The position numbers and the translations under genes are program-made. Below are positions 1-64,000 of a DNA stretch of 64,000 nucleotides, one piece after another. How positions within the stretch are numbered: position 1 is the first letter of the stretch; each line of letters starts with the position of its first letter. The notes beneath the pieces were generated by a model. That model was not told where the DNA came from, searched no databases, and saw nothing but the letters and a program-made list of their open reading frames with translations. Source of the DNA: Alkalihalophilus pseudofirmus (GTDB lineage Bacteria > Bacillota > Bacilli > Bacillales > Bacillaceae_D); assembly GCF_029094545.1 (NCBI RefSeq), contig NZ_CP117835.1, positions 2,336,001-2,400,000 on the forward strand, given 5' to 3'.

Positions 1-373
1 CGGTGGAAACATGAATCATTTTTGAGGCTTTCCCTTCGAGTACTTTTTTAAGCAACTGATGGGTTCCGAGAATATTGGTATTAATGAAGCTCCCGGCATC
101 CAGTATGCTTCTATCTACATGGGACTCTGCTGCAAAATGAATGATGAGATCATATGGTTCTGAAAAAGCAGCCTCTACTTCCTCTTCATTTACTAGATTC
201 ACTTTTATAAATTGATATCTAAGGTGGTCTGCTAGATCAGACAAACTACTCTCATTTCCAGCGTAGGTGAGAGCATCAATATTAGTAATTTGTGCATCAG
301 AATGGTTAAGGGCATATCGTATAAAGTTCGAGCCAATAAATCCGGCACCACCAGTAACGAGAATTTTTTGCAT
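1..373 (-). CDS. rfbB: dTDP-glucose 4,6-dehydratase, N-terminal part (cut by window edge)
   Basis: Only the first ~124 residues are inside the window; the gene continues beyond base 1. The protein begins MQKILVTGGAGFIGS, giving the Rossmann GGxGxxG NAD-binding motif at residues 8-14 of an extended SDR. Further on are an NIDALTYAG segment and HFAAESHVDRSI, both typical of RfbB/RmlB. The family converts dTDP-glucose to dTDP-4-keto-6-deoxyglucose for rhamnose-type surface sugars. The ATG directly abuts the TAA of rfbA upstream, and its ribosome site (GGGAGGAGAGGAG) lies in the last rfbA codons, so the two are co-transcribed. The YxxxK catalytic pair lies outside the window. Confidence 0.93.
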   Translation of the reverse strand, partial: MQKILVTGGAGFIGSNFIRYALNHSDAQITNIDALTYAGNESSLSDLADHLRYQFIKVNLVNEEEVEAAFSEPYDLIIHFAAESHVDRSILDAGSFINTNILGTHQLLKKVLEGKASKMIHVST

Positions 374-1099
374 TTACTCCTCTCCTCCCTGATAAATCAA
401 CGTATTTGCCTTAAATAAAGATTCATGGGTTCCAGCATCGATCCACCACCCGCTAAGGACATCATAGGTAAGTTGACTTCTCATCATGTATTGTTTATTA
501 ATATCAGTGACCTCAAGCTCCCCCCTATCTGATGGAGAAATAATAGTAAGCAGATCAAAATAACTTGAATCATACATGTAAATGCCAACCACACAATAAT
601 TCGAACGTGGTTCTGAAGGTTTCTCTACAATTGATTTGATCTTTTTATTCTCTTGGTCTACCTCTGCTATTCCATATCTATGTGGATCTTGCACCTCTTT
701 AAGCAACACCTTTGCACCGCTATCTTGTTGTTCAAACGCACGAATATAAGGTGTTAATGACCTTTCGAATAAATTATCACCAAGAACGACAATAAAACGG
801 TCATCCCCTACAAATTCCTTAGCTAACCCAATTCCTGCTGCTATTCCTGTTGCGGAAGATTGAACTATATAACTAAGTCTTACCCCAAGTGACTCCCCCT
901 TACCTAGCAGTGCTTTAAACATCGGCATACTTTCCTTTGTTGTGACAATAAGTTGATTTTCGATACCTGCTTCTTTCAATTTCATAACAGACCAATAAAT
1001 CATCGGATATTGTCCTACGGGTAATAAATGCTTGTTAATGATTTTAGTTATAGGTGCTAACCTGGTACCTGTTCCTCCAGCTAAGATGATACCTTTCAA
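374..1099 (-). CDS. rfbA: glucose-1-phosphate thymidylyltransferase
   Basis: Makes dTDP-glucose from glucose-1-phosphate and dTTP, the step before RfbB. The nucleotidyltransferase signature [12 protein letters not shown] is at residues 8-19, followed by GDNLFE (metal/nucleotide site) and [10 protein letters not shown]. The chosen start is the TTG at 1099 (M-KGIILAGG): an AAGAAGG ribosome site lies just upstream and the family starts at this point. An upstream ATG would add 14 residues with no ribosome site. The length of 241 residues fits the short RmlA class. It is immediately upstream of rfbB with no gap, so this is the right edge of a dTDP-sugar operon running off the window. Confidence 0.93.
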
Positions 1100-1324
1100 A
1101 CCAAACACCTTCTTTAATCTATATATTGTAAATCTATACATCTCTTTTCTTTATATGCTGCCTTAAATGAATCAGTTCGCTCCCCCCCTAGATTGATGAA
1201 CAAGATTAGTAAATGTTATACATAGTTAGATTAATAGACTGTTCCCAATCTAGCTCGTTAGCCTACACCGAAAGGATGTTTTGGAAATAGAATATAAGAG
1301 TTACATTGAAAGGAGGTTTTCCTA

Positions 1325-1591
1325 ATGTTTAATAAATGTTTTATTCATGAAGATCGTATAAAGTCCTATAACCCTGTTGAAGAAGTAGATAAAAAAAGCT
1401 TTTGTTGTAAATGCTGGCTTTGCTGCAGCTGTAAAGAGGAACCAAAGAAGTGTAAAAAGAAGAATCATAAATGTAAGAAGAAAAAAGACAAATGCAAGAA
1501 AAAGCATACATGCTGTAAAGAGCAGCATAAAAAACACAATAAAAAACACAAAAAGAAGAAGAAAGATAAAGGTTGCAACTGTTACAAATAA
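1325..1591 (+). CDS. small Lys/Cys-rich protein
   Basis: 88 residues, of which 32 are Lys and 14 Cys. A Cys cluster (FCCKCWLCCSC) sits near residue 27, followed by KKKCKKK-type repeats and a final GCNCYK. It has no signal peptide or membrane segment. A strong AAAGGAGG site lies 8 bases before the ATG, and a clear terminator follows, so this is a real gene despite the low complexity. Cys/Lys-rich low-complexity proteins of this kind are common in spore coat and exosporium layers, where they are cross-linked; that role is inferred from composition and from the Cys-rich neighbours. Metal binding is an alternative. Confidence 0.8.
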   Translation: MFNKCFIHEDRIKSYNPVEEVDKKSFCCKCWLCCSCKEEPKKCKKKNHKCKKKKDKCKKKHTCCKEQHKKHNKKHKKKKKDKGCNCYK

Positions 1592-1596
1592 CGACA

Positions 1597-1630
1597 AAGA
1601 GGTCAAGTTCGTATGTTGAACTTGACCTTT
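1597..1630. terminator. bidirectional rho-independent terminator
   Basis: A perfect 10-bp stem (GGTCAAGTTC at 1601-1610, partner at 1618-1627) with a 7-base loop, A-rich on the left and T-rich on the right. It lies between convergent genes ending at 1591 and 1638 and can serve both. Confidence 0.85.
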
Positions 1631-1637
1631 ATTCATT

Positions 1638-2030
1638 TTATATTTGTACGACCTCAACAGGATAAACTTCCTTGCCCTTGAACCGATAACATTTTAATAC
1701 CGGTTTGCCCTTTAAAAAAGAAATAATCAAATAACCCTTTTCTGGATAAGGGTTGTAAATAATATCTTCATGAGACGGATAAGCTTTGGCGGTTGGGTGC
1801 GAATGGAAAATTCCAAGAAATTCTTCATTTAATTTTTCCATTTCTTCAAAAACCCTAAGCATATCTGAATTGCTCATTGCAAAAGAAGTGGGGCTTCTTT
1901 GAATATTTGTCACCGGCCAACACGATGTAATCACACCCTCCGAGCCAGACAACAAACCACACCCTTCATACGGAAGCTCGCTTTGACAATGATTAATTAC
2001 TTCTTGATATATGCTCGCTTTAATGAACAA
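1638..2030 (-). CDS. JAMM/MPN-domain metalloprotease (Mec+/M67 family)
   Basis: 130 residues forming a single JAB/MPN domain with all zinc-site residues: Glu22, then HSHP (His76, His78), Ser86 and Asp89 in the H-x-H-x7-S-x2-D pattern. Bacterial members trim C-terminal extensions from sulfur-carrier proteins or cleave other small peptides. No sulfur-carrier or MoeB-like partner is nearby, so the substrate is unknown. It could process one of the small neighbouring proteins, but that is speculation. The start is a TTG at 2030 only 3 bases after AGGAGG, a short spacing; no better start exists upstream of Glu22. Confidence 0.88.
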   Translation of the reverse strand: MFIKASIYQEVINHCQSELPYEGCGLLSGSEGVITSCWPVTNIQRSPTSFAMSNSDMLRVFEEMEKLNEEFLGIFHSHPTAKAYPSHEDIIYNPYPEKGYLIISFLKGKPVLKCYRFKGKEVYPVEVVQI

Positions 2031-2055
2031 GGTCCTCCTAAGCTTATTTTTCTTC

Positions 2056-2238
2056 TTATGGTAAGTTTCGCTTAAAGCAGCAGCCGCCTCTTTTTGCTTT
2101 TTGTTGTTGGAGACTGGGCGCAGGTTTTAGTGTTGGTTTTGCTGTTGGTTTTGGTGTTGGTTTTGCCCTTCTACCGGCTCCTTGTGTTGAGTTACTCATC
2201 TTACTTTCAACTAATTTTTTAAAGTTATCAAATCCCAT
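2056..2238 (-). CDS. small protein with KPT repeats and C-terminal GGCC motif (paralog 1)
   Basis: 60 residues from the ATG at 2238. An N-terminal helix (MGFDNFKKLVESKMSNS) is followed by a basic Lys-Pro-Thr linker (KPTPKPTAKPTLKP) and a Cys pair near the C-terminus (RGGCCFKR). The start is set by alignment with its paralog at 3641-3796 and by a GGAG 11 bases upstream; a GTG at 2250 lies too close to the ribosome site. The helix-linker-GCC plan is shared only with that paralog in this window. The family is not recognised. A soluble tether whose terminal Cys pair forms disulfides in a spore or surface layer is a reasonable guess. Confidence 0.72.
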   Translation of the reverse strand: MGFDNFKKLVESKMSNSTQGAGRRAKPTPKPTAKPTLKPAPSLQQQKAKRGGCCFKRNLP

Positions 2239-2263
2239 TTTAATCATCACTCCTATTCATCAA

Positions 2264-2274
2264 CATATAGTATG
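2264..2274. promoter_or_regulatory. overlapping divergent sigma-K-like -10 elements (candidate)
   Basis: Reading rightward, CATATAGTA (2264-2272) matches the sporulation sigma-K -10 pattern CATAnnnTA. Reading leftward, CATACTATA (2274-2266) matches it too. The site is between the divergent genes starting at 2238 and 2341. No AC at the usual 16-17 base spacing was found for either direction, so this is a suggestion only. Confidence 0.3.
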
Positions 2275-2340
2275 TATATGAATACTGTGTAGATTTTGGA
2301 ACAGCATCGATGATGATCTTACATTAAATAGGAGGGATGA

Positions 2341-3561
2341 ATGTTGAACGTAAACATTACTAATAACGGAAGAAAAGTTAGCTCCATTTCACCAGATTCA
2401 TTAGCAGCTTTTTATTATTTCTTAAATGAATCAGGCTTTGAAACACAGCTCGATCATGAACATCACACCCTTGAACTTAAACCTGGCTTACATGAAAAGC
2501 ACATTACCTTATCGCCCGTTATGCATTCACACCTGAATTCCTTTAGAAGAAACCAAGTCGAACAACAAATCTTACTACAAATTAAAAAGTATTTAGAACA
2601 CAGCGGAGCTAAAGTAACCATTCTTGCCGAGGAGAAACCTTCAATCCTTGCAGACTTTCATTTAAGGCTGGCCATAACTGAATTGGTCAAATTGCAAGAG
2701 CCCGTCATTGAATTATCCTATAATGCGAAGCCAAACAATCGAAAATGGTTATCTATCTTACGTAATGAAATTAGAAAGTACGGGGCATCCTTTCAATCTA
2801 ATGAAACCATAAATGATTTGACGCCTTATCTTACGATTCAGGCAAACCACCCTGAAATTAAAAATGAAACGTTTTGGAATGATTACGGACAGAATTACGC
2901 GATTATGATTGCAATGAGCATTTTAGCTAGATTTAGGTCGGATATGCCGCTTAGCTTACTTTCTTATTTACCATTGGAGTTCTTAAATCAACCAATTTCC
3001 AAAACAAATAAGTCGAAAAAAACACAAAACGAACTTCACAAGGAAAACTCAAATCAAGTCAAAAAAATATCCCTAGACACCTCAAAAAAAATCGTCCGGG
3101 AAACTGCAGAAACTTTTTTTGATTATCAAACCATCCTTGACTCAGAAAAAAGAAAAGTGAAGCTTCTTGTTACATTCACAATAAAAAACACCGGAACTAC
3201 TCAACTTACAAACCCATTAATTTGTCTAAAAACAGGTCCTGACAACGAAATTAAAATTTCAGGACAGATCGTACCTCCAAATGTTGCACAAAGCATGGGA
3301 ATAATGAACGATAGTGGAGCAAGCGGGTGGAAGTATCATGCAAATGATTGGCATGAGCACTTAAGAGAAAAGGGAGAAATATGGATTAGTCCAATACAAG
3401 ACCTAACTATCCAACCTAATACTCAGCACTCTTTAAATAATGTTCAAATTTCTTTGCCCTCAAATGAAAAAACAGCTAAAGTACAAATTGAGGGATTTGT
3501 ATTTTTTAACGAACAAAAGCTCGAGGTTCAATCAAATAATCGAATCCTTGTCTCCTATTAA
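2341..3561 (+). CDS. unknown 406-residue protein, beta-rich C-terminal half
   Basis: Not recognised. Starts at the ATG after AGGAGG; the ATG four bases earlier is in another frame that soon stops. No signal peptide or membrane helix is seen. The N-terminal ~230 residues are mixed helix/strand and include LRLAITELVKLQEPVIELSYNA and QNYAIMIAMSILARF. A Lys/Asn-rich linker (about 222-250) leads to a C-terminal domain (about 255-406) with strands such as LVTFTIKNTGTTQLTNPLI, resembling an Ig-like or surface beta-sandwich. It lies between the two small GCC proteins, which supports a shared role. A structural or enzymatic surface protein is possible. Confidence 0.75.
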   Translation: MLNVNITNNGRKVSSISPDSLAAFYYFLNESGFETQLDHEHHTLELKPGLHEKHITLSPVMHSHLNSFRRNQVEQQILLQIKKYLEHSGAKVTILAEEKPSILADFHLRLAITELVKLQEPVIELSYNAKPNNRKWLSILRNEIRKYGASFQSNETINDLTPYLTIQANHPEIKNETFWNDYGQNYAIMIAMSILARFRSDMPLSLLSYLPLEFLNQPISKTNKSKKTQNELHKENSNQVKKISLDTSKKIVRETAETFFDYQTILDSEKRKVKLLVTFTIKNTGTTQLTNPLICLKTGPDNEIKISGQIVPPNVAQSMGIMNDSGASGWKYHANDWHEHLREKGEIWISPIQDLTIQPNTQHSLNNVQISLPSNEKTAKVQIEGFVFFNEQKLEVQSNNRILVSY

Positions 3562-3564
3562 AAA

Positions 3565-3590
3565 GATACCAGTTATATATAACTGGTATC
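3565..3590 (-). terminator. perfect 26-base palindrome, terminator for the leftward small gene
   Basis: GATACCAGTTATA followed by its exact complement with no loop bases. Read leftward it ends in TTTT, so it best serves the gene at 3641-3796; read rightward there is no T-run after the 406-residue gene, though it may still stall transcription. Confidence 0.7.
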
Positions 3591-3640
3591 ATTATGAACT
3601 TATTTGAGGGGGATAATACAATAGGTGTAATAATATTTCA

Positions 3641-3796
3641 CTAAACTTGCTTTCTTCTCCCACAGCAGCCTTTTTTAGGTGCAGACTTCCCTTTAGCAGC
3701 AGGAGTAGAAGATACCCGTTTCGACTGAGTGGGCCTCTTATAACTATCACTGTTAATTCTCTTTTCAACGATATGTTTAAATTGTTCAAAGTTCAC
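3641..3796 (-). CDS. small protein with C-terminal KKGCC motif (paralog 2)
   Basis: 51 residues starting at a GTG 8 bases after an AAAGGAG site. The N-terminal VNFEQFKHIVEKRINSD aligns with MGFDNFKKLVESKMSNS of the 60-residue protein at 2056-2238. A Ser/Thr/Pro/Lys linker follows, and the end KKGCCGRRKQV aligns with RGGCCFKR. The matching plan, good ribosome site and following terminator make it a real gene. It is easily missed because it is short and a longer overlapping frame lies on the same strand. Function unknown; see paralog 1. Confidence 0.72.
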   Translation of the reverse strand: MNFEQFKHIVEKRINSDSYKRPTQSKRVSSTPAAKGKSAPKKGCCGRRKQV

Positions 3797-3901
3797 AAGC
3801 AGCTCTCCTTTCTGGCATACATTATTTATATGAGAAGCTCTGCCAATTGGTAACAGTATTCACTAAAAATAGGTAATAGGTATACGAAAAGAACAGTTAA
3901 A

Positions 3902-5013
3902 TTATCGATTGGAGTCTAGGCAATCAGCTACCGTTACATTTGATGAGACTACTTGAATCGTTGCTAATGGAGTCGTATCTAACAGCCTAATGTCTGTCTG
4001 AATCGTATTAAGTGATTGATTGAGAACGAGCGTAAAAATTGCATTTGTTGCTAATTGTCCAGCTTGTGAAAAGACCCCTGTTCCATTTACAGTTAAACTC
4101 TGATTTGTACAAGAAATTGAACTAAAACCATTTGCAAGAAAGGTGAAGCTTTGATCTATTTAATCTTCAGGAGTAGGACTGGTTGGATTCTGCCCCGGGA
4201 AGTCAATAAAAGAAGCACTGAATTGGCTTCCCTGGATGGAACACTGATTACAGATCACTGTACTCAAAGTCAACGCTCCTTGACGCGTGATAAGCCGTTA
4301 CCTCCATTTACTAGAATGGTTTCAGTTGAATTAATGACTTCAGCATCTCCTTGGCATTCGCAAGTGTCAGATGGGAAAAACTCTCGACACTGACTAGGGA
4401 ATGTCGGAAATGCACACGCTGAATAATCAGCAGATAATTCAATCGGATCTCTAGGACCGCAGAACTTTCCTTCAAGCTCTAGAATAGCCTCGCCTTCCAC
4501 TACCATTTCTTTACACATTGTAACATCGAGAAGTACAAAATCTCCTAAGATTTCATTTGATAAAACCTGACAATACACTTCATAAATCGAACATTTAATT
4601 TCAGTGCCTTCAGGGTGACATAGAATCACATCATCTATAAAAGTAATGGGCACTTTAAAATGACAATCTTTTTGGCATTCACAATCTGCTCTAGTGCATG
4701 TTACAGAAATACTAATTTCACTAGAAAATAGAAGCGTGACGATTTTTGCACTCGCCACACCGATATTGATTTGTTTCTCTTCAAGAATCTTGCACGTTCG
4801 TGTCTTTTTTATTTCTTGACATACGATGTTTAATTGTCCATCACATCCATGACATTTCTTGATCAGCGCTAAACATTTTTTCGGAATAGGCACCTTATTT
4901 CGATCTCTATTCGTTAAAATAACCCAATCATATAGTTTAGTCGTCTTGATACATTCCACTCCAACAGAATTAGGGACTTGCCTGCCGCTTATTGCTAACC
5001 CTTTAACGTTCAT
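3902..5013 (-). pseudogene. broken copy of the Cys-rich ~370-residue protein (frameshift plus stop)
   Basis: The first ~247 residues read openly from the ATG at 5013 (ribosome site AAAGGGGAAG) to a TGA at 4270-4272. Moving one frame there recovers LTLSTVICNQCSIQGSQFSASFIDFPG, which continues to a TAA at 3902-3904. This tail aligns along its whole length with the C-terminal domain of the intact paralog at 7413-8522. A second lesion, TAA at 4160-4162, sits where the paralog has Ile in PEDIIDQSF. Restored length is 370 against 369 residues. Shared landmarks include KLYDWVILTNRDRNKVPIP, SFVDDVILC-type strands and the FCGPR segment. If the first part is still made, it would be a truncated N-terminal domain. 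Confidence 0.85.
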
Positions 5014-5110
5014 GTTTCTATCTTCCCCTTTCACACTTGCTTACTAGGAAAAACAGTGACGTTATTATGACATTGGAATTTCTCTGGACTGCCTACATGA
5101 TCTTATCGTA

Positions 5111-6151
5111 TTAGCGACGGTAAGCTCTAAATGGATCAATAGCCTTCAAGTGCTCATATCGTTGGTAAATACCCATCGGATCTGTTTCTTTTGAATCACT
5201 TTTAGCTTTATGTTGTGCAGGAGACGTATTTTGCTGCTTCATTGATTTTAATGTTTTCTCATAACGTTTCAACTGCTCCTTATACTGATTCTCTTTTGAT
5301 TGATTGTTTTTTAAAGCAGCTTTCAATTCTTCGATATACTTCTTATTTTGTTCATCATAATCTTTATACTTCATCACTATCTCATTTAACGCTGAAATTT
5401 CTTTTTTGGCTCTCTCCTCTTTATCTTGCAAAGTACGTATCGCATCATACATTTTATCTATTTCCAGCTTAATTTGAGATTCCTTATCCTTTACATTTGA
5501 TAATTCACTGCTCAGTTGCCCTAAGCTTTCGCGATCATTCTTCTGATACGTTTCTAACGTTTCGTGAACATCTAAGAAGATTTTCTTAATTTCTGAGATA
5601 TCTTCCGTTAAATGATTAATCGTTTTACGTAATTGTTCATTTTGAGTTTTATAGTGATTTAATTCGTCTTCGCTTGACGTATTCCAAAACATAGCATACC
5701 ACTTCCCCTTTTTATCAGTCGTACTTTCATTTGCTGAGTCTTCCTTTGCCCACATATTCTTATCTATCCTATGAAATTGTCTCTTAATACGTTCAGCATG
5801 GGAGTTTAAATTTTGGTAACATACGGTTTTCGTTTTATGATCCCCTACTTCTTTCACAAGACTTGGTGACCCCTTTTGACGGTGTCTATCGCTCCAAGGT
5901 AAAGCATCTGTGGCCGTTTGGGTTGACTTATCTGCTATAGCTGCCTCTTCTATCGTTAATTGCTTTGTTTCAAGCTCCATAGATCCAGCAAGCTCATTTA
6001 CAGCCAGCATGAGCTCATCTTCAATTACCTTGCACTGTTTTAATTTTTCCTTATACGAGTTCAGTGAGGCTTGATGCCTCGCTACCTTTTTGTCATAGTC
6101 CTCAAGATCATCAAGTTCCTTAAACACCTCTCTTAGCAGGTTTTTGATCAT
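5111..6151 (-). CDS. coiled-coil protein of unknown function
   Basis: About 346 residues. Helical segments at ~1-60 and ~165-315 carry heptad-like Leu/Ile/Lys/Glu patterns (for example QLRKTINHLTEDISEIKKIF), separated by a Ser/Thr/Lys-rich middle containing WYAMFWNTSSED. There is no signal peptide or membrane helix. The C-terminus PMGIYQRYEHLKAIDPFRAYRR is basic and aromatic. The ATG at 6151 follows GGGTGGTGGGG; a TTG three bases earlier is an alternative. It lies beside the Cys-rich genes and divergent from a second coiled-coil gene at 6323, so a structural scaffold role in the same locus is likely. The family is not recognised. Confidence 0.78.
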   Translation of the reverse strand: MIKNLLREVFKELDDLEDYDKKVARHQASLNSYKEKLKQCKVIEDELMLAVNELAGSMELETKQLTIEEAAIADKSTQTATDALPWSDRHRQKGSPSLVKEVGDHKTKTVCYQNLNSHAERIKRQFHRIDKNMWAKEDSANESTTDKKGKWYAMFWNTSSEDELNHYKTQNEQLRKTINHLTEDISEIKKIFLDVHETLETYQKNDRESLGQLSSELSNVKDKESQIKLEIDKMYDAIRTLQDKEERAKKEISALNEIVMKYKDYDEQNKKYIEELKAALKNNQSKENQYKEQLKRYEKTLKSMKQQNTSPAQHKAKSDSKETDPMGIYQRYEHLKAIDPFRAYRR

Positions 6152-6192
6152 CAAGCCCCACCACCCTTTTATGTGATATGTAAAATTGATAT

Positions 6193-6220
6193 ATGTATAT
6201 GTAGGTAAATGCGGATTGGT
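6193..6220 (-). promoter_or_regulatory. candidate sigma-K-like promoter for the coiled-coil gene
   Basis: Read leftward: AC, 17 bases, then CATATACAT, close to the mother-cell sigma-K pattern AC-N16/17-CATAnnnTA (the last two bases are swapped). It lies about 40 bases before the start at 6151. The same AC-N17-CATA layout precedes the gene at 7413-8522. Confidence 0.35.
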
Positions 6221-6322
6221 GAAAAAGGAATGTAATTGAAATGAATATGTTTTGAGGAATAATTCTTATTTTTTGTAAACATGCATATATTTTAGGAGAG
6301 GACGTATAAGGGGGTTAGAGAA

Positions 6323-7369
6323 ATGAAAATGGACCCTAAAGAGAAGATGAGTTATCACAAGAAAACAAACACACAGCTGCAACATATTATTATCCACTTA
6401 AAATCCGAATTAAAGGCGAGTCAAGTGAAACTAAAAGAATATGAGGAAAACTACCATTACAGCCAGCTTAAACAGTTAAAAATCGAGAATAAAGAACTAA
6501 ATCATGAGTTGTCTCTTCTAATAGAAGAGATTGAAAATTTGAAGAATTTAGCAAAAGATGCCGAGAGCCAGATAACCCTTGAGAAAGACTTGAATAAGCA
6601 GCTTAATGAACAGTTAAGCTTAAAAGATGATCAAGTGGATGAATTGGCTGTTAGAATAGATGAATTAAACATGTCTAATCTTCAGCTTCAAACCAAGCAG
6701 AAAGAATCGGAGAAAATAGTTGATGAACTCAAAAAGCAGATAACCTCCCTTACGGCTGTAAATAATGAATTACAAAACCAAGTCCAAAACGCAGCCACAC
6801 AGCTTGATAAAAAAAATACTCAAGAACGAGCCCTTCAAGCCAACATGTTAAAACTCAAAAATGAACTAAAAAAAGCCGCCACACTTGAAGAGAGAAGCCG
6901 TGAACAAACCAGTCATTTAAAAGAAGTATTTCAACAGCTACAAGAGAAAAACAACCTCCTTGAACACGAAAGGAACAATTTAGAAACAGAATTAAAGGAA
7001 AGTAAAAAACGAACTGAGATCCAACAGCGCTCTAAAATAAAGTGGCAGCAAAAATCAAAAAAATCTGAAGAAGTAACCGGAAACCTTAAACGAGAGATTT
7101 CTAAATATGTACAAAGGATCCATAACCTAGAAAAGCAACTTGAAACAATTCAGGCAAGTCATCAAAATGAAAAAAATCAGCTACTCTCACAGCAAATGAC
7201 TTTATCTAAAAAAATGAACCATTCGTATTTAAACAACTTAAGAGAACGATTAGCTTATTACGAAGGACAGCTGAAAGAAAGTCAACTATTGGCCGAAAAA
7301 ATGGAGAGCGAATTTCAGGTGTTAAAGCAAGAACTAAGCGAACTTAGAAGAAAGGACCGGCTAAAATAA
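6323..7369 (+). CDS. extended coiled-coil protein of unknown function
   Basis: 348 residues, almost entirely one long coiled coil: repeated Leu/Asn/Gln/Lys/Glu heptads such as LNKQLNEQLSLKDDQVDELAVRIDEL, with no Cys, no Trp-rich domain, no signal peptide and no membrane segment. The start ATG follows AAGGGGG by 8-9 bases. Divergent from the other coiled-coil gene (5111-6151) and convergent with the intact Cys-rich gene. Proteins of this shape are typically filament or scaffold elements; a role in the same layer as the Cys-rich protein is inferred from position only. Confidence 0.8.
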   Translation: MKMDPKEKMSYHKKTNTQLQHIIIHLKSELKASQVKLKEYEENYHYSQLKQLKIENKELNHELSLLIEEIENLKNLAKDAESQITLEKDLNKQLNEQLSLKDDQVDELAVRIDELNMSNLQLQTKQKESEKIVDELKKQITSLTAVNNELQNQVQNAATQLDKKNTQERALQANMLKLKNELKKAATLEERSREQTSHLKEVFQQLQEKNNLLEHERNNLETELKESKKRTEIQQRSKIKWQQKSKKSEEVTGNLKREISKYVQRIHNLEKQLETIQASHQNEKNQLLSQQMTLSKKMNHSYLNNLRERLAYYEGQLKESQLLAEKMESEFQVLKQELSELRRKDRLK

Positions 7370-7372
7370 AAG

Positions 7373-7399
7373 AACGGGAAAAGAAAGTCTCTTCCCGTT
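7373..7399. terminator. terminator between convergent genes
   Basis: A 12-bp stem with one mismatch (AACGGGAAAAGA against its partner ending CCCGTT) and a 3-base loop, placed between gene ends at 7369 and 7413. Confidence 0.75.
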
Positions 7400-7412
7400 G
7401 TGTAACATCATA

Positions 7413-8522
7413 CTAGTCATCAAATCTTACGCAGTTTCTTACTGTTACATCAGCTTCATCAACATCAATTACCGCTAATGTTCCGCCGCCTTGTGCTGTA
7501 ATGGTCAATTCAACAGACTCGTCTGAATCATCTAGGATTAATGTGAAGTTCGCATTTTGTGGTAATTGACCTGCTAGTGTGAACGTACCAACACCTGTTA
7601 CTGTGAGGGTATCATCATCACATGTAGGATAGTCAAATTGAGTAGCAATAAAGCTGAAGCTTTGATCTATAATGTCTTCAGGTGAAGGATCTACTTGTGG
7701 GAAGTCAACAAAACTAGCTGTTAATGTGCTTCCTGCTAACGTACATTGATCACAAATTGTAGTGTTTAACGTTAGGTTACCTGTAACTGGCGATAACGTT
7801 CCGCTAGCATTAACAAAAATAGTCTCCTCAGAATTAAATAATGAAGCCCCGCCTTGACACTCACAGTTTTCTGGAGGGAAGAACTCTGGACATTGCTGCG
7901 GGAATGTTGGGAATGGACATTCAATCGGTACATCTGGAACTGGGATTGGACGACGAGGTCCGCAGAATTTCGCTTCTACTTCAAGCTTTACTTCTGCTTC
8001 AACTTGAACGTCTTTACACATAATGACATCAAGCATAACCATGTTGCCGAACATATAGTCCATGACAACATTACATTGCACATCAAAAATGTCACAGTTG
8101 ATCTCTGTTCCATCAGGGTAACATAAGATCACATCGTCTACGAAGCTAACTGGAACAGTGAAACTGCAAAGCTCGTCATCGTCACAGAAGAATGTAACTT
8201 GAATTTGAGCGTGGAAGCCAAGAGTTACTATTTGAGCACTTGGGATACCCTCGATATTTGCATCTTGGCTGCTAATGACATTGCAAGAAGTAGAATCTTC
8301 TACTAGTTCACACTCAGCTGATACGATCGAACCTGCAGCACGGCAAGCTTCAATCTCTGCAAAACAATCTTCAGGAATCGGCACCTTGTTACGATCGCGG
8401 TTCGTTAAGATAACCCAGTCGTATACTTTAATTGTGCGAATACATTCTGGCTGCACGTCATTAGGAAGTTGTCTGCCTTGGATAGGCTTTATGTTTTGTT
8501 TGGTTCTATTTTTTTTACTCAT
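7413..8522 (-). CDS. Cys-rich two-domain protein, possible spore-surface structural protein (intact paralog)
   Basis: 369 residues. The N-terminal region (about 17-200) carries ECIRTIKVYDWVILTNRD, a Cys-rich beta pattern (SFTVPVSFVDDVILCYPDG, NCDIFDVQCNVV, VMLDVIMCKDVQVE) and ends in KFCGPRRPIPVP. A Pro/Cys hinge (FPQQCPEFFPPENCECQGG) leads to a C-terminal beta domain (about 240-369) rich in Thr, Val and Asp. The N-terminal part recalls SPOCS/DUF3794-like spore proteins, but this cannot be verified here. No signal peptide is present, as expected for a protein assembled on a forespore from the mother cell. The start ATG has AGGTAGGA upstream. A broken paralog lies at 3902-5013. Confidence 0.8.
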   Translation of the reverse strand: MSKKNRTKQNIKPIQGRQLPNDVQPECIRTIKVYDWVILTNRDRNKVPIPEDCFAEIEACRAAGSIVSAECELVEDSTSCNVISSQDANIEGIPSAQIVTLGFHAQIQVTFFCDDDELCSFTVPVSFVDDVILCYPDGTEINCDIFDVQCNVVMDYMFGNMVMLDVIMCKDVQVEAEVKLEVEAKFCGPRRPIPVPDVPIECPFPTFPQQCPEFFPPENCECQGGASLFNSEETIFVNASGTLSPVTGNLTLNTTICDQCTLAGSTLTASFVDFPQVDPSPEDIIDQSFSFIATQFDYPTCDDDTLTVTGVGTFTLAGQLPQNANFTLILDDSDESVELTITAQGGGTLAVIDVDEADVTVRNCVRFDD

Positions 8523-8564
8523 CCAAACATCCTACCTTTCATTTTTTATTGGGTATTTCATTGA

Positions 8565-8592
8565 CATTCTATGTTAAATACCACCTAAAGGT
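8565..8592 (-). promoter_or_regulatory. candidate sigma-K-like promoter for the Cys-rich gene
   Basis: Read leftward: AC (8592-8591), 17 bases, CATAGAATG (8573-8565), matching AC-N17-CATAnnnTA except for the final base. The predicted transcript start is ~35 bases before the ATG at 8522. It supports late mother-cell expression but is a short motif match. Confidence 0.4.
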
Positions 8593-9031
8593 ACGCCTAC
8601 ATTTGGATATTTGGAAAATTAGGGTATGGTCCAATAAATACTGTCACTTCACTAGTTGATTTACAAGAAAAATGGTAAACAGCTAGTTTTTATATTGTTT
8701 TATATGTCTAGGAACGGAAATAATCGTCAGGATTTATCCTCTATATGTAAATAATCTATTCATGTTCTAGTTAACAAGAGCATCTGCTCTTATAAAGCCG
8801 TATATGTAACCTTACCATTCCTCACGTTTTTCACAATCTGCGATAGAATGCGACAGTACATATAATGAAGCCTTACACGAGTTGAATCAAATGAATAATT
8901 CCTTTAGCATTATTACTTGTGAGATTAATTAATCAGCTTTTTTAAGCGAATATGACCAGATTTAAGCTTTATCAACTAACAACAGAATTAAATGGTTAAC
9001 AGCCAAAAACGAAATGTGGAGATGATACTAC
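8593..9031. other. long spacer before the proline operon
   Basis: About 440 bases with no convincing ORF. It contains a small palindrome (AAGAGCA, 2 bases, TGCTCTT at 8776-8791) and the putative promoter listed below. The T-box consensus that controls some Bacillus proBA operons is not present. Confidence 0.6.
8838..8866 (+). promoter_or_regulatory. candidate weak sigma-A promoter for proC-proB-proA
   Basis: TATAAT at 8861-8866 with CTGCGA 17 bases upstream (8838-8843). A perfect -10 with a poor -35 is what an inducible promoter might show, and osmotically induced pro operons use such promoters; the match alone is weak. Confidence 0.35.
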
Positions 9032-9877
9032 GTGATACAACAGAATGTTGCTTTTATTGGTGCAGGATCGATGGCAGAAGCGATCTTTGCAGGATTGATT
9101 AAACAAAAAATGGTCCGAGCGGAGAATATCTATGTGACAAACCGCTCAAATCTTGACCGCCTGAACCATTTAAAGGAAACGTATGGTGTACAAACGAGTA
9201 CGAATAAAGAAGAAATTTTAAAGAAAGCAGATGTTGTTATTCTTGCGATGAAACCTGTTGGTGTGAAGGATTCAATAGAAGAAATTCGTTCATTCACTTC
9301 AGAAAACCAACTATTCTTATCGGTTCTTGCAGGTATAACAACTGAATATATTTCAGAATTGCTTGGTCACGATGCGCCTGTGATTCGAATTATGCCAAAC
9401 ACGTCAGCTGCTGTTGGTTCATCTGCAACAATGATTGCAGCGGGCGATGGTGTAACAAAGGATCAGCTGACTATTGCAGAGGAACTATTTAAATCAGTCG
9501 GTATGGTTAAAACAGTGCCTGAACATGATATTGACAGCCTTACTGCGATCGCAGGCAGCGGTCCTGCTTATATGTACTATCTTGTTGAAGGGATGCAGCA
9601 ATCTCTTGAGGAGCTTAACCTTGATCAAGATCTAGGAGAAGAAGTCATTTTACAGATGATGCAAGGGGCAATTGATTTAATGAAATCAACAGATAAGTCT
9701 CCTCGTGAACTATATCAAAATGTAAAAAGTCCAGGCGGTACAACAGAAGCTGGATTAAATGTTCTTGAAGACAATGATTATCAAGACATTATTATTGAAT
9801 GTATTAAAGGAGCAGCAAAGCGCTCTCGCGATATTACGAAAGAATTATCAACTGTACGTGAGAAAACACTTAGCTAA
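9032..9877 (+). CDS. proC: pyrroline-5-carboxylate reductase
   Basis: 281 residues, GTG start 10 bases after GGAG. NAD(P)-binding GAGSMAEAIFAG is at residues 9-20, with the AMKP motif and the C-terminal ProC signature (VKSPGGTTEAGLNVLED). It reduces pyrroline-5-carboxylate to proline, the last step of synthesis. It heads an operon with proB and proA; this order (reductase, kinase, phosphate reductase) matches the osmoadaptive proHJA arrangement of halotolerant Bacillaceae, so it may be called proH. No T-box precedes it, which argues for osmotic rather than proline-starvation control. Confidence 0.95.
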   Translation: MIQQNVAFIGAGSMAEAIFAGLIKQKMVRAENIYVTNRSNLDRLNHLKETYGVQTSTNKEEILKKADVVILAMKPVGVKDSIEEIRSFTSENQLFLSVLAGITTEYISELLGHDAPVIRIMPNTSAAVGSSATMIAAGDGVTKDQLTIAEELFKSVGMVKTVPEHDIDSLTAIAGSGPAYMYYLVEGMQQSLEELNLDQDLGEEVILQMMQGAIDLMKSTDKSPRELYQNVKSPGGTTEAGLNVLEDNDYQDIIIECIKGAAKRSRDITKELSTVREKTLS

Positions 9878-9904
9878 TTTTATAGATATACTGGAGTGAA
9901 GAAA

Positions 9905-11032
9905 TTGACAGACAAAAAACGTATCGTAGTAAAAATTGGAAGCAGTTCATTGACTAGCCGTAACGGTGAGATCAGCCTACGTAAACTTGACCGTTTAGTC
10001 GATGAGATCGCACTTATTAAAGAAGAGGGTCATGAGGTCGTATTAGTTTCTTCAGGAGCTGTTGCAGCAGGTTACAGGAAGCTTGGCTTAATTGAGCGCC
10101 CTACTAAACTTGCAGAAAAACAAGCAGCCGCTTCAATCGGACAATGTCTATTAATGGAGGCATACTCTGAGCGCTTCATTTCTCACGGGTATATTGCCTC
10201 GCAAATTTTAATTACGCGCAGTGATTTCTCTGATCAAATGCGTTACATGAACGCACGTAACACGATTCAAGTCTTGCTTGAACGCGGCGTCGTTCCAATT
10301 GTTAATGAAAATGATACGATTACAATTAAACAGCTGAAATTCGGCGATAACGATACCTTGTCAGCAAAAGTAGCCGGCCTTGTCGAGGCTGATGAATTAA
10401 TCATTCTTTCTGATATTGACGGGTTATATGATGACAATCCTAAAACGAATCCTGAAGCTACCCTATTAGAAGAAGTACGTGAAATCACTCCTGAAATTGA
10501 GGCTGCCGCCGGAGATTCTAACAGTGATGTAGGTACAGGTGGAATGAGCTCTAAGATCGATGCGGTGAAAATCTCTTTAGCTGCAGGCATTGAAACGTTT
10601 ATCGGGGATGCGAACAAGTCGAATATTCTCTCAGATGCTGTGCATCATTCAGCTAGAGGAACATATTTCAAACCGGATGAAAAAGAAGACGGTCTTGATG
10701 TCACTCAGCACTGGATTGCATTTAACTCTGGCTCTAAAGGAGAAGTCATCATTGATGATGGCGCCAGAGTTGCGATCACAGAAGAACAAAGCCACCTCCT
10801 CCCTCAAGGCGTACGTGAAGTAAATGGAGACTTTGACTGCGGGGATGTTGTAGTTATACGCCACCTGAATGGCGAGGAAGTTGGCCGCGGCGTTATTAAC
10901 TATTCGGCTGAACAACTGCGTAAAATTAAACGTCTGAAACTTAATGATATACCTGCTGATATAAAAGTGACGAAAAGTGAAGCAATTCGTCAAGATGAAT
11001 TTGTTTGTGTTCCAAGTGTAACTATGTCCTAA
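9905..11032 (+). CDS. proB: glutamate 5-kinase with PUA domain
   Basis: Phosphorylates glutamate, the committed step of proline synthesis. The kinase domain (about 1-255) contains KIGSSSLT, SSGAVAAG, PIVNENDTI and the GTGGMSSKIDA motif; the PUA domain (about 275-375) contains GARVAITEEQSHLLPQGV. The start chosen is the TTG at 9905, 8 bases after GGAG; the GTG at 9896 overlaps that ribosome site. 375 residues. It follows proC by 27 bases and precedes proA by 24 bases. In the osmotic operon this enzyme is ProJ, which is usually less feedback-sensitive; this cannot be judged from the sequence. Confidence 0.95.
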   Translation: MTDKKRIVVKIGSSSLTSRNGEISLRKLDRLVDEIALIKEEGHEVVLVSSGAVAAGYRKLGLIERPTKLAEKQAAASIGQCLLMEAYSERFISHGYIASQILITRSDFSDQMRYMNARNTIQVLLERGVVPIVNENDTITIKQLKFGDNDTLSAKVAGLVEADELIILSDIDGLYDDNPKTNPEATLLEEVREITPEIEAAAGDSNSDVGTGGMSSKIDAVKISLAAGIETFIGDANKSNILSDAVHHSARGTYFKPDEKEDGLDVTQHWIAFNSGSKGEVIIDDGARVAITEEQSHLLPQGVREVNGDFDCGDVVVIRHLNGEEVGRGVINYSAEQLRKIKRLKLNDIPADIKVTKSEAIRQDEFVCVPSVTMS

Positions 11033-11056
11033 AACCGATATAAGGAGAGGATCGAA

Positions 11057-12321
11057 TTGACTACCATCACAAAACCGACTGTTAATGTAGGAGAACAAGC
11101 ACAAAAGGCTCAAAAAGCGAGCAAATCACTCGCTGCCCTTTCAACAAAGCAAAAAGATGAAGCACTTTTAATTATTGCCGATGAACTTGAAGCCAATCAT
11201 TCGTCTATCTTAGAAGAGAACGAGAAAGATTTAGAGCTTGGACGCGAAAAAGGTTATGAGCAAGCATTTATGGATCGCCTGCTCTTAACAAAAGAAAGAA
11301 TTGAAGATTTCGCAAACGGCCTACGCGAGCTAGTTAAACTTAAAGATCCTGTAGGTGAAACCGTTTCTGAATGGACGCTTGAGAACGGGCTGAATGTTAA
11401 AAATGAGCGTGTTCCGCTAGGTGTGATCGGAATGATCTATGAAGCTCGTCCAAATGTAACGGTTGATGCAACAGGGCTTGCTCTAAAATCAGGAAATGCG
11501 ATCGTGTTAAAAGGCGGTTCATCTGCCTTGAATTCTAATAAAGGAATTATCTCCGTTATCCATCGAGCACTTGAAAAAACAAGCATACCAGTTGATGCTG
11601 TTCAATTTATCGCGAGCACAGACCGCGAGGCAACCGAGCAGTTATTTACGATGAAAGAACATATTGATGTGCTTATTCCTCGTGGCGGCGGTTCATTAAT
11701 TGATACGGTTGTACGTAAGGCAACGATTCCGGTGCTTGAGACAGGTGTTGGAAACGTGCATGTGTATGTCGATAAACAAGCAGACCTAAAAAAAGCGCTT
11801 GATATCATGATCAATGCGAAAACAGACCGCCCTGCTGTGTGTAACGCGCTTGAAACAGTAATTATTCACCGTGAGTTTTTCACAGCTCACAAAGAAACAT
11901 TCATTTCAACATTTAAAGAATACAGTATTACGGTTCATGGTGAGCAAGAGGTCGTCAATACGATCCCTGGCGCTGTCCTTGCGAAAGAATGGATTGGGCT
12001 GAAGAATATTTAAGCCTTGATATTGCTCTGAAAATTGTCGATGACATTACAGAAGCCGTCAATCATATTGAGCAATATGGAACGAAACATTCTGAGGCTG
12101 TTGTAACAGAGGACCAAGCTGCAGCCGATCTATTCCTAAATCAAGTGGATGCAGCAGCAGTTTACCATAATGCTTCTACACGCTTTACTGACGGAAGTGC
12201 CCTAGGATACGGTGCAGAAATTGGGATCTCAACTCAAAAGCTTCACGCACGCGGACCTATGGGGCTCCCTGCTCTAACGACAACAAAGCTTAAAATTTCA
12301 GGTTCAGGACAAGTGAGATAA
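11057..12321 (+). pseudogene. proA: gamma-glutamyl phosphate reductase, interrupted by a one-base frameshift
   Basis: ProA reduces glutamyl-5-phosphate to the semialdehyde. From the TTG at 11057 (AAGGAG upstream) the frame runs about 310 residues, including the catalytic-Cys region DRPAVCNALET, to near base 11990. It then leaves the ProA frame and stops at 12013. The rest, [16 protein letters not shown] through [19 protein letters not shown] and [13 protein letters not shown] to 12321, is fully conserved in another frame overlapping from 11989. Adding one A in GAATGG restores a normal ~420-residue ProA. The gene is otherwise undamaged, so this is either a very recent mutation, a tolerated one if another proA exists, or a base-calling error. 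Confidence 0.88.
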
Positions 12322-12333
12322 ATATAGTTAAAT

Positions 12334-12367
12334 GAGATAGAAGCAATTTTCAGCTTCTATCTCTTTA
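12334..12367 (+). terminator. terminator of the proline operon
   Basis: An 11-bp perfect stem (GAGATAGAAGC, 12334-12344, partner at 12353-12363), 8-base loop, followed by TTTATTTA. A weaker AAGCAAT/ATTGCTT hairpin with a T-run follows at 12401-12435. Confidence 0.88.
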
Positions 12368-12517
12368 TTTAGGTTTAGAACAATATAAATCAGGTTAATT
12401 AAGCAATCAAAGGCTCATTCTTTCATTGCTTTTTGTTATGAAATGAATTCACCCTTATAAAGTAAAGGGTTCTTAACCATACTAAGTTGCACATACTAAA
12501 GTAAGGAGCTGAAATAA

Positions 12518-12877
12518 ATGAACACAAATGTCGACCAATTTACGCAATGGCTTGATGAACATAACGGTCAAACTCTTTCTATTCAAAAAGGTGAACATGA
12601 GACAGGAAGCAAAGATGTATTAGATATTGATTTAATTTCACTTGAATTACAATCAGTTGAGGTTCGTTCAGCAAATCAGAACACTCAAGATGATTACCTG
12701 CCTAGCGAAGAAGTCATTTTATACGGTGAAGGCTACATACATGGAGATGAAACTCGCACCCCGCTCCCTGATAATTACTTTGAAATTCCTCTTGATGAAT
12801 CATTCAAATTTCATTCAGATGGAAACGAGATTAAAATAGAGACAGAAAAAGCACTTTATCGGATAAGCACTAATTAA
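12518..12877 (+). CDS. acidic small protein, unknown
   Basis: 119 residues, strongly acidic (many Asp and Glu), no Cys, no signal peptide. It starts with MNTNVDQFTQWLDEHNGQTLSIQK and is predicted mixed alpha/beta with strand-like stretches LISLELQSVEV and EVILYGEGYIHG. The ATG follows AAGGAGCTGAAATAA with good spacing, and a terminator follows, so it is a single-gene unit. The family is not recognised; it is cytosolic by composition. Confidence 0.75.
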   Translation: MNTNVDQFTQWLDEHNGQTLSIQKGEHETGSKDVLDIDLISLELQSVEVRSANQNTQDDYLPSEEVILYGEGYIHGDETRTPLPDNYFEIPLDESFKFHSDGNEIKIETEKALYRISTN

Positions 12878-12900
12878 TAGGAAATTAATGATAGGAAAAT

Positions 12901-12931
12901 AAAAAATTGAGGCATGTCAGCCTCAACTTTT
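12901..12931. terminator. bidirectional terminator
   Basis: Stem TTGAGGC (12907-12913) with GCCTCAA (12920-12926), six A before and five T after; lies between convergent genes ending at 12877 and 12952. Confidence 0.88.
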
Positions 12932-12951
12932 TCCTGCTTCTCTTCTTTTAA

Positions 12952-13167
12952 TTAGTCCTCTTCTGTTTCTGCGGCGCCTTGTTGGCAATTGATGCAGTCA
13001 TTAAAACATTGGTTAAACTGAAACGGATAAAGCGTCCTGCACACGTTAGAACAGAAGTTTGAGCAGCTGCCAGAGCTCCCTTCTGCCGGCGGCTGATATA
13101 GTGGAATTAAAGGCAGGCTTGCTACAACTCTTAATGCTTTGCGTAACTTTCTTCTGCTGATTGACAT
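12952..13167 (-). CDS. small Cys-rich protein
   Basis: 71 residues. A basic, helical N-terminus (MSISRRKLRKALRVVASLPLIPLYQPP) precedes a compact Cys region with seven Cys in ~28 residues (CSNFCSNVCRTLYPFQFNQC, then CINC) and an acidic tail. The ribosome site GGGGGTG is well placed before the ATG. The N-terminus could be a weak signal or anchor segment, though the hydrophobic run is short. Composition suggests a disulfide- or metal-stabilised small protein, perhaps a coat protein; not recognised. Confidence 0.7.
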   Translation of the reverse strand: MSISRRKLRKALRVVASLPLIPLYQPPAEGSSGSCSNFCSNVCRTLYPFQFNQCFNDCINCQQGAAETEED

Positions 13168-13276
13168 CTTTACACCCCCTTTACTTCCACCATATGTTCG
13201 AAATTTGTTAGTGCAAAGACTCTTGTCCTCCTTCTATTTAAAGGGGCGTAAAAATGGTTTTTTTCACATCATAAAA

Positions 13277-13314
13277 AAGCATAGAGCCCCACGATCACTG
13301 TGGCCTCTATGCTT
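13277..13314 (-). terminator. terminator for the DUF3900-like gene
   Basis: 10-bp stem AAGCATAGAG / CTCTATGCTT with extra GCCAC/GTGG pairing inside; read leftward it ends in six T (A-run at 13273-13278). Confidence 0.85.
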
Positions 13315-13333
13315 GCGTACTAATTATATAAAA

Positions 13334-14389
13334 CTATCTCCCTACCCTCTTCAACACTTCCTCTAAATCATCCGGCCTCAAAAATTCTACTGGCGAAACG
13401 CCTTTTTCAAACGTAAATGAATCTCCTTCTATGACAATCACGTATTTACCGTTTACTTTAGCAATATGCAGACATTCACCGAAATCTGATAGCATGGCAC
13501 GCACATCGATATGGTCTAGCTTTAGCTTCAATTCAATCTCTGGTTGATGCTCAATGATCGGTGCAGAAGCTTCTACCACCTGATCGGGCGTCCATTTCTC
13601 CTGCATTTCACGTACAGGCGTATTGGACCATGCTTCAATAAACTCTTCTTCCTGCTCTCTTTCTGGACTTGCTTCTTGATACGTGTCGGCTATATGCTGC
13701 TGCGCCATTTCGATCATTTGATGCTTTACAAGTTCAGGCATTGATTTATTGTATTCCACAAATTTCAAGAAGTCTTCAAAATATCTTGCATGGGAGGATT
13801 GATGAACCTTCAGCTCCCACTCCTCGACCATTCCTTCTTCTGGCATATAAGGGTATTGAATGGATTTCATATTCTTTGTTGTAATCGCACGATTGACATG
13901 ATGAATCAACGTTTTCTCATCCGTAATACTTGCTACCTTCTGTTCAAAATCACATTTTAAAACAAAGACAAAAGGGTCATCCATGTATTTATTCAATTTA
14001 GCTCTAATGACAAGCAAAGCACCGCCGCGGATCGCACTCGTATCCATATAAGCATGAACGAGCTGCTCACTATGGCGTTTAAAATCCTCAGATGTCTCGG
14101 CTAAACGAATCCGATTAAATTGGTTGTAATTAGGATTAGTATCTAGATCATAACCCGGTTCTACGACAAAGCGTCCAATTTTAGTCGGCACCTGCTCTGA
14201 TTTCGGATTTTGTTCTACTTTTCGCTTCGCCACTTTCATTAATTCCCCATCTAAGAAATCTTTTAACGCATGGTTTTCATAAGACGTATGATCGAGTGTC
14301 TGATAATGCTTATATGTCTTATTAGCTTGCTCTCCTTGTCCTTCCACATTGATCACAAAAAATGATAAGTACTGTATCGTAAAATCCAT
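13334..14389 (-). CDS. DUF3900-like Bacillus protein
   Basis: 351 residues, cytosolic, no membrane helix. It begins MDFTIQYLSFFVINVEGQGEQ and contains KRKVEQNPKSEQVPTKIGRFVVEPGYDLD, RGGALLVIRAKLN and a C-terminal strand-rich part (YVIVIEGDSFTFEKGVSPVEFL). The overall plan recalls DUF3900 of Bacillus, whose role is not established, and loosely the nucleoid-associated NdpA family; the assignment is from memory of the family and not from a search. It stands alone between a terminator and a divergent lipid kinase gene. Confidence 0.72.
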   Translation of the reverse strand: MDFTIQYLSFFVINVEGQGEQANKTYKHYQTLDHTSYENHALKDFLDGELMKVAKRKVEQNPKSEQVPTKIGRFVVEPGYDLDTNPNYNQFNRIRLAETSEDFKRHSEQLVHAYMDTSAIRGGALLVIRAKLNKYMDDPFVFVLKCDFEQKVASITDEKTLIHHVNRAITTKNMKSIQYPYMPEEGMVEEWELKVHQSSHARYFEDFLKFVEYNKSMPELVKHQMIEMAQQHIADTYQEASPEREQEEEFIEAWSNTPVREMQEKWTPDQVVEASAPIIEHQPEIELKLKLDHIDVRAMLSDFGECLHIAKVNGKYVIVIEGDSFTFEKGVSPVEFLRPDDLEEVLKRVGR

Positions 14390-14561
14390 TTGATAAACTC
14401 CTTCACGTCAACTGACCAAGTATTCTTCCGTATTATAACAAACCATTTTAGACAATGTCATACTAAATCTGGTCATTTAAAAAAGGACGGATCCTATGTG
14501 TTGAACTCATCTAATAAGGGAATAAGGGGAACTATACACAGTATAGAAATGAGGGATGGAA

Positions 14562-15458
14562 ATGTATAACAAAGCGATGCTGATCTATAACGGCTCTGCC
14601 GGAAGCAATGATATTAAAGCCTCCCTAGCTGAAGCAGTCGAAGGACTTGAGTCTTATATCAATGAATTAACCTTAATGAAAACACTAAAAAAAGGAGATG
14701 CGGAAACCTTTTGTTTAGAGCGTGCATCTCAATTTGATCTTATTATCATTATGGGCGGTGACGGGACAGTACACGAATGTGTAAATGGATTAATCAAGCT
14801 TAAGGAATCGCCCCCTATTTTTATTCTTCCAACAGGCACATGCAATGACTTTGCTAGATCCTTGAACATTCCACTTAAAATAGATGCAGCATGTGAAGCT
14901 TTTGAAGAGGCAAAAATGATCCAATCAGACATAGGTACAGTAAATGGCCGAGCCTTCTCCAATTTCTTTGGGGTAGGACTTATCACAAAAGCATCTGAAG
15001 GGACAAATGATGATCTTAAACAAAGCATAGGGAAGTTCAGCTATTTTGTCAGCGCACTGCAGTCGATGCAACAGGCCGCTCCCTTTTCCTATACTCTCAA
15101 AACAAAGGAAGGTGTAGAAAATGATGAAGCTGTAATGATCCTCGCCATGAACGGTCATTCCCTAGGTACCACCAGTTTATATCACGAAAAATCCAGCCTG
15201 ACAGATGGCTTGTTAGATATTTATCTAATAAGAGAAGCGGGATTATCTTTGTTAAAAAATTTGTTTAATAAGGCTACTTCCCCAACATTCCCTGATGAAA
15301 TGGAAGGAATCGACTTTATCCAGACAAGCTCGTTCGAATTAGAAATTGAGCAAAAAGAAGAAGTTGATATAGACGGGGAAATCTATTTAGAAACGCCAGC
15401 TAGCGTTCATTTAGATCAGAAGTCATTACCGTTTCTATCTTTCTCAATAAACCAATAA
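14562..15458 (+). CDS. YegS/DgkB-type diacylglycerol/lipid kinase (YtlR-like)
   Basis: 298 residues from the ATG at 14562, 6 bases after an AGGG site; an ATG at 14556 directly abuts that site. The catalytic-domain signature IIMGGDGTVHECVNGL is at about 64-79, followed by LPTGTCNDFARSLNIP, the conserved nucleotide/Mg loop. The C-terminal beta domain ends in EEVDIDGE, the usual second active-site motif of this family. It phosphorylates a lipid such as diacylglycerol or a related lipid at the membrane; the substrate cannot be told from the sequence. No partner gene is close. Confidence 0.88.
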   Translation: MYNKAMLIYNGSAGSNDIKASLAEAVEGLESYINELTLMKTLKKGDAETFCLERASQFDLIIIMGGDGTVHECVNGLIKLKESPPIFILPTGTCNDFARSLNIPLKIDAACEAFEEAKMIQSDIGTVNGRAFSNFFGVGLITKASEGTNDDLKQSIGKFSYFVSALQSMQQAAPFSYTLKTKEGVENDEAVMILAMNGHSLGTTSLYHEKSSLTDGLLDIYLIREAGLSLLKNLFNKATSPTFPDEMEGIDFIQTSSFELEIEQKEEVDIDGEIYLETPASVHLDQKSLPFLSFSINQ

Positions 15459-15486
15459 GAATTTTATTGGAAGGCTGCTACACTAG

Positions 15487-15616
15487 TTATTGATTTCCAC
15501 TGCAGGTACTTGCTTTCCGCGAGCGGACCGGGAGCCTCCACGGGCCTTCGCCCTGTGGGGTCACCCTGGTCACACACATCCCCACTGAATTTTCGCACCT
15601 TCCGCTCCAATCAACG
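15487..15616 (+). repeat. dispersed GC-rich palindromic repeat, copy A
   Basis: Alignable over ~130 bases with copy C at 46042-46173: both begin TTGATTTCC, continue CTGCAGG, GCTTTCCGCG, CCGGGAGC, CTGTGGG and end with CTTCCGCT and AATCAACG. The GC content is well above the flanks and no ORF is present. The ends TTGATT and AATCAA are inverted, as in miniature inverted-repeat elements. Confidence 0.8.
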
Positions 15617-15781
15617 GAGAAAAGATGTTGTATAGTGCTCCCATATTAGCAGCTGTTCAGTGATTTAAGCAAACGCAGGCTTGGGTTTAACATTTTAACT
15701 GAGCCATAAATACATCACTCCACGTAATAAGTACAAAATGCAAGTAACCAAGCGGATGAAATATGTGAAGACTTCTGTGGG

Positions 15782-15789
15782 GCCTAGAG
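15782..15789. repeat. 8-bp target duplication of the IS1182-like element
   Basis: GCCTAGAG here and again at 17483-17490, directly flanking the inverted repeats of the element. Confidence 0.85.
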
Positions 15790-15855
15790 GAGGCCACTGA
15801 TAAACCCATGGTTTTTTTAGTGGCCTGAGGAAATGATCAAAAAAATAAAAAATAA

Positions 15856-15893
15856 GGGCAGTTTCTTCTCCGGCCGTGGAGAAGAAACTGCCC
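15856..15893 (-). terminator. hairpin downstream of the IS1182 transposase
   Basis: A perfect 16-bp stem (GGGCAGTTTCTTCTCC and its complement) with a 6-base loop, just after the transposase stop and followed leftward by an A/T-rich tract. It can end transposase transcription and block readthrough from outside. Confidence 0.8.
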
Positions 15894-15906
15894 TTTCTCT
15901 TGATTA

Positions 15907-17365
15907 TTACGACTCTTTTTGGTTCTTGAGTCTCAATATTCTTTTTAAATTGACGGCGAATATGGTGGTGGCCGCTTGTATTTGCATACCAAATAGACCC
16001 GAGTAATTCGCTTTTTTATACCCGTGCCGGTTTTTTAATTCGCTGTTCTTCGCTTCTATTTTATACCGAGACTTTGATAGTTCTTTGAATCTCTCTGTTT
16101 CTTGAAACGCTTCTTGCTCGGTGTGTTCAGTTGATTTAACTGTTACGTAGTACGACTTTGTTTTAGCCCCTTCTTTGTAACATCCCTCTTTCAGAGGGCA
16201 AACCTTACATTTTTCTACGTCGAAGAAATAACGGTATCTAGGATTTTTATTGTGCTTGGTACAGCCATCATATTTCTTTTGAATGGCTAGGTGTCCTGCC
16301 TTACACATATATGTACCAGCATCTTTATTAAACTCAAACTCATCATTCTTACGTGATCCATTAGTAACTAGAGGGTGAAGTTTTGAGACAAGCTCCATTT
16401 TGTGTTCGTTTGTGAAACGGATATTTTCTCTTTCGGAGTAAGCTGTATCAGCGATAATGGTATCTACGTTTACACCTGCATTTTTTGTTTTGTCCACGAG
16501 TTCTCTTAGGTATTTCCCGTCATTTTTTCACCTGATGTAATGACCGCAGCGGTAATAATTCGTTCTTCATTTGTCATGGCAAGGTGAGATTTATATCCAA
16601 AGAAAGAAGTGTCTTGAGATTTAAATCCTGTTCGTGCGTCAGGGTCCTCCGATTGAATCATGTTTTCTTCATAATCCTCGACAACTTCTTTTAAGACATT
16701 AAGCCTTTCTTTCACAGCGGGTACTTCGACACTTTTTGAGCTTTCTACAGTAGAGATGACCTGTCGGCAGTACTCTAATTCCTCTTGAAGGTCATTAGAT
16801 GTAGGTTTGTCAGGGAACTTCCCTTGCATCGACTCATCTACACGATAGACTGCTTTCCGAACATTTTTAGACTTTTCTTGTAGAAATTCTTTCGGTGATT
16901 TTTATTAAAACAAGCTCTCGTATGAGTCGCATCAAGGATAATAGTGGGGTCTTTAAGGATATTATGTTCTATAGCGATCTCAACGCTCTTCCCAACCAGC
17001 ATATCTAATAAACCCTCATCTGGAAGACGGAGTTTACGGAATTTCGTTAGGGAACTGGGGTCAATGACACCAGCTTCTGGAGCCAAGTCTAAAAAGAATT
17101 TAAATGACATGTCGTACTTGGAGCGTTCCACTACATCAACATCTGACAAATCAAAAATAGTCTTTAATAAAAGGTATTTAAACATGCGGATCGGAGAGAT
17201 CGCATTACGACCATTCGTCAAACAATACTTGTCTTGGAGTTCGTCCATAATGAAAGAAAAATCCACGAGTTCATTCATTTGACGAAGCATATTGTCTTTA
17301 GGTACCACGAGATCATAGAGTCCCATATATGGGCTAAGAGGGATCGAGTCTTGTCCTTTAATCAT
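15907..17365 (-). pseudogene. IS1182-family transposase, two frameshifts
   Basis: Three collinear segments on the same strand. 16838-17365 has the DUF772-type N-terminus (SPIRMFKYLLLKTIFDLSD, LDATHTRACFN); 16506-16829 has the middle with TGFKSQDTSFFGYKSHLA; 15907-16497 has the DDE C-terminus (ADTAYSERENI, Cys-rich KCKVCPLKEGCY, HGYKKANYSGL). The first break is in a T5 run at 16899-16903, where T6 restores SPKEFLQEKSKNVRKAVYRV. The second is in a T6 run at 16523-16528, where T7 restores DGKYLRELVDKTKN. Each is a single missing base, so the enzyme would be ~485 residues when whole. Confidence 0.88.
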
Positions 17366-17412
17366 TTCAACATCACCTATACCGTTATTAGTACCTTAAT
17401 TATATAGGAAAA

Positions 17413-17452
17413 AGAGAGTGGTTGGGCGAATAAATTCGGCCAACCACTCTCT
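17413..17452. repeat. hairpin upstream of the IS1182 transposase
   Basis: A 13-bp stem AGAGAGTGGTTGG (17413-17425) with its complement at 17440-17452, between the element's right end and the transposase start. Such hairpins near IS ends typically prevent readthrough transcription from activating the transposase. Confidence 0.75.
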
Positions 17453-17512
17453 AAAAAACAAAAGAACTTTTTCAGTGGCCTCGCCTAGAGCAGGAGTGAG
17501 ATCCCACAGGGC

Positions 17513-17517
17513 TTAGC
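17513..17517. repeat. target duplication of the IS150-like element
   Basis: TTAGC here and again at 18960-18964, directly outside the terminal TGTACTG and TGCA ends. Confidence 0.75.
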
Positions 17518-17573
17518 TGTACTGCACCCCTATTGTTGGACACCTCAATCAACAATAGGAGGTGCCTTCATCA

Positions 17574-18092
17574 ATGACCACGTTCACCAAGGAATATAAA
17601 CTTCAAGCGGCTAAACGTTATCTAAATGAAATCATCAGTTATCGAGAACTTGCAAATCAAGTGGGCGTAGATGATTCGACGCTGCGATATTGGGTGATGT
17701 TAGTTCGCTATCATGGGGATCAAGCTTTTACCTTTCCCTATACAAACTATTCAGCTGCCTTTAAACTGAAAGTAATTCAATTTATGACCGAAGAGAATTA
17801 CTCCATTCGAGAGGCATCAGCCATTTTTCATATTCCCGTTCCATGTATGCTTCGCAGATGGAAGAAAAAGTGGGAAACAGCTGGAGAAGATGCCCTTGAA
17901 CCAAGAGAAAAGGGCTTTCTACAATGACTTCTAATCAGAATAAAAACAAGGGCAACAGCGACTCTTCAACCCAATCGATAGAAGGAGATGAAAAGAGAAC
18001 TGGAACACCTGCGTATGGAGAATGCGTATTTAAAAAAGCTGAAAGCCTTAGTTCAGGAAAAACAATCACCAACAAAATCAAAGCGAAAGTAG
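17574..18092 (+). pseudogene. IS150-group OrfA (helix-turn-helix protein), frameshifted
   Basis: The ATG at 17574 has GGAGGTG 9 bases upstream. Two HTH units are visible: YRELANQVGVDDSTLRYWV and YSIREASAIFHIPVPCMLRRW. The frame is lost near 17910 (the ORF stops at 17927) and returns at about 17985. There one extra G in GAAGGAGATG restores EMKRELEHLRMENAYLKKLK, the leucine-zipper tail expected for OrfA, ending at TAG 18090-18092. OrfA normally binds the element ends. Confidence 0.8.
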
Positions 18093-18929
18093 TATATGAA
18101 CTAAGGAACGAATTCCCGGTGATTCGAATGTTAAAGATAGCCAAGATGCCTAGAAGCACTTACTATAACCTTGTAAAAAATGGAGCGAACCAGATCCTGA
18201 TCGAAAATGGAAAAGAAGAATTGCATTCATTTACCATAAGCACTTTGGTCGATATGGCTATCGTCGTATTACAGACCTCCTTCAGGAAAAGGGATATGCG
18301 ATTAACAAAAAGAAAGTGCTTCGAATGATGAGAGACCTAGGGCTTAAATGCCTTGTACGAATGAAAAATACAAATCATATAAAGGAGAAGTTGGAAAAGC
18401 AGCTCCAAACATCCTAAACCGTAACTTTAGAGCCGAGAAGCCTAATCAAAAGTGGGTGACAGACATTACGGAATTTAAATTGTTTGGACAGAAGCTCTAT
18501 CTGTCTCCACTATTTGACCTGTTTAACGGCGAACTGATAACCTATACGCTCCAATCAAGACCAACGTATGATTTGGTCGATACGATGTTGGACCAAGGGT
18601 TAAAGCACCTAAATAAAGGCGATGATCTCTTGATTCATTCTGATCAAGGTTGGCACTATCGAATGGCCCCTTACGTAAGGAAACTGAAAGAACATAACAT
18701 CACACAAAGTATGTCTCGAAAAGGCAACTGTCACGATAATTCTGTCATGGAAAACTTTTTTGGAATCCTGAAATCGGAGTTCCTTTATTTAAACGAATTT
18801 GATAGTATTGAACACTTCAAAGAAGAGTTAGAACAATACATCTATTACTACAACCATGTGAGAATTAAATCAAGATTGAACCGGAAAAGTCCAGTAGCTT
18901 ATCGACTCAGTACCCAAAAAGCTGCTTAA
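18086..18929 (+). pseudogene. IS150-group OrfB (DDE transposase), frameshifted
   Basis: The start is approximate, in the -1 frame as is usual for IS3 OrfB. The N-terminal part VVYELRNEFPVIRMLKIAKMPRSTYY breaks in an A6 run (18175-18180). The next piece, EPDPDRKWKRRIAFIYHKHF to MMRDLGLKCLVRMK, breaks in an A5 run (18364-18368). The last piece (from 18348) carries the catalytic DDE domain: WVTDITEF, HSDQGWHY and SRKGNCHDNSVMENFFG. All three acidic residues are present. One A restored in each run gives a normal ~280-residue OrfB. Confidence 0.82.
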
Positions 18930-19098
18930 AAAAGTGTCCAACTTTATGGGTCCAGTGCATTAGCCCGAGGAAGCTCACTGGCTCCCCACGAAAAGCGAGG
19001 CATATTTCAGGAGCGGTATCCACCGCCGCATCTGCAATAATTGAATTCAATACCCCCCAAAGACTTCATTATACCGCCCTATTTACTTGGTTTATTTC

Positions 19099-19127
19099 TT
19101 TCCAGGCGGTACGCTTATTGGTATACT
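19099..19127 (+). promoter_or_regulatory. candidate sigma-A promoter
   Basis: TTTCCA (19099-19104), 17 bases, TATACT (19122-19127), 42 bases before the ATG of the DUF4395-like gene. Confidence 0.55.
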
Positions 19128-19169
19128 TAAATTAGTCACCATGCTAATTGAATTTTTGGAGGTTTTATA

Positions 19170-19586
19170 ATGAGTATCCCGAAACCACTTGTACAAGTTA
19201 ACCAAGTGTTTCTTATCGTATTTGTACTATTAAGCTGGTTAATAAGCCCGCTTTTATTCGTCATCCCTTTAATTGTTGGAATCATCGCACTTGCATTCAG
19301 GCGCAACATTATCATGCGAGCATTCACACCTTTCTTAAAAAGGCCGGCTCAAGAATACGTACAAGAAGATGCAGCTCAGCAGCGATTTAATCAGTGGATT
19401 GCGACGATTTGTTTAGCTGTGGCCTTTATCAGCTATAGCTTTGGCTTTGAAATCATCATGTACATCATGTCTGGTATGATTGTTCTAGCTGCTGCTCTTG
19501 CTCTTTCCGGCTACTGTATTGGCTGTACGATCCGCTATCGTTATATGATGTGGAAATATAATAAAAAGAATAGTCATAGCAGCTGA
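19170..19586 (+). CDS. DUF4395-like membrane protein
   Basis: 138 residues. Starts MSIPKPLVQVNQVFL, the usual beginning of DUF4395 proteins, with four hydrophobic segments (about 11-28, 30-45, 70-90, 92-115) and a CIGC pair near residue 112. The ATG follows TTTTTGGAGG with ideal spacing. It is an integral membrane protein of unknown function; in other genomes members often neighbour thiol-redox proteins, but no such gene is adjacent here. Flanked by a promoter and a terminator, so it is monocistronic. Confidence 0.82.
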   Translation: MSIPKPLVQVNQVFLIVFVLLSWLISPLLFVIPLIVGIIALAFRRNIIMRAFTPFLKRPAQEYVQEDAAQQRFNQWIATICLAVAFISYSFGFEIIMYIMSGMIVLAAALALSGYCIGCTIRYRYMMWKYNKKNSHSS

Positions 19587-19593
19587 TAACGAC

Positions 19594-19631
19594 AACAGAG
19601 CCTCATCTATTAGTTAGATGAGGCTCTGTTT
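19594..19631. terminator. strong bidirectional terminator
   Basis: A perfect 16-bp stem beginning AACAGAGCCTCATCTA (19594-19609), 5-base loop, partner 19615-19630; between convergent gene ends at 19586 and 19633. Confidence 0.92.
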
Positions 19632-19632
19632 A

Positions 19633-20220
19633 TTATCTAGATACATAAGGATTACCCGTTTCCCAAAAACGCCAAGGATAGTCTTTCGCTTCCCCGCTGT
19701 TATCAATTCCAATTCGAGGACCCATCGAGATTTGACTCACTTCTTTTCCTTCCGCAATATATAGCGGCGGTTGAAAGAATGGCTTGCCGTAATCTGCTTT
19801 GGTAATATTGAGCGCCTTGGTTAATTTTCCAGGGCCGCTCGTCAAATCTTTGTCCCGTTTCGCTTTCTCTCGCCTTTTGTACATAAGATCAATCCCGCTA
19901 ACTGGCTCTAAAGCCCTGATCAGTACACCTTCCGGCCGATCGACTCCACCACTTACGACATTAATTAAGCAATGAGTATGCATCACATGGGCATAACAGT
20001 GTCCGTTTTCACCAAACATTACTTCTGTTCGCTTTGTCCTCAAATTTTGATAACTATGTGCCGCTTGATCATCCGGCCCTCGGTAAGCTTCCGTTTCAAC
20101 AATATAGCCTGAACAGATTCCTTCACTTGTTTCGTGTACCAACTGTTTACCTAAAAGCGATTTAGCTAAGTCGAGTGTCGGTTGATCATAAAAAGCGCGC
20201 GGTAAAATGGTGTGAGGCAT
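19633..20220 (-). CDS. aag: 3-methyladenine DNA glycosylase (Aag/YxlJ type)
   Basis: 195 residues, the full family length. Removes alkylated or deaminated purines (3-methyladenine, hypoxanthine) in base excision repair. Contains the catalytic Glu in GYIVETEAYRG, the HSYQNLRTKRTEVMF segment, a VMHTHCLINVV strand as in the B. subtilis enzyme rather than the YIYGM of mammalian AAG, and the DNA-binding tail TSGPGKLTKAL and GPRIGIDNSGEAKDYPWRF. The ATG follows AGGAGGTGAGAGG. It is preceded upstream by the terminator of the MDR gene, so it is probably its own unit. Confidence 0.94.
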   Translation of the reverse strand: MPHTILPRAFYDQPTLDLAKSLLGKQLVHETSEGICSGYIVETEAYRGPDDQAAHSYQNLRTKRTEVMFGENGHCYAHVMHTHCLINVVSGGVDRPEGVLIRALEPVSGIDLMYKRREKAKRDKDLTSGPGKLTKALNITKADYGKPFFQPPLYIAEGKEVSQISMGPRIGIDNSGEAKDYPWRFWETGNPYVSR

Positions 20221-20245
20221 CCTCTCACCTCCTTAGATCTTAAAA

Positions 20246-20274
20246 GCCTAAGCCTGAATAAAACAGACTTAGGC
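20246..20274 (-). terminator. terminator of the MDR oxidoreductase gene
   Basis: 11-bp stem with one mismatch (GCCTAAGCCTG / CAGACTTAGGC), followed leftward by TTTTA. Confidence 0.8.
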
Positions 20275-20280
20275 AAAGGA

Positions 20281-21270
20281 TTACTTCAACTTTACAATTG
20301 TTCTGCCTCGTACCTCACCTTTTAAAATGCTTGATAACGTATCAGGCAGCTCATCTAGAGTGATCTCATTAACAATGCCTGCTGTTAAATGATTTGGCTT
20401 GTAGTCAGATGCAAGTCTGTCCCAAATCTTCTTGCGTACATCCATTGGACAGAAAACTGAATCGACACCGAGCCAGTTAATCCCTCTTAAGATAAACGGG
20501 AAGACGGTCGTCTCTACTTTATTACCGCCAGTCAGTCCGCTTGTAGCTACAGAGCCCCCGTATTTCAGCGTACTTAGAATATGTTCAAGAGTTCTTCCTC
20601 CGACTGGGTCAACTGCTGCGGCATACACTTCCTTCCGAAGCGGCTTCCTGTCTTCTGGTGTTAAATCTTCTCTATTTAAGATTTCAACAGCACCTAGCTC
20701 ACGTAAGTAGCCATGCTCACTTTCTTTCCCAGTACTAGCATGCACTTCATAGCCATTCTTTGTTAAAATATCAACGGCTACACTGCCGACACCGCCTGTA
20801 GCACCTGTCACAAGGACTGGCCCAGCTTCAGGCGTGATACCTTGATCTTCAAGCTTTTGGACAGATAAAGCTGCCGTGAATCCAGCTGTACCAAGCACCA
20901 TTGCTTCTTTTAGTGATAAACCGTCAGGCAAAGGAACAACCCAATCAGCTGGCACCCTAGCAATTTCACTAAAGCCGCCATGATGAGACACGCCTATTTC
21001 ATAACTAGTGGCTATGACCTCATCCCCCTCTTTAAAACGGTCATCTTTTGATTCGATGACAGTACCTGATAGATCAATCCCTGGAATTAACGGATAGTTC
21101 CGGATAATCTGTTTTGGTAAAGTAGCTAGTCCGTCTTTATAGTTTACACTTGAATAAGCGACTTCAATCGTCACTTCTCCTTCACCTAAAAATTCTTCCG
21201 TTACCTGCTTGCGCTCAAGCTTTGTTTTTCCGTCTTCAAGATCAATCACAAACGCATCAAATGTACGCAT
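20281..21270 (-). CDS. zinc-free MDR oxidoreductase, YhdH/YhfP (acrylyl-CoA reductase) family
   Basis: 329 residues. The GroES-like N-terminus contains YSSVNYKDGLA and IPGIDLSGTV; the Rossmann part contains GTAGFTAALSV and VTGATGGVGSVAVDIL, which bind NADPH. The zinc-binding His/Cys set of classical alcohol dehydrogenases is absent. Members reduce acrylyl-CoA or small quinone-like substrates; the physiological substrate in Bacillaceae is not certain. An AAGGTGG-like ribosome site precedes the ATG. Confidence 0.9.
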   Translation of the reverse strand: MRTFDAFVIDLEDGKTKLERKQVTEEFLGEGEVTIEVAYSSVNYKDGLATLPKQIIRNYPLIPGIDLSGTVIESKDDRFKEGDEVIATSYEIGVSHHGGFSEIARVPADWVVPLPDGLSLKEAMVLGTAGFTAALSVQKLEDQGITPEAGPVLVTGATGGVGSVAVDILTKNGYEVHASTGKESEHGYLRELGAVEILNREDLTPEDRKPLRKEVYAAAVDPVGGRTLEHILSTLKYGGSVATSGLTGGNKVETTVFPFILRGINWLGVDSVFCPMDVRKKIWDRLASDYKPNHLTAGIVNEITLDELPDTLSSILKGEVRGRTIVKLK

Positions 21271-21359
21271 AGCTTATTCCACCTTTCGATTGTATACACT
21301 AGATTATGTACTAACTTTTTATATTCACTTTATAAAGTAACATGTTACAGGGCTCTCTT

Positions 21360-22172
21360 CTATTCATCCGCATCCATAAATTTAGCAAGCTCGACGATCA
21401 TGGCACCCATTCTCTCTCTTTCGGGCACAATGACTCTTGTCACTTGGGCATTAGTTAACGCTTCAGCTGTCACTTTACCAACTGCAACTGCTAAGACTTT
21501 TTTATTGAATTGATTGAGCAGCGTCTCTTCTTTCTTGATAGATTCCGCATACTGAAACAATGCTCTCACTTGCAGAAATGTAGTAAAGCAGACCGCATCA
21601 ACTTTTCCTTCAACTACTTCTTCATAAAGTGTTTTAACTTCTTCTTCATCAGGAGCAATATGACGATATGGCAAGACTTCAACAACTTCTGCTTCCTCGT
21701 TTTCAAAAAATGTACGAAGGTTTGGAGAAGGGATACCATGAAGCTGCACCGCTACTTTACTACCTTTAAATGAAGTAGATTCCATTGCGTGGATCAGTCC
21801 ATTTGTCGTTCCATCCTCGTCACTAATATCTGCTGTTAACCCAAGCTTTTTTAATGCATTTTTCGTTTTGTAGCCTCTTGCTGCAATCTTCGCATGAGCT
21901 AATCGCTCGATTAATTCATCTTTCAAACCAATCTCTTCAGCTAACTCAACGAGCTTCTCTGTCCCTATACCCGTTGTAAGGACAAACCAATCTACTCCTT
22001 GATCAATCATTTCTTTTAATTCTGAAACAATTTCCTCTTTCGCAACATACACCGTTCCTTGCATCGGCCGCACGATCACATTCCCGCCCTGTTTTTCAAT
22101 CAGCGTGCTCATCTCCTCGACTTTACGCGACGCTGTCAATGCAATTGTTTTACCTGCTAATGGTTTCCCCAT
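21360..22172 (-). CDS. uroporphyrinogen-III synthase-like protein (HemD family)
   Basis: 270 residues from the ATG at 22172, 9 bases after GGAGG. HemD folds as two similar alpha/beta domains; here GKTIALTASRKVEEMSTLIEKQGG and VDWFVLTTGIGTEKL form the first and VDAVCFTTFLQVRALF the second. HemD closes hydroxymethylbilane to uroporphyrinogen III for heme, siroheme and B12. It stands apart from any hem, nas or cob gene, so it may be a second copy serving siroheme or have drifted in role. Confidence 0.82.
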   Translation of the reverse strand: MGKPLAGKTIALTASRKVEEMSTLIEKQGGNVIVRPMQGTVYVAKEEIVSELKEMIDQGVDWFVLTTGIGTEKLVELAEEIGLKDELIERLAHAKIAARGYKTKNALKKLGLTADISDEDGTTNGLIHAMESTSFKGSKVAVQLHGIPSPNLRTFFENEEAEVVEVLPYRHIAPDEEEVKTLYEEVVEGKVDAVCFTTFLQVRALFQYAESIKKEETLLNQFNKKVLAVAVGKVTAEALTNAQVTRVIVPERERMGAMIVELAKFMDADE

Positions 22173-22380
22173 GTCATCATCCTCCAACTAATAAAATCCG
22201 TGTCATCTCCTAGTAAACATATCTATATCGTAGACAAATAGAGGGATTTTGTAAAGATAGTCAGAATTATATAACGATTACTGTTCCTATAAAGCTTCTC
22301 CATTTTTGTGTGCATTTCCTTGTGATACAATCATAACTATGGTGGATAATGGTAAACCTAATAAAAAAGGAGTGATCGTA

Positions 22381-24168
22381 TTGAGCACATATTCTTCTCG
22401 CAAAGAGGTACCAGAACACGAAAAATGGGATGTTTCCGATATTTACTCTTCTTTAGATGAATGGAGAGAAGATGTAGCAGCCATTGAAGAAATGACAGTA
22501 AAGCTTAAAGAGTTTGATGGAAAGATTGAGGATGGACATTCCTTGTACGATTTTTTATCAATGCAGGAAAAACTAAGCTTTCATTTATCTAAAGTGGTCG
22601 TCTATGCCAGACTTCAAGTAGATGTTGATACTCGCGATAAGAAGGCTGAATCCTTACTTGATGAAGCGACTCAACTAAGTGTAAAAGCAAGTACTGCAGT
22701 CTCTTTTTTCAGACCTTTCATCTTAAGTCTTGATAAGTCCACCCTTCAAGAATACATATCAGAAGTAGAAGGGCTGACTTATTTTGAAGACGATTTAATG
22801 GATCTGTATCGCTATAAGCCCCATGTCTTAAGTAAAGAAAAAGAAGAGGTGTTAACTCAGCTCGGCGAAGCCCTGTCCTCTCCTAGTAAAACCTTTGGCA
22901 TGATTAATAATGCAGATATTAAATTCGGTCTAGTGACAAAAGATGATGGCGAGAAAGTAGAATTAACGCGCGGCATGTATGAAAAACTGCTTAAAAACGA
23001 AGACCGCAACAAGCGAAAAGAAGCGTATCATGCGTATTACAAGCCTTATGTGGAGCTGAATAATACAATTGCTTCAACCCTGTCATCAGCCATTAAAACA
23101 AATGTCACCGTCTCTAAAATGAAGAATTATCCGTCAGCACTTGAAAAATCACTGTTTGCCGATCAAGTTCCAAAAGAAGTGTATGATAAGCTGATTGAAG
23201 CAACGAAAAATCACCTTGCGCCTTACCACCGCTATCAAAAGATTAGAAAAGAAATGCTCGGTGTGGATGAACTCCGTCAGTACGATTTATCCATTCCGCT
23301 AGTTAAAGGTGTAGATAAGGATATACCTTACGATGAAGCATATGATTTAATGCTTAAAGCCTTGGCTCCGCTTGGCGAGGAGTATGTAGAGACTTTAGCT
23401 GAATTTAAAGACAAACGCTACATTGATGTCCGTGAAACGCCAGGCAAACGTTCAGGCGCTTATAATATGGGGCTGTATGGGGTTCACCCATTCGTACTCC
23501 TTAACCATCAAGATAATTTAAACAGCTTATTTACACTCGCCCATGAAATGGGTCACGCAATGCACAGCTACCTGTCAGCGAAGCATCAGCCGCAAATCAC
23601 AGCCGGCTATACGATCTTCGTCGCCGAAGTTGCATCAACAGTAAATGAAGTGTTACTCATTCATTACTTACTCAACCAATCGACAGACGATAAAACAAGA
23701 AAATATTTAGTGAATGATTTTATTGACAAGTTTAAAGGCACGTTCTTCACTCAAGTAATGTTTGCGAACTTCGAAAAGGATACTCACGAGTTAGCAGAAG
23801 CCGGCAAGCCGCTTACTGCTGAGGTGTTTAATGAGGTATATGAGCAGTTGTTCCGTGAATACAACGGACCTGATATGGTATTTGATGAGGAAGTAAAATA
23901 CGGATGGTCTAGAATTCCGCATTTCTACCGCCCATTCTACGTGTATAAGTACGCTACAGGATTCGCAGCGGCTATTCAACTAGCCAACGGTCTCTTAGAA
24001 AATAAAGAAGGTGCAAAAGAAGCGTACCTTGAATTCCTGCAAAGCGGAAGTTCTGATTATCCGCTTGAGCTGCTTAAAAAGGCCGGTGTAGATTTAACGA
24101 CATCTGAGCCAATCGAGAAAGCCTTAGCATTCTTTACGGAGTTAGTCGATGAATTTGAAGGAAAATAG
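22381..24168 (+). CDS. pepF: oligoendopeptidase F
   Basis: 595 residues from the TTG at 22381, with AAAAAAGGAG upstream; longer starts lack a ribosome site. M3-family zinc peptidase with LAHEMGHAMHS (HExxH, first His about residue 388) and the third ligand in FVAEVASTVNE. It degrades short peptides of roughly 7-17 residues in the cytosol; there is no signal peptide. A strong terminator follows. A spacer of ~190 bases separates it from the divergent HemD-like gene. Confidence 0.95.
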   Translation: MSTYSSRKEVPEHEKWDVSDIYSSLDEWREDVAAIEEMTVKLKEFDGKIEDGHSLYDFLSMQEKLSFHLSKVVVYARLQVDVDTRDKKAESLLDEATQLSVKASTAVSFFRPFILSLDKSTLQEYISEVEGLTYFEDDLMDLYRYKPHVLSKEKEEVLTQLGEALSSPSKTFGMINNADIKFGLVTKDDGEKVELTRGMYEKLLKNEDRNKRKEAYHAYYKPYVELNNTIASTLSSAIKTNVTVSKMKNYPSALEKSLFADQVPKEVYDKLIEATKNHLAPYHRYQKIRKEMLGVDELRQYDLSIPLVKGVDKDIPYDEAYDLMLKALAPLGEEYVETLAEFKDKRYIDVRETPGKRSGAYNMGLYGVHPFVLLNHQDNLNSLFTLAHEMGHAMHSYLSAKHQPQITAGYTIFVAEVASTVNEVLLIHYLLNQSTDDKTRKYLVNDFIDKFKGTFFTQVMFANFEKDTHELAEAGKPLTAEVFNEVYEQLFREYNGPDMVFDEEVKYGWSRIPHFYRPFYVYKYATGFAAAIQLANGLLENKEGAKEAYLEFLQSGSSDYPLELLKKAGVDLTTSEPIEKALAFFTELVDEFEGK

Positions 24169-24203
24169 AAAAAGGTTTGCCCGATTTGGGCAAACCTTTT
24201 TTT
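24169..24203 (+). terminator. pepF terminator
   Basis: 14-bp perfect stem (AAAAAGGTTTGCCC and its complement ending TTTTT), 5-base loop, T7 tail. Confidence 0.93.
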
Positions 24204-24206
24204 GGT

Positions 24207-24365
24207 GAGACACGCATAGTTTAGATTGACGCAATTATGTGGTGAAGCGGCGCAATATGAACATGAACAGACGCAATCAGACGCTGCATGGACGCATTTC
24301 CTCTGAACCAGCGCATATAGCAGCCGGAGCGACGCATTTACCGACCGAACTGACGCTATATTGCC
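24207..24365. repeat. degenerate ~21-bp periodic array with GACGCA core
   Basis: GACGCA-like cores occur at 24228, 24249 (GGCGCA), 24270, 24291, 24310 (AGCGCA), 24331 and 24352 (GACGCT), that is, at steps of 21, 21, 21, 19, 21 and 21 bases, each followed by A/T-rich bases. The rest of each unit is not conserved. No ORF runs through it. A similar array in the opposite orientation is at 40411-40560. Confidence 0.75.
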
Positions 24366-24425
24366 TTAAATCCGCTCAATAAAGCTCCACAATGAAGCAA
24401 TCTCTATACCACACTGCACCTCATA

Positions 24426-25154
24426 CTACTTCTCTACTGCTTTTGTTAAAGCTTTAAACCCGGCACGCGTCAATTTGAAATCCTCATCAACATAGCCAGC
24501 CTTGCTTAAAGCCATGAGATCTTCCTCTGACATCGTCGCACGCTTTCTTTGTAAGTGCTCATTTAATAAATCAAGCGAATCTGCTTCAAGAAGCTCTTGA
24601 TCGATTGATGTAGCAAGCTCCTTCATTGGGTCGTGCTTCACAAAATAATTTTTCGTATCTAGCACCACTTGCTGGATCTTCTCACCAGCATTCATTAATT
24701 CTTGGCGTAGTCTTGAAATCTCATTATCTTTTTGTTTAATTTTAGAGCGGTATTTTTGCTTTTCTTCATCATCTAATGACGCTTTCGCAAACAGCTCTTC
24801 AAGAAGCTCAGTACGATCTAAATCAATTTTCTGCAGCTGTGTAGTCTTTTCTAAAATGTCTTCATCTGTATGTTCATTAGTAAGCTCTGCCGCAGCAGCC
24901 GATTGGACTTTCACTTTTGCTGCTTCCTGTTCAATATCAGTCACTGGAACTTTCTCCATAGGACGACTTTGGATAAATCGGTTCACTTGCAGTAATAACC
25001 CTACTAAAAACAACATCACAAATAACCTAAATGCAAACGCATTAAATAAGCCAACGATAAATAATAAAACAAATAAAAAGGCCGTAAACCATTCAAACGC
25101 TGAAGCTGGCTTTTTAATACTAGAGAATAACGATGGATAGGTCCGTTGATTCAT
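24426..25154 (-). CDS. membrane-anchored coiled-coil protein, unknown
   Basis: 242 residues. Two close membrane helices at ~22-60 (WFTAFLFVLLFIVGLFNAF and LFVMLFLVGLLLQV), then a long cytosolic part with a charged coiled coil (about 95-165, KQKYRSKIKQKDNEISRLRQ) and a small C-terminal helical domain (MSEEDLMALSKAGYVDEDFKLTRAGFKAL) resembling a winged-helix or ribosome-hibernation-like fold only loosely. The ATG has AAGGGGATCTAA before it. Not recognised; a membrane scaffold or sensor is possible. Confidence 0.72.
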   Translation of the reverse strand: MNQRTYPSLFSSIKKPASAFEWFTAFLFVLLFIVGLFNAFAFRLFVMLFLVGLLLQVNRFIQSRPMEKVPVTDIEQEAAKVKVQSAAAAELTNEHTDEDILEKTTQLQKIDLDRTELLEELFAKASLDDEEKQKYRSKIKQKDNEISRLRQELMNAGEKIQQVVLDTKNYFVKHDPMKELATSIDQELLEADSLDLLNEHLQRKRATMSEEDLMALSKAGYVDEDFKLTRAGFKALTKAVEK

Positions 25155-25425
25155 TTAGATCCCCTTCTTTACATAAATCTTTTATCTTATCTAGCTATCC
25201 TACGAAAGCTATAGCCAATATCATAGCATATTTTCTTAAAAGTAACCGTGTAATAACTTGTGAGAACCGTAAAAAATGAGTGATTTCCTAGTACCTTTCA
25301 CACAGAATCTCGCACTCTTTATAGGATTGAGAGCTATTTAATGTAAGTTTATGCTAGAATATTAAAGGATTTAGGCATTTTTTGCTGAACTACATAACTA
25401 TACTATTTATAAAGGACTGAAGATT

Positions 25426-25638
25426 ATGGCTGAAGACAAAAAAGTAACGTTAAAAATTAATGATAATGGCTCAATACGAGTGACCGGAGATGTTGAACTA
25501 CTCGACGGGGAGGGTAAGCCTTTTCCTAAAAAACCTGCCTTCTCTCTCTGTATGTGCGGACAATCAAAGTCCCTTCCATTCTGTGACGGCTCTCACAAAA
25601 CGAATGGCTATCAAAATAAGATCCGCGTACCAGAATAA
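25426..25638 (+). CDS. CDGSH iron-sulfur domain protein
   Basis: 70 residues with the complete CDGSH motif: C-x-C (CMC), then PFCDGSH, whose three Cys and one His hold a redox-active 2Fe-2S cluster. The N-terminal strand part (VTLKINDNGSIRVTGDVEL) is typical of small soluble bacterial members, which lack the membrane anchor of mitoNEET. The role is probably cluster or electron transfer, not defined. The ATG is preceded by AAAGGACTGAAG, and a terminator follows at once. Confidence 0.9.
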   Translation: MAEDKKVTLKINDNGSIRVTGDVELLDGEGKPFPKKPAFSLCMCGQSKSLPFCDGSHKTNGYQNKIRVPE

Positions 25639-25640
25639 GA

Positions 25641-25678
25641 AAAAAGGCTAAGCTCTCATCTTTGGGCTTAGCCTTTTT
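25641..25678. terminator. bidirectional terminator
   Basis: 13-bp perfect stem AAAAAGGCTAAGC / GCTTAGCCTTTTT with 12-base loop between convergent genes; it overlaps the stop of the leftward gene by two bases. Confidence 0.9.
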
Positions 25679-26099
25679 ATTCGTATAGCTCTTTATAAGC
25701 AATCACTTTTAACGCAAGTAATTCATCCTCTGTTAAACTCGATTCAAGCTCATTAATGATTTCTTGGTGGCTCGCCTTCCCTCTCTCAACCCGTGACTGC
25801 ATCTCAAGCAGATCAGTAATGCCGACTTTTCTTATGAGCACTCTAGTCGCTTCTTCTTTCGTTGTAAACGGGAGCGCAGCACGATCTGCCTGCCTAGCTT
25901 CTTCTACATAGCGTTGTAAGTCAGGATCGTTTTCGATATATGCCCTTACTTCTTCCAATTGCCCGCTGTTATGTAGTTCTGCCGATAGATCATCAGTGAT
26001 CTTCTTTGAAGCAATGTTAGTTCCAACATAGTAAACACCATACCCGATTCCACCTAGCAATAAAATGATTACGAGAAAAATGAGTATCCCTTTCTTCAT
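25677..26099 (-). CDS. single-pass membrane protein with helical extracytoplasmic domain
   Basis: 140 residues. An N-terminal hydrophobic helix (ILIFLVIILLLGGIGYGVYYVG, about 4-26) acts as anchor or uncleaved signal. The rest is helical and acidic (SAELHNSGQLEEVRAYIENDPDLQRYVEEA and SSLTEDELLALKVIAYKELYE). The start ATG follows GGAGGGTCAA. Similar short anchored proteins occur in many Bacillaceae without a known role. Not in an operon as far as can be seen. Confidence 0.75.
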   Translation of the reverse strand: MKKGILIFLVIILLLGGIGYGVYYVGTNIASKKITDDLSAELHNSGQLEEVRAYIENDPDLQRYVEEARQADRAALPFTTKEEATRVLIRKVGITDLLEMQSRVERGKASHQEIINELESSLTEDELLALKVIAYKELYE

Positions 26100-26237
26100 T
26101 TGACCCTCCTGTTATCTATACTAATTATCTAGCTTACTTCCAATCGCTCAGGAAATCAATCCTGTAACCTTAACAATAAAGTACTACTCTTCTCTAAGCT
26201 ATCCTTTATTTTTAGCAATCTAATCTTCAAAAGAAAA

Positions 26238-26261
26238 AAGGACCAACAAAAGTTGATCCTT
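26238..26261 (-). terminator. terminator of the 54-residue gene
   Basis: 10-bp stem AAGGACCAAC / GTTGATCCTT with one wobble or mismatch and a 4-base loop; read leftward it ends in TTTTTTC. It overlaps the stop codon. Confidence 0.75.
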
Positions 26262-26424
26262 AACCCCATAACTTCTCTTTATTTAAAGGAACATACACAG
26301 TATTACTTGTTATCGCCTTATGAATGAGAGGTTTCTTAAATTGTTCATCTAATTCCTTATGTACTTTTAAACGTCTTGATTCAGATTGAGCTGCATTCAT
26401 TTCTTTGATTTCAGACTGTGTCAT
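26260..26424 (-). CDS. 54-residue soluble protein, unknown
   Basis: Begins MTQSEIKEMNAAQSESRRLK and ends PLNKEKLWG. It is highly charged, lacks Cys and any membrane segment, and has a helical first half. AGAAGGGG lies about 9 bases before the ATG, and a terminator sits right at the stop, making this a complete small transcription unit. The size explains why it is easily overlooked. The family is not recognised. Confidence 0.65.
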   Translation of the reverse strand: MTQSEIKEMNAAQSESRRLKVHKELDEQFKKPLIHKAITSNTVYVPLNKEKLWG

Positions 26425-26516
26425 TTAGGTCATCCCCTTCTAAAAATGATTGATAAATAATTCAATATGATGCTAGATATTCCCTTCTAAAAAAAGAATA
26501 AAACCTAAAAATTAAC

Positions 26517-26553
26517 AAAAATAAGACAAGTGCCGTGCACTTGTCTTATTTTT
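26517..26553 (-). terminator. terminator of the glycerophosphodiester operon
   Basis: A perfect 17-bp stem (AAAAATAAGACAAGTGC and its complement) with a 3-base loop. It begins inside the last codons of the GDPD gene and closes the seven-gene operon. Confidence 0.93.
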
Positions 26554-27280
26554 CATCTCTTATAGTTAAAGCTAACTTAGGGTGATCCGTAAAAATACCA
26601 GCACAGCCCCATTGAATGTACCTTCTCAGCATATCCTCTTCATTGACTGTATAAGGTCGAATGTGTACACCTGCATCTATAAGTACCCCTGCCTCTTCCT
26701 TCAGTAAGAGGGGCGACATATAGTGATACCCTTCTACGCCTAGGGAACGAAGATACGTTAAAGGCTCATGCAGGGCAGCGGTTACGATGGCTGCTGCTTC
26801 CATTTCAGGTGCCAATTTCTTAACTTCTTTTATACAAACGTGATCGAAGGATGAGAGAATTACGTGTCTTTCGAGTTGATAGGTCTGAATCATTGGGATG
26901 ACTTTTTGAATAAGCGATTCACGTTGATTCACATGACCTTTTAATTCTATATTCAATTTAATAAACTTATCACTCGCCCAAACAAGCACTTCTTCTAAGG
27001 TAGGAATGGACTCATCTGCATATTGAGTGTCAAACCATGTTCCCGCATCCAGTGTTTTCAGCTGCTCTTTTGTGTGATCTGATACTAGGCCGTACCCCGT
27101 GGTCGTTCGATCGAGTGTTTCATCATGAATCACTACCGGTACTAAGTCCTTTGTTAATTGAACATCAAATTCAATTCCATCTGCTCCGATCTCATAAGCT
27201 GCCTGAAACGCAGCCATTGTATTTTCTGGATGATCTATTGAAGAGCCACGATGTGCAAAAATTTCACAGGTGTTGTTCAT
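26546..27280 (-). CDS. ugpQ: cytosolic glycerophosphodiester phosphodiesterase
   Basis: 244 residues, no signal peptide, so it works inside the cell like UgpQ rather than secreted GlpQ. GDPD motifs are AHRGSSIDHPENTMAAF (catalytic His and metal ligands), GADGIEFDVQLTKD and VIHDETLDRTT, with LNIELKG later. It splits imported glycerophosphodiesters to glycerol-3-phosphate and an alcohol. The ATG follows AAGGGGCAG. It is the last gene of the operon, after ugpB, and supplies G3P, the ligand of GlpP encoded upstream. Confidence 0.93.
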   Translation of the reverse strand: MNNTCEIFAHRGSSIDHPENTMAAFQAAYEIGADGIEFDVQLTKDLVPVVIHDETLDRTTTGYGLVSDHTKEQLKTLDAGTWFDTQYADESIPTLEEVLVWASDKFIKLNIELKGHVNQRESLIQKVIPMIQTYQLERHVILSSFDHVCIKEVKKLAPEMEAAAIVTAALHEPLTYLRSLGVEGYHYMSPLLLKEEAGVLIDAGVHIRPYTVNEEDMLRRYIQWGCAGIFTDHPKLALTIRDEK

Positions 27281-27375
27281 TCAAATCTGCCCCTTCTTTT
27301 TCATGTTATGTTCATATTCAAAAGTAGAAAGCAACAGCTCTCTTCAATATTTAAAGAGAGCCGCTGCTTAATCAG

Positions 27376-28758
27376 TTAATTAGCCGTACGATTATACACA
27401 TCGATTGCGCGGTTTGTCCCTTCTGCTGCTTGATTTAATGCATCTTCCGGTGAAGTTCCTTGAAGCATAGATTCAAAATTTGTCACCATTTGTTGACGTG
27501 ATTCAGGGAATACACTTATTAATGCCCCTTGTGTCGCAGTTGATGGAATTGTTTCTTGAAGCTGCTCGATTGGAACACGCAGCTGAGGATACTCGCTGTG
27601 TTCTTCTTCTACAATCGGCTGATTATAAGCTTCAGGATTAATCGCAAAATAACCAGTGTTAACATGCCACTCAGCTTGAATTTCAGGCGTTTGTAAATGC
27701 TTTAAGAAATCAAATGCAGCCGCTTGTTCTTCTTCTTCAATACCATTGGCCATCCAAATTGAGCCGCCGCCAATAATCACTCCATTACGCTCAATATCAT
27801 CTGCATGAGGAATGTATGATACACCTACTTCAAAATCAGCATTGTTAATAACATCTTTAGTACCTGCAGACGAATCAAGATACATAGCTACTTGACCTGC
27901 TTGGAACGATGCACGAATATCATCCCAGTTTGTACCGAAATAGCCGAATGACCCTTCTTCATTCATATCATTAATCCAATTAAACACTTTTTGTCCTTCT
28001 TCTCCATTGAAAAGCGCCTCTGTAGCGTTCCCGGCACGACCATTATCCATATCAACATAATCTGCACCTTGTGTCGCGATCAACTGTTCAAAGAACCATC
28101 CGTGGCCAAGAATTGAGAATCCATAACGATCGTCTGTTGTTAATGCAGCCGCTGCTTCTTGGATTTCAGAGAACGTTTGCGGCGGATTTTCAGGATCTAA
28201 GCCAGCCTCAATAAATGCATCCTTGTTATAAAATAATGCAGGAGTCGATGAGTTAAACGGCATCGAATAAAGATCACCATCAACCGAGTAATAACTAAGA
28301 ATATTCTCTTCAAGCTGAGATACATCATAGCCTTCTTTATCAATCCACTCTTGGACAGATGTTATGTATCCACTTTCAATCATGTACTTCGTTCCTACTT
28401 CAAATACTTGAACTAGTGCTGGAGCATCACCTGTTCCGCCAACACTGCGGAATTTAGTCAGCAATTCTTCATAAGAACCTTGATATTCCGGCTTGATGAA
28501 TACTTGATCTTGGGATTCATTATACTGTTTTACAAGTTCATTTAACGTCTCGCCAAGTCCCCCGCCCATGCCGTGCCAGAACTCAATTTCAACCACATCA
28601 TCACTTGCAGGTTCTCCGATTTCTTCTTCGGTCGGTTGATCGTCAGCATTCACATCATCAGGCTGTGCACCAGCACTCTCTTCACTTGTACCCCCGCAAG
28701 CAGCTAATAAAAGCACTAAAACAACTAAGCTAAGCATCCATTTCCAAGTAGATTTCAT
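27376..28758 (-). CDS. ugpB: ABC transporter lipoprotein binding glycerol-3-phosphate / glycerophosphodiesters
   Basis: 460 residues from the ATG at 28758 (8 bases after GGAG). A lipoprotein signal MKSTWKWMLSLVVLVLLLAAC puts the lipidated Cys at residue 21, followed by an acidic linker. The body is a cluster D/CUT1 solute-binding fold: IEFWHGMGGGLGETLNELV at the start of the domain, as in UgpB, plus SIWMANGIEEEEQAAAFDFLKHL. It captures substrate outside the membrane for UgpA, UgpE and UgpC. It lies between ugpE (16 bases) and the phosphodiesterase gene. Confidence 0.9.
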   Translation of the reverse strand: MKSTWKWMLSLVVLVLLLAACGGTSEESAGAQPDDVNADDQPTEEEIGEPASDDVVEIEFWHGMGGGLGETLNELVKQYNESQDQVFIKPEYQGSYEELLTKFRSVGGTGDAPALVQVFEVGTKYMIESGYITSVQEWIDKEGYDVSQLEENILSYYSVDGDLYSMPFNSSTPALFYNKDAFIEAGLDPENPPQTFSEIQEAAAALTTDDRYGFSILGHGWFFEQLIATQGADYVDMDNGRAGNATEALFNGEEGQKVFNWINDMNEEGSFGYFGTNWDDIRASFQAGQVAMYLDSSAGTKDVINNADFEVGVSYIPHADDIERNGVIIGGGSIWMANGIEEEEQAAAFDFLKHLQTPEIQAEWHVNTGYFAINPEAYNQPIVEEEHSEYPQLRVPIEQLQETIPSTATQGALISVFPESRQQMVTNFESMLQGTSPEDALNQAAEGTNRAIDVYNRTAN

Positions 28759-28773
28759 GTTCATCTCTCCCTC

Positions 28774-29586
28774 TTATTTGATGGCACCCTCTGTCAGACC
28801 TTTTTGTAATTGCTTTTGTCCAATGAACAATAATAATAGAGTTGGAATAATAACGATGACAACTCCTGCCATAACCACCCCCCATTCGGTTGCAACTTCT
28901 ACGGTTTGCAATTGTTTCAGCCCAATTTGCACCGTACGTTTTGAATCATTCGTTGTGACCAACAGCGGCCATAAATACATGTTCCACGTCGTTAAAAACC
29001 CATAAATTCCAAGTGTCACTAAGCTTGTTTTGGAATAAGGAATAACGACTTTATAGAAAAATTGAAAGCGATTCAAGCCTTCAACTTGGGCTGCCTCGTA
29101 CAATTCATGCGGAATCGTTTTAAAATGCTGTCTTAGTAAAAATGTTCCAAAGGCTAGAGCAAAAAACGGTACGGTTAGACTTAAATAGGAGTTCAACCAG
29201 CCAAACGACTGCACCGTTAAGAAGTTCGGAATCATCGCTGCTTCCCAAGGAATCATTAACGTGGAGACAAACAAAATGAAAATGACATTTCTTCCCTTAA
29301 AGGGAATGAAAGCAAATACAAAGGCTGCCATCGAACAAACAATCAGCTGTCCGATCATAACGGCTGTTGATACGACAAAGCTGTTTGTTATATATTGCAG
29401 TAACGGCACTGTTCGAAAAACACGCTCATAATTCTCGATGAAAAGTTGAGAAGGAATCAGCGAGCGGCTGAGCACCTCTGGGCCCGTCATAAAACTGACT
29501 AAAAAAGCATAGACGATCGGAAAGAACAGAACAAAACTACTCGCTATTAATAAGAAATAGCGGAAGGATGCTGTAAATATTTTCAC
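28774..29586 (-). CDS. ugpE: ABC permease UgpE
   Basis: 270 residues, six membrane helices, with the EAA loop YEAAQVEGLNRFQFFYKVVIP near residue 170 that docks on the ATPase. It is a CUT1 family inner component. The start overlaps the ugpA stop by four bases (ATGA type), so it is translationally coupled. Together with UgpA it forms the channel for G3P or glycerophosphodiesters. Confidence 0.92.
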   Translation of the reverse strand: MKIFTASFRYFLLIASSFVLFFPIVYAFLVSFMTGPEVLSRSLIPSQLFIENYERVFRTVPLLQYITNSFVVSTAVMIGQLIVCSMAAFVFAFIPFKGRNVIFILFVSTLMIPWEAAMIPNFLTVQSFGWLNSYLSLTVPFFALAFGTFLLRQHFKTIPHELYEAAQVEGLNRFQFFYKVVIPYSKTSLVTLGIYGFLTTWNMYLWPLLVTTNDSKRTVQIGLKQLQTVEVATEWGVVMAGVVIVIIPTLLLLFIGQKQLQKGLTEGAIK

Positions 29587-30527
29587 TGGTAATGCACCTT
29601 CTTTTCTCCAAACTTAAATTGAATAAGAGTGAGCAGAAAAACGATTGCAAATAAGATGACTGCCTGCGCACTTGCTGTACCAAATTGATAATTAATGAAA
29701 GCGTCTTGATAGATTGAGTACACAATCAAGTTCGTTGACTCCGCAGGGCCTCCTCGAGTTAAAATATCAACTTGTCCAAATGACTGAAACGAATTAATAA
29801 ATGTGATCGTAATGATAAAAAACATCGTCGGCGAAAGCATTGGCAAGGTAATTCGGAACAAACGATAGAAGTATCCCGCACCGTCAATTCTCGCACTCTC
29901 GTATAAATGCCGATCAATATTTTGCAGCCCGCCAAGTAAAATCAAAAATGAAAAACCTGTATTCATCCAAACGGTCGTTATCGCAATTGAAATTAAAGCC
30001 CATGTCGGATCAAGCAGCCAGGGAATGGAATTGATCCCAAACAGCCCAAGAAAGCTGTTTAATATGCCTACAGTCGGGTGGAACAGAAATAACCAAATAA
30101 CAGATGAAGCCGCGACACTCATTCCTAAGGTTGAAGAAAATAAAGTCCTAAACAATCCAATCACCTTCATTTTCTCGTTTGCTAGTACGGCCAAAAATAA
30201 AGCGAGAATGACACCTGTAGGAACCGTATATAAGACAAACAGGAAGGTCGACATCATACTCTTTTGAAACTGGCTCGACTGAAGAATATATATGTAATTT
30301 TCAAGTCCAACGAATAATGCAGCTGTCCCTTGTGCATCTGTTAGAAAAAAGCTTAAATAAATGGTTCGAAGCATCGGATAAAATAAGAAGATTGAAAATA
30401 GCACAATGGATGGCAGCAAATAGAGCATCGCTACACGAACATTTTTTGATTCTCTCCACAGAGTGCTTTTTTTCTCCACTCGATATTTCTGTATTTTCTC
30501 TCTTACTACTTGTTCTGCTGTATTCAC
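29583..30527 (-). CDS. ugpA: ABC permease UgpA
   Basis: 314 residues. A basic N-terminal cytosolic tail of ~28 residues precedes six membrane helices; the EAA loop is YESARIDGAGYFYRLFRITLPML. Overlaps ugpC by four bases upstream and ugpE by four bases downstream, showing tight coupling. Partner of UgpE in the transporter pore. Confidence 0.92.
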   Translation of the reverse strand: MNTAEQVVREKIQKYRVEKKSTLWRESKNVRVAMLYLLPSIVLFSIFLFYPMLRTIYLSFFLTDAQGTAALFVGLENYIYILQSSQFQKSMMSTFLFVLYTVPTGVILALFLAVLANEKMKVIGLFRTLFSSTLGMSVAASSVIWLFLFHPTVGILNSFLGLFGINSIPWLLDPTWALISIAITTVWMNTGFSFLILLGGLQNIDRHLYESARIDGAGYFYRLFRITLPMLSPTMFFIITITFINSFQSFGQVDILTRGGPAESTNLIVYSIYQDAFINYQFGTASAQAVILFAIVFLLTLIQFKFGEKKVHYQ

Positions 30528-31648
30528 AAAATATGTACCTCCTTGGCCGCTTCGACCTTTTGTGGTGATTGGAGAATCTGTCCATTCCCTGCATCAAATA
30601 GGTGTAATTCCTGCTGGGCAAAAGCGACGTTGACCCGATTATTTGCAGGCATCGGCCATTGCCCTGCCCATTTGGCTCGCCATACTTCACCAGCTAAGTG
30701 AAACGAGATAATGCTCTCATTACCTAGCACTTCGCTGTTAACAACCTCAACCTCTACTGTTAAATCAGATCCTTTCACAGGCGCGTGACCAATATGCTCT
30801 GGCCTTAATCCAAGCTTTACGTGTCTGCCTGCATTTAACTCTTTTGAACTATATCCCACAGGAATAACCAGTTCTCTGTTCCCAACAACCACATTTCCGT
30901 GTTTATCCACCACACCGTCTATTAAATTCATTGGCGGAGCACCAATAAACGTCGCAACAAACTCATTGGCTGGATGATTGTAAATATCAAGCGGAGTGCC
31001 TACCTGTTGAACCTTTCCGTCTTTTAAAATCATCATCCGGTCACCCATCGTCATCGCCTCGACTTGATCATGTGTGACATAGATCATCGTTGTCCCTAAT
31101 TTACGTTGAAGCTGTCTGATTTCCAGGCGCATTTGTCCACGAAGCTTTGCATCGAGGTTAGAGAGCGGTTCATCCATTAAACAAATCGGAGCTTGACTCA
31201 CCACAGCTCTTGCTAATGCAACACGCTGCCTCTGACCTCCTGACAGCTCTCTTGGCTTTCTTTTCAAATAATCCGTTAAACCGAGCAATTCAGCCGCTTC
31301 AAGGCACCGTCTCATACGCTCTTCTTTTTTTATTTTCTTCACCTTAAGACCAAATAAGATATTTTCCTCTACACTTAAATGCGGGTAGAGAGCATAGTTT
31401 TGAAAGACCATAGAGAGCTCGCGCTTACTCGGATCTAAATGATTCGCTTCCTTCTCACCAAGCATAAGTCTGCCTGCTGAAATTTCTTCTAAACCCGCAA
31501 TCATGCGTAATAACGTACTCTTCCCGCAGCCAGAAGGTCCAACAAGGATAAAGAATTCTCCTTCTTTAATTTCTACATTAATATCCTCAACTGCAAAAGA
31601 TTTTTGATCATACGATTTGCATACATTTTCTAACTCAACTTTCCTCAT
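30524..31648 (-). CDS. ugpC: ABC transporter ATPase UgpC
   Basis: 374 residues from the ATG at 31648, preceded by AGGCGGG. Walker A GPSGCGKSTLLR (about 36-47), Q-loop VFQNYALYPHLSV, signature LSGGQRQRVALARA, Walker B ICLMDEPLSNLDAKLR, then a C-terminal regulatory/OB domain (about 240-374) as in MalK/UgpC. It powers uptake by UgpA-UgpE-UgpB. The start lies 14 bases inside the end of glpP. Confidence 0.93.
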   Translation of the reverse strand: MRKVELENVCKSYDQKSFAVEDINVEIKEGEFFILVGPSGCGKSTLLRMIAGLEEISAGRLMLGEKEANHLDPSKRELSMVFQNYALYPHLSVEENILFGLKVKKIKKEERMRRCLEAAELLGLTDYLKRKPRELSGGQRQRVALARAVVSQAPICLMDEPLSNLDAKLRGQMRLEIRQLQRKLGTTMIYVTHDQVEAMTMGDRMMILKDGKVQQVGTPLDIYNHPANEFVATFIGAPPMNLIDGVVDKHGNVVVGNRELVIPVGYSSKELNAGRHVKLGLRPEHIGHAPVKGSDLTVEVEVVNSEVLGNESIISFHLAGEVWRAKWAGQWPMPANNRVNVAFAQQELHLFDAGNGQILQSPQKVEAAKEVHIL

Positions 31649-32207
31649 GAATTGCACCCGCCTTTTTATAAAATACAAAAGAGTAACTGCCAGATACTGC
31701 TGCTGCACCAGCTTCTAATGCCTCTTCAACTTCTGCCTGATCTCTAATCAATCCCCCAGCAACAATAGGGAATGGCAGTTTCATAGTAAGCTCCTTAATC
31801 ACTCTCGGCATTAATCCTGGCATCGCCTCGACTGCATCAGGCTTTGTTTTCAAGCATGCTTCAATGGATTTATTCATAGCATGACTATCTATTAAAAAGA
31901 TGCGCTGTACCGTTTTTAAACCAAGCTTTTTCGCATGATTAATGGCCTGTGTTTTGGTACTAATAATACCGTCTGGCTGAATCACTTCAGCAATGTAGGT
32001 CATTCCTTCAATTGTCTGCGGCTGAATACCTGAAATGAGATCAACATGAAGGTATACCTCCTTTTGTTTTTGCTGCAGCTTAAATACTCTTTCAGGCAAA
32101 TCAAGCATGGTTCCATTTAACAAAAATACGGTTTTAAAAGGTGAACTCATACAATCCTCATGCTTATTCCAATCGGTTAGTGCGGTAATATGGCGCTCCT
32201 TAAACAT
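31635..32207 (-). CDS. glpP: glycerol-3-phosphate-responsive antiterminator
   Basis: 190 residues of the GlpP family: MLDLPERVFKLQQKQKEVYLHVDLISGI, QPDGIISTKTQAINHAKKLG and a C-terminal phosphate-binding region FPIVAGGLIRDQAEVEEALEAGAAAVSGS. With G3P bound, GlpP in B. subtilis prevents termination in the leaders of glp operons. Here its own operon has such a leader (33036-33103), so autoregulation is likely. It overlaps the HAD gene upstream by 8 bases and ugpC downstream by 14. Confidence 0.93.
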   Translation of the reverse strand: MFKERHITALTDWNKHEDCMSSPFKTVFLLNGTMLDLPERVFKLQQKQKEVYLHVDLISGIQPQTIEGMTYIAEVIQPDGIISTKTQAINHAKKLGLKTVQRIFLIDSHAMNKSIEACLKTKPDAVEAMPGLMPRVIKELTMKLPFPIVAGGLIRDQAEVEEALEAGAAAVSGSYSFVFYKKAGAIHEES

Positions 32208-33015
32208 ACGTAAGCTCCTTTATCTTTTGATAGAATTCATCAAGCGTTGAATACACATGTGTAGGTCGTTGACGAACCGTGTGCAAATCTTCCTTCTTGC
32301 TCACTCCGCTTAATAATAGAACGGTATCCATCCCTACTGCTTGTCCGATCGCAATGTCACTTGTTATCGAATCCCCAACCATGACAGCCTTAGAACGGAT
32401 ACTGCCTGCAAAGTCTAAAAGTACTTGCTGCATCCAGATAGACGGTTTCCCAATGACTTCTGGCTTAATAAAAGGTTTTGGCGACGCACTAGTGTATACG
32501 CGAGCTATCGCCCCTGTATCTAAGTACATGCCACTCTCAGCAGGGCAGCATATATCAGGATTTAATAAAATTAAACGCGCTCCTTTTTGCAATAAGAAGA
32601 AGCCTTCTTGCAGCTGCTCATAATTTAAATTAGGTGACATACCAAGAACCACAAACACTTCACCAATTGAGGTTTCCCTTGAATGGTCTAGTACATGAAT
32701 ATCCATTTTCCTAATTTCTTCTTTTATCAACTCAGACCCGACGACGTAGATACTTGATGAAGATGGTCTCGCGCTAAAATATCGTTTGATCGCTAAAGTC
32801 GGCGTAATCAATTCATCTACTTTAAGCTCCAACCCCATATTTATTAACCTCTCACATAACTCTTCTCTTGGCCTAGCTGGATGATTGGTTAAGAAAAAGA
32901 CACTTTTTTTATTCCTCCTTAAACATTGAATCACTTCGTTTGCATGAGGAAACAAGGAATTTCCGTTGACTAACGTACCGTCTAAATCAAAGAAAAATAG
33001 TTTGTAATCTTTCAC
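32200..33015 (-). CDS. HAD-IIA phosphatase (NagD/AraL-like)
   Basis: 271 residues from the GTG at 33015, 6-7 bases after TTGGAGG; the longer frame would run through the leader terminator and is not used. HAD motifs: FFFDLDGTLVNG (nucleophile and acid Asp), FFLTNHP, a motif III Lys in GKPS, and MVGDSITSDIAIG. The NagD/AraL subgroup acts on small phosphate esters; first in a G3P operon, it might dephosphorylate G3P to glycerol or recycle a related ester, which is inferred from context. Confidence 0.9.
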   Translation of the reverse strand: MKDYKLFFFDLDGTLVNGNSLFPHANEVIQCLRRNKKSVFFLTNHPARPREELCERLINMGLELKVDELITPTLAIKRYFSARPSSSSIYVVGSELIKEEIRKMDIHVLDHSRETSIGEVFVVLGMSPNLNYEQLQEGFFLLQKGARLILLNPDICCPAESGMYLDTGAIARVYTSASPKPFIKPEVIGKPSIWMQQVLLDFAGSIRSKAVMVGDSITSDIAIGQAVGMDTVLLLSGVSKKEDLHTVRQRPTHVYSTLDEFYQKIKELTYV

Positions 33016-33035
33016 AGCAACCTCCAAATAAATAT

Positions 33036-33103
33036 AAAAAACCCAAGATGATGCACATAAGACATACGAGCAGTAGGCCTCATTACGCAACAACTTGGGT
33101 TTT
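33036..33103 (-). promoter_or_regulatory. leader terminator / probable GlpP antitermination site
   Basis: Read leftward, AAAACCCAAG (33103-33094) pairs with CTTGGGTTTT (33047-33038), followed by TTTTATATTT, a terminator about 20 bases before the GTG of the first operon gene. The 46-base interior may fold further. A terminator between promoter and first gene in an operon that encodes GlpP is the arrangement GlpP controls in B. subtilis glp leaders. Confidence 0.7.
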
Positions 33104-33338
33104 CTCAATGTGTTCTCCACCCGCTTGTTTAAGCTATGTAATTTGTTTTCATTTGAATCTCTTACAGCTTTAGAGTACCAGGTTTATATTAAGGAACGAT
33201 AAACGAGCTGTTAAGTTTTATTAAGCAAATATTAAGATATTTATGAGCCCAGAAGAAAGGAGATATTTTTTGCTCGTATACACCAATGCCTAGTTTGTTT
33301 CATAAGATATCGTAGTTTGACAGATAGGAGGCTGCGAT

Positions 33339-34763
33339 ATGATTGAGCTTACGATGTCTCATTGGATGTATTTAGCTGGGACACTCTTAATCATTTTAAC
33401 GATGTTATTTAGGCAAAATGTTGTCGTTCCGGCTATATTGATGACATTTTTAGTAGGATGGATCTTCAGCGGGTCATTATCTATCGGCTTGCAGACCATC
33501 TTCCAAGCCAGTTTGATTGCTGCTGGCGAGCTGTTTAATATCTTCTTAATTATTGCAATCATGACTGCTCTCTTGCATGCATTAAAAGATATAGGTGCCG
33601 ATGAACAAATGATTACCCCATTTCAAAAAGTCATGGTCAATGGTCACATTTCGTTTTGGGTTATTGTTCTAGTTACCTATTCCATTTCATTGTTCTTCTG
33701 GCCAACTCCAGCGGTTCCGCTTGTAGGAGCTTTGCTCATTCCTGTGGCAATCCGTGCAGGCCTTCCGCCGATTGGTGCTGCCATCGCGATATCACTCGCG
33801 GGCCAAGGGATGGCTCTGTCATCGGATTACATTATTCAAATAGCGCCGATGCTTAGCGCTACAGCTGCTGGTGTTGATATTTCTCTAGTAGCAGACCGGG
33901 CGTTTGTTCTTTCCCTTGTAACAGGCGGTATTGCTATTACGACTGCCTACCTGCTGCTTAGAAAGTGGATTAAATCTCCATCAAAAAATCATTTAATTAA
34001 ATGGGAGAAAATCACTTCAGCATCAACGGAGGAAACGAACCAAACGAGAAAACCTGTCACAAAGAAAAGCATGGTTTTTGCCTTACTCGTACCAGCTTCT
34101 TTCTTATTCATCATTGTGTACATGGTCATGGCTAAGTTTTCAGACGTGATTCCATCGATTGAAGGAGGAACCGGCGCGGCCTTAATCGGGGGAACAGCGG
34201 CCCTGTTATTACTCGCCTCTACCACTGCTGATAAGGCAAAAACCGCTCTTACAAAAGTAAGTGAACATTTAATTACTGGCTTTGTGTTTGCGTTTAAAGC
34301 GATGGGGCCCGTTATTCCGATTGCAGGATTCTTCTTTATCGGAAGCGGTGAACTAGCCGGTAAGATTTTAGGAGTTGGAAACGAGGCGTCTCCATCTTTC
34401 TTATTTGATCTTGTGCAAGCAGGTCAACAGCTCATTCCAGAGAGCGCTTTCCTTGCCGGGTTTGCGATATTAATTATTGGAATGATTACAGGTCTTGATG
34501 GCTCAGGATTCTCAGGGCTTCCGTTAGTAGGTGCCTTATCAAGTGCACTCGGCCCAACGGTCGGTGTAGATACGGCTACCCTTGCTGCTATTGGTCAAAT
34601 GGGATCGATCTGGGTCGGAGGAGGAACGCTCATTGCCTGGTCCTCTCTTGTGGCTGTTGCTGGATTTGCCAAGGTGCCAGTGATGGAGCTTGTACGTAAA
34701 AGCTTCCTCCCTGTTATGTTGGGGTTAATTGCTGCCACTTTGTTCGGGCTTTGGTTTTTCTAG
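33339..34763 (+). CDS. multi-pass permease, unknown substrate (dicarboxylate/citrate-type fold likely)
   Basis: 474 residues with about 12 membrane helices and a cytosolic loop near 215-245. Features: FFWPTPAVPLVGALLIPVAI, AAIAISLAGQGMALSSDY in one half and GLDGSGFSGLPLVGALSSA in the other, a two-half repeat with GxGxA-type reentrant loops as in ion-transporter-superfamily carriers. The ATG follows AGATAGGAGG. It stands alone, divergent from the G3P operon, and ends in a terminator. The substrate cannot be told; organic anions or a Na+/H+ exchange are options. Confidence 0.75.
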   Translation: MIELTMSHWMYLAGTLLIILTMLFRQNVVVPAILMTFLVGWIFSGSLSIGLQTIFQASLIAAGELFNIFLIIAIMTALLHALKDIGADEQMITPFQKVMVNGHISFWVIVLVTYSISLFFWPTPAVPLVGALLIPVAIRAGLPPIGAAIAISLAGQGMALSSDYIIQIAPMLSATAAGVDISLVADRAFVLSLVTGGIAITTAYLLLRKWIKSPSKNHLIKWEKITSASTEETNQTRKPVTKKSMVFALLVPASFLFIIVYMVMAKFSDVIPSIEGGTGAALIGGTAALLLLASTTADKAKTALTKVSEHLITGFVFAFKAMGPVIPIAGFFFIGSGELAGKILGVGNEASPSFLFDLVQAGQQLIPESAFLAGFAILIIGMITGLDGSGFSGLPLVGALSSALGPTVGVDTATLAAIGQMGSIWVGGGTLIAWSSLVAVAGFAKVPVMELVRKSFLPVMLGLIAATLFGLWFF

Positions 34764-34772
34764 TAACATGCT

Positions 34773-34812
34773 AAAAAAGGTCACCATTCTTCAACGAATG
34801 ATGACCTTTTTT
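34773..34812. terminator. bidirectional terminator
   Basis: 17-bp stem with one mismatch (A6-GGTCACCATTC / GAATGATGACC-T6), 6-base loop, between convergent transporter genes. Confidence 0.9.
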
Positions 34813-34829
34813 GAATTTACTTTAAATTC

Positions 34830-36038
34830 TTATATACTTACTTTCCCTTCTACTGTAACAGGCTCATCCTGCCGGTTCTTAACTCTCAGGCTTAAAATGA
34901 ACCCTGCTCCTAGACAAATCGATGAAAAGAGAAAGGCATATGTAAACCCGCCAAAGTCTTCAATCAGCCATCCCGCGATAACTGGTCCAATAAGCTGACC
35001 TACCGCAAAGTAAAAGGTTGCATAACTAAAAGCGACAGGCATATCACTCGGCTTCACTTGATCAAGTGTTGCAGCTTGAACAAGGGTGAATAAACCGGTT
35101 AATGTACAGCTTATTAAAATGATATGTGCAGTGAAACCAATAAATGTTGGATAAAAAACAGGGATCATCATCGCAATCAATGTTATAGCCATTGTGAGAT
35201 TTAATGATTTTTTCCTGCCTATTTTATCAGAAAGATGCCCCCACACCGGCCCCGTAAAAATTGATAGAAATCCGTTTAGTGCCATGAATTGTCCTGCTGT
35301 TCTACTTGAGATCCCAGACTCTATCATAAAACTCATCACAAACACCATTTGAATAATATAGGCAACGCCAACGACACCGTAAATAAGACTGACATTGATG
35401 ACACCTTTGTCTCTATAAATCTCTCGTACATTCACTGTTTTCTCATCTGCTGCTCCTCTTTTGATTACGGGAGGATTTTCAATAAAGAAAGCGATAATGA
35501 ATATAACGATGATGCCGCATAATGCAAACAATCCCCAAGCATATCTCCAGCCAAACACAGGAAACATCGTACTTATAAAAGGAATAACAATACCGGATAA
35601 AAGAATACCTATCCCAACACCGCTTGTCGTTAATCCTATCACTAATCCTCTCTTTAAAGGAAACCATGCTACCAACAATGAAATCAGAGGTGTATAGGTG
35701 AAAGCCGTACCGACACCTAAAATGATCATAAAAACGAATGCAACCCAATACCCAGGTGTCATTGCAATCCCGATAAACCCCATGCTGACAAGGATAGTGC
35801 CAAAAATGATGGTTCGTTTACTTCCCCATTTTGATGCAGCAACCCCTGAGAACACAACCATACTCACATATCCAAAAGAGATCGCCGTTCCTAATATACC
35901 TGCTTCTTTATACGTAATGACCAGCCCTTCCCTCATAAAAGGAAGAATAACTCCAAAAGAAAGCCTGGCAAAAGCAAGAACAACAATCGTAGTAAGCATT
36001 CCAATTATTGAATACATCCATATTCTCTTCGTATCCAC
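34830..36038 (-). CDS. MFS transporter
   Basis: 402 residues, twelve membrane helices, GTG start with GGAGGTGCAGAG before it. Major-facilitator motif A is seen as GHLSDKIGRKKSLN between helices 8 and 9 and as SKWGSKRTII between 2 and 3. It falls among aromatic/organic-acid or drug exporters (YbfB/YjiJ-like) but the substrate is unknown. A direct repeat upstream may bind a TetR-type repressor; no regulator gene is adjacent. Confidence 0.87.
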   Translation of the reverse strand: MDTKRIWMYSIIGMLTTIVVLAFARLSFGVILPFMREGLVITYKEAGILGTAISFGYVSMVVFSGVAASKWGSKRTIIFGTILVSMGFIGIAMTPGYWVAFVFMIILGVGTAFTYTPLISLLVAWFPLKRGLVIGLTTSGVGIGILLSGIVIPFISTMFPVFGWRYAWGLFALCGIIVIFIIAFFIENPPVIKRGAADEKTVNVREIYRDKGVINVSLIYGVVGVAYIIQMVFVMSFMIESGISSRTAGQFMALNGFLSIFTGPVWGHLSDKIGRKKSLNLTMAITLIAMMIPVFYPTFIGFTAHIILISCTLTGLFTLVQAATLDQVKPSDMPVAFSYATFYFAVGQLIGPVIAGWLIEDFGGFTYAFLFSSICLGAGFILSLRVKNRQDEPVTVEGKVSI

Positions 36039-36062
36039 CTCTGCACCTCCATGATTTTAATA

Positions 36063-36095
36063 CCTACCAGTCAGTATGTTAGTTAGTATATTCAG
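36063..36095 (-). promoter_or_regulatory. candidate repressor operator upstream of the MFS gene
   Basis: Two near-identical 12-base units, AGTCAGTATGTT and AGTTAGTATATT, in tandem, the first preceded by CCTACC. Repeats built from AGTNAGTA are common in TetR-family operators. They lie ~35-55 bases before the start. Confidence 0.35.
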
Positions 36096-36239
36096 TTTAT
36101 TCCTCTTTCTTAACCAGTACAAGGTATTTCTTTCTATTCTCAAAATAAAAACACAAGGAACCGTCCTTTGTATTTTAATGAACTAATTCAGTTATGTAAA
36201 AAATCCCTTTGGAGTGAAAACGCATCAAGGGATTAAACG

Positions 36240-36515
36240 TTAATCTTTATCCATTTTTTGTTCAATGCGGTCAATTCTTTTCTCAAGCGAATCTAGAGAA
36301 TCATGCAGTTTCTCAAGGGTTATAACCATCTTTTCTTGTGATTCATTCGACCTGTCTAAATGCTTCATCAAATCTATTTCTCTTTGTCTAGAATGCTCTC
36401 TATGTTCTTTGTTTTCTTTTCTCATTTCGCGAATCACATAGTAGCCTAACAGAATACAAAGAATAGCCCACACATATTGACTTGTAGCGATTTCATTCGC
36501 TATGTTAAAGTCCAT
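36240..36515 (-). CDS. BhlA/UviB holin-like protein
   Basis: 91 residues: one membrane helix (YVWAILCILLGYYVIREM, about 14-31) and a charged helical tail (KENKEHREHSRQREIDLMKH, then LEKLHDSLDSLEKRIDRIEQKM). This matches the plan of the BhlA/UviB holin family, found in phages and bacteriocin loci. No endolysin, phage or bacteriocin gene is near, so it is an orphan and may act as a membrane-stress or lysis protein, or simply be a relic. The ATG follows AGAAGGAGGATG. Confidence 0.75.
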   Translation of the reverse strand: MDFNIANEIATSQYVWAILCILLGYYVIREMRKENKEHREHSRQREIDLMKHLDRSNESQEKMVITLEKLHDSLDSLEKRIDRIEQKMDKD

Positions 36516-36654
36516 TTTTCATCCTCCTTCTACTACTAATGGATGCATATCAAAGAGGAATTGTAACGGCATAATGTCAACGTTCCTTAATTTATTTTAT
36601 CTTTCATAGTAAGTGTGATGGAGCCATTCGATGGTTTCAAAATAGCTACTTAAC

Positions 36655-36689
36655 AAAAAAAGTACTCAGCAGCTGCCGAGCACTTTTTT
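36655..36689 (-). terminator. terminator of the two-gene unit 36708-37378
   Basis: Long near-palindrome centred on GCAGCTGC with two internal mismatches; read leftward it ends in seven T. Confidence 0.8.
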
Positions 36690-36707
36690 CTAGTTTTATA
36701 GCTGCTT

Positions 36708-37076
36708 TCACTCACTGTTCTCGTTTACAGCTTGGATAGCAGCTTGTAGATATGCTTTAAACGCTTCTTCCTTTTGATCGTCTACTTTCTCTTTGATCAA
36801 ACGTTCAATTCGCTCGAAATTATCAATTAAATGCTGTTTGTCCATTCCATGTTTGACTAATATTCCATTTAACCAAAGCGCATAGTCGACAAAGATCTTT
36901 TCTTGTTTCATTTGATAAGCTGTTTCTAAGGAATGAAAGTGGTGTTGATTGTCCTCTCGGCACTTTCTCCGGCCAGCCTCTCCGTACTTTTCTTCAAGTT
37001 CAGGATAAGCTTGATAAATCTCTTCTGTAATGGCATCAATAATTGGATGGTATTCAGGATATGGAAAAGGTATCAA
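36708..37076 (-). CDS. all-helical protein, unknown
   Basis: 122 residues, no Cys cluster and no membrane helix. It starts MIPFPYPEYHPIIDAITEEI and has a core HFHSLETAYQMKQEKIFVDYALWLNGILVKHGMDKQHLIDNFERI that looks like a helical globin-like sensor (the RsbR N-terminal type has the same flavour), rich in His and Tyr. The start overlaps the stop of the upstream ABM gene by four bases, so the two are coupled. If the partner handles heme or an oxidant, this could be its sensor or regulator, but that is conjecture. Confidence 0.7.
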   Translation of the reverse strand: MIPFPYPEYHPIIDAITEEIYQAYPELEEKYGEAGRRKCREDNQHHFHSLETAYQMKQEKIFVDYALWLNGILVKHGMDKQHLIDNFERIERLIKEKVDDQKEEAFKAYLQAAIQAVNENSE

Positions 37077-37378
37077 TCAATCACCACCTCAAACTGCTTT
37101 ACTTCTGGAATAACAGCAGCAAGCTCTTGGTCTGGATATTTCTTCTCCAGATCATGAATATGTTTAAACTCTGAACTGCGGACCCAGTTTAAATAGTCTT
37201 TTTTCGAATCCCATTCAATTTCAACCGTAATTTCTCCATCCCGCTTTGCATTCTGAAGCAGCCTGAAACGTTGAAATCCCGAGGCTTTATCAACCAGGCC
37301 AGATCTATTTTTATAAATATCAATTACTTCATCTGCTTTTTCATCTGGAACTTTAAACGTCGAATGGACGATAAACAT
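37073..37378 (-). CDS. ABM-domain monooxygenase-like protein (HmoA/IsdG fold)
   Basis: 101 residues: MFIVHSTFKVPDEKADEVIDIY, SGFQRFRLLQN, VEIEWDSKKDYLNWVRSSEF and KHIHD follow the ferredoxin-like ABM fold, with the Trp and His of heme-degrading IsdG/HmoA. The usual Asn near residue 6 (FVVTN in HmoA) is Ser here, so heme degradation is uncertain. Members otherwise oxidise small aromatics or act on heme as dimers. It is first gene of a pair with the helical protein at 36708. Confidence 0.78.
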   Translation of the reverse strand: MFIVHSTFKVPDEKADEVIDIYKNRSGLVDKASGFQRFRLLQNAKRDGEITVEIEWDSKKDYLNWVRSSEFKHIHDLEKKYPDQELAAVIPEVKQFEVVID

Positions 37379-37401
37379 AGTAAAAACTCCTAACCCATTC
37401 T

Positions 37402-38598
37402 TTATTTTTTGTTCATAGCCTTACATTCCTGAAGTAATGCTTTGAAAGCCTCTTTTGAGTTTTCAATCTGCTCAAGTGACACACTGTACGATAGACGGAA
37501 ATGTCCCTCCCGGCCAAAGCCAGATCCAGGTACAAGTAAGATATTGAACTTTTCAGCTGCAAGCTTACAGAAAGCTGTATCGTCAGCTAAAGGTGATTTT
37601 GGAAAAATGAAGAATCCACCTTTAGGTTCCACAAAATCAAAACCGGCATCTGTTAACACTTCAACCATCGCATTACGTCTTTCTTTATAACCTGCTTGCT
37701 CTTGTGTAAGAGTCGGCAATTGACTGATCATACGCTGCACTGTAACGGACGCATTTCCAAATCCTAATGTACGGTTTGCAAATACGAAGGCAGCCATATA
37801 TTCACCTGCGTCTTCCATGCGGCTGTCAATTGCTAAATAGCCAAGACGTTCACCGGCTAGTCCAAGATCTTTACTGAATGATGATACGTAAAATAATCGG
37901 TCAATTGCTTTAAATGGATTTGGCGCATCATAATCATAGATTAATTGACTATATGGATCATCATAAAGGACGTGAATCATCGCTTCATGCTCTGTTTCTT
38001 TTTCACGAAGAAGACTGTTAAATGCTTCAAGATCTTCCTGAGTCAAAAGCTGTCCTGTTGGGTTATGCGGGTTGTTTAAGATAACCGCTTTCGTTCTGCC
38101 TGTAATATGTTCAGCTAATTTATCTAAATCAATAGTAAAGTCTTCAGCAAGAGGAACATACACTGCCTTACCCTTTGCATTATTTACATAGAACTTGTAT
38201 TCGACAAAGAACGGTGTAAAAATAATCACTTCATCATCTTCGTTAAGAATACTTCTTAACGCCACATTTAATGCACCTGCTGCACCAGAAGTCATAATCA
38301 CGGACTCATGGCTTACTCCAATGTCACCGTAACGATCCCCTAAATGTCCAGCTACCTTCTCTCGCGCCTCGACTAGACCTTGGTTAGGAATATAGCTGTG
38401 GCCTCCTGAAATAGGGTTATGCGCATAATTTTTTAGAGCTTCGAAATATTCTTTTGGAGGATCAATCACAGGATTCCCTAAGGAGAAATCATAAACCTTA
38501 TCCGCCCCGTGGATTGCTTTTAAGCGCTGACCTTCTTCAAACATTTTACGAATCCATGAGCTTTGAGTTAAATTTTGCTTAATTTCTTGTGAAATCAT
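37402..38598 (-). CDS. PLP-dependent class I/II aminotransferase
   Basis: 398 residues. NNPHNPTG (pyridine-ring site), YDDPYSQLIYD and the Schiff-base Lys in SSFSKDLGLAGERLG are all present; the C-terminus has the substrate Arg in HFRLSYS. The closest pattern is the aspartate/valine-pyruvate type aminotransferases. FSLGNPVIDPP near residue 40 is the usual PLP-clamp region. The ATG follows GGGAGGAAAGCAAA. It is probably a single gene with its own promoter; the amino acid substrate cannot be fixed from the sequence. Confidence 0.9.
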   Translation of the reverse strand: MISQEIKQNLTQSSWIRKMFEEGQRLKAIHGADKVYDFSLGNPVIDPPKEYFEALKNYAHNPISGGHSYIPNQGLVEAREKVAGHLGDRYGDIGVSHESVIMTSGAAGALNVALRSILNEDDEVIIFTPFFVEYKFYVNNAKGKAVYVPLAEDFTIDLDKLAEHITGRTKAVILNNPHNPTGQLLTQEDLEAFNSLLREKETEHEAMIHVLYDDPYSQLIYDYDAPNPFKAIDRLFYVSSFSKDLGLAGERLGYLAIDSRMEDAGEYMAAFVFANRTLGFGNASVTVQRMISQLPTLTQEQAGYKERRNAMVEVLTDAGFDFVEPKGGFFIFPKSPLADDTAFCKLAAEKFNILLVPGSGFGREGHFRLSYSVSLEQIENSKEAFKALLQECKAMNKK

Positions 38599-38835
38599 TT
38601 TGCTTTCCTCCCAGTTCTTAATGATTCAGGTTACAGTTGAGTTGCGTACATCTAAATACTTGGATATGTATTACTCCATTATAACGTTATTATTCGACTT
38701 TTTCCATCTGTCATTTTATTCAAAATAAGTCTTCCTTCCTGCAGGAAAACAATAAAAAAAGGTTAATAGAGTAAGTACTCAGTGCATATATTCACTTCTG
38801 TGCAGTTCATTATTATTAATACAAGGAGGTTATGC

Positions 38836-40347
38836 ATGATTAAACACGTGTTGTTGATTCTTCTGCTTATTGTTATGTTAGTCAGTCCCATCCAAGTCCA
38901 CGCTGGATCGTTTGGCGACAAAGGGACTCCAGGCGTTCCGGGCCAGTGGTATATTGGAGAATCACCTGAGAGTATTAATCCGACAAAAGCGCCGCTTATA
39001 TTTATCCATGGGCTAAACAGCTCCTCTCGCACATGGTGGGAAGGAAATGACATGTATCAAGTCGCTCTGCAAGATGGATATGAAACAGCTTTTGTTGACC
39101 TTCACGGAACGGAAGATATGTGGACAAACGGCGCACTGCTTGCTGCGAAGCTGGCTGAAATTCATCAGCATTTCGGCAAAGATCTTGTCTTAGTCACACA
39201 TAGTAAAGGCGGGATTGATACTCAATCGGCCTTAGTTCATCATGGTGCTCATGCCTATGTTTCAAATGTGATCACATTATCGACCCCGCATTATGGCTCA
39301 CAGCTGGCTGATTTAGCTTATAGCAGCTGGGCAGGATGGCTAGCCGGCATTATAGGAGGAAGAAATGCAGCAACGAACTCTCTCCAAACGGGATACATGG
39401 CATTTTTCAGGAGTGAAACCGACCATCACCCTAACGCCAGAATCAACCCTTTCTTTACACTGGCAGGAACAAGCTGGGGGTCATTCGGTTCATCCCTTTA
39501 CTGGGGCGGTGTATATTTAAGCTCATACGGTCAAAATGATGGAGCCGTAACAGTAGCTAATTCTAGACTTCCATACTCAAGAGAACTTGCCGTCGGACGC
39601 TGGAATCATACAACAGTTAAAGAAGGTCATGCGACATTCACGACATTTAAGCCTTATCTTACATCTGAGAAATCGCTGTTTTCAATGACTGCAAACGAAA
39701 ACATTCAAAGTAACCAAGAAGCAAGCAGCCAAATTGTACGCGGCGGCCCTCTTCAAGCCTTTGGTAAAACGGATTCCTTTCATATTGAAGAAGACGTCAC
39801 CTCCGTCACCATTGATTTCTTAAGTGATGAGCACTTTTCTGCTGCTACATTGCACGGACCAAGTGGTGAAGTTATCCCTGCTAATATCTCCTATTCAAAT
39901 GACGAAATTTTTGAAGGCGCTTACCATCATTTATACAAGCTAAATCAGCCATCACCAGGAGAATGGCATATTCAAACGAATCATGCAAAAGGCAGCGCCT
40001 ACTTAGTAACAGCATCAATTGACAGCCCTTATGATCAAGCGGTGACACTTGAAATAACAGGTACCGCTAAGCAGAAAATAGCTATTAAAGATAACCTCCA
40101 GCCTCCACCGTCCAAGAAAACAACCTATCGTGCAGAAGCAACCTATACAGATAAACACGGCAAACAGAAAAGCCGCAGCGTTCCAGTTACAATCAACTCA
40201 GCAGGCGAATTGTCCATTCCTCTAAAGAAAGAAGGCATCTATACGCTTACGATTGACATGGAAAGCGAAACGAAAAAAGGCTACCCTTTCGAGCGAACGT
40301 TGATAAAGAGCGTCTATGTGGATCAAAACGGCAAGCTATATGAGTAG
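38836..40347 (+). CDS. secreted alpha/beta-hydrolase, lipase-like
   Basis: 503 residues from the ATG at 38836 (AAGGAGG upstream). A signal peptide of ~21 residues (IKHVLLILLLIVMLVSPIQVHA) ends in AxA-type cleavage. Lipase features: oxyanion HGLNSSSR, nucleophile Ser in THSKGG (about residue 123), and a likely catalytic His in GHATF near 273. The C-terminal ~220 residues hold two beta domains (HFSAATLHGPSGEVIPAN; VTLEITGTAKQKIAI) as in extracellular lipases with accessory domains. It probably hydrolyses esters or lipids outside the cell. Confidence 0.88.
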   Translation: MIKHVLLILLLIVMLVSPIQVHAGSFGDKGTPGVPGQWYIGESPESINPTKAPLIFIHGLNSSSRTWWEGNDMYQVALQDGYETAFVDLHGTEDMWTNGALLAAKLAEIHQHFGKDLVLVTHSKGGIDTQSALVHHGAHAYVSNVITLSTPHYGSQLADLAYSSWAGWLAGIIGGRNAATNSLQTGYMAFFRSETDHHPNARINPFFTLAGTSWGSFGSSLYWGGVYLSSYGQNDGAVTVANSRLPYSRELAVGRWNHTTVKEGHATFTTFKPYLTSEKSLFSMTANENIQSNQEASSQIVRGGPLQAFGKTDSFHIEEDVTSVTIDFLSDEHFSAATLHGPSGEVIPANISYSNDEIFEGAYHHLYKLNQPSPGEWHIQTNHAKGSAYLVTASIDSPYDQAVTLEITGTAKQKIAIKDNLQPPPSKKTTYRAEATYTDKHGKQKSRSVPVTINSAGELSIPLKKEGIYTLTIDMESETKKGYPFERTLIKSVYVDQNGKLYE

Positions 40348-40410
40348 AGGATGCTGCTAGTACCCGGTACCTGAAGCAATCATCTATTATATTTTTTCAG
40401 CCTCTTTATG

Positions 40411-40560
40411 GCGTCAGTCAGTAAGGGAATTGCGGGGATTGCTCTAAGGATAGCGCCAGTTGAAATAGTAATTGCGTCAATTTGCAGTTAATGTGCCGAT
40501 TCAGCAAATATATGGATTAATGTAAAGCTGAATTGTATTAATTCACAGGTTTATTGCGTA
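40411..40560. repeat. degenerate 21-bp periodic array with GCGTCA core
   Basis: Cores at 40411 (GCGTCA), 40432 (GCGGGG), 40453 (GCGCCA), 40474 (GCGTCA) and 40495 (GCCGAT) are exactly 21 bases apart, with faded units at 40516 and 40537 and a last GCGTAA at 40556. Several units follow the core with TTG or CAGT and end in AAT(T). It is the inverse complement of the GACGCA core at 24207-24365, so both belong to one repeat class. Confidence 0.72.
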
Positions 40561-40579
40561 AATTCTCATCACACATGAA

Positions 40580-40612
40580 AGAGCTGTCCACTTCTTAATA
40601 GCGGACAGCTCT
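40580..40612 (-). terminator. terminator of the HtrA-like gene
   Basis: 10-bp stem AGAGCTGTCC / GGACAGCTCT with a 13-base loop. It lies just after the leftward stop at 40615; the T tail is weak. Confidence 0.65.
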
Positions 40613-40614
40613 CT

Positions 40615-41466
40615 TTATTCATTTAAATACTCTGCAAATCTTGTTTTCACTTTTTCAATTGGAACTGCCAGTCCTCTTGAAGGTTCTTCATCAAACAAAC
40701 CAGGAACCGTTCTCGCATATACAACTCCAATGACTTCACCAGCTTCTGTCAGTACAGGACTTCCGCTGTGACCTCCATAGATTGGTGCAGAAATTCGTAA
40801 AATCTCAAAGCCTTCTTGTTGATCTAAGATTTCTCCTTCATTAACAATTTGCTGCTGGGTAAGCGGGTTTCCGATAACTAGAATTCGCTCATCACGCTCT
40901 GCCCCTACATCACTTAACGGCAAATATGGGAGCCCCTCCGCCTCAATTTCAAGCAGCGCTAGATCCAGCCCTTCATCAGAATCAACGATCTCTGCTACAT
41001 ACTGCTCACCAGAAGGTAACGTGACAGCTAATGGTCCTCCGCCATCGACAACATGATCATTAGACACAATAAGACCCTCGCTTGATACGATAAAACCAGT
41101 GCCGCGTGACTGCTGGTTCTGGATCAGAACGACTGATTCCATGCTGTTTTGTACCATCTCATCCTCTGAATATTGTTCCGTTCCACGAAGGAGCTTAAGG
41201 GAATCTAAACTAAACACATTCAGCCAGATGCTTAGCACATTGACTACTAATAATAAACTGATGCCTATAGCAATCGATCGAATGATAAACTGTTTTCTTT
41301 TGCGTTTCTGTTCAAGCAGCTCAGGATCTTCCTCTTCTGCTTCATCAAATAAGAAATCTTCTAGCGGTGGTTCTCCGTAAGGATCTTCCTTAGTATTATT
41401 TTCCATTATGTCTTTATCTAATTGATCATTTTTTGTTTCATCTGAATCATCTCGGTGCCTAGACAC
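40615..41466 (-). CDS. membrane-anchored trypsin-like serine protease (HtrA/S1C type without PDZ)
   Basis: 283 residues. An acidic cytosolic N-tail of ~75 residues precedes one membrane helix (IIRSIAIGISLLLVVNVLSI, about 81-100). The protease domain outside has the catalytic triad His in SNDHVVDGGG, Asp in DEGLDLALLE and Ser in YGGHSGSPVL. There is no PDZ domain, unlike HtrA/DegP, so it is closer to short HtrA-like or YdgD-like proteases. The GTG start at 41466 has GGGGG 12-13 bases upstream, rather far. It is 18 bases after pncA, probably co-transcribed. Confidence 0.88.
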   Translation of the reverse strand: MSRHRDDSDETKNDQLDKDIMENNTKEDPYGEPPLEDFLFDEAEEEDPELLEQKRKRKQFIIRSIAIGISLLLVVNVLSIWLNVFSLDSLKLLRGTEQYSEDEMVQNSMESVVLIQNQQSRGTGFIVSSEGLIVSNDHVVDGGGPLAVTLPSGEQYVAEIVDSDEGLDLALLEIEAEGLPYLPLSDVGAERDERILVIGNPLTQQQIVNEGEILDQQEGFEILRISAPIYGGHSGSPVLTEAGEVIGVVYARTVPGLFDEEPSRGLAVPIEKVKTRFAEYLNE

Positions 41467-41483
41467 TATCTCAATAATCCCCC

Positions 41484-42050
41484 TTACTCTAGCTTCTCTA
41501 AATCACTTGTATACACAATCTTCGTTTTAAAAATAGATTCCATTTGCTGGATAAAAACATCTTGATTTTGTGTGAATGTTGCCATCTGATCATAAATCGC
41601 AACCGTTTTAAAGCCTCTTGCATAGGCCCCGTATACAGTAAGGAAATTGCAAATATCGGTGCATACACCTACAACATATACTTCACCAACATCCGCTTCA
41701 AGTAATTCCTCTTCTAAATTCGTGTTAAAGAATGCGTCATATTCAGGCTTTGGAATATAGAGGACACTCTTATTTTCTTTGTTTTTATCGTACCACGTCC
41801 CGAGTTCACCGTACAATTCTTGCCCCTTCGTTCCGATAACATTATGCTTCGGCCATAGTTCAAAATGGGGATCATCTTCTATATGGGCATCCATACAAAC
41901 GACCACCACGTCTCCCTTTTCAAGAAACAAATCTGCTGTACGGACAATATCAGGCACAATGGTCTGTGCAGGAGTACCGACCGTTAATCCGCCATCATCC
42001 GCTACAAAATCATAACTCATATCTACGATTAATAATGCTTTTCTACTCAT
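41484..42050 (-). CDS. pncA: nicotinamidase (cysteine hydrolase family)
   Basis: 188 residues. Catalytic Asp in LIVDMSYDFV (residue 10), Lys in IPKPEYDAF and nucleophile Cys in GVCTDICNFLTV; metal ligands in MDAHIEDDPHFELWPKHN. The sequence follows the B. subtilis YueJ/PncA pattern closely. It converts nicotinamide to nicotinate in the NAD salvage route. The ATG follows GGGGCTGGATGATAA. It leads a two-gene unit with the HtrA-like protease, with no obvious functional tie. Confidence 0.9.
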   Translation of the reverse strand: MSRKALLIVDMSYDFVADDGGLTVGTPAQTIVPDIVRTADLFLEKGDVVVVCMDAHIEDDPHFELWPKHNVIGTKGQELYGELGTWYDKNKENKSVLYIPKPEYDAFFNTNLEEELLEADVGEVYVVGVCTDICNFLTVYGAYARGFKTVAIYDQMATFTQNQDVFIQQMESIFKTKIVYTSDLEKLE

Positions 42051-42220
42051 TTATCATCCAGCCCCTATTTTAAATGTTGATTATAGCCTTGCCTCCCTAG
42101 ATTCGACAAAACACAATTGTATTCCTGTTTAAGCACACACATTAACGCGTTTTACTGTTATTACATTCGCTGATACATTATAATGAACGACATACTAAAC
42201 TACATTTGGAGGACTGTTCA

Positions 42221-42568
42221 GTGAAACCAATAACAATTGAAGAAGTACAGCCTTTGATTAATCAATTTGCTAAGCAGCCCGTATACATACATCTTGAAAC
42301 AACAAACGGGGCCTATGCGAGTCATTTTGATCAATCTTTTTTCTCAGCTAGTGCTTATATACGAAATGCAAATGTTACATACGAGCATGGAAAAATTATA
42401 GGCGAGGGTCCTTTTCGTGCCGGTCTCAAAATTGAAATCGGCTGGGTCTATGCAGAGGGATTGACTCACTTTGAATTAGATCAAGAAGGGCGTCTGCTGT
42501 TAGCTGGCCATGGCTTTGACGGAAAACTAGCCGTGGCGCTTGAAATCAGCAAAACACCATTCGAATAA
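42221..42568 (+). CDS. yojF: YojF-type DUF1806 protein
   Basis: 115 residues from the GTG at 42221, 8 bases after GGAGG. Contains PVYIHLETTNGAYASHFDQSFFSASAYIRNA, GEGPFRAGLKIEIGWVYAEGLTHFE and LLLAGHGFDGKLAVALEIS, as in B. subtilis YojF. It lies 21 bases before bshB2, as in many Bacillaceae, which points to a part in bacillithiol metabolism, though its own activity is undefined. Confidence 0.88.
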   Translation: MKPITIEEVQPLINQFAKQPVYIHLETTNGAYASHFDQSFFSASAYIRNANVTYEHGKIIGEGPFRAGLKIEIGWVYAEGLTHFELDQEGRLLLAGHGFDGKLAVALEISKTPFE

Positions 42569-42589
42569 TCAGTAAAGGAGTGAATGTCC

Positions 42590-43279
42590 ATGACTACAAG
42601 CAATGAAAGACATGTTCTTGTGATTTTTCCTCATCCAGACGATGAAGCGTTTGGAGTGTCAGGAACCATTGCGATGCACACATCTAGCGGAACGCCTGTT
42701 ACATATGCTTGTTTAACACTAGGAGAAATGGGAAGAAATTTGGGGAATCCTCCTTTTGCCACACGTGAATCTCTGCCCCTTATCCGTAAAGATGAACTGA
42801 AAAAGGCTGCGGAAGCTATTGGAATCACTGACCTTAGAATGATGGGGCTGCGTGATAAAACATTAGAGTTTGAAGATGATGATCAAATGGTTCAGTTGGT
42901 AAGTGACCTTATTAGTGAATGTAATCCATCTCTTATTATCAGTTTCTATCCGGGATATTCCGTACACCCTGACCATGAAGCGACAGCTAGAGCTGTTGTA
43001 CGTGCGGTTAAAAAGATGAAAAAAGAAGACCGTCCGACTCTCCACTGTGTCGCCTTCTCAAATGGACATGAAGAACATATTGGCAATGCAGATGTCGTTC
43101 ACTCGATCAGCCCGTTTGCTAATCAAAAAATGGCTGCTTTAAGAGCACACATCTCACAAACTGCCTGGATGTTAAAAGACCTTGAAGAAACGTTAGTAAA
43201 CGGAGATCAGCCAGATGCTGCAGTGAAATTTTTCACTGAACAATTTTGGACTGTGGATGTGGATCAATTAGAAGTGTAA
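42590..43279 (+). CDS. bshB2: bacillithiol biosynthesis deacetylase BshB2
   Basis: 229 residues from the ATG at 42590 (AAAGGAG 9 bases upstream; an ATG at 42584 is too close to it). PIG-L/LmbE deacetylase motifs: FPHPDDEAFGVSG (zinc-binding His-Pro-Asp-Asp) and YSVHPDHEATARAV. It removes the acetyl group from GlcNAc-malate, making GlcN-malate before cysteine addition in bacillithiol. A coupled yojF is upstream and a terminator follows; bacilliredoxin brxC is at 52940. Confidence 0.93.
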   Translation: MTTSNERHVLVIFPHPDDEAFGVSGTIAMHTSSGTPVTYACLTLGEMGRNLGNPPFATRESLPLIRKDELKKAAEAIGITDLRMMGLRDKTLEFEDDDQMVQLVSDLISECNPSLIISFYPGYSVHPDHEATARAVVRAVKKMKKEDRPTLHCVAFSNGHEEHIGNADVVHSISPFANQKMAALRAHISQTAWMLKDLEETLVNGDQPDAAVKFFTEQFWTVDVDQLEV

Positions 43280-43301
43280 CTAAAAAAATCATTCTAAAAA
43301 A

Positions 43302-43327
43302 ACATGCAGTCCAATTTGACTGCATGT
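43302..43327. terminator. bidirectional terminator
   Basis: 10-bp stem ACATGCAGTC / GACTGCATGT, 6-base loop, A-run on the left and T-rich on the right, between convergent genes. Confidence 0.88.
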
Positions 43328-43333
43328 TCTTCT

Positions 43334-43519
43334 TTAGAATATCCACCAGATGAATACAATAATAACCGTAATGATTGGCAAGATAATTAAGTAAACGAGT
43401 GACAGGTTCGTAATACTGCGTTTGCTTCCATACTGTTCATCCTCTTGCTTTGTTAGTGCAAGAGTAATTACTAGAGCTGCGATACATGTGATGATAGCGA
43501 TTATAAATAAGACCGTCAT
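43334..43519 (-). CDS. small two-helix membrane protein
   Basis: 61 residues from the ATG at 43519 (AAGGAG 9 bases upstream; the longer frame has no ribosome site). Two membrane helices (MTVLFIIAIITCIAALVITLA and LVYLIILPIITVIIVFIWWI) joined by a charged loop KQEDEQYGSKRS. Not recognised. It ends against the bshB2 terminator. Confidence 0.75.
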   Translation of the reverse strand: MTVLFIIAIITCIAALVITLALTKQEDEQYGSKRSITNLSLVYLIILPIITVIIVFIWWIF

Positions 43520-43666
43520 ACTGTGGAACTCCTTTTTTATCAATTCATTCCATTTTATCATTAAATGACTTCTCCATCTAATGAAATCTCTTTCCTAAAA
43601 GAATTGCTCATTTATGCATAAGACATGTTAAACTATAAGAACTTTCATTTTAAAGGAGACGTTATT

Positions 43667-44569
43667 TTGACACAGCCTACCTTATTATTAATTGATGGTT
43701 TTAATTTACTGAGCAGAGGATATTTTGCTACGTCTTATGGCAGAAGTGATGATCAGCTTAGTAAAAATAGTGATGGTTTATATACAAACGCACTGCGTGT
43801 ATTCTTTCAAAAATTAATGAATTTAATTCATGAACATGATGTCACGCATGCTGCAGTAGCATGGGATGTTAAGCGTGAAGATTCGGTTAGACGTCAATAT
43901 GCTCCGACTTACAAAGAAACACGTAATGACCTCCCTGCCCCGCTGATTGAGCAATATGAAACGTGTACTCGCATCTTAGAAGATATGGGAATATTGCAAG
44001 TAACAGTTCCGCCTTATGAAGCCGATGACGCAATCGGAGCTCTTTCCTGTCAATGGTCAAACAGAAACGATGGACGCTGCTTGATTTATAGTAATGACCG
44101 CGATCTTCTTCAGCTTTTAGATGAGCGCACGACTCAAATTATCGCAAGTAAAAAGGGAGAAATACTATACACTAATACCCACTTCGAAGAGGAATTTAGC
44201 ATTACGCCAACTCAGTGGATTGATGTAAAAGCTTTGCTTGGTGATAAGAGTGATAATATTCCGGGCTGTCCTGGGGTCGGAGAGAAGTCCGCTCTTCCGC
44301 TTATTCAGCAATATGGATCCGTTGAAGGTGTTTATAATCAATTAGAAACTGGAGAATTTGACCCTGCATATAAACGATATCAGAAGAAGCTGATTGCAGG
44401 TAGGGAATCGGCCATCCTCAGTAAAAAACTGGCTACGATTATTTGCGAGATTCCAGACCTTGAAGACACTGATTTTACAACTTATACATTTGAAATGGAC
44501 CATGAGCGTGTGGAATCTGTTTTCCAATCAGTTGAATTAAAGATCAAACTGCATACAACCTTATTATAA
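43667..44569 (+). CDS. ypcP: 5'-3' exonuclease (YpcP-type, PolA N-domain-like)
   Basis: 300 residues from the TTG at 43667, preceded by AAAGGAGACG. Flap-nuclease signatures: LLIDGFNLLSRGYF, AWDVKREDSVRRQYAPTYKETR, PPYEADDAIGAL and ALLGDKSDNIPGCPGVGEKSA (helix-hairpin-helix), with metal-binding acidic residues throughout. It matches the free-standing nuclease that substitutes for the PolA 5' domain in primer removal and repair. A hairpin terminator follows. Confidence 0.92.
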   Translation: MTQPTLLLIDGFNLLSRGYFATSYGRSDDQLSKNSDGLYTNALRVFFQKLMNLIHEHDVTHAAVAWDVKREDSVRRQYAPTYKETRNDLPAPLIEQYETCTRILEDMGILQVTVPPYEADDAIGALSCQWSNRNDGRCLIYSNDRDLLQLLDERTTQIIASKKGEILYTNTHFEEEFSITPTQWIDVKALLGDKSDNIPGCPGVGEKSALPLIQQYGSVEGVYNQLETGEFDPAYKRYQKKLIAGRESAILSKKLATIICEIPDLEDTDFTTYTFEMDHERVESVFQSVELKIKLHTTLL

Positions 44570-44574
44570 TGTCT

Positions 44575-44602
44575 AAGCTATCCAATTGCTGGGTAGCTTT
44601 TT
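44575..44602 (+). terminator. terminator of the exonuclease gene
   Basis: 9-bp stem AAGCTATCC / GGGTAGCTT (one wobble), 7-base loop, T6 tail. Confidence 0.82.
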
Positions 44603-44627
44603 TAAAAGCAATAAAGGAGATGGCATC

Positions 44628-45362
44628 ATGTGGCTGCGCAAACATTGGTGGAAGATTTTATTAGCGACCATCCTTATATTAATAGCATTAATCTTTTGGT
44701 TCCTAAGACCATACACGGCAAGTGAAGAGGCATTGTCACTCCTACACTCATCAGAACAAGTCGAAGTGAAAATAGATTCAAACTGGATTGAATTCTCTCC
44801 GCGCAAAACAGAGCTTGAAGCTAACGTGATTATGTATCCTGGCGGCCTTGTAGAGCATGAGAGCTACGCCCCTCTTGCTTACTCGCTTGCAGAAGAAGGC
44901 TTCCGTACATTTGTGATAAAAATGCCGGTGAATTTAGCTGTTCTTGGTGGGAACAAAGCTCAGGGTGTGATCAAAGATTTAGGCGATGAGCCGGTATTTA
45001 TCGGCGGGCATTCACTCGGCGGGGTGATGGCCTCAAGATTTGCAGCTGACAATGAGGAAGTATTTAACGGGGTCTTTTTCCTAGCGTCTTATCCTGATGA
45101 AAAAGGAAGCCTTACAGATAAACAACTTTCCTCGATTTCATTTATTGCAACAAATGATTCTGTTTTAAATAAAGACCGCTACGATAAGGCTGAAGCATAC
45201 CTCACTTCTGAACACCTTGAAATCATAATCGAAGGCGGCAACCATGCACAATTTGGATCTTACGGAGCTCAAAAAGGCGACACCCCAGCGTCCATTTCTA
45301 CAGAAGAACAACTTAAACAAGTACGCGATGCATTATCTAAGTGGATTACTCGTCAATACTAG
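44628..45362 (+). CDS. membrane-anchored alpha/beta hydrolase
   Basis: 244 residues from the ATG at 44628 (AAAGGAG 8 bases before). The N-terminal helix WKILLATILILIALIFWFL is an anchor or uncleaved signal. The domain resembles dienelactone-hydrolase/YqiA-like esterases: oxyanion YPGGLVEHESY, nucleophile Ser in IGGHSLGGVMA, acid in ATNDSVLN, and His in EGGNHAQFGSYG. Substrate unknown. Single gene with its own terminator. Confidence 0.87.
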   Translation: MWLRKHWWKILLATILILIALIFWFLRPYTASEEALSLLHSSEQVEVKIDSNWIEFSPRKTELEANVIMYPGGLVEHESYAPLAYSLAEEGFRTFVIKMPVNLAVLGGNKAQGVIKDLGDEPVFIGGHSLGGVMASRFAADNEEVFNGVFFLASYPDEKGSLTDKQLSSISFIATNDSVLNKDRYDKAEAYLTSEHLEIIIEGGNHAQFGSYGAQKGDTPASISTEEQLKQVRDALSKWITRQY

Positions 45363-45366
45363 TAAG

Positions 45367-45393
45367 AAAAAGCTGAGCTGAGCTCGGCTTTTT
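45367..45393 (+). terminator. terminator of the hydrolase gene
   Basis: 12-bp stem with one mismatch AAAAAGCTGAGC / GCTCGGCTTTTT, 3-base loop. Confidence 0.85.
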
Positions 45394-45483
45394 AATTTGA
45401 AAAAATGATTAAGTTCCTTTATAATACTGAACTTGTGTGAGCCAAATTAACTAAGAAATATTAAATATAAAAGGAGTGGTTCG

Positions 45484-46002
45484 GTGGTACTCGCAACTCT
45501 CACGACTGATGAAGTCAAAGAGCCAGAGGAGCTGCAAAAAGAATTAAATGATTTGGAGTTTCAAATGTTCCGGATGCAAGAGAATTTGAAACAAATTGCT
45601 AAACGGTGGCAGGTACTCGGCATCGAGCAGACCAAAGAAGAAAAATGGGTGATTGTGTACATCTTAGATGATGGAGCTCAGTGTAAAATTATGCTCAATG
45701 AATGTGACTCTGCCTATAGAGGGGTCTGGGATTTTTCAATTCAAGCCACATATGCAGATGATCATACGATCCACATCGGTGATATAAAAGGGGAAGAAAA
45801 CAAAGGATATGGTTCGATCTGCATGAATTACTTAAAAAACCATGCCATGGATCAAAATGTACAATACATTACCGGTGATATCGCACAACGCGATTGGGAT
45901 CATCTTGACAGACTCATCCATTTTTATGAAAAGCATCATTTTGATGTAGAAGTAGATCATGACGACAAATCTGGAGACCTTGTATGGAATCCAGCCTCAT
46001 AA
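45484..46002 (+). CDS. GNAT-like acetyltransferase with N-terminal coiled coil
   Basis: 172 residues from a GTG with AAAAGGAGTGG before it. The first ~45 residues are helical (ELQKELNDLEFQMFRMQENLKQ). From ~55 a GNAT pattern follows: TIHIGDIKGEENKGYGSICMNYLKNHA covers strand 4 and the acetyl-CoA loop (Q/RxxGxG/A with GYGS), and IHFYEKHHFDVE the C-terminal strand pair. The acceptor is unknown; the N-terminal helix may be for partner binding. The assignment is reasonable but not certain. Confidence 0.7.
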   Translation: MVLATLTTDEVKEPEELQKELNDLEFQMFRMQENLKQIAKRWQVLGIEQTKEEKWVIVYILDDGAQCKIMLNECDSAYRGVWDFSIQATYADDHTIHIGDIKGEENKGYGSICMNYLKNHAMDQNVQYITGDIAQRDWDHLDRLIHFYEKHHFDVEVDHDDKSGDLVWNPAS

Positions 46003-46041
46003 TGATCAGGTGAACAGTACTAACTCCCCGCTTACTGAATA

Positions 46042-46173
46042 TGTTGATTTCCGCTGCAGGCACACGCTTTCCGCGGGCGGTCCGGGAGCTTCCTCGTCAC
46101 TACGCTCCTGTGGGATCTCCCCTGGCCACGCGCATCCCGCAGGAGTCGGTGCCTTCCGCTACAATCAACGAGC
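46042..46173 (+). repeat. dispersed GC-rich palindromic repeat, copy C
   Basis: About 130 bases, much more GC-rich than the flanks, beginning GTTGATT and ending AATCAAC (perfect 7-bp inverted ends), with GCTTTCCGCGGGCGG, CTGTGGGATCTCC and CCCGCAGGAGTC inside. Homologous to copies A (15487) and B (15751). The small frames across it are not genes. Confidence 0.82.
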
Positions 46174-46297
46174 GTCAAAAGAAGTTGATATTTAAACGTA
46201 TAAATAAGCAGTCTTTTTTCCAAATAATATAAGCATGCTAGCGGTTATAATAGGCGAATAGGAACGCTAGCGTATTCTTGCAATTATCACAACTTCT

Positions 46298-46621
46298 TTA
46301 ATGTTTCACCTCAAAATACCCCCTGAGCACCTGGCTCAAATAATCAAGCGGAGTCGTTTCAACCTGTCCATATCCCCTTTGTGTATAAAGGTGAGTTGCA
46401 TTCGGGAGCTCTCTTTTTAACTGTTTTCTTAATTTCTCGCCCGCCTCATCTGCATCAACTAAAATGTAGACATCTTGGTCTTCAAAAGGTAGGATTTATT
46501 GTTCAAGCTTTTCATCGCTCAGGGTCCCATACGTACAAACGATATCAATGGATTCATTTAATACTTTCTTCACTCGTTTGCGGTCATTCGTCCCTTCAAC
46601 GATCAAAATTTTCTCCTCCAT
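46298..46621 (-). pseudogene. Toprim-domain protein (YusF-like) with an in-frame stop
   Basis: Start ATG 46621 to TAA 46298. Residues 1-41 are MEEKILIVEGTNDRKRVKKV...LSDEKLEQ with the Toprim Glu (VEG), then TAA at 46496-46498, then ILPFEDQDVYILVDADEAGEKLRKQLKRELPN with the DxD of the Toprim site. The frame is otherwise intact to the end. A single TTA-to-TAA change explains the stop. Small Toprim proteins of this type may act on RNA or DNA like RNase M5; this one is probably dead. Confidence 0.8.
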
Positions 46622-46794
46622 GCTTCTCACACTCCTCAGGGCTTGTGTTATGTGTTATATCTTATTGATATGAGCGTATTATCTATATACTACTTATATT
46701 ACCCTTCGCAACACGGAATTTATCTCTTTTTACAGTACCATAGTCTTCCTTCTGCTGTCTTTATTCACCACTATCTACCCTATAATAAAAAAGA

Positions 46795-46820
46795 ACCATC
46801 CTGACTGAAATCAGAATGGT
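46795..46820 (-). terminator. terminator of the lipoprotein gene
   Basis: Stem ACCATCCTGA / TCAGAATGGT with one mismatch; read leftward it is followed by TTCTTTTTT. Confidence 0.8.
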
Positions 46821-46831
46821 ACGTCCCTTAC

Positions 46832-47533
46832 TTATGGATGTACTGTTTCTAGCATAGCCAGCATGCTAGGAGCAACGCCTTCCTGTGCCTCTTTAGCAGG
46901 TAGAAAGACGGTCAATTGAAACAACTCCCCTTCTGCCTCTTTCGCCAAATGATAGATCGTCGTTCGCTCTCCACTAATCTCAACTGATTCCTTTAGGGCA
47001 TATTGCAGGCCGCTCATTGGCAGGTCTTGAAGGTTTTCAATCTCTCCTTGGGCATGCTCTTCAATAGCACCCTTTAATTTCTCTGCCGAACCTTCATTCT
47101 TATGTGGGATAATACGTGTGAAAAAGTCTCCATCATTGTTGAAAACAAGGGCATCTCTGCCTGGCTCTTCACTATGAAGCGTATACCCTTCTAGCACATA
47201 GATCCCATATCCAAGTTCGCTGCGGTTAAACTGAGCAACACGCGTTTCTGTCTGCCCTTCTATTTCAAACGTCAATTCTTTTTCGTCTGCTAATTCAATT
47301 TCCCCTTCACCATTCTCCGCTTCCTCTGGCGATTCCACGTCGTTTCCGTCTTCATGTTCACCGTTTTCTCCCTGTTCACCATCTGTTTCTTCCTCATCAA
47401 CCACTTCCTCTTCCACTCCACCCTCTTCATTCTCCTCAACAGGCTGCTCTTCTTGTGAATCTTCTACCGGCTGATTACAAGCTGTGAGCATAACTAAAAA
47501 GGAAATAATTAATACCCCGATTAACTTTTTCAT
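46832..47533 (-). CDS. lipoprotein, unknown
   Basis: 233 residues from the ATG at 47533 (AAGGGG upstream). Lipobox VMLTAC puts the lipidated Cys at about residue 19. An extremely acidic linker of ~75 residues (EEQPVEENEEGGVEEE and more) tethers a beta-rich domain (EKELTFEIEGQTETRV, ELGYGIYVLEGYTLH, ERTTIYHLAKEAEGELFQLTVFLP). The acidic linker suits a cell surface facing high salt or high pH. Function unknown. Confidence 0.85.
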   Translation of the reverse strand: MKKLIGVLIISFLVMLTACNQPVEDSQEEQPVEENEEGGVEEEVVDEEETDGEQGENGEHEDGNDVESPEEAENGEGEIELADEKELTFEIEGQTETRVAQFNRSELGYGIYVLEGYTLHSEEPGRDALVFNNDGDFFTRIIPHKNEGSAEKLKGAIEEHAQGEIENLQDLPMSGLQYALKESVEISGERTTIYHLAKEAEGELFQLTVFLPAKEAQEGVAPSMLAMLETVHP

Positions 47534-47632
47534 TTTTGTGCACCCCTTATATTCTTTATCAATAAGACGCCTGTTAGTGAGTATACGTTTCATCTCAAAA
47601 AAAAGAATTGCCCACTTTCGGCAATTCCTCCA

Positions 47633-48115
47633 TTAAAATATAAATGATTTCTTTTTTCTTCTGCCTGTCAATGCATAGCTAATTCCACCTGTAATCAGCC
47701 CTAAAAGAGCGCCTCCAACAACTTCTTCAGGCTGATGACCTAAACGTTCTCTTAATTTCACAGAGCGTTTCTCACTTTGTTTCGCATGAGAGTCCCCAGC
47801 CATTCGTTCAAGGTCTGCATTCATTTCATTCACTTTAATCGTTAATTCACCTGTTTGGCGTCTAATTCCTTGTGCATCATACATCACAATTAAGCCAAAT
47901 ACAGTGGAAAGAGCAAAATCTACGGATGATACCCCGCGCTCTAGTGCTACATACGTGGCAAGAGCTGTGACCCCTGCAGAGTGAGAGCTTGGCATACCTC
48001 CCGTTTCTAACAACGTATCCCACTCCCACTGGTCCGTTTGCATTTTTTTAATAGGAACTTTAAGGCTTTGCGCAAGCCCGATTGTTAACAGCGCAGTCAG
48101 CATTGGCCGATTCAT
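47633..48115 (-). CDS. yuiD: YuiD-type divergent PAP2 (DUF212) membrane protein
   Basis: 160 residues from the ATG at 48115 (GAGGTG 6 bases upstream). The motif GGMPSSHSAGVTALATYV with the two Ser and His of the acid-phosphatase signature, VMYDAQGIRRQTGE, and C-terminal GHQPEEVVGGALLGLITGG. Membrane helices flank these. Related to phosphatidic acid phosphatases, with unproven activity. Usually encoded singly, as here. Confidence 0.9.
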   Translation of the reverse strand: MNRPMLTALLTIGLAQSLKVPIKKMQTDQWEWDTLLETGGMPSSHSAGVTALATYVALERGVSSVDFALSTVFGLIVMYDAQGIRRQTGELTIKVNEMNADLERMAGDSHAKQSEKRSVKLRERLGHQPEEVVGGALLGLITGGISYALTGRRKKKSFIF

Positions 48116-48171
48116 CTTCTTCACCTCACGCTTAGCGTTTGATGAGTGAAGTGATTTTATTCTTATGCAAA

Positions 48172-49560
48172 TTAATAATTAAAGATATCTTGAGGGATGG
48201 TGAATGAGTCGTTCAGATCAACATTGATACCGATATTTTCAAATGACAAGGTGATCTCATCTAGTTCTTCCACTTTTCTCTGATCAAGCAAAAGCTCAAA
48301 AGAATGTTCCGATGAACCGCTGCCCATATAAAGGTACTGAGGATCTAATTTTTCATTATCTGAGCTGAAGCTAAGGATATTAGCCCGTTCAAACTCCTCA
48401 TTCTCTGACCATTGTGTATCTCCGTAATCAATTGATACATGCGATAAATCATAATGGTAAGAGGCGTCTTCATTCGGAATAAAACTGAACTCAATGTTGT
48501 AATGCTGATCCTGATTATAAGATACTTGCTTAATTAAAATGGTCCCATATTCCCCGCTATAAATTTCTGCATCCTTGACACTCTCAAATAATTCTTCATC
48601 TGTAGGAAGTTTAACATCTATACGTTCATTACTTATTAAATACATAGAGTTCATTGTAAATGTAAGATCATTAACAGGTTCGCTGTAAGTATCATAACTG
48701 ATTAAATAGGTATAATTATCTTTCTTCATTCCCACTGAACTGTTTGAATCTCCAGCTCCTGTTAAGTAGCCCCAAAGTGAATCAAGCATTAAGTCTGGGT
48801 GCTCCATAAACTTAAATTGCAGATCAAATGATTCAGGATGAGCTCTGATCGAATCAACTTTAACGGATAAATCTCCTATATCCATAACAGATGAACCATT
48901 GATTTCATTATATGGAATATCATCATATTGATAATCCACATCCAACGTAATTGATTCGATTTGATGAATGTTTCCTCCCGAATGGACCGTGGTTGGAGTT
49001 AATTTGATCTCATCAAGCTCTACAATTTCGATATCCGGTGAAAAATACGGCAGGTAAAACATGGCCACACCATAATACCGCCCGTCTTTATAAACATGGT
49101 TGAATCCCGTAAACTCATTGTCTGAGTACACTTCATTATAATATTCAAAATCATGATCATCGAACTCAATCCGGCTTGTTAGTTTAGGGAAATCATGTAT
49201 GCGTTCTGTGTCATCTGCTAAATCCACACTGTAAAAGAGGAATGAATGATGACTTTTACGAACCCACACCTCTTCTATGCGAAGCGTATCATTCGTATCA
49301 CCTAACTCCCACTCTGTATCATAGGTTCTCGTCAACCCCAACTCTCTTGCCTTCGTAATACCAGGTGCGGCCTTCTCCATGACTTCGACTAAACCTTCTT
49401 CATCAACTTCATTTAAATAAGAATAAATTCTGTCCGTGACTTCTTCCTTATTGTTTTTGTCATCGGTACCAGCTGTTTCGTAACCAAGTGATTGGATATA
49501 AGCAAACAAGGTCAGTCCGGCTAATAGAAAGAGGATAATGATCCATTTTTGTTTATTCAT
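48172..49560 (-). CDS. membrane-anchored beta-rich surface protein, unknown
   Basis: 462 residues. An N-terminal hydrophobic helix (WIIILFLLAGLTLFAYIQSLG) anchors it; the rest is outside the cell, very acidic, with many short strands (SFLFYSVDLADD, TSRIEFDDHDFEYYNEVY, TLDVDYQYDDIPYNEING). No Cys and no catalytic motif. It is 9 bases after the end of the coiled-coil gene upstream, so the two share an operon. A stress- or envelope-related beta protein is likely but not identified. Confidence 0.72.
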   Translation of the reverse strand: MNKQKWIIILFLLAGLTLFAYIQSLGYETAGTDDKNNKEEVTDRIYSYLNEVDEEGLVEVMEKAAPGITKARELGLTRTYDTEWELGDTNDTLRIEEVWVRKSHHSFLFYSVDLADDTERIHDFPKLTSRIEFDDHDFEYYNEVYSDNEFTGFNHVYKDGRYYGVAMFYLPYFSPDIEIVELDEIKLTPTTVHSGGNIHQIESITLDVDYQYDDIPYNEINGSSVMDIGDLSVKVDSIRAHPESFDLQFKFMEHPDLMLDSLWGYLTGAGDSNSSVGMKKDNYTYLISYDTYSEPVNDLTFTMNSMYLISNERIDVKLPTDEELFESVKDAEIYSGEYGTILIKQVSYNQDQHYNIEFSFIPNEDASYHYDLSHVSIDYGDTQWSENEEFERANILSFSSDNEKLDPQYLYMGSGSSEHSFELLLDQRKVEELDEITLSFENIGINVDLNDSFTIPQDIFNY

Positions 49561-49568
49561 ATCTCTGT

Positions 49569-50498
49569 CTATGCCTCTTCTATCAAACGGATACGCTGCT
49601 GTTTGATTAGCTCTTTTTCTGTTTGGATTTCTGTTTGAAACTCAATCAAGGAGTCAATTGCTTCATCCACCTTATATTTCATCTTTTCGGTTTGTTTGAG
49701 TGAATCATTGATTTTCCCATGGACCATCCAATCAACGATAAAGCCGTCAAAGAAGTAATCAGCGAACGTAAGCATGTCACCGATATGAATGGAATATGAG
49801 GCAAACTTTTGTACGTCTTTCATTTCTTCTTCAAAATGGCGGAGCTTTCGCTGAGCTTGATGAATATCGCTTTTAGCATCATTGATCTTGCTATGCTTAA
49901 TTGCTGTTGATACCATTCCGCCTCCAAACAAATCCCATGTTGACCAGCCCTTTGCACTGTTTAAAGAGGAGATTGCAATCGATAAGGCAGAACTGGCCTG
50001 ATTACCTGCGCTGATTGCTTCTTTTAATTCGTTTAGAATCAACTTTTTGTTCGCTTCTTCTTCACTTAATTCATCAATTTCAACTGTTAATTTACTATTA
50101 CTTGATTGAAGCTGCTTTTCTTTCTCATGCATGAGCTGCTCATATTTTTTAATAGGGGCGCCGAGATTGGTCAATTTTTGCTTGATCTCTTCTATTTCCC
50201 TCTCAAGGTCTGCTGCTGTCTCCTTAGCTTCTTCATACTTTAGCTGGGCAGCTGCCGCTTCTTGCTGCTCCTTTTCCATCTTTTCAAGCTTCTGACCGGT
50301 GATCGTATAAAATAGATTGGAAAACGATAATCCTTCTAATCGCTCAACATCTAGCTGTTCTTTCTTTAATTGATTTTTCAACTGTATGATTTTCGCTTGT
50401 TCTTCCCTCAAATAATCTTTTGCCCGCTTTAGATGATCCTCCCATTTTTCCTTTTGACGAATGTTTTCTTTACATGTCTCTAATAATTTCTGATTCAT
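49569..50498 (-). CDS. coiled-coil protein with hydrophobic middle, unknown
   Basis: 309 residues from the ATG at 50498 (GGGGG upstream). Two long helical stretches (about 1-120 and 240-309) surround a more hydrophobic part (ASSALSIAISSLNSAKGWSTWDLFGGGMVSTAIKH) that could insert in or touch a membrane, recalling hemolysin-E-like pore-forming coiled coils only in broad shape. Coupled with the surface protein gene at 48172. Not recognised. Confidence 0.72.
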   Translation of the reverse strand: MNQKLLETCKENIRQKEKWEDHLKRAKDYLREEQAKIIQLKNQLKKEQLDVERLEGLSFSNLFYTITGQKLEKMEKEQQEAAAAQLKYEEAKETAADLEREIEEIKQKLTNLGAPIKKYEQLMHEKEKQLQSSNSKLTVEIDELSEEEANKKLILNELKEAISAGNQASSALSIAISSLNSAKGWSTWDLFGGGMVSTAIKHSKINDAKSDIHQAQRKLRHFEEEMKDVQKFASYSIHIGDMLTFADYFFDGFIVDWMVHGKINDSLKQTEKMKYKVDEAIDSLIEFQTEIQTEKELIKQQRIRLIEEA

Positions 50499-50713
50499 TT
50501 GAATATTCCCCCTCACCCTCTTTACGATATCATATCAAAAAATGTTTCAATTTCCTTTTTTTTAAATAGATGTAAATATTTTTAGTGAGTAATTATTTTT
50601 TGAAAACACTTAGTATTACAACTTTACTCTGTAGACGCTTTCACGTGTTGCAGTAAATGCTTTAATGAGATAGTATTTGATAGCACATTTGTATAATAGT
50701 TAGGAGTATGTCA

Positions 50714-52252
50714 ATGGAAATCGTTCATCAGCTTTCACAGGTACAAGTTTTAAACCAGTTTTGGTTATTATTGTTTTTTATCGTTCCTATGGTGATTATC
50801 TCAAGGATGGTTGTTGCAGGATCTAGGTTTTCACCGATTTTAATTATCGTTATTTTCGGTTTGCTTTTAGGATTTTTGTTAGTTGAGGTCAATATTGCAA
50901 CACCTGGTCTTCCAGAATTCCCGCTTGTTGATTTTATGGCGCGTACGACGATTATCGCTTTGATCGTTTCCTTCTTTGTAGGTGGTCAAGAATTACGTAA
51001 GATTCTTGGAAACAAAGAGATGGAAGTGAAGGATATTGTCGTCCCTATGAATGAAGAAGTGGTACTAGGTACAGGCCGTACTCATTTCATCTTCATCCTT
51101 CGTTCGTTCTTCTTATTAATTGGGATTGAAGGATTCATGAGAATGTTCTTGCAGCCAGGATCGCTTGATACAGTAGCTGGCTTTTACCCGCTTATTGCGT
51201 TTATCGGTTTGATTGCCTCTGTTATTTTAGTCGATAACAAAGCTCAAGTTGGCAATAAGCATATCTACATTCGTAAAGGGCTTCTTGAGACAGCTCTTAT
51301 TATCATCGTTTTATTTATTTCATTTGCGATTGCCCAAGCAGTACAGCCAATCATTGCCCTGCCGCAAATTTTCTTTGCTATGATGATCTCAGCAGCGATC
51401 GGAGCTATTTTTTATAACTGGACATTTGGTCCGACCGTTCGTGCTTTACTATTTGCCGGTATTCCTGTTGTCCTTGCAGCGAACTTCATGGTCGGAGGTT
51501 CACGAATTGGGGATGCATTTGCCATTGAAGGTATGAATGCCGTTCTATTCTATGGCTTCTTTGGTCAATTGTTCTGGATGTTTGGCGGTATTGCCCTTGT
51601 GATGTTTATTGCTAAAACAGCTCACACACGCAACCTAGCACCAGGAATGGCAGGTTCATTGTCCCACTCAGGTCTGACAGGCGCTTGTACAGCTGGAGAC
51701 TTTGGTAAGGTGGCGGCTCAACGTGCACCAATTATGATTAATATTCCGTTTTTCGGACATATTTTCGTATTCTCTGTTCTTGCGATTAGTGCAGAACAAG
51801 GCTCATTATGGTTCATTCCAACAGCCATTATCGTAACAATTGGTATTGTTTTAACAGCGCTGGCACTTAAAAATTTACGCAATGCAAATGGTGAGGATCG
51901 TAAAGAGGTAAAAGCGTTAATGCAATTCTCATTTGGATGGCAGATCTGTGCAGTATTCGGTGGTCTTGCCCTGCTAAGTATGAGTTCAATGTCATTTGAA
52001 TACGGAGCAATGGCGCAAACTTCAGCTATTTCTCACTTTGGTTTATTTGCAGCGATTCAAGGTGAAATGTTTGGGGTTGAATCTTCACTCCTTATTCCAT
52101 TCATCTTCTCTATGCCGTTTCTAGTTCACCCTGTCGTGTTCTTTATGTTCGGTAAAGCAATGGAAAATAACGGAGAGATGCCTAAGCTGCCGGTTTATAT
52201 CATGGCAATCATCGGTTTGATTGGTATCAGTTTCGCTATTTTTGCTCTATAA
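50714..52252 (+). CDS. polytopic membrane protein, unknown transporter
   Basis: 512 residues from the ATG at 50714 (AGGAGT 7-8 bases upstream). About 12-13 membrane helices. Notable loops: IVSFFVGGQELRKILGNKEMEVKDIVVPMNEEVV (cytosolic), MAGSLSHSGLTGACTAGDFGKVAAQRAPIMINIPFFGHIF (Gly/Ala-rich, possible substrate site) and GGSRIGDAFAIEGMNA. It has the layout of secondary carriers of the glutamate or dicarboxylate symporter group, but the family is not recognised. Promoter region is AT-rich; a terminator follows. Confidence 0.72.
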   Translation: MEIVHQLSQVQVLNQFWLLLFFIVPMVIISRMVVAGSRFSPILIIVIFGLLLGFLLVEVNIATPGLPEFPLVDFMARTTIIALIVSFFVGGQELRKILGNKEMEVKDIVVPMNEEVVLGTGRTHFIFILRSFFLLIGIEGFMRMFLQPGSLDTVAGFYPLIAFIGLIASVILVDNKAQVGNKHIYIRKGLLETALIIIVLFISFAIAQAVQPIIALPQIFFAMMISAAIGAIFYNWTFGPTVRALLFAGIPVVLAANFMVGGSRIGDAFAIEGMNAVLFYGFFGQLFWMFGGIALVMFIAKTAHTRNLAPGMAGSLSHSGLTGACTAGDFGKVAAQRAPIMINIPFFGHIFVFSVLAISAEQGSLWFIPTAIIVTIGIVLTALALKNLRNANGEDRKEVKALMQFSFGWQICAVFGGLALLSMSSMSFEYGAMAQTSAISHFGLFAAIQGEMFGVESSLLIPFIFSMPFLVHPVVFFMFGKAMENNGEMPKLPVYIMAIIGLIGISFAIFAL

Positions 52253-52260
52253 ATAAAATG

Positions 52261-52294
52261 AAAACAGGTCGTCCACTAGCGGATGACCTGTTTT
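52261..52294. terminator. bidirectional terminator
   Basis: 14-bp stem with one wobble (AAAACAGGTCGTCC / GGATGACCTGTTTT), 6-base loop, T6 tail. Confidence 0.9.
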
Positions 52295-52297
52295 TTA

Positions 52298-52633
52298 TTA
52301 GGATACTTCTTTATATTCTTTTACTAATTGCTGCAGTTTCATCGCCAGTCCCATACTGCCGTCTACTTTTAATTTACCGCTCATAAAGGCCATCGTCGTA
52401 TTTAAATCATCATTCAACATCTTTATGAATGATTCATCATTCATTTTAAGGGTGACATTAGGCTCTTCTGTGGCCTCTTCTATCATATATGCTTTTCCAT
52501 CTTTAAATTGCACTTGAATGCTTCCTGACTCCTTTAAATCAAATTGAAATACGCGGTCTTTCTCCTCAGCAATAGGTGCTGGTTCACGGTTCATTTTTTC
52601 TACTAATGCTCTTAGCTGCTCTTTAGCGTTCAT
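52298..52633 (-). CDS. SCP2 sterol-carrier-domain protein
   Basis: 111 residues forming one SCP2 domain: RVFQFDLKESGSIQVQFKDGKAYMIEEATEEPNVTLKM, then FIKMLNDDLNTTMAFMSGKLKVDGSMGLAMKL. The family binds lipids or acyl-CoAs in a hydrophobic cleft. AAAAGGGGGAACTC precedes the ATG. No neighbouring fatty-acid gene; role uncertain. Confidence 0.9.
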   Translation of the reverse strand: MNAKEQLRALVEKMNREPAPIAEEKDRVFQFDLKESGSIQVQFKDGKAYMIEEATEEPNVTLKMNDESFIKMLNDDLNTTMAFMSGKLKVDGSMGLAMKLQQLVKEYKEVS

Positions 52634-52794
52634 TTTGAGTTCCCCCTTTTATTTGTTACTCTGACAAAGATTCGACAATGATTGCCGAACTCCTCCCTCA
52701 AATAAAAAAAGTTATAAATTCCTCTGCAATATTTTACACATTTTTGCATAATTCGCCTCTTGCTCGTGCATTCTATAAGTAGGAGGCGGTTTTA

Positions 52795-52908
52795 ATGGAG
52801 TTTATGAGGATCTTACAATACATCTGTTCATTTGGCGGGGCAAGTTGTTTAATATTCACTTATATTCAAATGGCTCGAAAGAAAGTAAAAAAGCCGCTTC
52901 AAAAATGA
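52795..52908 (+). CDS. 37-residue small membrane protein
   Basis: MEFMRILQYICSFGGASCLI followed by FTYIQMARKKVKKPLQK: a single hydrophobic helix and a strongly basic tail. An excellent AGGAGGCGG site lies 5-6 bases before the ATG, and the stop codon sits inside a terminator hairpin. The ribosome site and terminator make it more than chance. Function unknown. Confidence 0.68.
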   Translation: MEFMRILQYICSFGGASCLIFTYIQMARKKVKKPLQK

Positions 52909-52916
52909 AGCGGCTT
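52891..52916. terminator. terminator after the 37-residue gene
   Basis: 10-bp perfect stem AAGCCGCTTC / GAAGCGGCTT with a 6-base loop; A-run left, T-rich right. Confidence 0.85.
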
Positions 52917-52939
52917 TCAGATTGTTGAGAACTCTATAT

Positions 52940-53272
52940 TTAAGCAAGTGCTTTTTCAATTTTCTTTTTTGTAATCGAGAAATGTGAATCAACCCATTTA
53001 ACTTGTTTCTTGTCTAAAATAAATAGTTGTGGAGATTCATGCTTCACACCTAGTTCTTCTGAAATTAGATTAGATACAGGTCGTGACTCGATGACTTTAA
53101 CCATAGCATACGTGTGAGCATTCTCGTTCGAAGAATTTATAAATGATTGAAATTCATCATATGCCTCTGCACTAATAGGACAAGTTGTACTATGCTTCAA
53201 TAATAAAACAGGACCATCATCTGATTGCTTAAATAAATCATGCCACTCTTGGTCTGTTGTTATTTCTTTCAT
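52940..53272 (-). CDS. brxC: monothiol bacilliredoxin (YtxJ)
   Basis: 110 residues from the ATG at 53272 (GGAG 8 bases before). Thioredoxin fold with a single active Cys in HSTTCPISAEA, ESRPVSNLISEELGVKHESPQLFIL (cis-Pro region) and KKKIEKAL. YtxJ/BrxC removes bacillithiol from mixed disulfides. It fits with bshB2 at 42590. A DegV gene lies 18 bases upstream in the same direction, probably co-transcribed. Confidence 0.9.
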   Translation of the reverse strand: MKEITTDQEWHDLFKQSDDGPVLLLKHSTTCPISAEAYDEFQSFINSSNENAHTYAMVKVIESRPVSNLISEELGVKHESPQLFILDKKQVKWVDSHFSITKKKIEKALA

Positions 53273-53289
53273 GCTCATCACTCCTCTTT

Positions 53290-54144
53290 TTAGTTTGATT
53301 CAGAATAATACATTAATGCAATCGCACCAGGTCCGGTGTGAGTGCTGATAATCGGTGAAGTTGGGTAAATGGTGATATCAACTGACTCATTAATTGATTC
53401 AACGGATTGCTTTAATTTTGCAGCAAGTGCTTCTGCATCTGCATGAGCAATACCCACTTTTTTTACGACTCTTCCTTTTGTCTCATCAGCAAACGTCTTC
53501 GTTAGCGTCTGAATCATCTGCATATGAGTACGTACCTTTGTAACAGGTGTATACACTCCATCCGCTAAAGAAGCAATCGGTTTAATTTTTAGTAAAGAGC
53601 CGAGTAATGCCTTCCCACGTCCAATTCTTCCGCCTTTTTTTAAGTACTCTAATGTATCAACCATTATAAATAATGATGTACCCTCACGTACCTTATCAAT
53701 GGCTTTAATAATCTCCTCTACAGACTTCCCTTCCTTTGCAAGTTCAGCCGCTTTAACTACTTGAAAGGCTAAAGCCTGAGAAATAAATCGTGAATTAACA
53801 ACGGTTACATCAGCATTACTCATGTCTGCTGCAGTTTGTGCTGCATTCATCGTTCCACTCATACCTTCTGTTATATGAATCGAGATGATCTTCACATCAT
53901 CACCACTTGCTGCTAAGCGGTTATAGGTTTCTTCAAATACCCCAACTGCAGGCTGTGAACTTTTTGGTAATTCCTCACTCGCTCTCAGTTTATCCATAAA
54001 TTCAGAAGCTGTTATATCAACCCCGTCTAAAAACGTCTCTTCTCCAAATGTTATCGATAAGGGAACAACCTCTATTCCATGCTTTGCAGCTAGCTCTGCA
54101 GGTAAATCACAAGTTGAATCCGTAACAATTTTTATCGTCGTCAT
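53290..54144 (-). CDS. DegV family fatty-acid-binding protein
   Basis: 284 residues from the ATG at 54144 (GGAGAATGTGAAT upstream). KIVTDSTCDLP at the start, VVPLSITFGEETFLDGVD, SSQPAVGVFEETY and IHITEGMSGTMNAAQ line the fatty-acid tunnel; GPGAIALMYYSE ends the protein. DegV/FakB proteins deliver fatty acids to the FakA kinase. FakA is not in the window. Confidence 0.93.
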   Translation of the reverse strand: MTTIKIVTDSTCDLPAELAAKHGIEVVPLSITFGEETFLDGVDITASEFMDKLRASEELPKSSQPAVGVFEETYNRLAASGDDVKIISIHITEGMSGTMNAAQTAADMSNADVTVVNSRFISQALAFQVVKAAELAKEGKSVEEIIKAIDKVREGTSLFIMVDTLEYLKKGGRIGRGKALLGSLLKIKPIASLADGVYTPVTKVRTHMQMIQTLTKTFADETKGRVVKKVGIAHADAEALAAKLKQSVESINESVDITIYPTSPIISTHTGPGAIALMYYSESN

Positions 54145-54296
54145 ATTCACATTCTCCTTTATCTTCCCGTTCGCTTGTCCCATTCCCGAAATGGGCAAAA
54201 AACTTCTCTCTAGCCCCTATCATACCACATTTCTGACACCTTATCGGCCCTTAACCATGAATTATCTATGATCAATTAAGTGAATTTTTATTTAAA

Positions 54297-56423
54297 TCAC
54301 TTCTCTATTGTAAAGCGGATCTCTTGATATGTTATATGATCTCCGAGTGCTTCTTTTATCGGTCGAAGCCTATCTGTTCCGATTTGTTCAGCAGCCTTTT
54401 CAATTTCCTTTCGAACCTCTTCTTCCACATAAGTTGGCAGCTTAAGATCGATGCCCTCATCTTTTGATTTAAGAATGTGGTTTAATACCGTTTGTTCGCT
54501 CAGCCCTCGCTCTTTTGCAATATCCTCTACCTTCTGACCATCTTGAAACATCTTAATTGTGATGAGGTGGCTTCCTTTTGTTGCTTTCGTGCCTTTAGAA
54601 CTTGAGCTTAATCTAGTTGCTGTTTCATTAATCATTGTTGTTTTTTGATCCTTAAACGAACTGAGTACATCCAAGAAAGTCTCTCCATACCGCTCAAGTT
54701 TTTGTTCGCCCACTCCCTGTATCATGGATAATTCCTCTTTAGTTAATGGAATATATTGACTCATCTGCTTGAGCGTTTTATCAGAGAACACCATATAAGG
54801 AGGGATATTTTCTTTTGCTGCAAGATTTTTTCTGCAATCCCGTAATGCTTCAAATACTTCATCATTTTCTTCTGCCTCTTCTTTTTGCAAAGCAACAAAT
54901 TGATGAACTTGCTTTTCCCCTTTAAGAACAGGCAGAGCTAAATCAGTCAGCTGAAGTGTTGGATACTGTGAACCAGTGGGTTTAATGTATTTCTCGGCTG
55001 TTAAATAGTCAATAAACTCTGCCACATACTTTGCCGTATACCCGCTCATAATGCCATAGGTCGGAAGAGTATAAAGCTGCAGCTGTTTTATTTTTTGATT
55101 TTCAGAGCCAGCTAATACTTGAGCCACCATCATTTTTCCGAAGCGTTCCCTCATTCGTTTTATACAAGAGAAAACCATTTGTGCCTCTTTCGTTCGGTCC
55201 ACTTTTTCTCCTTCACGGACACATGATGAGCACCTGCCGCAATCCGCTTTAGACACATCCCCAAAATAGCTTAAGATGTACGTCATTAAGCAGCCTTCCG
55301 TATGAATATAAGACGTCATTTGTTGAAGCTTCTCATACTCTTGAGCTTTACGGTCTTCTGTCAGCTCAGATTGTTCAATTAAAAAGGATTGAACACGAAT
55401 ATCTTGAGGGCTGAACAAGAGTACACATTCACTATCTTCTCCGTCTCGTCCGGCACGACCAGCCTCTTGGTAATATGATTCGATTGTACGCGGCATATTG
55501 TAGTGGACAACGTACCTGACATTACTTTTATCAATCCCCATCCCAAACGCATTGGTCGCTACCATCACACTTACTTGATCATGCAAAAAAGCTTCTTGAT
55601 GTCGTGCTCTTTCATTTTCATTCAGTCCACCGTGATACATTGCTGCCTGAATATCGACCTCTTGTAACTTATGATACAGCTGTTCCACTTCTTTACGTGT
55701 ATTTGCATACATAATCCCGGCTTCGCTTTTATGGGTTTGTACATACTGTTTCACATAACGCCATTTATCTATTCCCTTTAATACCTTTAACGTTAAATTC
55801 TCACGATTAAAACCGGTGACAACCGTATTCTCGTTTTGGATGTCTAGATGATTTTGGATGTCTTTTTGTACTGCCTTAGTGGCTGTAGCAGTTAAAGCTA
55901 AGACTGGCGGCCTTTGATTAAAATTGTTGAGCCACGCTGAAATCCCTAAATAGCTCGGTCTAAAATCATGCCCCCATTGAGACAAACAATGGGCTTCATC
56001 AATAGCTACTAATGAAAGCGGAATTGAAGCTAGCAGTTGTTGGAAGAATGGCTGCACTAATCGTTCGGGCGCAACATACACCAGTTTATACTCACCTGTC
56101 TGAATAAGACTGATCCGTTCTTCTTCCTCTTCTCTTGTTAATGTACTATTTAAATATGTAGCTGCTATATCAAGCTGATGAAGGGCATCTACTTGATCTT
56201 TCATTAATGATATTAATGGCGAGATCACCAATGTTACTCCTTCAAGAGTAAGCGCTGGAATTTGATAACAAAGAGATTTCCCCCCGCCTGTAGGCATAAT
56301 CCCAAGCGTATCTTTTTGGGCTAACACCTGTTCAATAATTTGTTGTTGACCATACCTAAAGGAATCATAGCCATAATACGTTTTTAGAATCTGTTCTGCC
56401 TCATGCATTTTCTCTATACTCAA
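54297..56423 (-). CDS. recQ: ATP-dependent DNA helicase RecQ
   Basis: 708 residues from a TTG with AAAAGGGGAGAGG upstream. Helicase motifs: FRYGQQQII (motif 0), TGGGKSLCYQIPAL (Walker A), AIDEAHCLSQWGHDFRP (DEAH), LALTATAT, GMGIDKSNVRYVVHYNMP, QEAGRAGRDG (motif VI). The zinc site CGRCSSC sits in the RQC part, an HRDC domain at about 520-595, and a C-terminal extension with an HTH-like KVEDIAKERGLSEQTVLNHI. Unwinds DNA in recombination repair. Confidence 0.95.
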   Translation of the reverse strand: MSIEKMHEAEQILKTYYGYDSFRYGQQQIIEQVLAQKDTLGIMPTGGGKSLCYQIPALTLEGVTLVISPLISLMKDQVDALHQLDIAATYLNSTLTREEEEERISLIQTGEYKLVYVAPERLVQPFFQQLLASIPLSLVAIDEAHCLSQWGHDFRPSYLGISAWLNNFNQRPPVLALTATATKAVQKDIQNHLDIQNENTVVTGFNRENLTLKVLKGIDKWRYVKQYVQTHKSEAGIMYANTRKEVEQLYHKLQEVDIQAAMYHGGLNENERARHQEAFLHDQVSVMVATNAFGMGIDKSNVRYVVHYNMPRTIESYYQEAGRAGRDGEDSECVLLFSPQDIRVQSFLIEQSELTEDRKAQEYEKLQQMTSYIHTEGCLMTYILSYFGDVSKADCGRCSSCVREGEKVDRTKEAQMVFSCIKRMRERFGKMMVAQVLAGSENQKIKQLQLYTLPTYGIMSGYTAKYVAEFIDYLTAEKYIKPTGSQYPTLQLTDLALPVLKGEKQVHQFVALQKEEAEENDEVFEALRDCRKNLAAKENIPPYMVFSDKTLKQMSQYIPLTKEELSMIQGVGEQKLERYGETFLDVLSSFKDQKTTMINETATRLSSSSKGTKATKGSHLITIKMFQDGQKVEDIAKERGLSEQTVLNHILKSKDEGIDLKLPTYVEEEVRKEIEKAAEQIGTDRLRPIKEALGDHITYQEIRFTIEK

Positions 56424-56512
56424 CAGCCTCTCCCCTTTTCAAATGGATGATAAAAATGAATATTATGGGCACATTATACGTAATAACCATACGTTAGAAA
56501 GGTGTGTTCCTG

Positions 56513-56779
56513 ATGAACTTTACGTTAAAACAAAAGAATACCATCGGATTGATTATTGTTGCCTTGATTTATTTAGCTCCTGTCTTGATTATGATTGCAA
56601 CAAGAGATACATTTCTTCATTCAGTCGAACGTTTCCCGCTTGACTTCTCATTATACTTTGCTGTTTTACTTGGGGCAATCATTGTCAATTACTCTTTAAA
56701 ATCAATGAAATTTCTTGCTGTGGTGATGCTCGCAGCTGGTGCAGGCCTTGCTGTATATGCTTTTTATTACTTATTGTAA
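56513..56779 (+). CDS. small three-helix membrane protein
   Basis: 88 residues from the ATG at 56513; the longer frame starts inside the AAAGGTG ribosome site. Three membrane helices (TIGLIIVALIYLAPVLIMIA, FSLYFAVLLGAIIVNYSL, LAVVMLAAGAGLAVYAFYYLL). No recognised family. It is ~90 bases from divergent recQ. Confidence 0.72.
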   Translation: MNFTLKQKNTIGLIIVALIYLAPVLIMIATRDTFLHSVERFPLDFSLYFAVLLGAIIVNYSLKSMKFLAVVMLAAGAGLAVYAFYYLL

Positions 56780-56860
56780 TCATTTTTCGAATCGCATTTT
56801 ATGATGTTTTTTTGAGAAAACAGCTCTTTGGCTATCCTCTTGTTGTTAGGAATGGTATAA

Positions 56861-58486
<1,626 letters not shown>

Positions 58487-58492
58487 TAAGTT

Positions 58493-58523
58493 AAGCCGCT
58501 AGTTATTCACTAGCGGCTTTTTT
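58493..58523. terminator. bidirectional terminator
   Basis: 11-bp perfect stem AAGCCGCTAGT / ACTAGCGGCTT, 5-base loop, T6 tail, between convergent ends of the ABC-F and trpS genes. Confidence 0.9.
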
Positions 58524-58562
58524 ATATTGAATTATTTTGTGTTTTTAATTCATTACGTGAAA

Positions 58563-59561
58563 TTATAATTGAATCAGCCCGATTGCCTTCCTCACTTTAG
58601 CAATCGTTACCTGCGCTGATTCTTGCGCTTTTTTAGCCCCTTCTCGTAAAATGTCATCCACATCGATATCACTGTAGGCCAGAGCGCGCTTTTGCATCGG
58701 TTCTGTCAGCTCAATGATAGATTCACTAAGCATTTGCTTACACCTTACACATCCTATATTTGCATCGCTGCATCTCTTCTCTATATCTTTCCTCACTTCT
58801 TCATTGGAAAAATAGGAATGGAGATGATATACATTACAGCCACCTACTGTCGGGTGGCCGGGATCGCTTAGATGGGTACGTGTTGGATCAGAATAAGCTC
58901 TCTTCACTTTATTTTCGATTGTTTCTTTTGAATCTTGCAGAGAAATATAGGTTTTCGCCCCTAATGATTTACTCATTTTTCCTTTTCCGCCTAATGAGGG
59001 TACCCTCGCCTCTTTTTCAACCATTCCGTTTGGCAAAGTCAATATTTCTCCATACATAGAATTAAATTTGCGTGCGAGATCTCTTGCAATTTCGATGTGC
59101 ACAAGCTGATCTGCTCCAACAGGCACCTTATGAGCTCCATGAATAAACATATCAGCTGCCATTAAGACCGGATACCCTACTAACCCATAACTAACGTGAT
59201 CAGCATGCTGTTTTGCTTTTTCTTTAAATGTGGGACATCTTAACAGCTCACCAATAGGCATAACCATACTCAAGTAAAGATGTAATTCACTTATCTCAGC
59301 AGCCAATGATGATTGGGCGTAAATCGTTGCCTGATTTGGGTCAAGGCCGGCTCCTAAATAACTTCTCACTGCATCACGTGTCCTTGATTTTATTAATTCG
59401 GGCTTAGGATGTGTCGTTAATGCATGCAAATCAACTATAAAATAGTAAGCCTCATATTCTTTTTGCAGCCTATGAATTTCCTTCATCGCTCCTATATAAT
59501 TTCCAAGGTGGAGATCGCCTGTTGGTCTGATCCCTGATACTAAAGTTTGTTTTTGAGTCAT
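58563..59561 (-). CDS. trpS: tryptophanyl-tRNA synthetase
   Basis: 332 residues from the ATG at 59561 (AAGGAG 8 bases upstream). Class I motifs: SGIRPTGDLHLGNY (HIGH-type) and GGKGKMSKSLGAK (KMSKS). The VDLHALTTHP and GADQLVHIEIARDLARKFN segments form the Trp and dimer regions. Cys at 244-263 (GGCNVYH, CVRCKQML) includes a possible metal pair. Controlled by the T-box leader upstream. Confidence 0.96.
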   Translation of the reverse strand: MTQKQTLVSGIRPTGDLHLGNYIGAMKEIHRLQKEYEAYYFIVDLHALTTHPKPELIKSRTRDAVRSYLGAGLDPNQATIYAQSSLAAEISELHLYLSMVMPIGELLRCPTFKEKAKQHADHVSYGLVGYPVLMAADMFIHGAHKVPVGADQLVHIEIARDLARKFNSMYGEILTLPNGMVEKEARVPSLGGKGKMSKSLGAKTYISLQDSKETIENKVKRAYSDPTRTHLSDPGHPTVGGCNVYHLHSYFSNEEVRKDIEKRCSDANIGCVRCKQMLSESIIELTEPMQKRALAYSDIDVDDILREGAKKAQESAQVTIAKVRKAIGLIQL

Positions 59562-59651
59562 CACTATCTCTCCTTATTTGTTTTATTCATGTCGGAAAAA
59601 GTCTTTGCCACCACCAATCAGAATCCATGACGATCACCCCCTTTAATAAAT

Positions 59652-59920
59652 AAAAAAAGCCCTCCACATCCTATACAAGGACGGGAGAGCCCGTGGTACC
59701 ACCTTTATTGGTTTATATGCACAACTTAATAAACCCGCTTAAACCGTCTCATTTTTATGAAACAGCATCCCCTGATAACGTCGGGACCAACACGATACAG
59801 CCTACTTGTTATGTTCAGCCTACAGCTCAAAAGTCCATTCCATACACAGCCAGCACTCGTTTCCACCTGCCACGAGCTCTCTTAAGAAGGCTTTAAGTAT
59901 GTACTCCTCTTTCTCATCGC
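59652..59920 (-). promoter_or_regulatory. tRNA-Trp T-box riboswitch
   Basis: Leader read leftward: stem I begins near GCGATGAG (59920), with an AGAGAG motif. The specifier region has AATGGAC, giving codon UGG (59837-59835) followed by the usual purine. The T-box AAAGGTGGTACCACGG is at 59706-59691. A terminator stem (GCTCTCCCGTCC with its partner) and seven T end at about 59652. Uncharged tRNA-Trp would favour the antiterminator. The specifier agrees with trpS. Confidence 0.93.
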
Positions 59921-59956
59921 TTTTTTTATGTACGTACATGTGTCATCTTTTAAGAA

Positions 59957-59985
59957 AGTATATGCTACTATTGGCATTTCTGCAA
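59957..59985 (-). promoter_or_regulatory. sigma-A promoter of trpS
   Basis: Read leftward: TTGCAG (59985-59980), 17 bases, TATACT (59962-59957). The predicted start near 59950 lies about 30 bases before the T-box stem I. Confidence 0.75.
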
Positions 59986-60081
59986 TCTCTTTTACTAATT
60001 CTTACAAAATACATGTACCCTGCTTACAAGCTATATGAGTCGTGATATGATAATAGGAATGGATGTGTGGAGGGATGATGG

Positions 60082-60996
60082 ATGAGCGTTAAAGAAGCCT
60101 ATCTTTATGCTGTCTTAGGCGCAGCTCTTTGGGGGATTATTGGTTTATTTGTGCAGCCCCTTTATTCGTATGGCTTTACAGCTTGGGAAATAGTCGCAAT
60201 ACGAGCAATCTTTTCTGCGCTCTTGCTAGTGGGCTATTTGATTATTACAAATAGAAAGATGCTAAGGATTCACATTCGCGATCTGCCTTTATTTATTGGT
60301 ACCGGTATTATCAGTATTGTATTCTTTAATTGGTGCTTCTTTACCGTGATTGATCAATCAAATCTATCGCTGGCAGTTGTCCTTTTATATACGGGCCCAT
60401 TTTTTGTAACGCTGTTATCTCGAATATTTTTTAAAGAATGGTTAACACCAAATAAAGTAACAGCCCTAGTACTGACAATTATAGGCTGTGCGTTTGTCGT
60501 TGGTCTTCTCCCAAGCTTCAACACAGTTATTACTCCGTATATACTGCTAGTTGGTATTGGATCTGGGTTCTTTTATGCCTTGTACAGCATATTTGCTAAA
60601 GTGAGTTCGAAACGATATTCTTCAATGACCATTACTACGTATTCGTTTATTTGTGCAGCTATGTTTATGATTCCTACATCAGGGTTATGGAACAAAGCTC
60701 ATTTATTCACTCAGATAGATGTAGTCGGTTATGGACTCGGGCTGGCCTTTTTCCCCACTGTTTTAGCTTACTTGCTTTATACACGTGGCTTAGCCGAGAT
60801 CGAATCCAGCCGGGCTTCTATTTTATCTACGATTGAACCTGTGGTAGCAATCGGCATCGGATTTCTCATTTTCAAAGACCAATTATCGCTGATTCAATGG
60901 TTCGGAGTAGCTCTTGTTCTCTTCTCTATCTTTTTAGTTTCAAAGCCGGATAAAGCACGCTCTATAAAAAAACAGACACCCAAGCATGCCGTGTAG
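60082..60996 (+). CDS. EamA/DMT-family exporter
   Basis: 304 residues, ten membrane helices in two five-helix halves, each an EamA domain (AALWGIIGLFVQPL and GIGSGFFYALYSIFAKVS start the halves; IESSRASILSTIEPVVAIGIGFLIF is the typical C-terminal segment). GGAGGG precedes the ATG. The family exports amino acids or metabolites; substrate unknown. The stop codon lies in the terminator loop. Confidence 0.9.
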   Translation: MSVKEAYLYAVLGAALWGIIGLFVQPLYSYGFTAWEIVAIRAIFSALLLVGYLIITNRKMLRIHIRDLPLFIGTGIISIVFFNWCFFTVIDQSNLSLAVVLLYTGPFFVTLLSRIFFKEWLTPNKVTALVLTIIGCAFVVGLLPSFNTVITPYILLVGIGSGFFYALYSIFAKVSSKRYSSMTITTYSFICAAMFMIPTSGLWNKAHLFTQIDVVGYGLGLAFFPTVLAYLLYTRGLAEIESSRASILSTIEPVVAIGIGFLIFKDQLSLIQWFGVALVLFSIFLVSKPDKARSIKKQTPKHAV

Positions 60997-61008
60997 GGTG
61001 TCTGTTTT
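60969..61008. terminator. bidirectional terminator
   Basis: 13-bp perfect stem AAAACAGACACCC / GGGTGTCTGTTTT, 14-base loop, between convergent genes. Confidence 0.9.
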
Positions 61009-61009
61009 C

Positions 61010-61195
61010 TTATGATTTGCGTTTTATATCAACATACTGCATAATCTCTTTACTGTTTCTATACTTCGGATTGTTCGTGCGCGTTGAATCTCTTAATTCA
61101 GAGGCGTACGTAACCTCGAAGTTCTGAAGCTTCTCAAGGTCTTTCATAAAATCAACTAATTCTTTTTGATCTCTCCCGCTGACTCTCACTCTCAT
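61010..61195 (-). CDS. small protein, DUF3970-like
   Basis: 61 residues from the ATG at 61195 (AAAGGGG upstream). MRVRVSGRDQKELVDFMKDL, NFEVTYASELRDSTRTN and SKEIMQYVDIKRK fit the short alpha/beta DUF3970 family (YvzF-like) of Bacillus; assigned from memory, not from a search. Cytosolic. Confidence 0.72.
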   Translation of the reverse strand: MRVRVSGRDQKELVDFMKDLEKLQNFEVTYASELRDSTRTNNPKYRNSKEIMQYVDIKRKS

Positions 61196-61255
61196 TTTGC
61201 ATTCCCCTTTCGTACGTACGCTATCATAGATCAAAAGATGAAAATTGGCAACAAA

Positions 61256-61282
61256 AAAATACCTGATAAACCTTCAGGCATT
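61256..61282 (-). terminator. terminator of the DedA gene
   Basis: Stem TGCCTGA / TCAGGTA (one wobble) followed leftward by TTTTTTTG. Confidence 0.7.
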
Positions 61283-61283
61283 T

Positions 61284-61904
61284 TCATTGATCATTAGGCT
61301 GCTGCTTTCTGTGACGTTCTCTTCTGTATTTAATAAAGGTATAAATGCCAAATAAGATCGCAATTCCTATTAATGTGTAAATTAATTGTTGAACAAATGA
61401 GGACCAGTCTTTAATCGAACGGCCGTAATGAAATCCAATCCAATAGTAAAGGTTCATCCAAACAAAAGCAGAACTAAATCCGATCGCCGCAAAACGTTGA
61501 TAGGAAATAGCTGACAACCCTACACTAAATGGCACCGCATGCCTGATAAAAGGAAAAAAGTAACTAAACGATGCTGCCTTTAATCCATAACGATCAAGCA
61601 GCTCTTTTCCCTTTAATGCCCGCCTATACCAAATCGACCGTTCTTCTTTAATAGGAATGGATTTAGTACCTAAGAAATGACCAACGATATAAAGGGATGT
61701 CCCGTGCACAAGAATGCTTGCATAAACGACAAACATAGCTGGGATAGGATTTACATAAGCAGTGGTAGCAATCAGTCCTCCACTCATCAGGAGGATTTCA
61801 TTTGGGACTGGAAAAAAGAATAATCCGATTGAAAAAATCAGAAACAAGGCCATATAACCATGACTTTGGATAAAAGAGATCATTTCAGTAAAAGCAACCA
61901 TCAT
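61284..61904 (-). CDS. DedA family membrane protein
   Basis: 206 residues with about five membrane segments. FPVPNEILLMSGGLIA, the DedA entry loop, and FFPFIRHAVPFSVGLSAISYQRFAA with the conserved Arg. DedA proteins are linked to lipid flipping and envelope stability, including undecaprenyl phosphate and phosphatidylethanolamine translocation. ATG at 61904, with a second ATG at 61901, after GAGGGGGCC. Monocistronic. Confidence 0.9.
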   Translation of the reverse strand: MMVAFTEMISFIQSHGYMALFLIFSIGLFFFPVPNEILLMSGGLIATTAYVNPIPAMFVVYASILVHGTSLYIVGHFLGTKSIPIKEERSIWYRRALKGKELLDRYGLKAASFSYFFPFIRHAVPFSVGLSAISYQRFAAIGFSSAFVWMNLYYWIGFHYGRSIKDWSSFVQQLIYTLIGIAILFGIYTFIKYRRERHRKQQPNDQ

Positions 61905-61992
61905 GGCCCCCTCTCATTTTTCCCTATATATCTAGTTTAGTAGAATGACCATGTTGAAGCAATCAATACGTCTTTCTCAATCGAACATAAAA

Positions 61993-62014
61993 AAGACAGT
62001 GATCCCACTGTCTT
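61993..62014 (-). terminator. terminator of the DUF6501-like gene
   Basis: 9-bp stem AAGACAGTG / CACTGTCTT, 4-base loop, T6 read leftward; overlaps the stop codon. Confidence 0.85.
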
Positions 62015-62213
62015 AATTCTTAAAATACTCTTTGTAATACCCACCCATTTTACCAGTGTTATCAATGACAAAATAAAATTCATCCGTTTCATTTTTAAGC
62101 TCGTATGTTTTGCCTTTCGTTAAAGCACGATTGACCATGTATTTTTTTGCATCCGTATGTACACATTCCACTGTACGAATCGTTTCTTTATCCATCCACG
62201 TTTTGTGAAGCAT
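62013..62213 (-). CDS. small protein, DUF6501-like
   Basis: 66 residues: MLHKTWMDKETIRTVECVHTD, ALTKGKTYELKNETDEFYFVIDNTGKMGGYYKEYF. It looks like a small SH3-like beta barrel and fits the DUF6501 family of Bacilli. AAGGAGGGG precedes the ATG. Function unknown. Confidence 0.8.
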   Translation of the reverse strand: MLHKTWMDKETIRTVECVHTDAKKYMVNRALTKGKTYELKNETDEFYFVIDNTGKMGGYYKEYFKN

Positions 62214-62461
62214 AATATCCCCTCCTTTTTCTGCTTATTTCATTATAAATAGAATTGTTAGTTGAAGCAAATGATTTCAAAAAACAAGGCCTTGAGAGAA
62301 TAGCTTTTGTGCTTTATTAGAATGCTAATAATAAGGCTCGTCCTACAGTGATTAAAATTTAAGTATTTTGCCTATTAATGATACGTTTTACCCAGCTTTA
62401 TTTATATGGTAGGGTAATAAAGTTATTTTTATTTCGGATAGTTATATAGGAGGTAATATTT
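62214..62461. other. upstream region of the BCCT gene
   Basis: About 250 A/T-rich bases between divergent genes. A sigma-B match was looked for (GTTTTA and GGGTAA occur) but the spacing of 21 bases is wrong. No other signal is seen. Confidence 0.5.
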
Positions 62462-63976
62462 TTGAATAAACAAACGATTGATTGGCCGGTCTTTATCATT
62501 AGCGGCGGGGCTTTGATCTTATTCGTACTAGCTTCATTTATATCAGCTGAAGGGGTTGCCAATTATGTAGATGCTACGTTCAATTGGTCTGCAACCTATT
62601 TCGGTGCCTTTTGGCAAGTATTTATGCTTCTAACGTTCTTGATTGCACTAGGGTTATTGTTTTCAAAGTACGGGTCTGTTCGTCTCGGAAGAAGTGAAAA
62701 ACCAGAAACAAGTACATTTAAATGGATCTCCATGATAATGTGTACGTTACTCGCAGGCGGAGGAGTATTTTGGGCTGCTGCTGAGCCGATCTATCATTTT
62801 CTAGAGACGCCGCCTATGTACGGTGATATTCCGCCTGGTCAGCAGGAGACAATCGTTCCAGCTCTTGCTCAATCTTTTCTTGATTGGGGATTCTCTGCTT
62901 GGGCGATTTTAGGTACATTAGGTGTAGTAGTACTTATGTATGGCTATTCTAAGGGATTGCCTTTTAAACCTCGAACTTTGCTTTACCCTCTAGTAGGTAA
63001 AAACATCATGAATAAAAACAATGTATTAGGTATTGCGGTAGATTCATTCTCCATTATTGCCGTAGCTGCTGGTACCATCGGCCCGATCGGTTTTCTTGGA
63101 TTACAAGCAGCATATGGGTTAGATTCCTTATTTGGCATTCCAAATACATTTCTCACTCAGTTATTGATTATTTTTGGATTAGTTGCGATTGCAGGGATCT
63201 CTGCAGTAACCGGGATTCATCAGGGAATTCAATGGCTAAGCCGATTTAATATAATCTTTACTCTCGTCCTCGTCGTCATTGTATTATTAGTAGGACCAGC
63301 TGGCTTTATTATTGATTCATTTGTTGGAACATACGGTGTTTACCTGCGCGATTATTTTGAACTGAGTTTATATCGAGGTGATACAGGCTGGTTATCATTT
63401 TGGACGATTTTCTTTTGGGGATGGTTTATCGGGTATGGTCCAATGATGGCTATTTTTATCAGCCGTATCTCTCACGGCCGTACGATTAGAGAACTATTTA
63501 TTGCCGTAATTGTTATTGCCCCTCTTGTGACGAACTTTTGGTTCACTGTTGTAGGAGGCTCCGGAATCTTCTTTGAACTCCAAAATCCTGGTTCAGTCAG
63601 CGAACCGCTTTATGAAGCCGGGCTGCCCGCTTCCATGATTGCTATTGTCACACAATTGCCGTTTGGTTTTTGGATCGCTGCTGCGTTTTTATTAGTAACC
63701 ATTGTGTTTGTTGCGACTACTACAGATTCGATGTCTTATACAATTTCAATGACAGTAACAGGAAGCAGTACACCAGCTAAATCGATTCGATTGTTTTGGG
63801 CGCTTTCTATGGGTGCTGTAGCTGCAGTGCTATTATATTTAGGAGAAGGCAGTATTAATGCTCTTCAATCATTTATTGTCTTTACTGCAGTTCCCGTCTC
63901 ACTGATCATGCTCCCAACATTGTGGCTTGCCCCTAAAGTGGCGAAGAAAATGGCTAAAGATCAAGGAATTCTATAG
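62462..63976 (+). CDS. BCCT-family compatible-solute transporter
   Basis: 504 residues, twelve membrane helices, TTG start after AGGAGG. The betaine/carnitine/choline transporter signature is seen in GGGVFWAAAEPIYHFLETPP, with Trp-rich WGWFIGYGPMMAIFISRISHGRTIRE in helix 8, both forming the substrate box and Na+ region. It imports osmoprotectants such as glycine betaine or ectoine by Na+ symport. The N-terminal GVANYVDATFNWSATYFGAFWQVFM is typical. With the proline operon it points to osmoadaptation. Confidence 0.93.
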   Translation: MNKQTIDWPVFIISGGALILFVLASFISAEGVANYVDATFNWSATYFGAFWQVFMLLTFLIALGLLFSKYGSVRLGRSEKPETSTFKWISMIMCTLLAGGGVFWAAAEPIYHFLETPPMYGDIPPGQQETIVPALAQSFLDWGFSAWAILGTLGVVVLMYGYSKGLPFKPRTLLYPLVGKNIMNKNNVLGIAVDSFSIIAVAAGTIGPIGFLGLQAAYGLDSLFGIPNTFLTQLLIIFGLVAIAGISAVTGIHQGIQWLSRFNIIFTLVLVVIVLLVGPAGFIIDSFVGTYGVYLRDYFELSLYRGDTGWLSFWTIFFWGWFIGYGPMMAIFISRISHGRTIRELFIAVIVIAPLVTNFWFTVVGGSGIFFELQNPGSVSEPLYEAGLPASMIAIVTQLPFGFWIAAAFLLVTIVFVATTTDSMSYTISMTVTGSSTPAKSIRLFWALSMGAVAAVLLYLGEGSINALQSFIVFTAVPVSLIMLPTLWLAPKVAKKMAKDQGIL

Positions 63977-64000
63977 CAAAATAAAGCAGCCTATCAATGA

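Follow-up and report, generated by a model that had tools for sequence, protein, structure and literature searches.

Positions 40,411 to 40,560 of the window, the whole 64,000-nucleotide stretch of Alkalihalophilus pseudofirmus DNA that was analysed (C1:2336001-2400000 of a 4.24 Mb genome in two contigs), carry short GCGTCA-like cores that return every 21 bp, and the complementary core returns with the same period at 24.2 kb. The question raised by this locus is what kind of element these arrays are and what a core repeated at two helical turns between genes could be for. The two arrays are copies of one dispersed non-coding element of roughly 180 bases.

The array at 40.4 kb (array 2, 40386..40570, + strand) is a complete element of nine units, each consisting of about ATTGCGTCNNTTCA and a variable spacer, set at 21 bp steps save for one conserved 19-bp step. 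A degenerate U1 (TATATTTTTTCAG, 40388..40400; the consensus of 15 copies is TTGTATCNTTTCAG) is followed by U2 (TGGCGTCAGTCAG, 40409..40421), U3 (TTGCGGGGATTGC, 40430..40442), U4 (TAGCGCCAGTTGA, 40451..40463) and U5 (TTGCGTCAATTTG, 40472..40484). The 19-bp step, placed from the aligned family loci, leads to U6 (ATGTGCCGATTCA, 40491..40503; register from the family alignment), then to a poor, degenerate U7 (ATGGATTAATGTA, 40512..40524), to U8 (TTGTATTAATTCA, 40533..40545), which is the TTGTAT unit variant of the consensus, and to U9 (TTGCGTAAATTCT, 40554..40566) at the terminator-facing end, all on the + strand. The original prediction had read five GCGTCA-like cores 21 bp apart, at 40411, 40432, 40453, 40474 and 40495, with faded units behind them. 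The register holds, although exact GCGTCA is present only at 40411 and 40474 (2/5); with the sequence set out in 21-base rows the six bases at 40432, 40453 and 40495 are GCGGGG, GCGCCA and GCCGAT. The fifth core was misplaced, as the family alignment puts the 19-bp step after 40472 and the sixth unit, ATGTGCCGATTCA, begins at 40491. The faded units are real (U7 at 40512, U8 at 40533 and U9 at 40554), and one further unit, U1 at 40388, lies upstream of those seen earlier. Tandem Repeats Finder, run at a score of 30, reports neither window array and the spacers are variable, so neither is a simple tandem repeat in which adjacent copies are alike along the entire unit.

The gene to the left of array 2, an ORF for an alpha/beta hydrolase (PGAP1-like; 38782..40347, + strand; Pfam PF07819, E 7.2e-6), ends towards the array and is convergent with an ORF for a trypsin-like protease (40615..41466, - strand; Pfam PF13365, E 6.2e-30). 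A terminator-like hairpin (AGAGCTGTCC...GGACAGCTCT, 40580..40612; copy L018 in the U9-side hairpin scan) separates U9 from the end of the leftward gene. The array at 24.2 kb (array 1, 24223..24402, - strand) faces the end of an oligoendopeptidase F-like (M3) gene (22306..24168, + strand; ORF, Pfam PF01432, E 8.5e-76), whose terminator-like hairpin, found by eye at 24171..24199, lies beside the U9 end of the array. Both arrays occupy gene-end spacers as had been claimed, and both sit between convergent genes, where one had been read as following a rightward gene.

A sequence-only profile, R1, was built from 15 copies with both window arrays left out. It recovers array 2 (G000:C1:2376386-2376565, E 2.1e-21, 77.3 bits; the match spans 40386-40565 of the element) and array 1 (G000:C1:2360223-2360402, E 3.0e-17), which bears out the view that the pair is unlikely to be due to chance. 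Array 1 belongs to the same family on the other strand, in agreement with the reading of the same core in inverse orientation 16 kb away. The two arrays are not independent of each other, as had been supposed, both being copies of one family with a common unit order.

The original prediction depended on further arrays of this core and period elsewhere in the genome, and these are plentiful: R1 gives 94 matches at E ≤ 1 and 81 at E < 1e-6 (two of the 81 are parts of one array; 13/94 have E above 1e-6). The simpler pattern GCGTCA-N15-GCGTCA, with at most one mismatch, has 30 matches in the genome against 8 with a reversed control, and it was on reading the loci from this two-core search that the common unit order was seen. 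An ungapped alignment of 21 loci gives the layout U1 AATTGTAT, U2 TTTATGCGTC, U3 ATTGCGC, U4 ATTGCGTC, U5 ATTGCGTC, a 19-bp step, U6 ATTGCGTCAGTTCA, U7 ATATGCGTC, U8 AATTGTAT and U9 ATTGCGCC. All other steps are 21 bp, the spacers of 6-8 bp are weakly conserved (21-locus alignment; 15-copy consensus), and some copies do not have every unit in its layout form. Among 40 non-training copies, 375/386 core pairs 10-70 bp apart fall at 19, 21, 40, 42, 61 or 63 bp, a count that is partly conditioned, the copies having been picked by the profile. Another dispersed repeat, which is about TCTAGCTTCRGCTCCTTGCCCTGCGGG but shorter at L161, was seen by eye beside several elements (L373, L161, L165, L186, L220), and at L373 (near C1:3336500) it stands in tandem.

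The closest relatives share the family. A. pseudofirmus OF4 (G060), which differs from our genome by about 3.6% in the aligned far flanks, has 90 matches at E ≤ 0.01, by eye largely collinear with ours, and A. marmarensis (G001) has at least 45 (44 candidates scored). No copies were found by the profile search in a further genome of the genus, G002 (best E 0.04). A two-unit pattern scan of a named genome collection returned 24 stretches: nine in OF4, six in A. marmarensis DSM 21297, single array-like matches in Bacillus sp. BHET2, Aquibacillus kalidii and B. massilionigeriensis, and six in unrelated bacteria, two of which were read and show no array. The second contig of our genome (C2, 157,838 bp) has none of the 94 matches, about three being expected by length. 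An orthologue of the protease at 40.6 kb is present in 34/40 genomes, and no array was visible by eye behind it outside our genome in the 26 loci read out of 30 fetched, two of which (L290, L301) are cut short or misplaced at a contig end and say little. The A. marmarensis counterpart of array 2 (L223) lies at the end of another contig.

The element is dispersed in many copies, mostly at intergenic gene ends. Genes were called by a simple longest-ORF rule, and 67 of the 81 matches with E < 1e-6 have a called gene on both sides (14/81 have none on one or both): 35 lie in tandem spacers, 28 in convergent and 4 in divergent ones. As 18 sampled stretches of 20 kb have 46 convergent gene pairs and 43 divergent ones, the element prefers convergent to divergent spacers (Fisher p 3e-4). 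A hairpin with an A/T run is found within 170 bp on the U9 side of 38/64 copies (median distance 25 bp) and on the U1 side of 16/64; 64 of the 81 copies were scored, by a scan that misses several hairpins visible by eye. The U9 end tends to face the gene end. By eye, the U9-side hairpins in our genome (e.g. 40580-40612) often contain the words AGCTGYCC/GGRCAGCT.

Whether orientation relates to neighbouring genes or to replication, a question raised along with the original prediction, has an answer for this genome. The element points against the genes in 28/35 tandem spacers (binomial p 5e-4), and its GCGTC strand is the lagging strand in 54/81 copies (p 0.004). For the latter count the terminus was set at 1.87 Mb: sampled GC skew has positive values as far as 1.76 Mb and negative ones beyond 1.96 Mb, which puts the terminus in the interval and the origin close to the ends of the contig. 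The lagging-strand bias may just follow gene direction, since genes prefer the leading strand.

Comparison of orthologous sites indicates which parts of the element are held. In 33 pairs between our genome and A. marmarensis, 166/2495 core positions are substituted (6.7%) against 212/1296 spacer positions (16.4%; Fisher p 4e-20), and the flanks differ by 9.7% within 60 bp and by 4.5% further out. In 20 pairs with OF4 the figures are 82/1430 (5.7%) for cores and 78/744 (10.5%) for spacers (p 9e-5). These rates count only copies that fit the profile without gaps; one of 21 OF4 pairs was dropped for low cover, and other candidate pairs were left out as paralogues or for want of coordinates in the table. 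Indels are about six-fold rarer in the A. marmarensis elements than in their 80-bp flanks (17 in 5941 bp against 96 in 5280 bp, p 1e-16), and in OF4 there are 8 in 3605 bp of element against 28 in 3200 bp of flank (p 3e-4). A pair entered the base and indel comparisons only if the profile had found both of its copies, so these comparisons favour intact copies. By size, 12 of the 17 A. marmarensis indels are of 1 bp (some paired as +1/-1), two form a +2/-2 pair, and the rest are longer, namely -21 and 51+12=63. Counted by eye, the copy next to L373 in our genome shows a loss of 82 bp (19+63) when compared with OF4 L154. Two of the eight OF4 indels, +15 and +10 bp near the U9 end, are not unit-sized and count against a phasing model. 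Given the core/spacer and indel contrasts, the spacers drift while the cores and their helical spacing are held; core bases and helical spacing look to be under selection. A single copy is dispensable, because our L370 has lost the whole element, which OF4 and A. marmarensis keep, with the printed adjoining gene ends intact.

A role of the transcript finds no support in the alignment fold, the folds of both strands or Rfam. In the 15 copies 0/15 predicted pairs show a compensatory change and the consensus fold has -4.15 kcal/mol; array 2 folds unremarkably on both strands (z -1.6 and -0.1), and on the opposite strand of 40 copies no core-pair distance recurs within 8-90 bp. At the gathering score Rfam has no match at the arrays; its sole match elsewhere in the window is a T-box leader (RF00230, 59674-59926 (-), 129.2 bits). 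The two-turn period, the rare indels, the lack of RNA covariation and the unremarkable folds point to double-stranded DNA read from one face. Of 13 periods tried, 10.25-10.5 bp gives the largest predicted roll amplitude in each of four lineages (39/81 of our copies, 15 of G223, 9 of G081 and 13 of G038), with mean z at 10.5 bp of 2.5, 3.8, 4.1 and 5.8 against dinucleotide shuffles, and in-phase bending is therefore predicted; the roll values were entered by hand, and any 21-bp repeat has some power at 10.5 bp.

Arrays of the same period with TTWTGYG-like cores are spread patchily in the Bacilli. An exact TTWTGYG-N14-TTWTGYG census of 299 genomes of the order finds a clear excess, defined as 10 or more matches and no fewer than 5x the reversed control (limits chosen once the counts were known), in 15 genomes belonging to 8 families, for example 200 matches against 2 in G038, 86 against 1 in G042, 85 against 2 in G295 and 42 against 0 in G223. 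Of 299 genomes drawn from the phylum, only G491 falls within these limits (13 against 1). Our genome itself gives 1 match against 1 for the control, which shows that the census misses arrays built on other cores. When any gap of 5 to 30 bases is allowed, most of the listed G223 and G081 matches keep the 21-bp step, and among core pairs 8-36 bp apart in the fetched loci 38/44 (G223), 34/39 (G081), 134/157 (G038) and 12/16 (G491) lie at 21. G491 has an ordered element of its own, by eye of about five units and ending near TTATGGAAACTAATT in most of 11 loci; by eye, G044, G033 and G037 also carry arrays with other cores. Convergent, tandem and divergent contexts number 6/9/0 in G223, 6/9/0 in G081 and 5/11/1 in G038 (one not called). 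Higher-order amplified arrays, whose units (roughly 80-104 bp) are each built from subunits of about 21 bp, were seen by eye at G112:C13:115378-116005, G295:C1:285944-286906 and L364 and L367 (G491). The profile also picked up periodic repeats in apparent coding regions at L062 (G041) and L068 (G032), by eye probably coding repeats. The arrays of other Bacilli may share ancestry with the Alkalihalophilus element or may have a separate origin.

We infer, with a probability of about 0.5, that the element works at the level of DNA, as a helix-phased array to which a protein that bends or wraps DNA binds, and that it acts as an architectural boundary at gene ends. What was observed, and forms the basis of this reading, is the family of copies, their unit order, their mostly gene-end placement, the constraint on cores and spacing at the sites compared, the lack of RNA covariation and the related-looking arrays elsewhere. 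Nine direct cores of roughly 13 bp would lie on one face of the helix (21 bp being two turns, with one fixed 19-bp step), typically just beyond a gene's terminator. A putative sequence-specific DNA-bending or DNA-wrapping protein would fill the array cooperatively, and the compact bent complex would form the boundary; at the junctions of transcription units it would retain or take up supercoils, and it would also hinder read-through. Base sequence and helical spacing both appear selected here, in non-coding DNA past terminators, and further Bacilli families have the two-turn period on different cores. Should a protein fill the arrays, bacterial chromosomes would have in them a ready-made series of positioned sites, nucleosome-like or boundary-forming. 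With about 80 copies per genome in culturable alkaliphiles, what separates neighbouring transcription units can be tested directly.

Some features of the distribution count against a boundary. The orientation rule is not common to G223 and G081; the ratio of opposite to same orientation in tandem spacers is 4:5 and 2:7 in these genomes and 8:3 in G038. The matches are clustered: in our genome a gap of 960 kb (G000:C1:2376565-3336345, 2.376-3.336 Mb) is free of matches with E < 1e-6, where the largest gap in 20,000 random placements is 666 kb, and OF4 has a similar gap at 2.10-3.10 Mb. Sampled stretches inside the gap contain convergent pairs and spacers over 150 bp, so that missing sites do not fully explain it, and it is not explained by a general gene-end function. 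As to a binder, the obvious candidate was RemA, for which wrapping of DNA at AT-rich direct repeats has been proposed in B. subtilis (PMC8481266). A RemA-like protein was found in 16/17 genomes searched, the sole negative being the array-bearing G491, and it is present in eight genomes in which our searches showed no arrays; RemA is an unlikely common binder. A broader and distinctly speculative proposal, which we think improbable, is that in several lineages of Bacilli the arrays are positioned wrapping sites of an unrecognised bacterial chromatin system, whose binding protein would co-evolve with the lineage-specific core while the period stays fixed. If true, it would mean tens of chromosomal arrays per lineage, with a core exactly every two helical turns, at gene ends.

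The same evidence must be weighed against other explanations. The common unit order implies copying, few of the matches lie in divergent spacers, none was found in G002 of the same genus and a single copy can be lost, all of which would suit a selfish or defunct MITE-like mobile repeat without host function, one that multiplied in the clade's ancestor and keeps away from promoters. We consider this unlikely, though a real contender: neither terminal inverted repeats nor coding capacity were seen by eye in the copies read, many copies occupy places that are orthologous between three genomes, the spacers diverge around conserved cores and a conserved spacing, which is not expected of a dead repeat, and the same period occurs with other cores in other families. 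The one empty site compared (our L370) looks like a loss, the element being in both relatives. Slippage, a neutral tandem duplication with a favoured two-turn period, would account for the unit-sized losses and gains and for the higher-order amplified arrays of some lineages (G112, G295). It deserves hardly any credence, given that neighbouring units have unlike spacers, that the identity of each unit is position-specific and common to aligned copies, and that indels are rarer than in the flanks.

The frequent terminator-like hairpins beside the element (38/64 on the U9 side, 16/64 on the U1 side) would fit an extended terminator, an RNA stabiliser or a small RNA, but most tandem copies read against the gene, the constraint tracks the DNA helical repeat, and the structure tests (0/15 compensatory pairs, unremarkable fold z, no Rfam match at the arrays) give it no help; an RNA-level element is very unlikely. 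Transcription could be affected in another way. The elemental pause of RNA polymerase has the consensus T-3 G-2 Y-1 G+1, NusG-dependent pausing involves T-rich non-template DNA, and the TGYG of the core with T-rich non-template DNA before it could form a series of pause sites; TGYG is indeed the common core in several lineages, though it is also part of the search pattern. Against this, U6 and U9 have no conserved G at -10 in our own family, U1 and U8 are mostly TTGTAT and lack the G at +1, pausing would not be expected to have a 21-bp period, and the strand relative to genes differs between lineages, so that we give pausing little weight. Direct repeats two helical turns apart also recall iterons, and chromosomal decoys could titrate the replication initiator of a plasmid or phage. 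Such decoys appear highly improbable, as three array queries have 0 matches in 72,556 plasmid records, one query has 0 matches in 50,697 phage records and none of our 94 matches lies on C2, although BLAST may miss arrays that are degenerate.

No published description of such arrays was found in the open-licence literature on repeats or on the organism (titles and starts of abstracts; subscription journals lie mostly outside it). Because no described match was found there and the palindromic feature of REPs is absent, we rate the kind of element as new in architecture, with a reservation for the subscription literature. Dispersed non-coding repeats of bacteria are usually palindromes or remnants of mobile elements, and the REP/BIME repeats of enterobacteria lie at intergenic gene ends. 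Like the element, REP/BIME and the GTAG/CGTC-tagged REPs are dispersed, non-coding and present in many copies per genome, and the CGTC tag resembles the GCGTC of our core by letters; REPs are palindromes of 20-40 bp, and CGTC repeats are reported from Proteobacteria, Chlorobi, Bacteroidetes, Spirochaetes and Thermotogae (PMC3733652). The element is unlike them in having direct units only, a fixed 21-bp helical period and a length of about 180 bp. The palindromic stem-loop that defines REP/BIME repeats is lacking in it, with no compensatory pairs in 15 copies and no opposite-strand core periodicity in 40. Plasmid iterons are direct repeats near 21-22 bp, or about two helical turns, and are alike in this; an iteron array belongs to a replication origin with its initiator gene, whereas the element is dispersed on the chromosome, mostly at gene ends, with none on C2 and no plasmid match to three queries. 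The bcr repeats of the Bacillus cereus group, of about 150 bp, are likewise dispersed and intergenic in Bacillaceae, and are not known to be helix-phased arrays of direct units. RemA binding regions are also AT-rich direct repeats near the helical period; they differ in that they precede promoters and consist of protected regions of 7 bp separated by 3 bp (PMC8481266).
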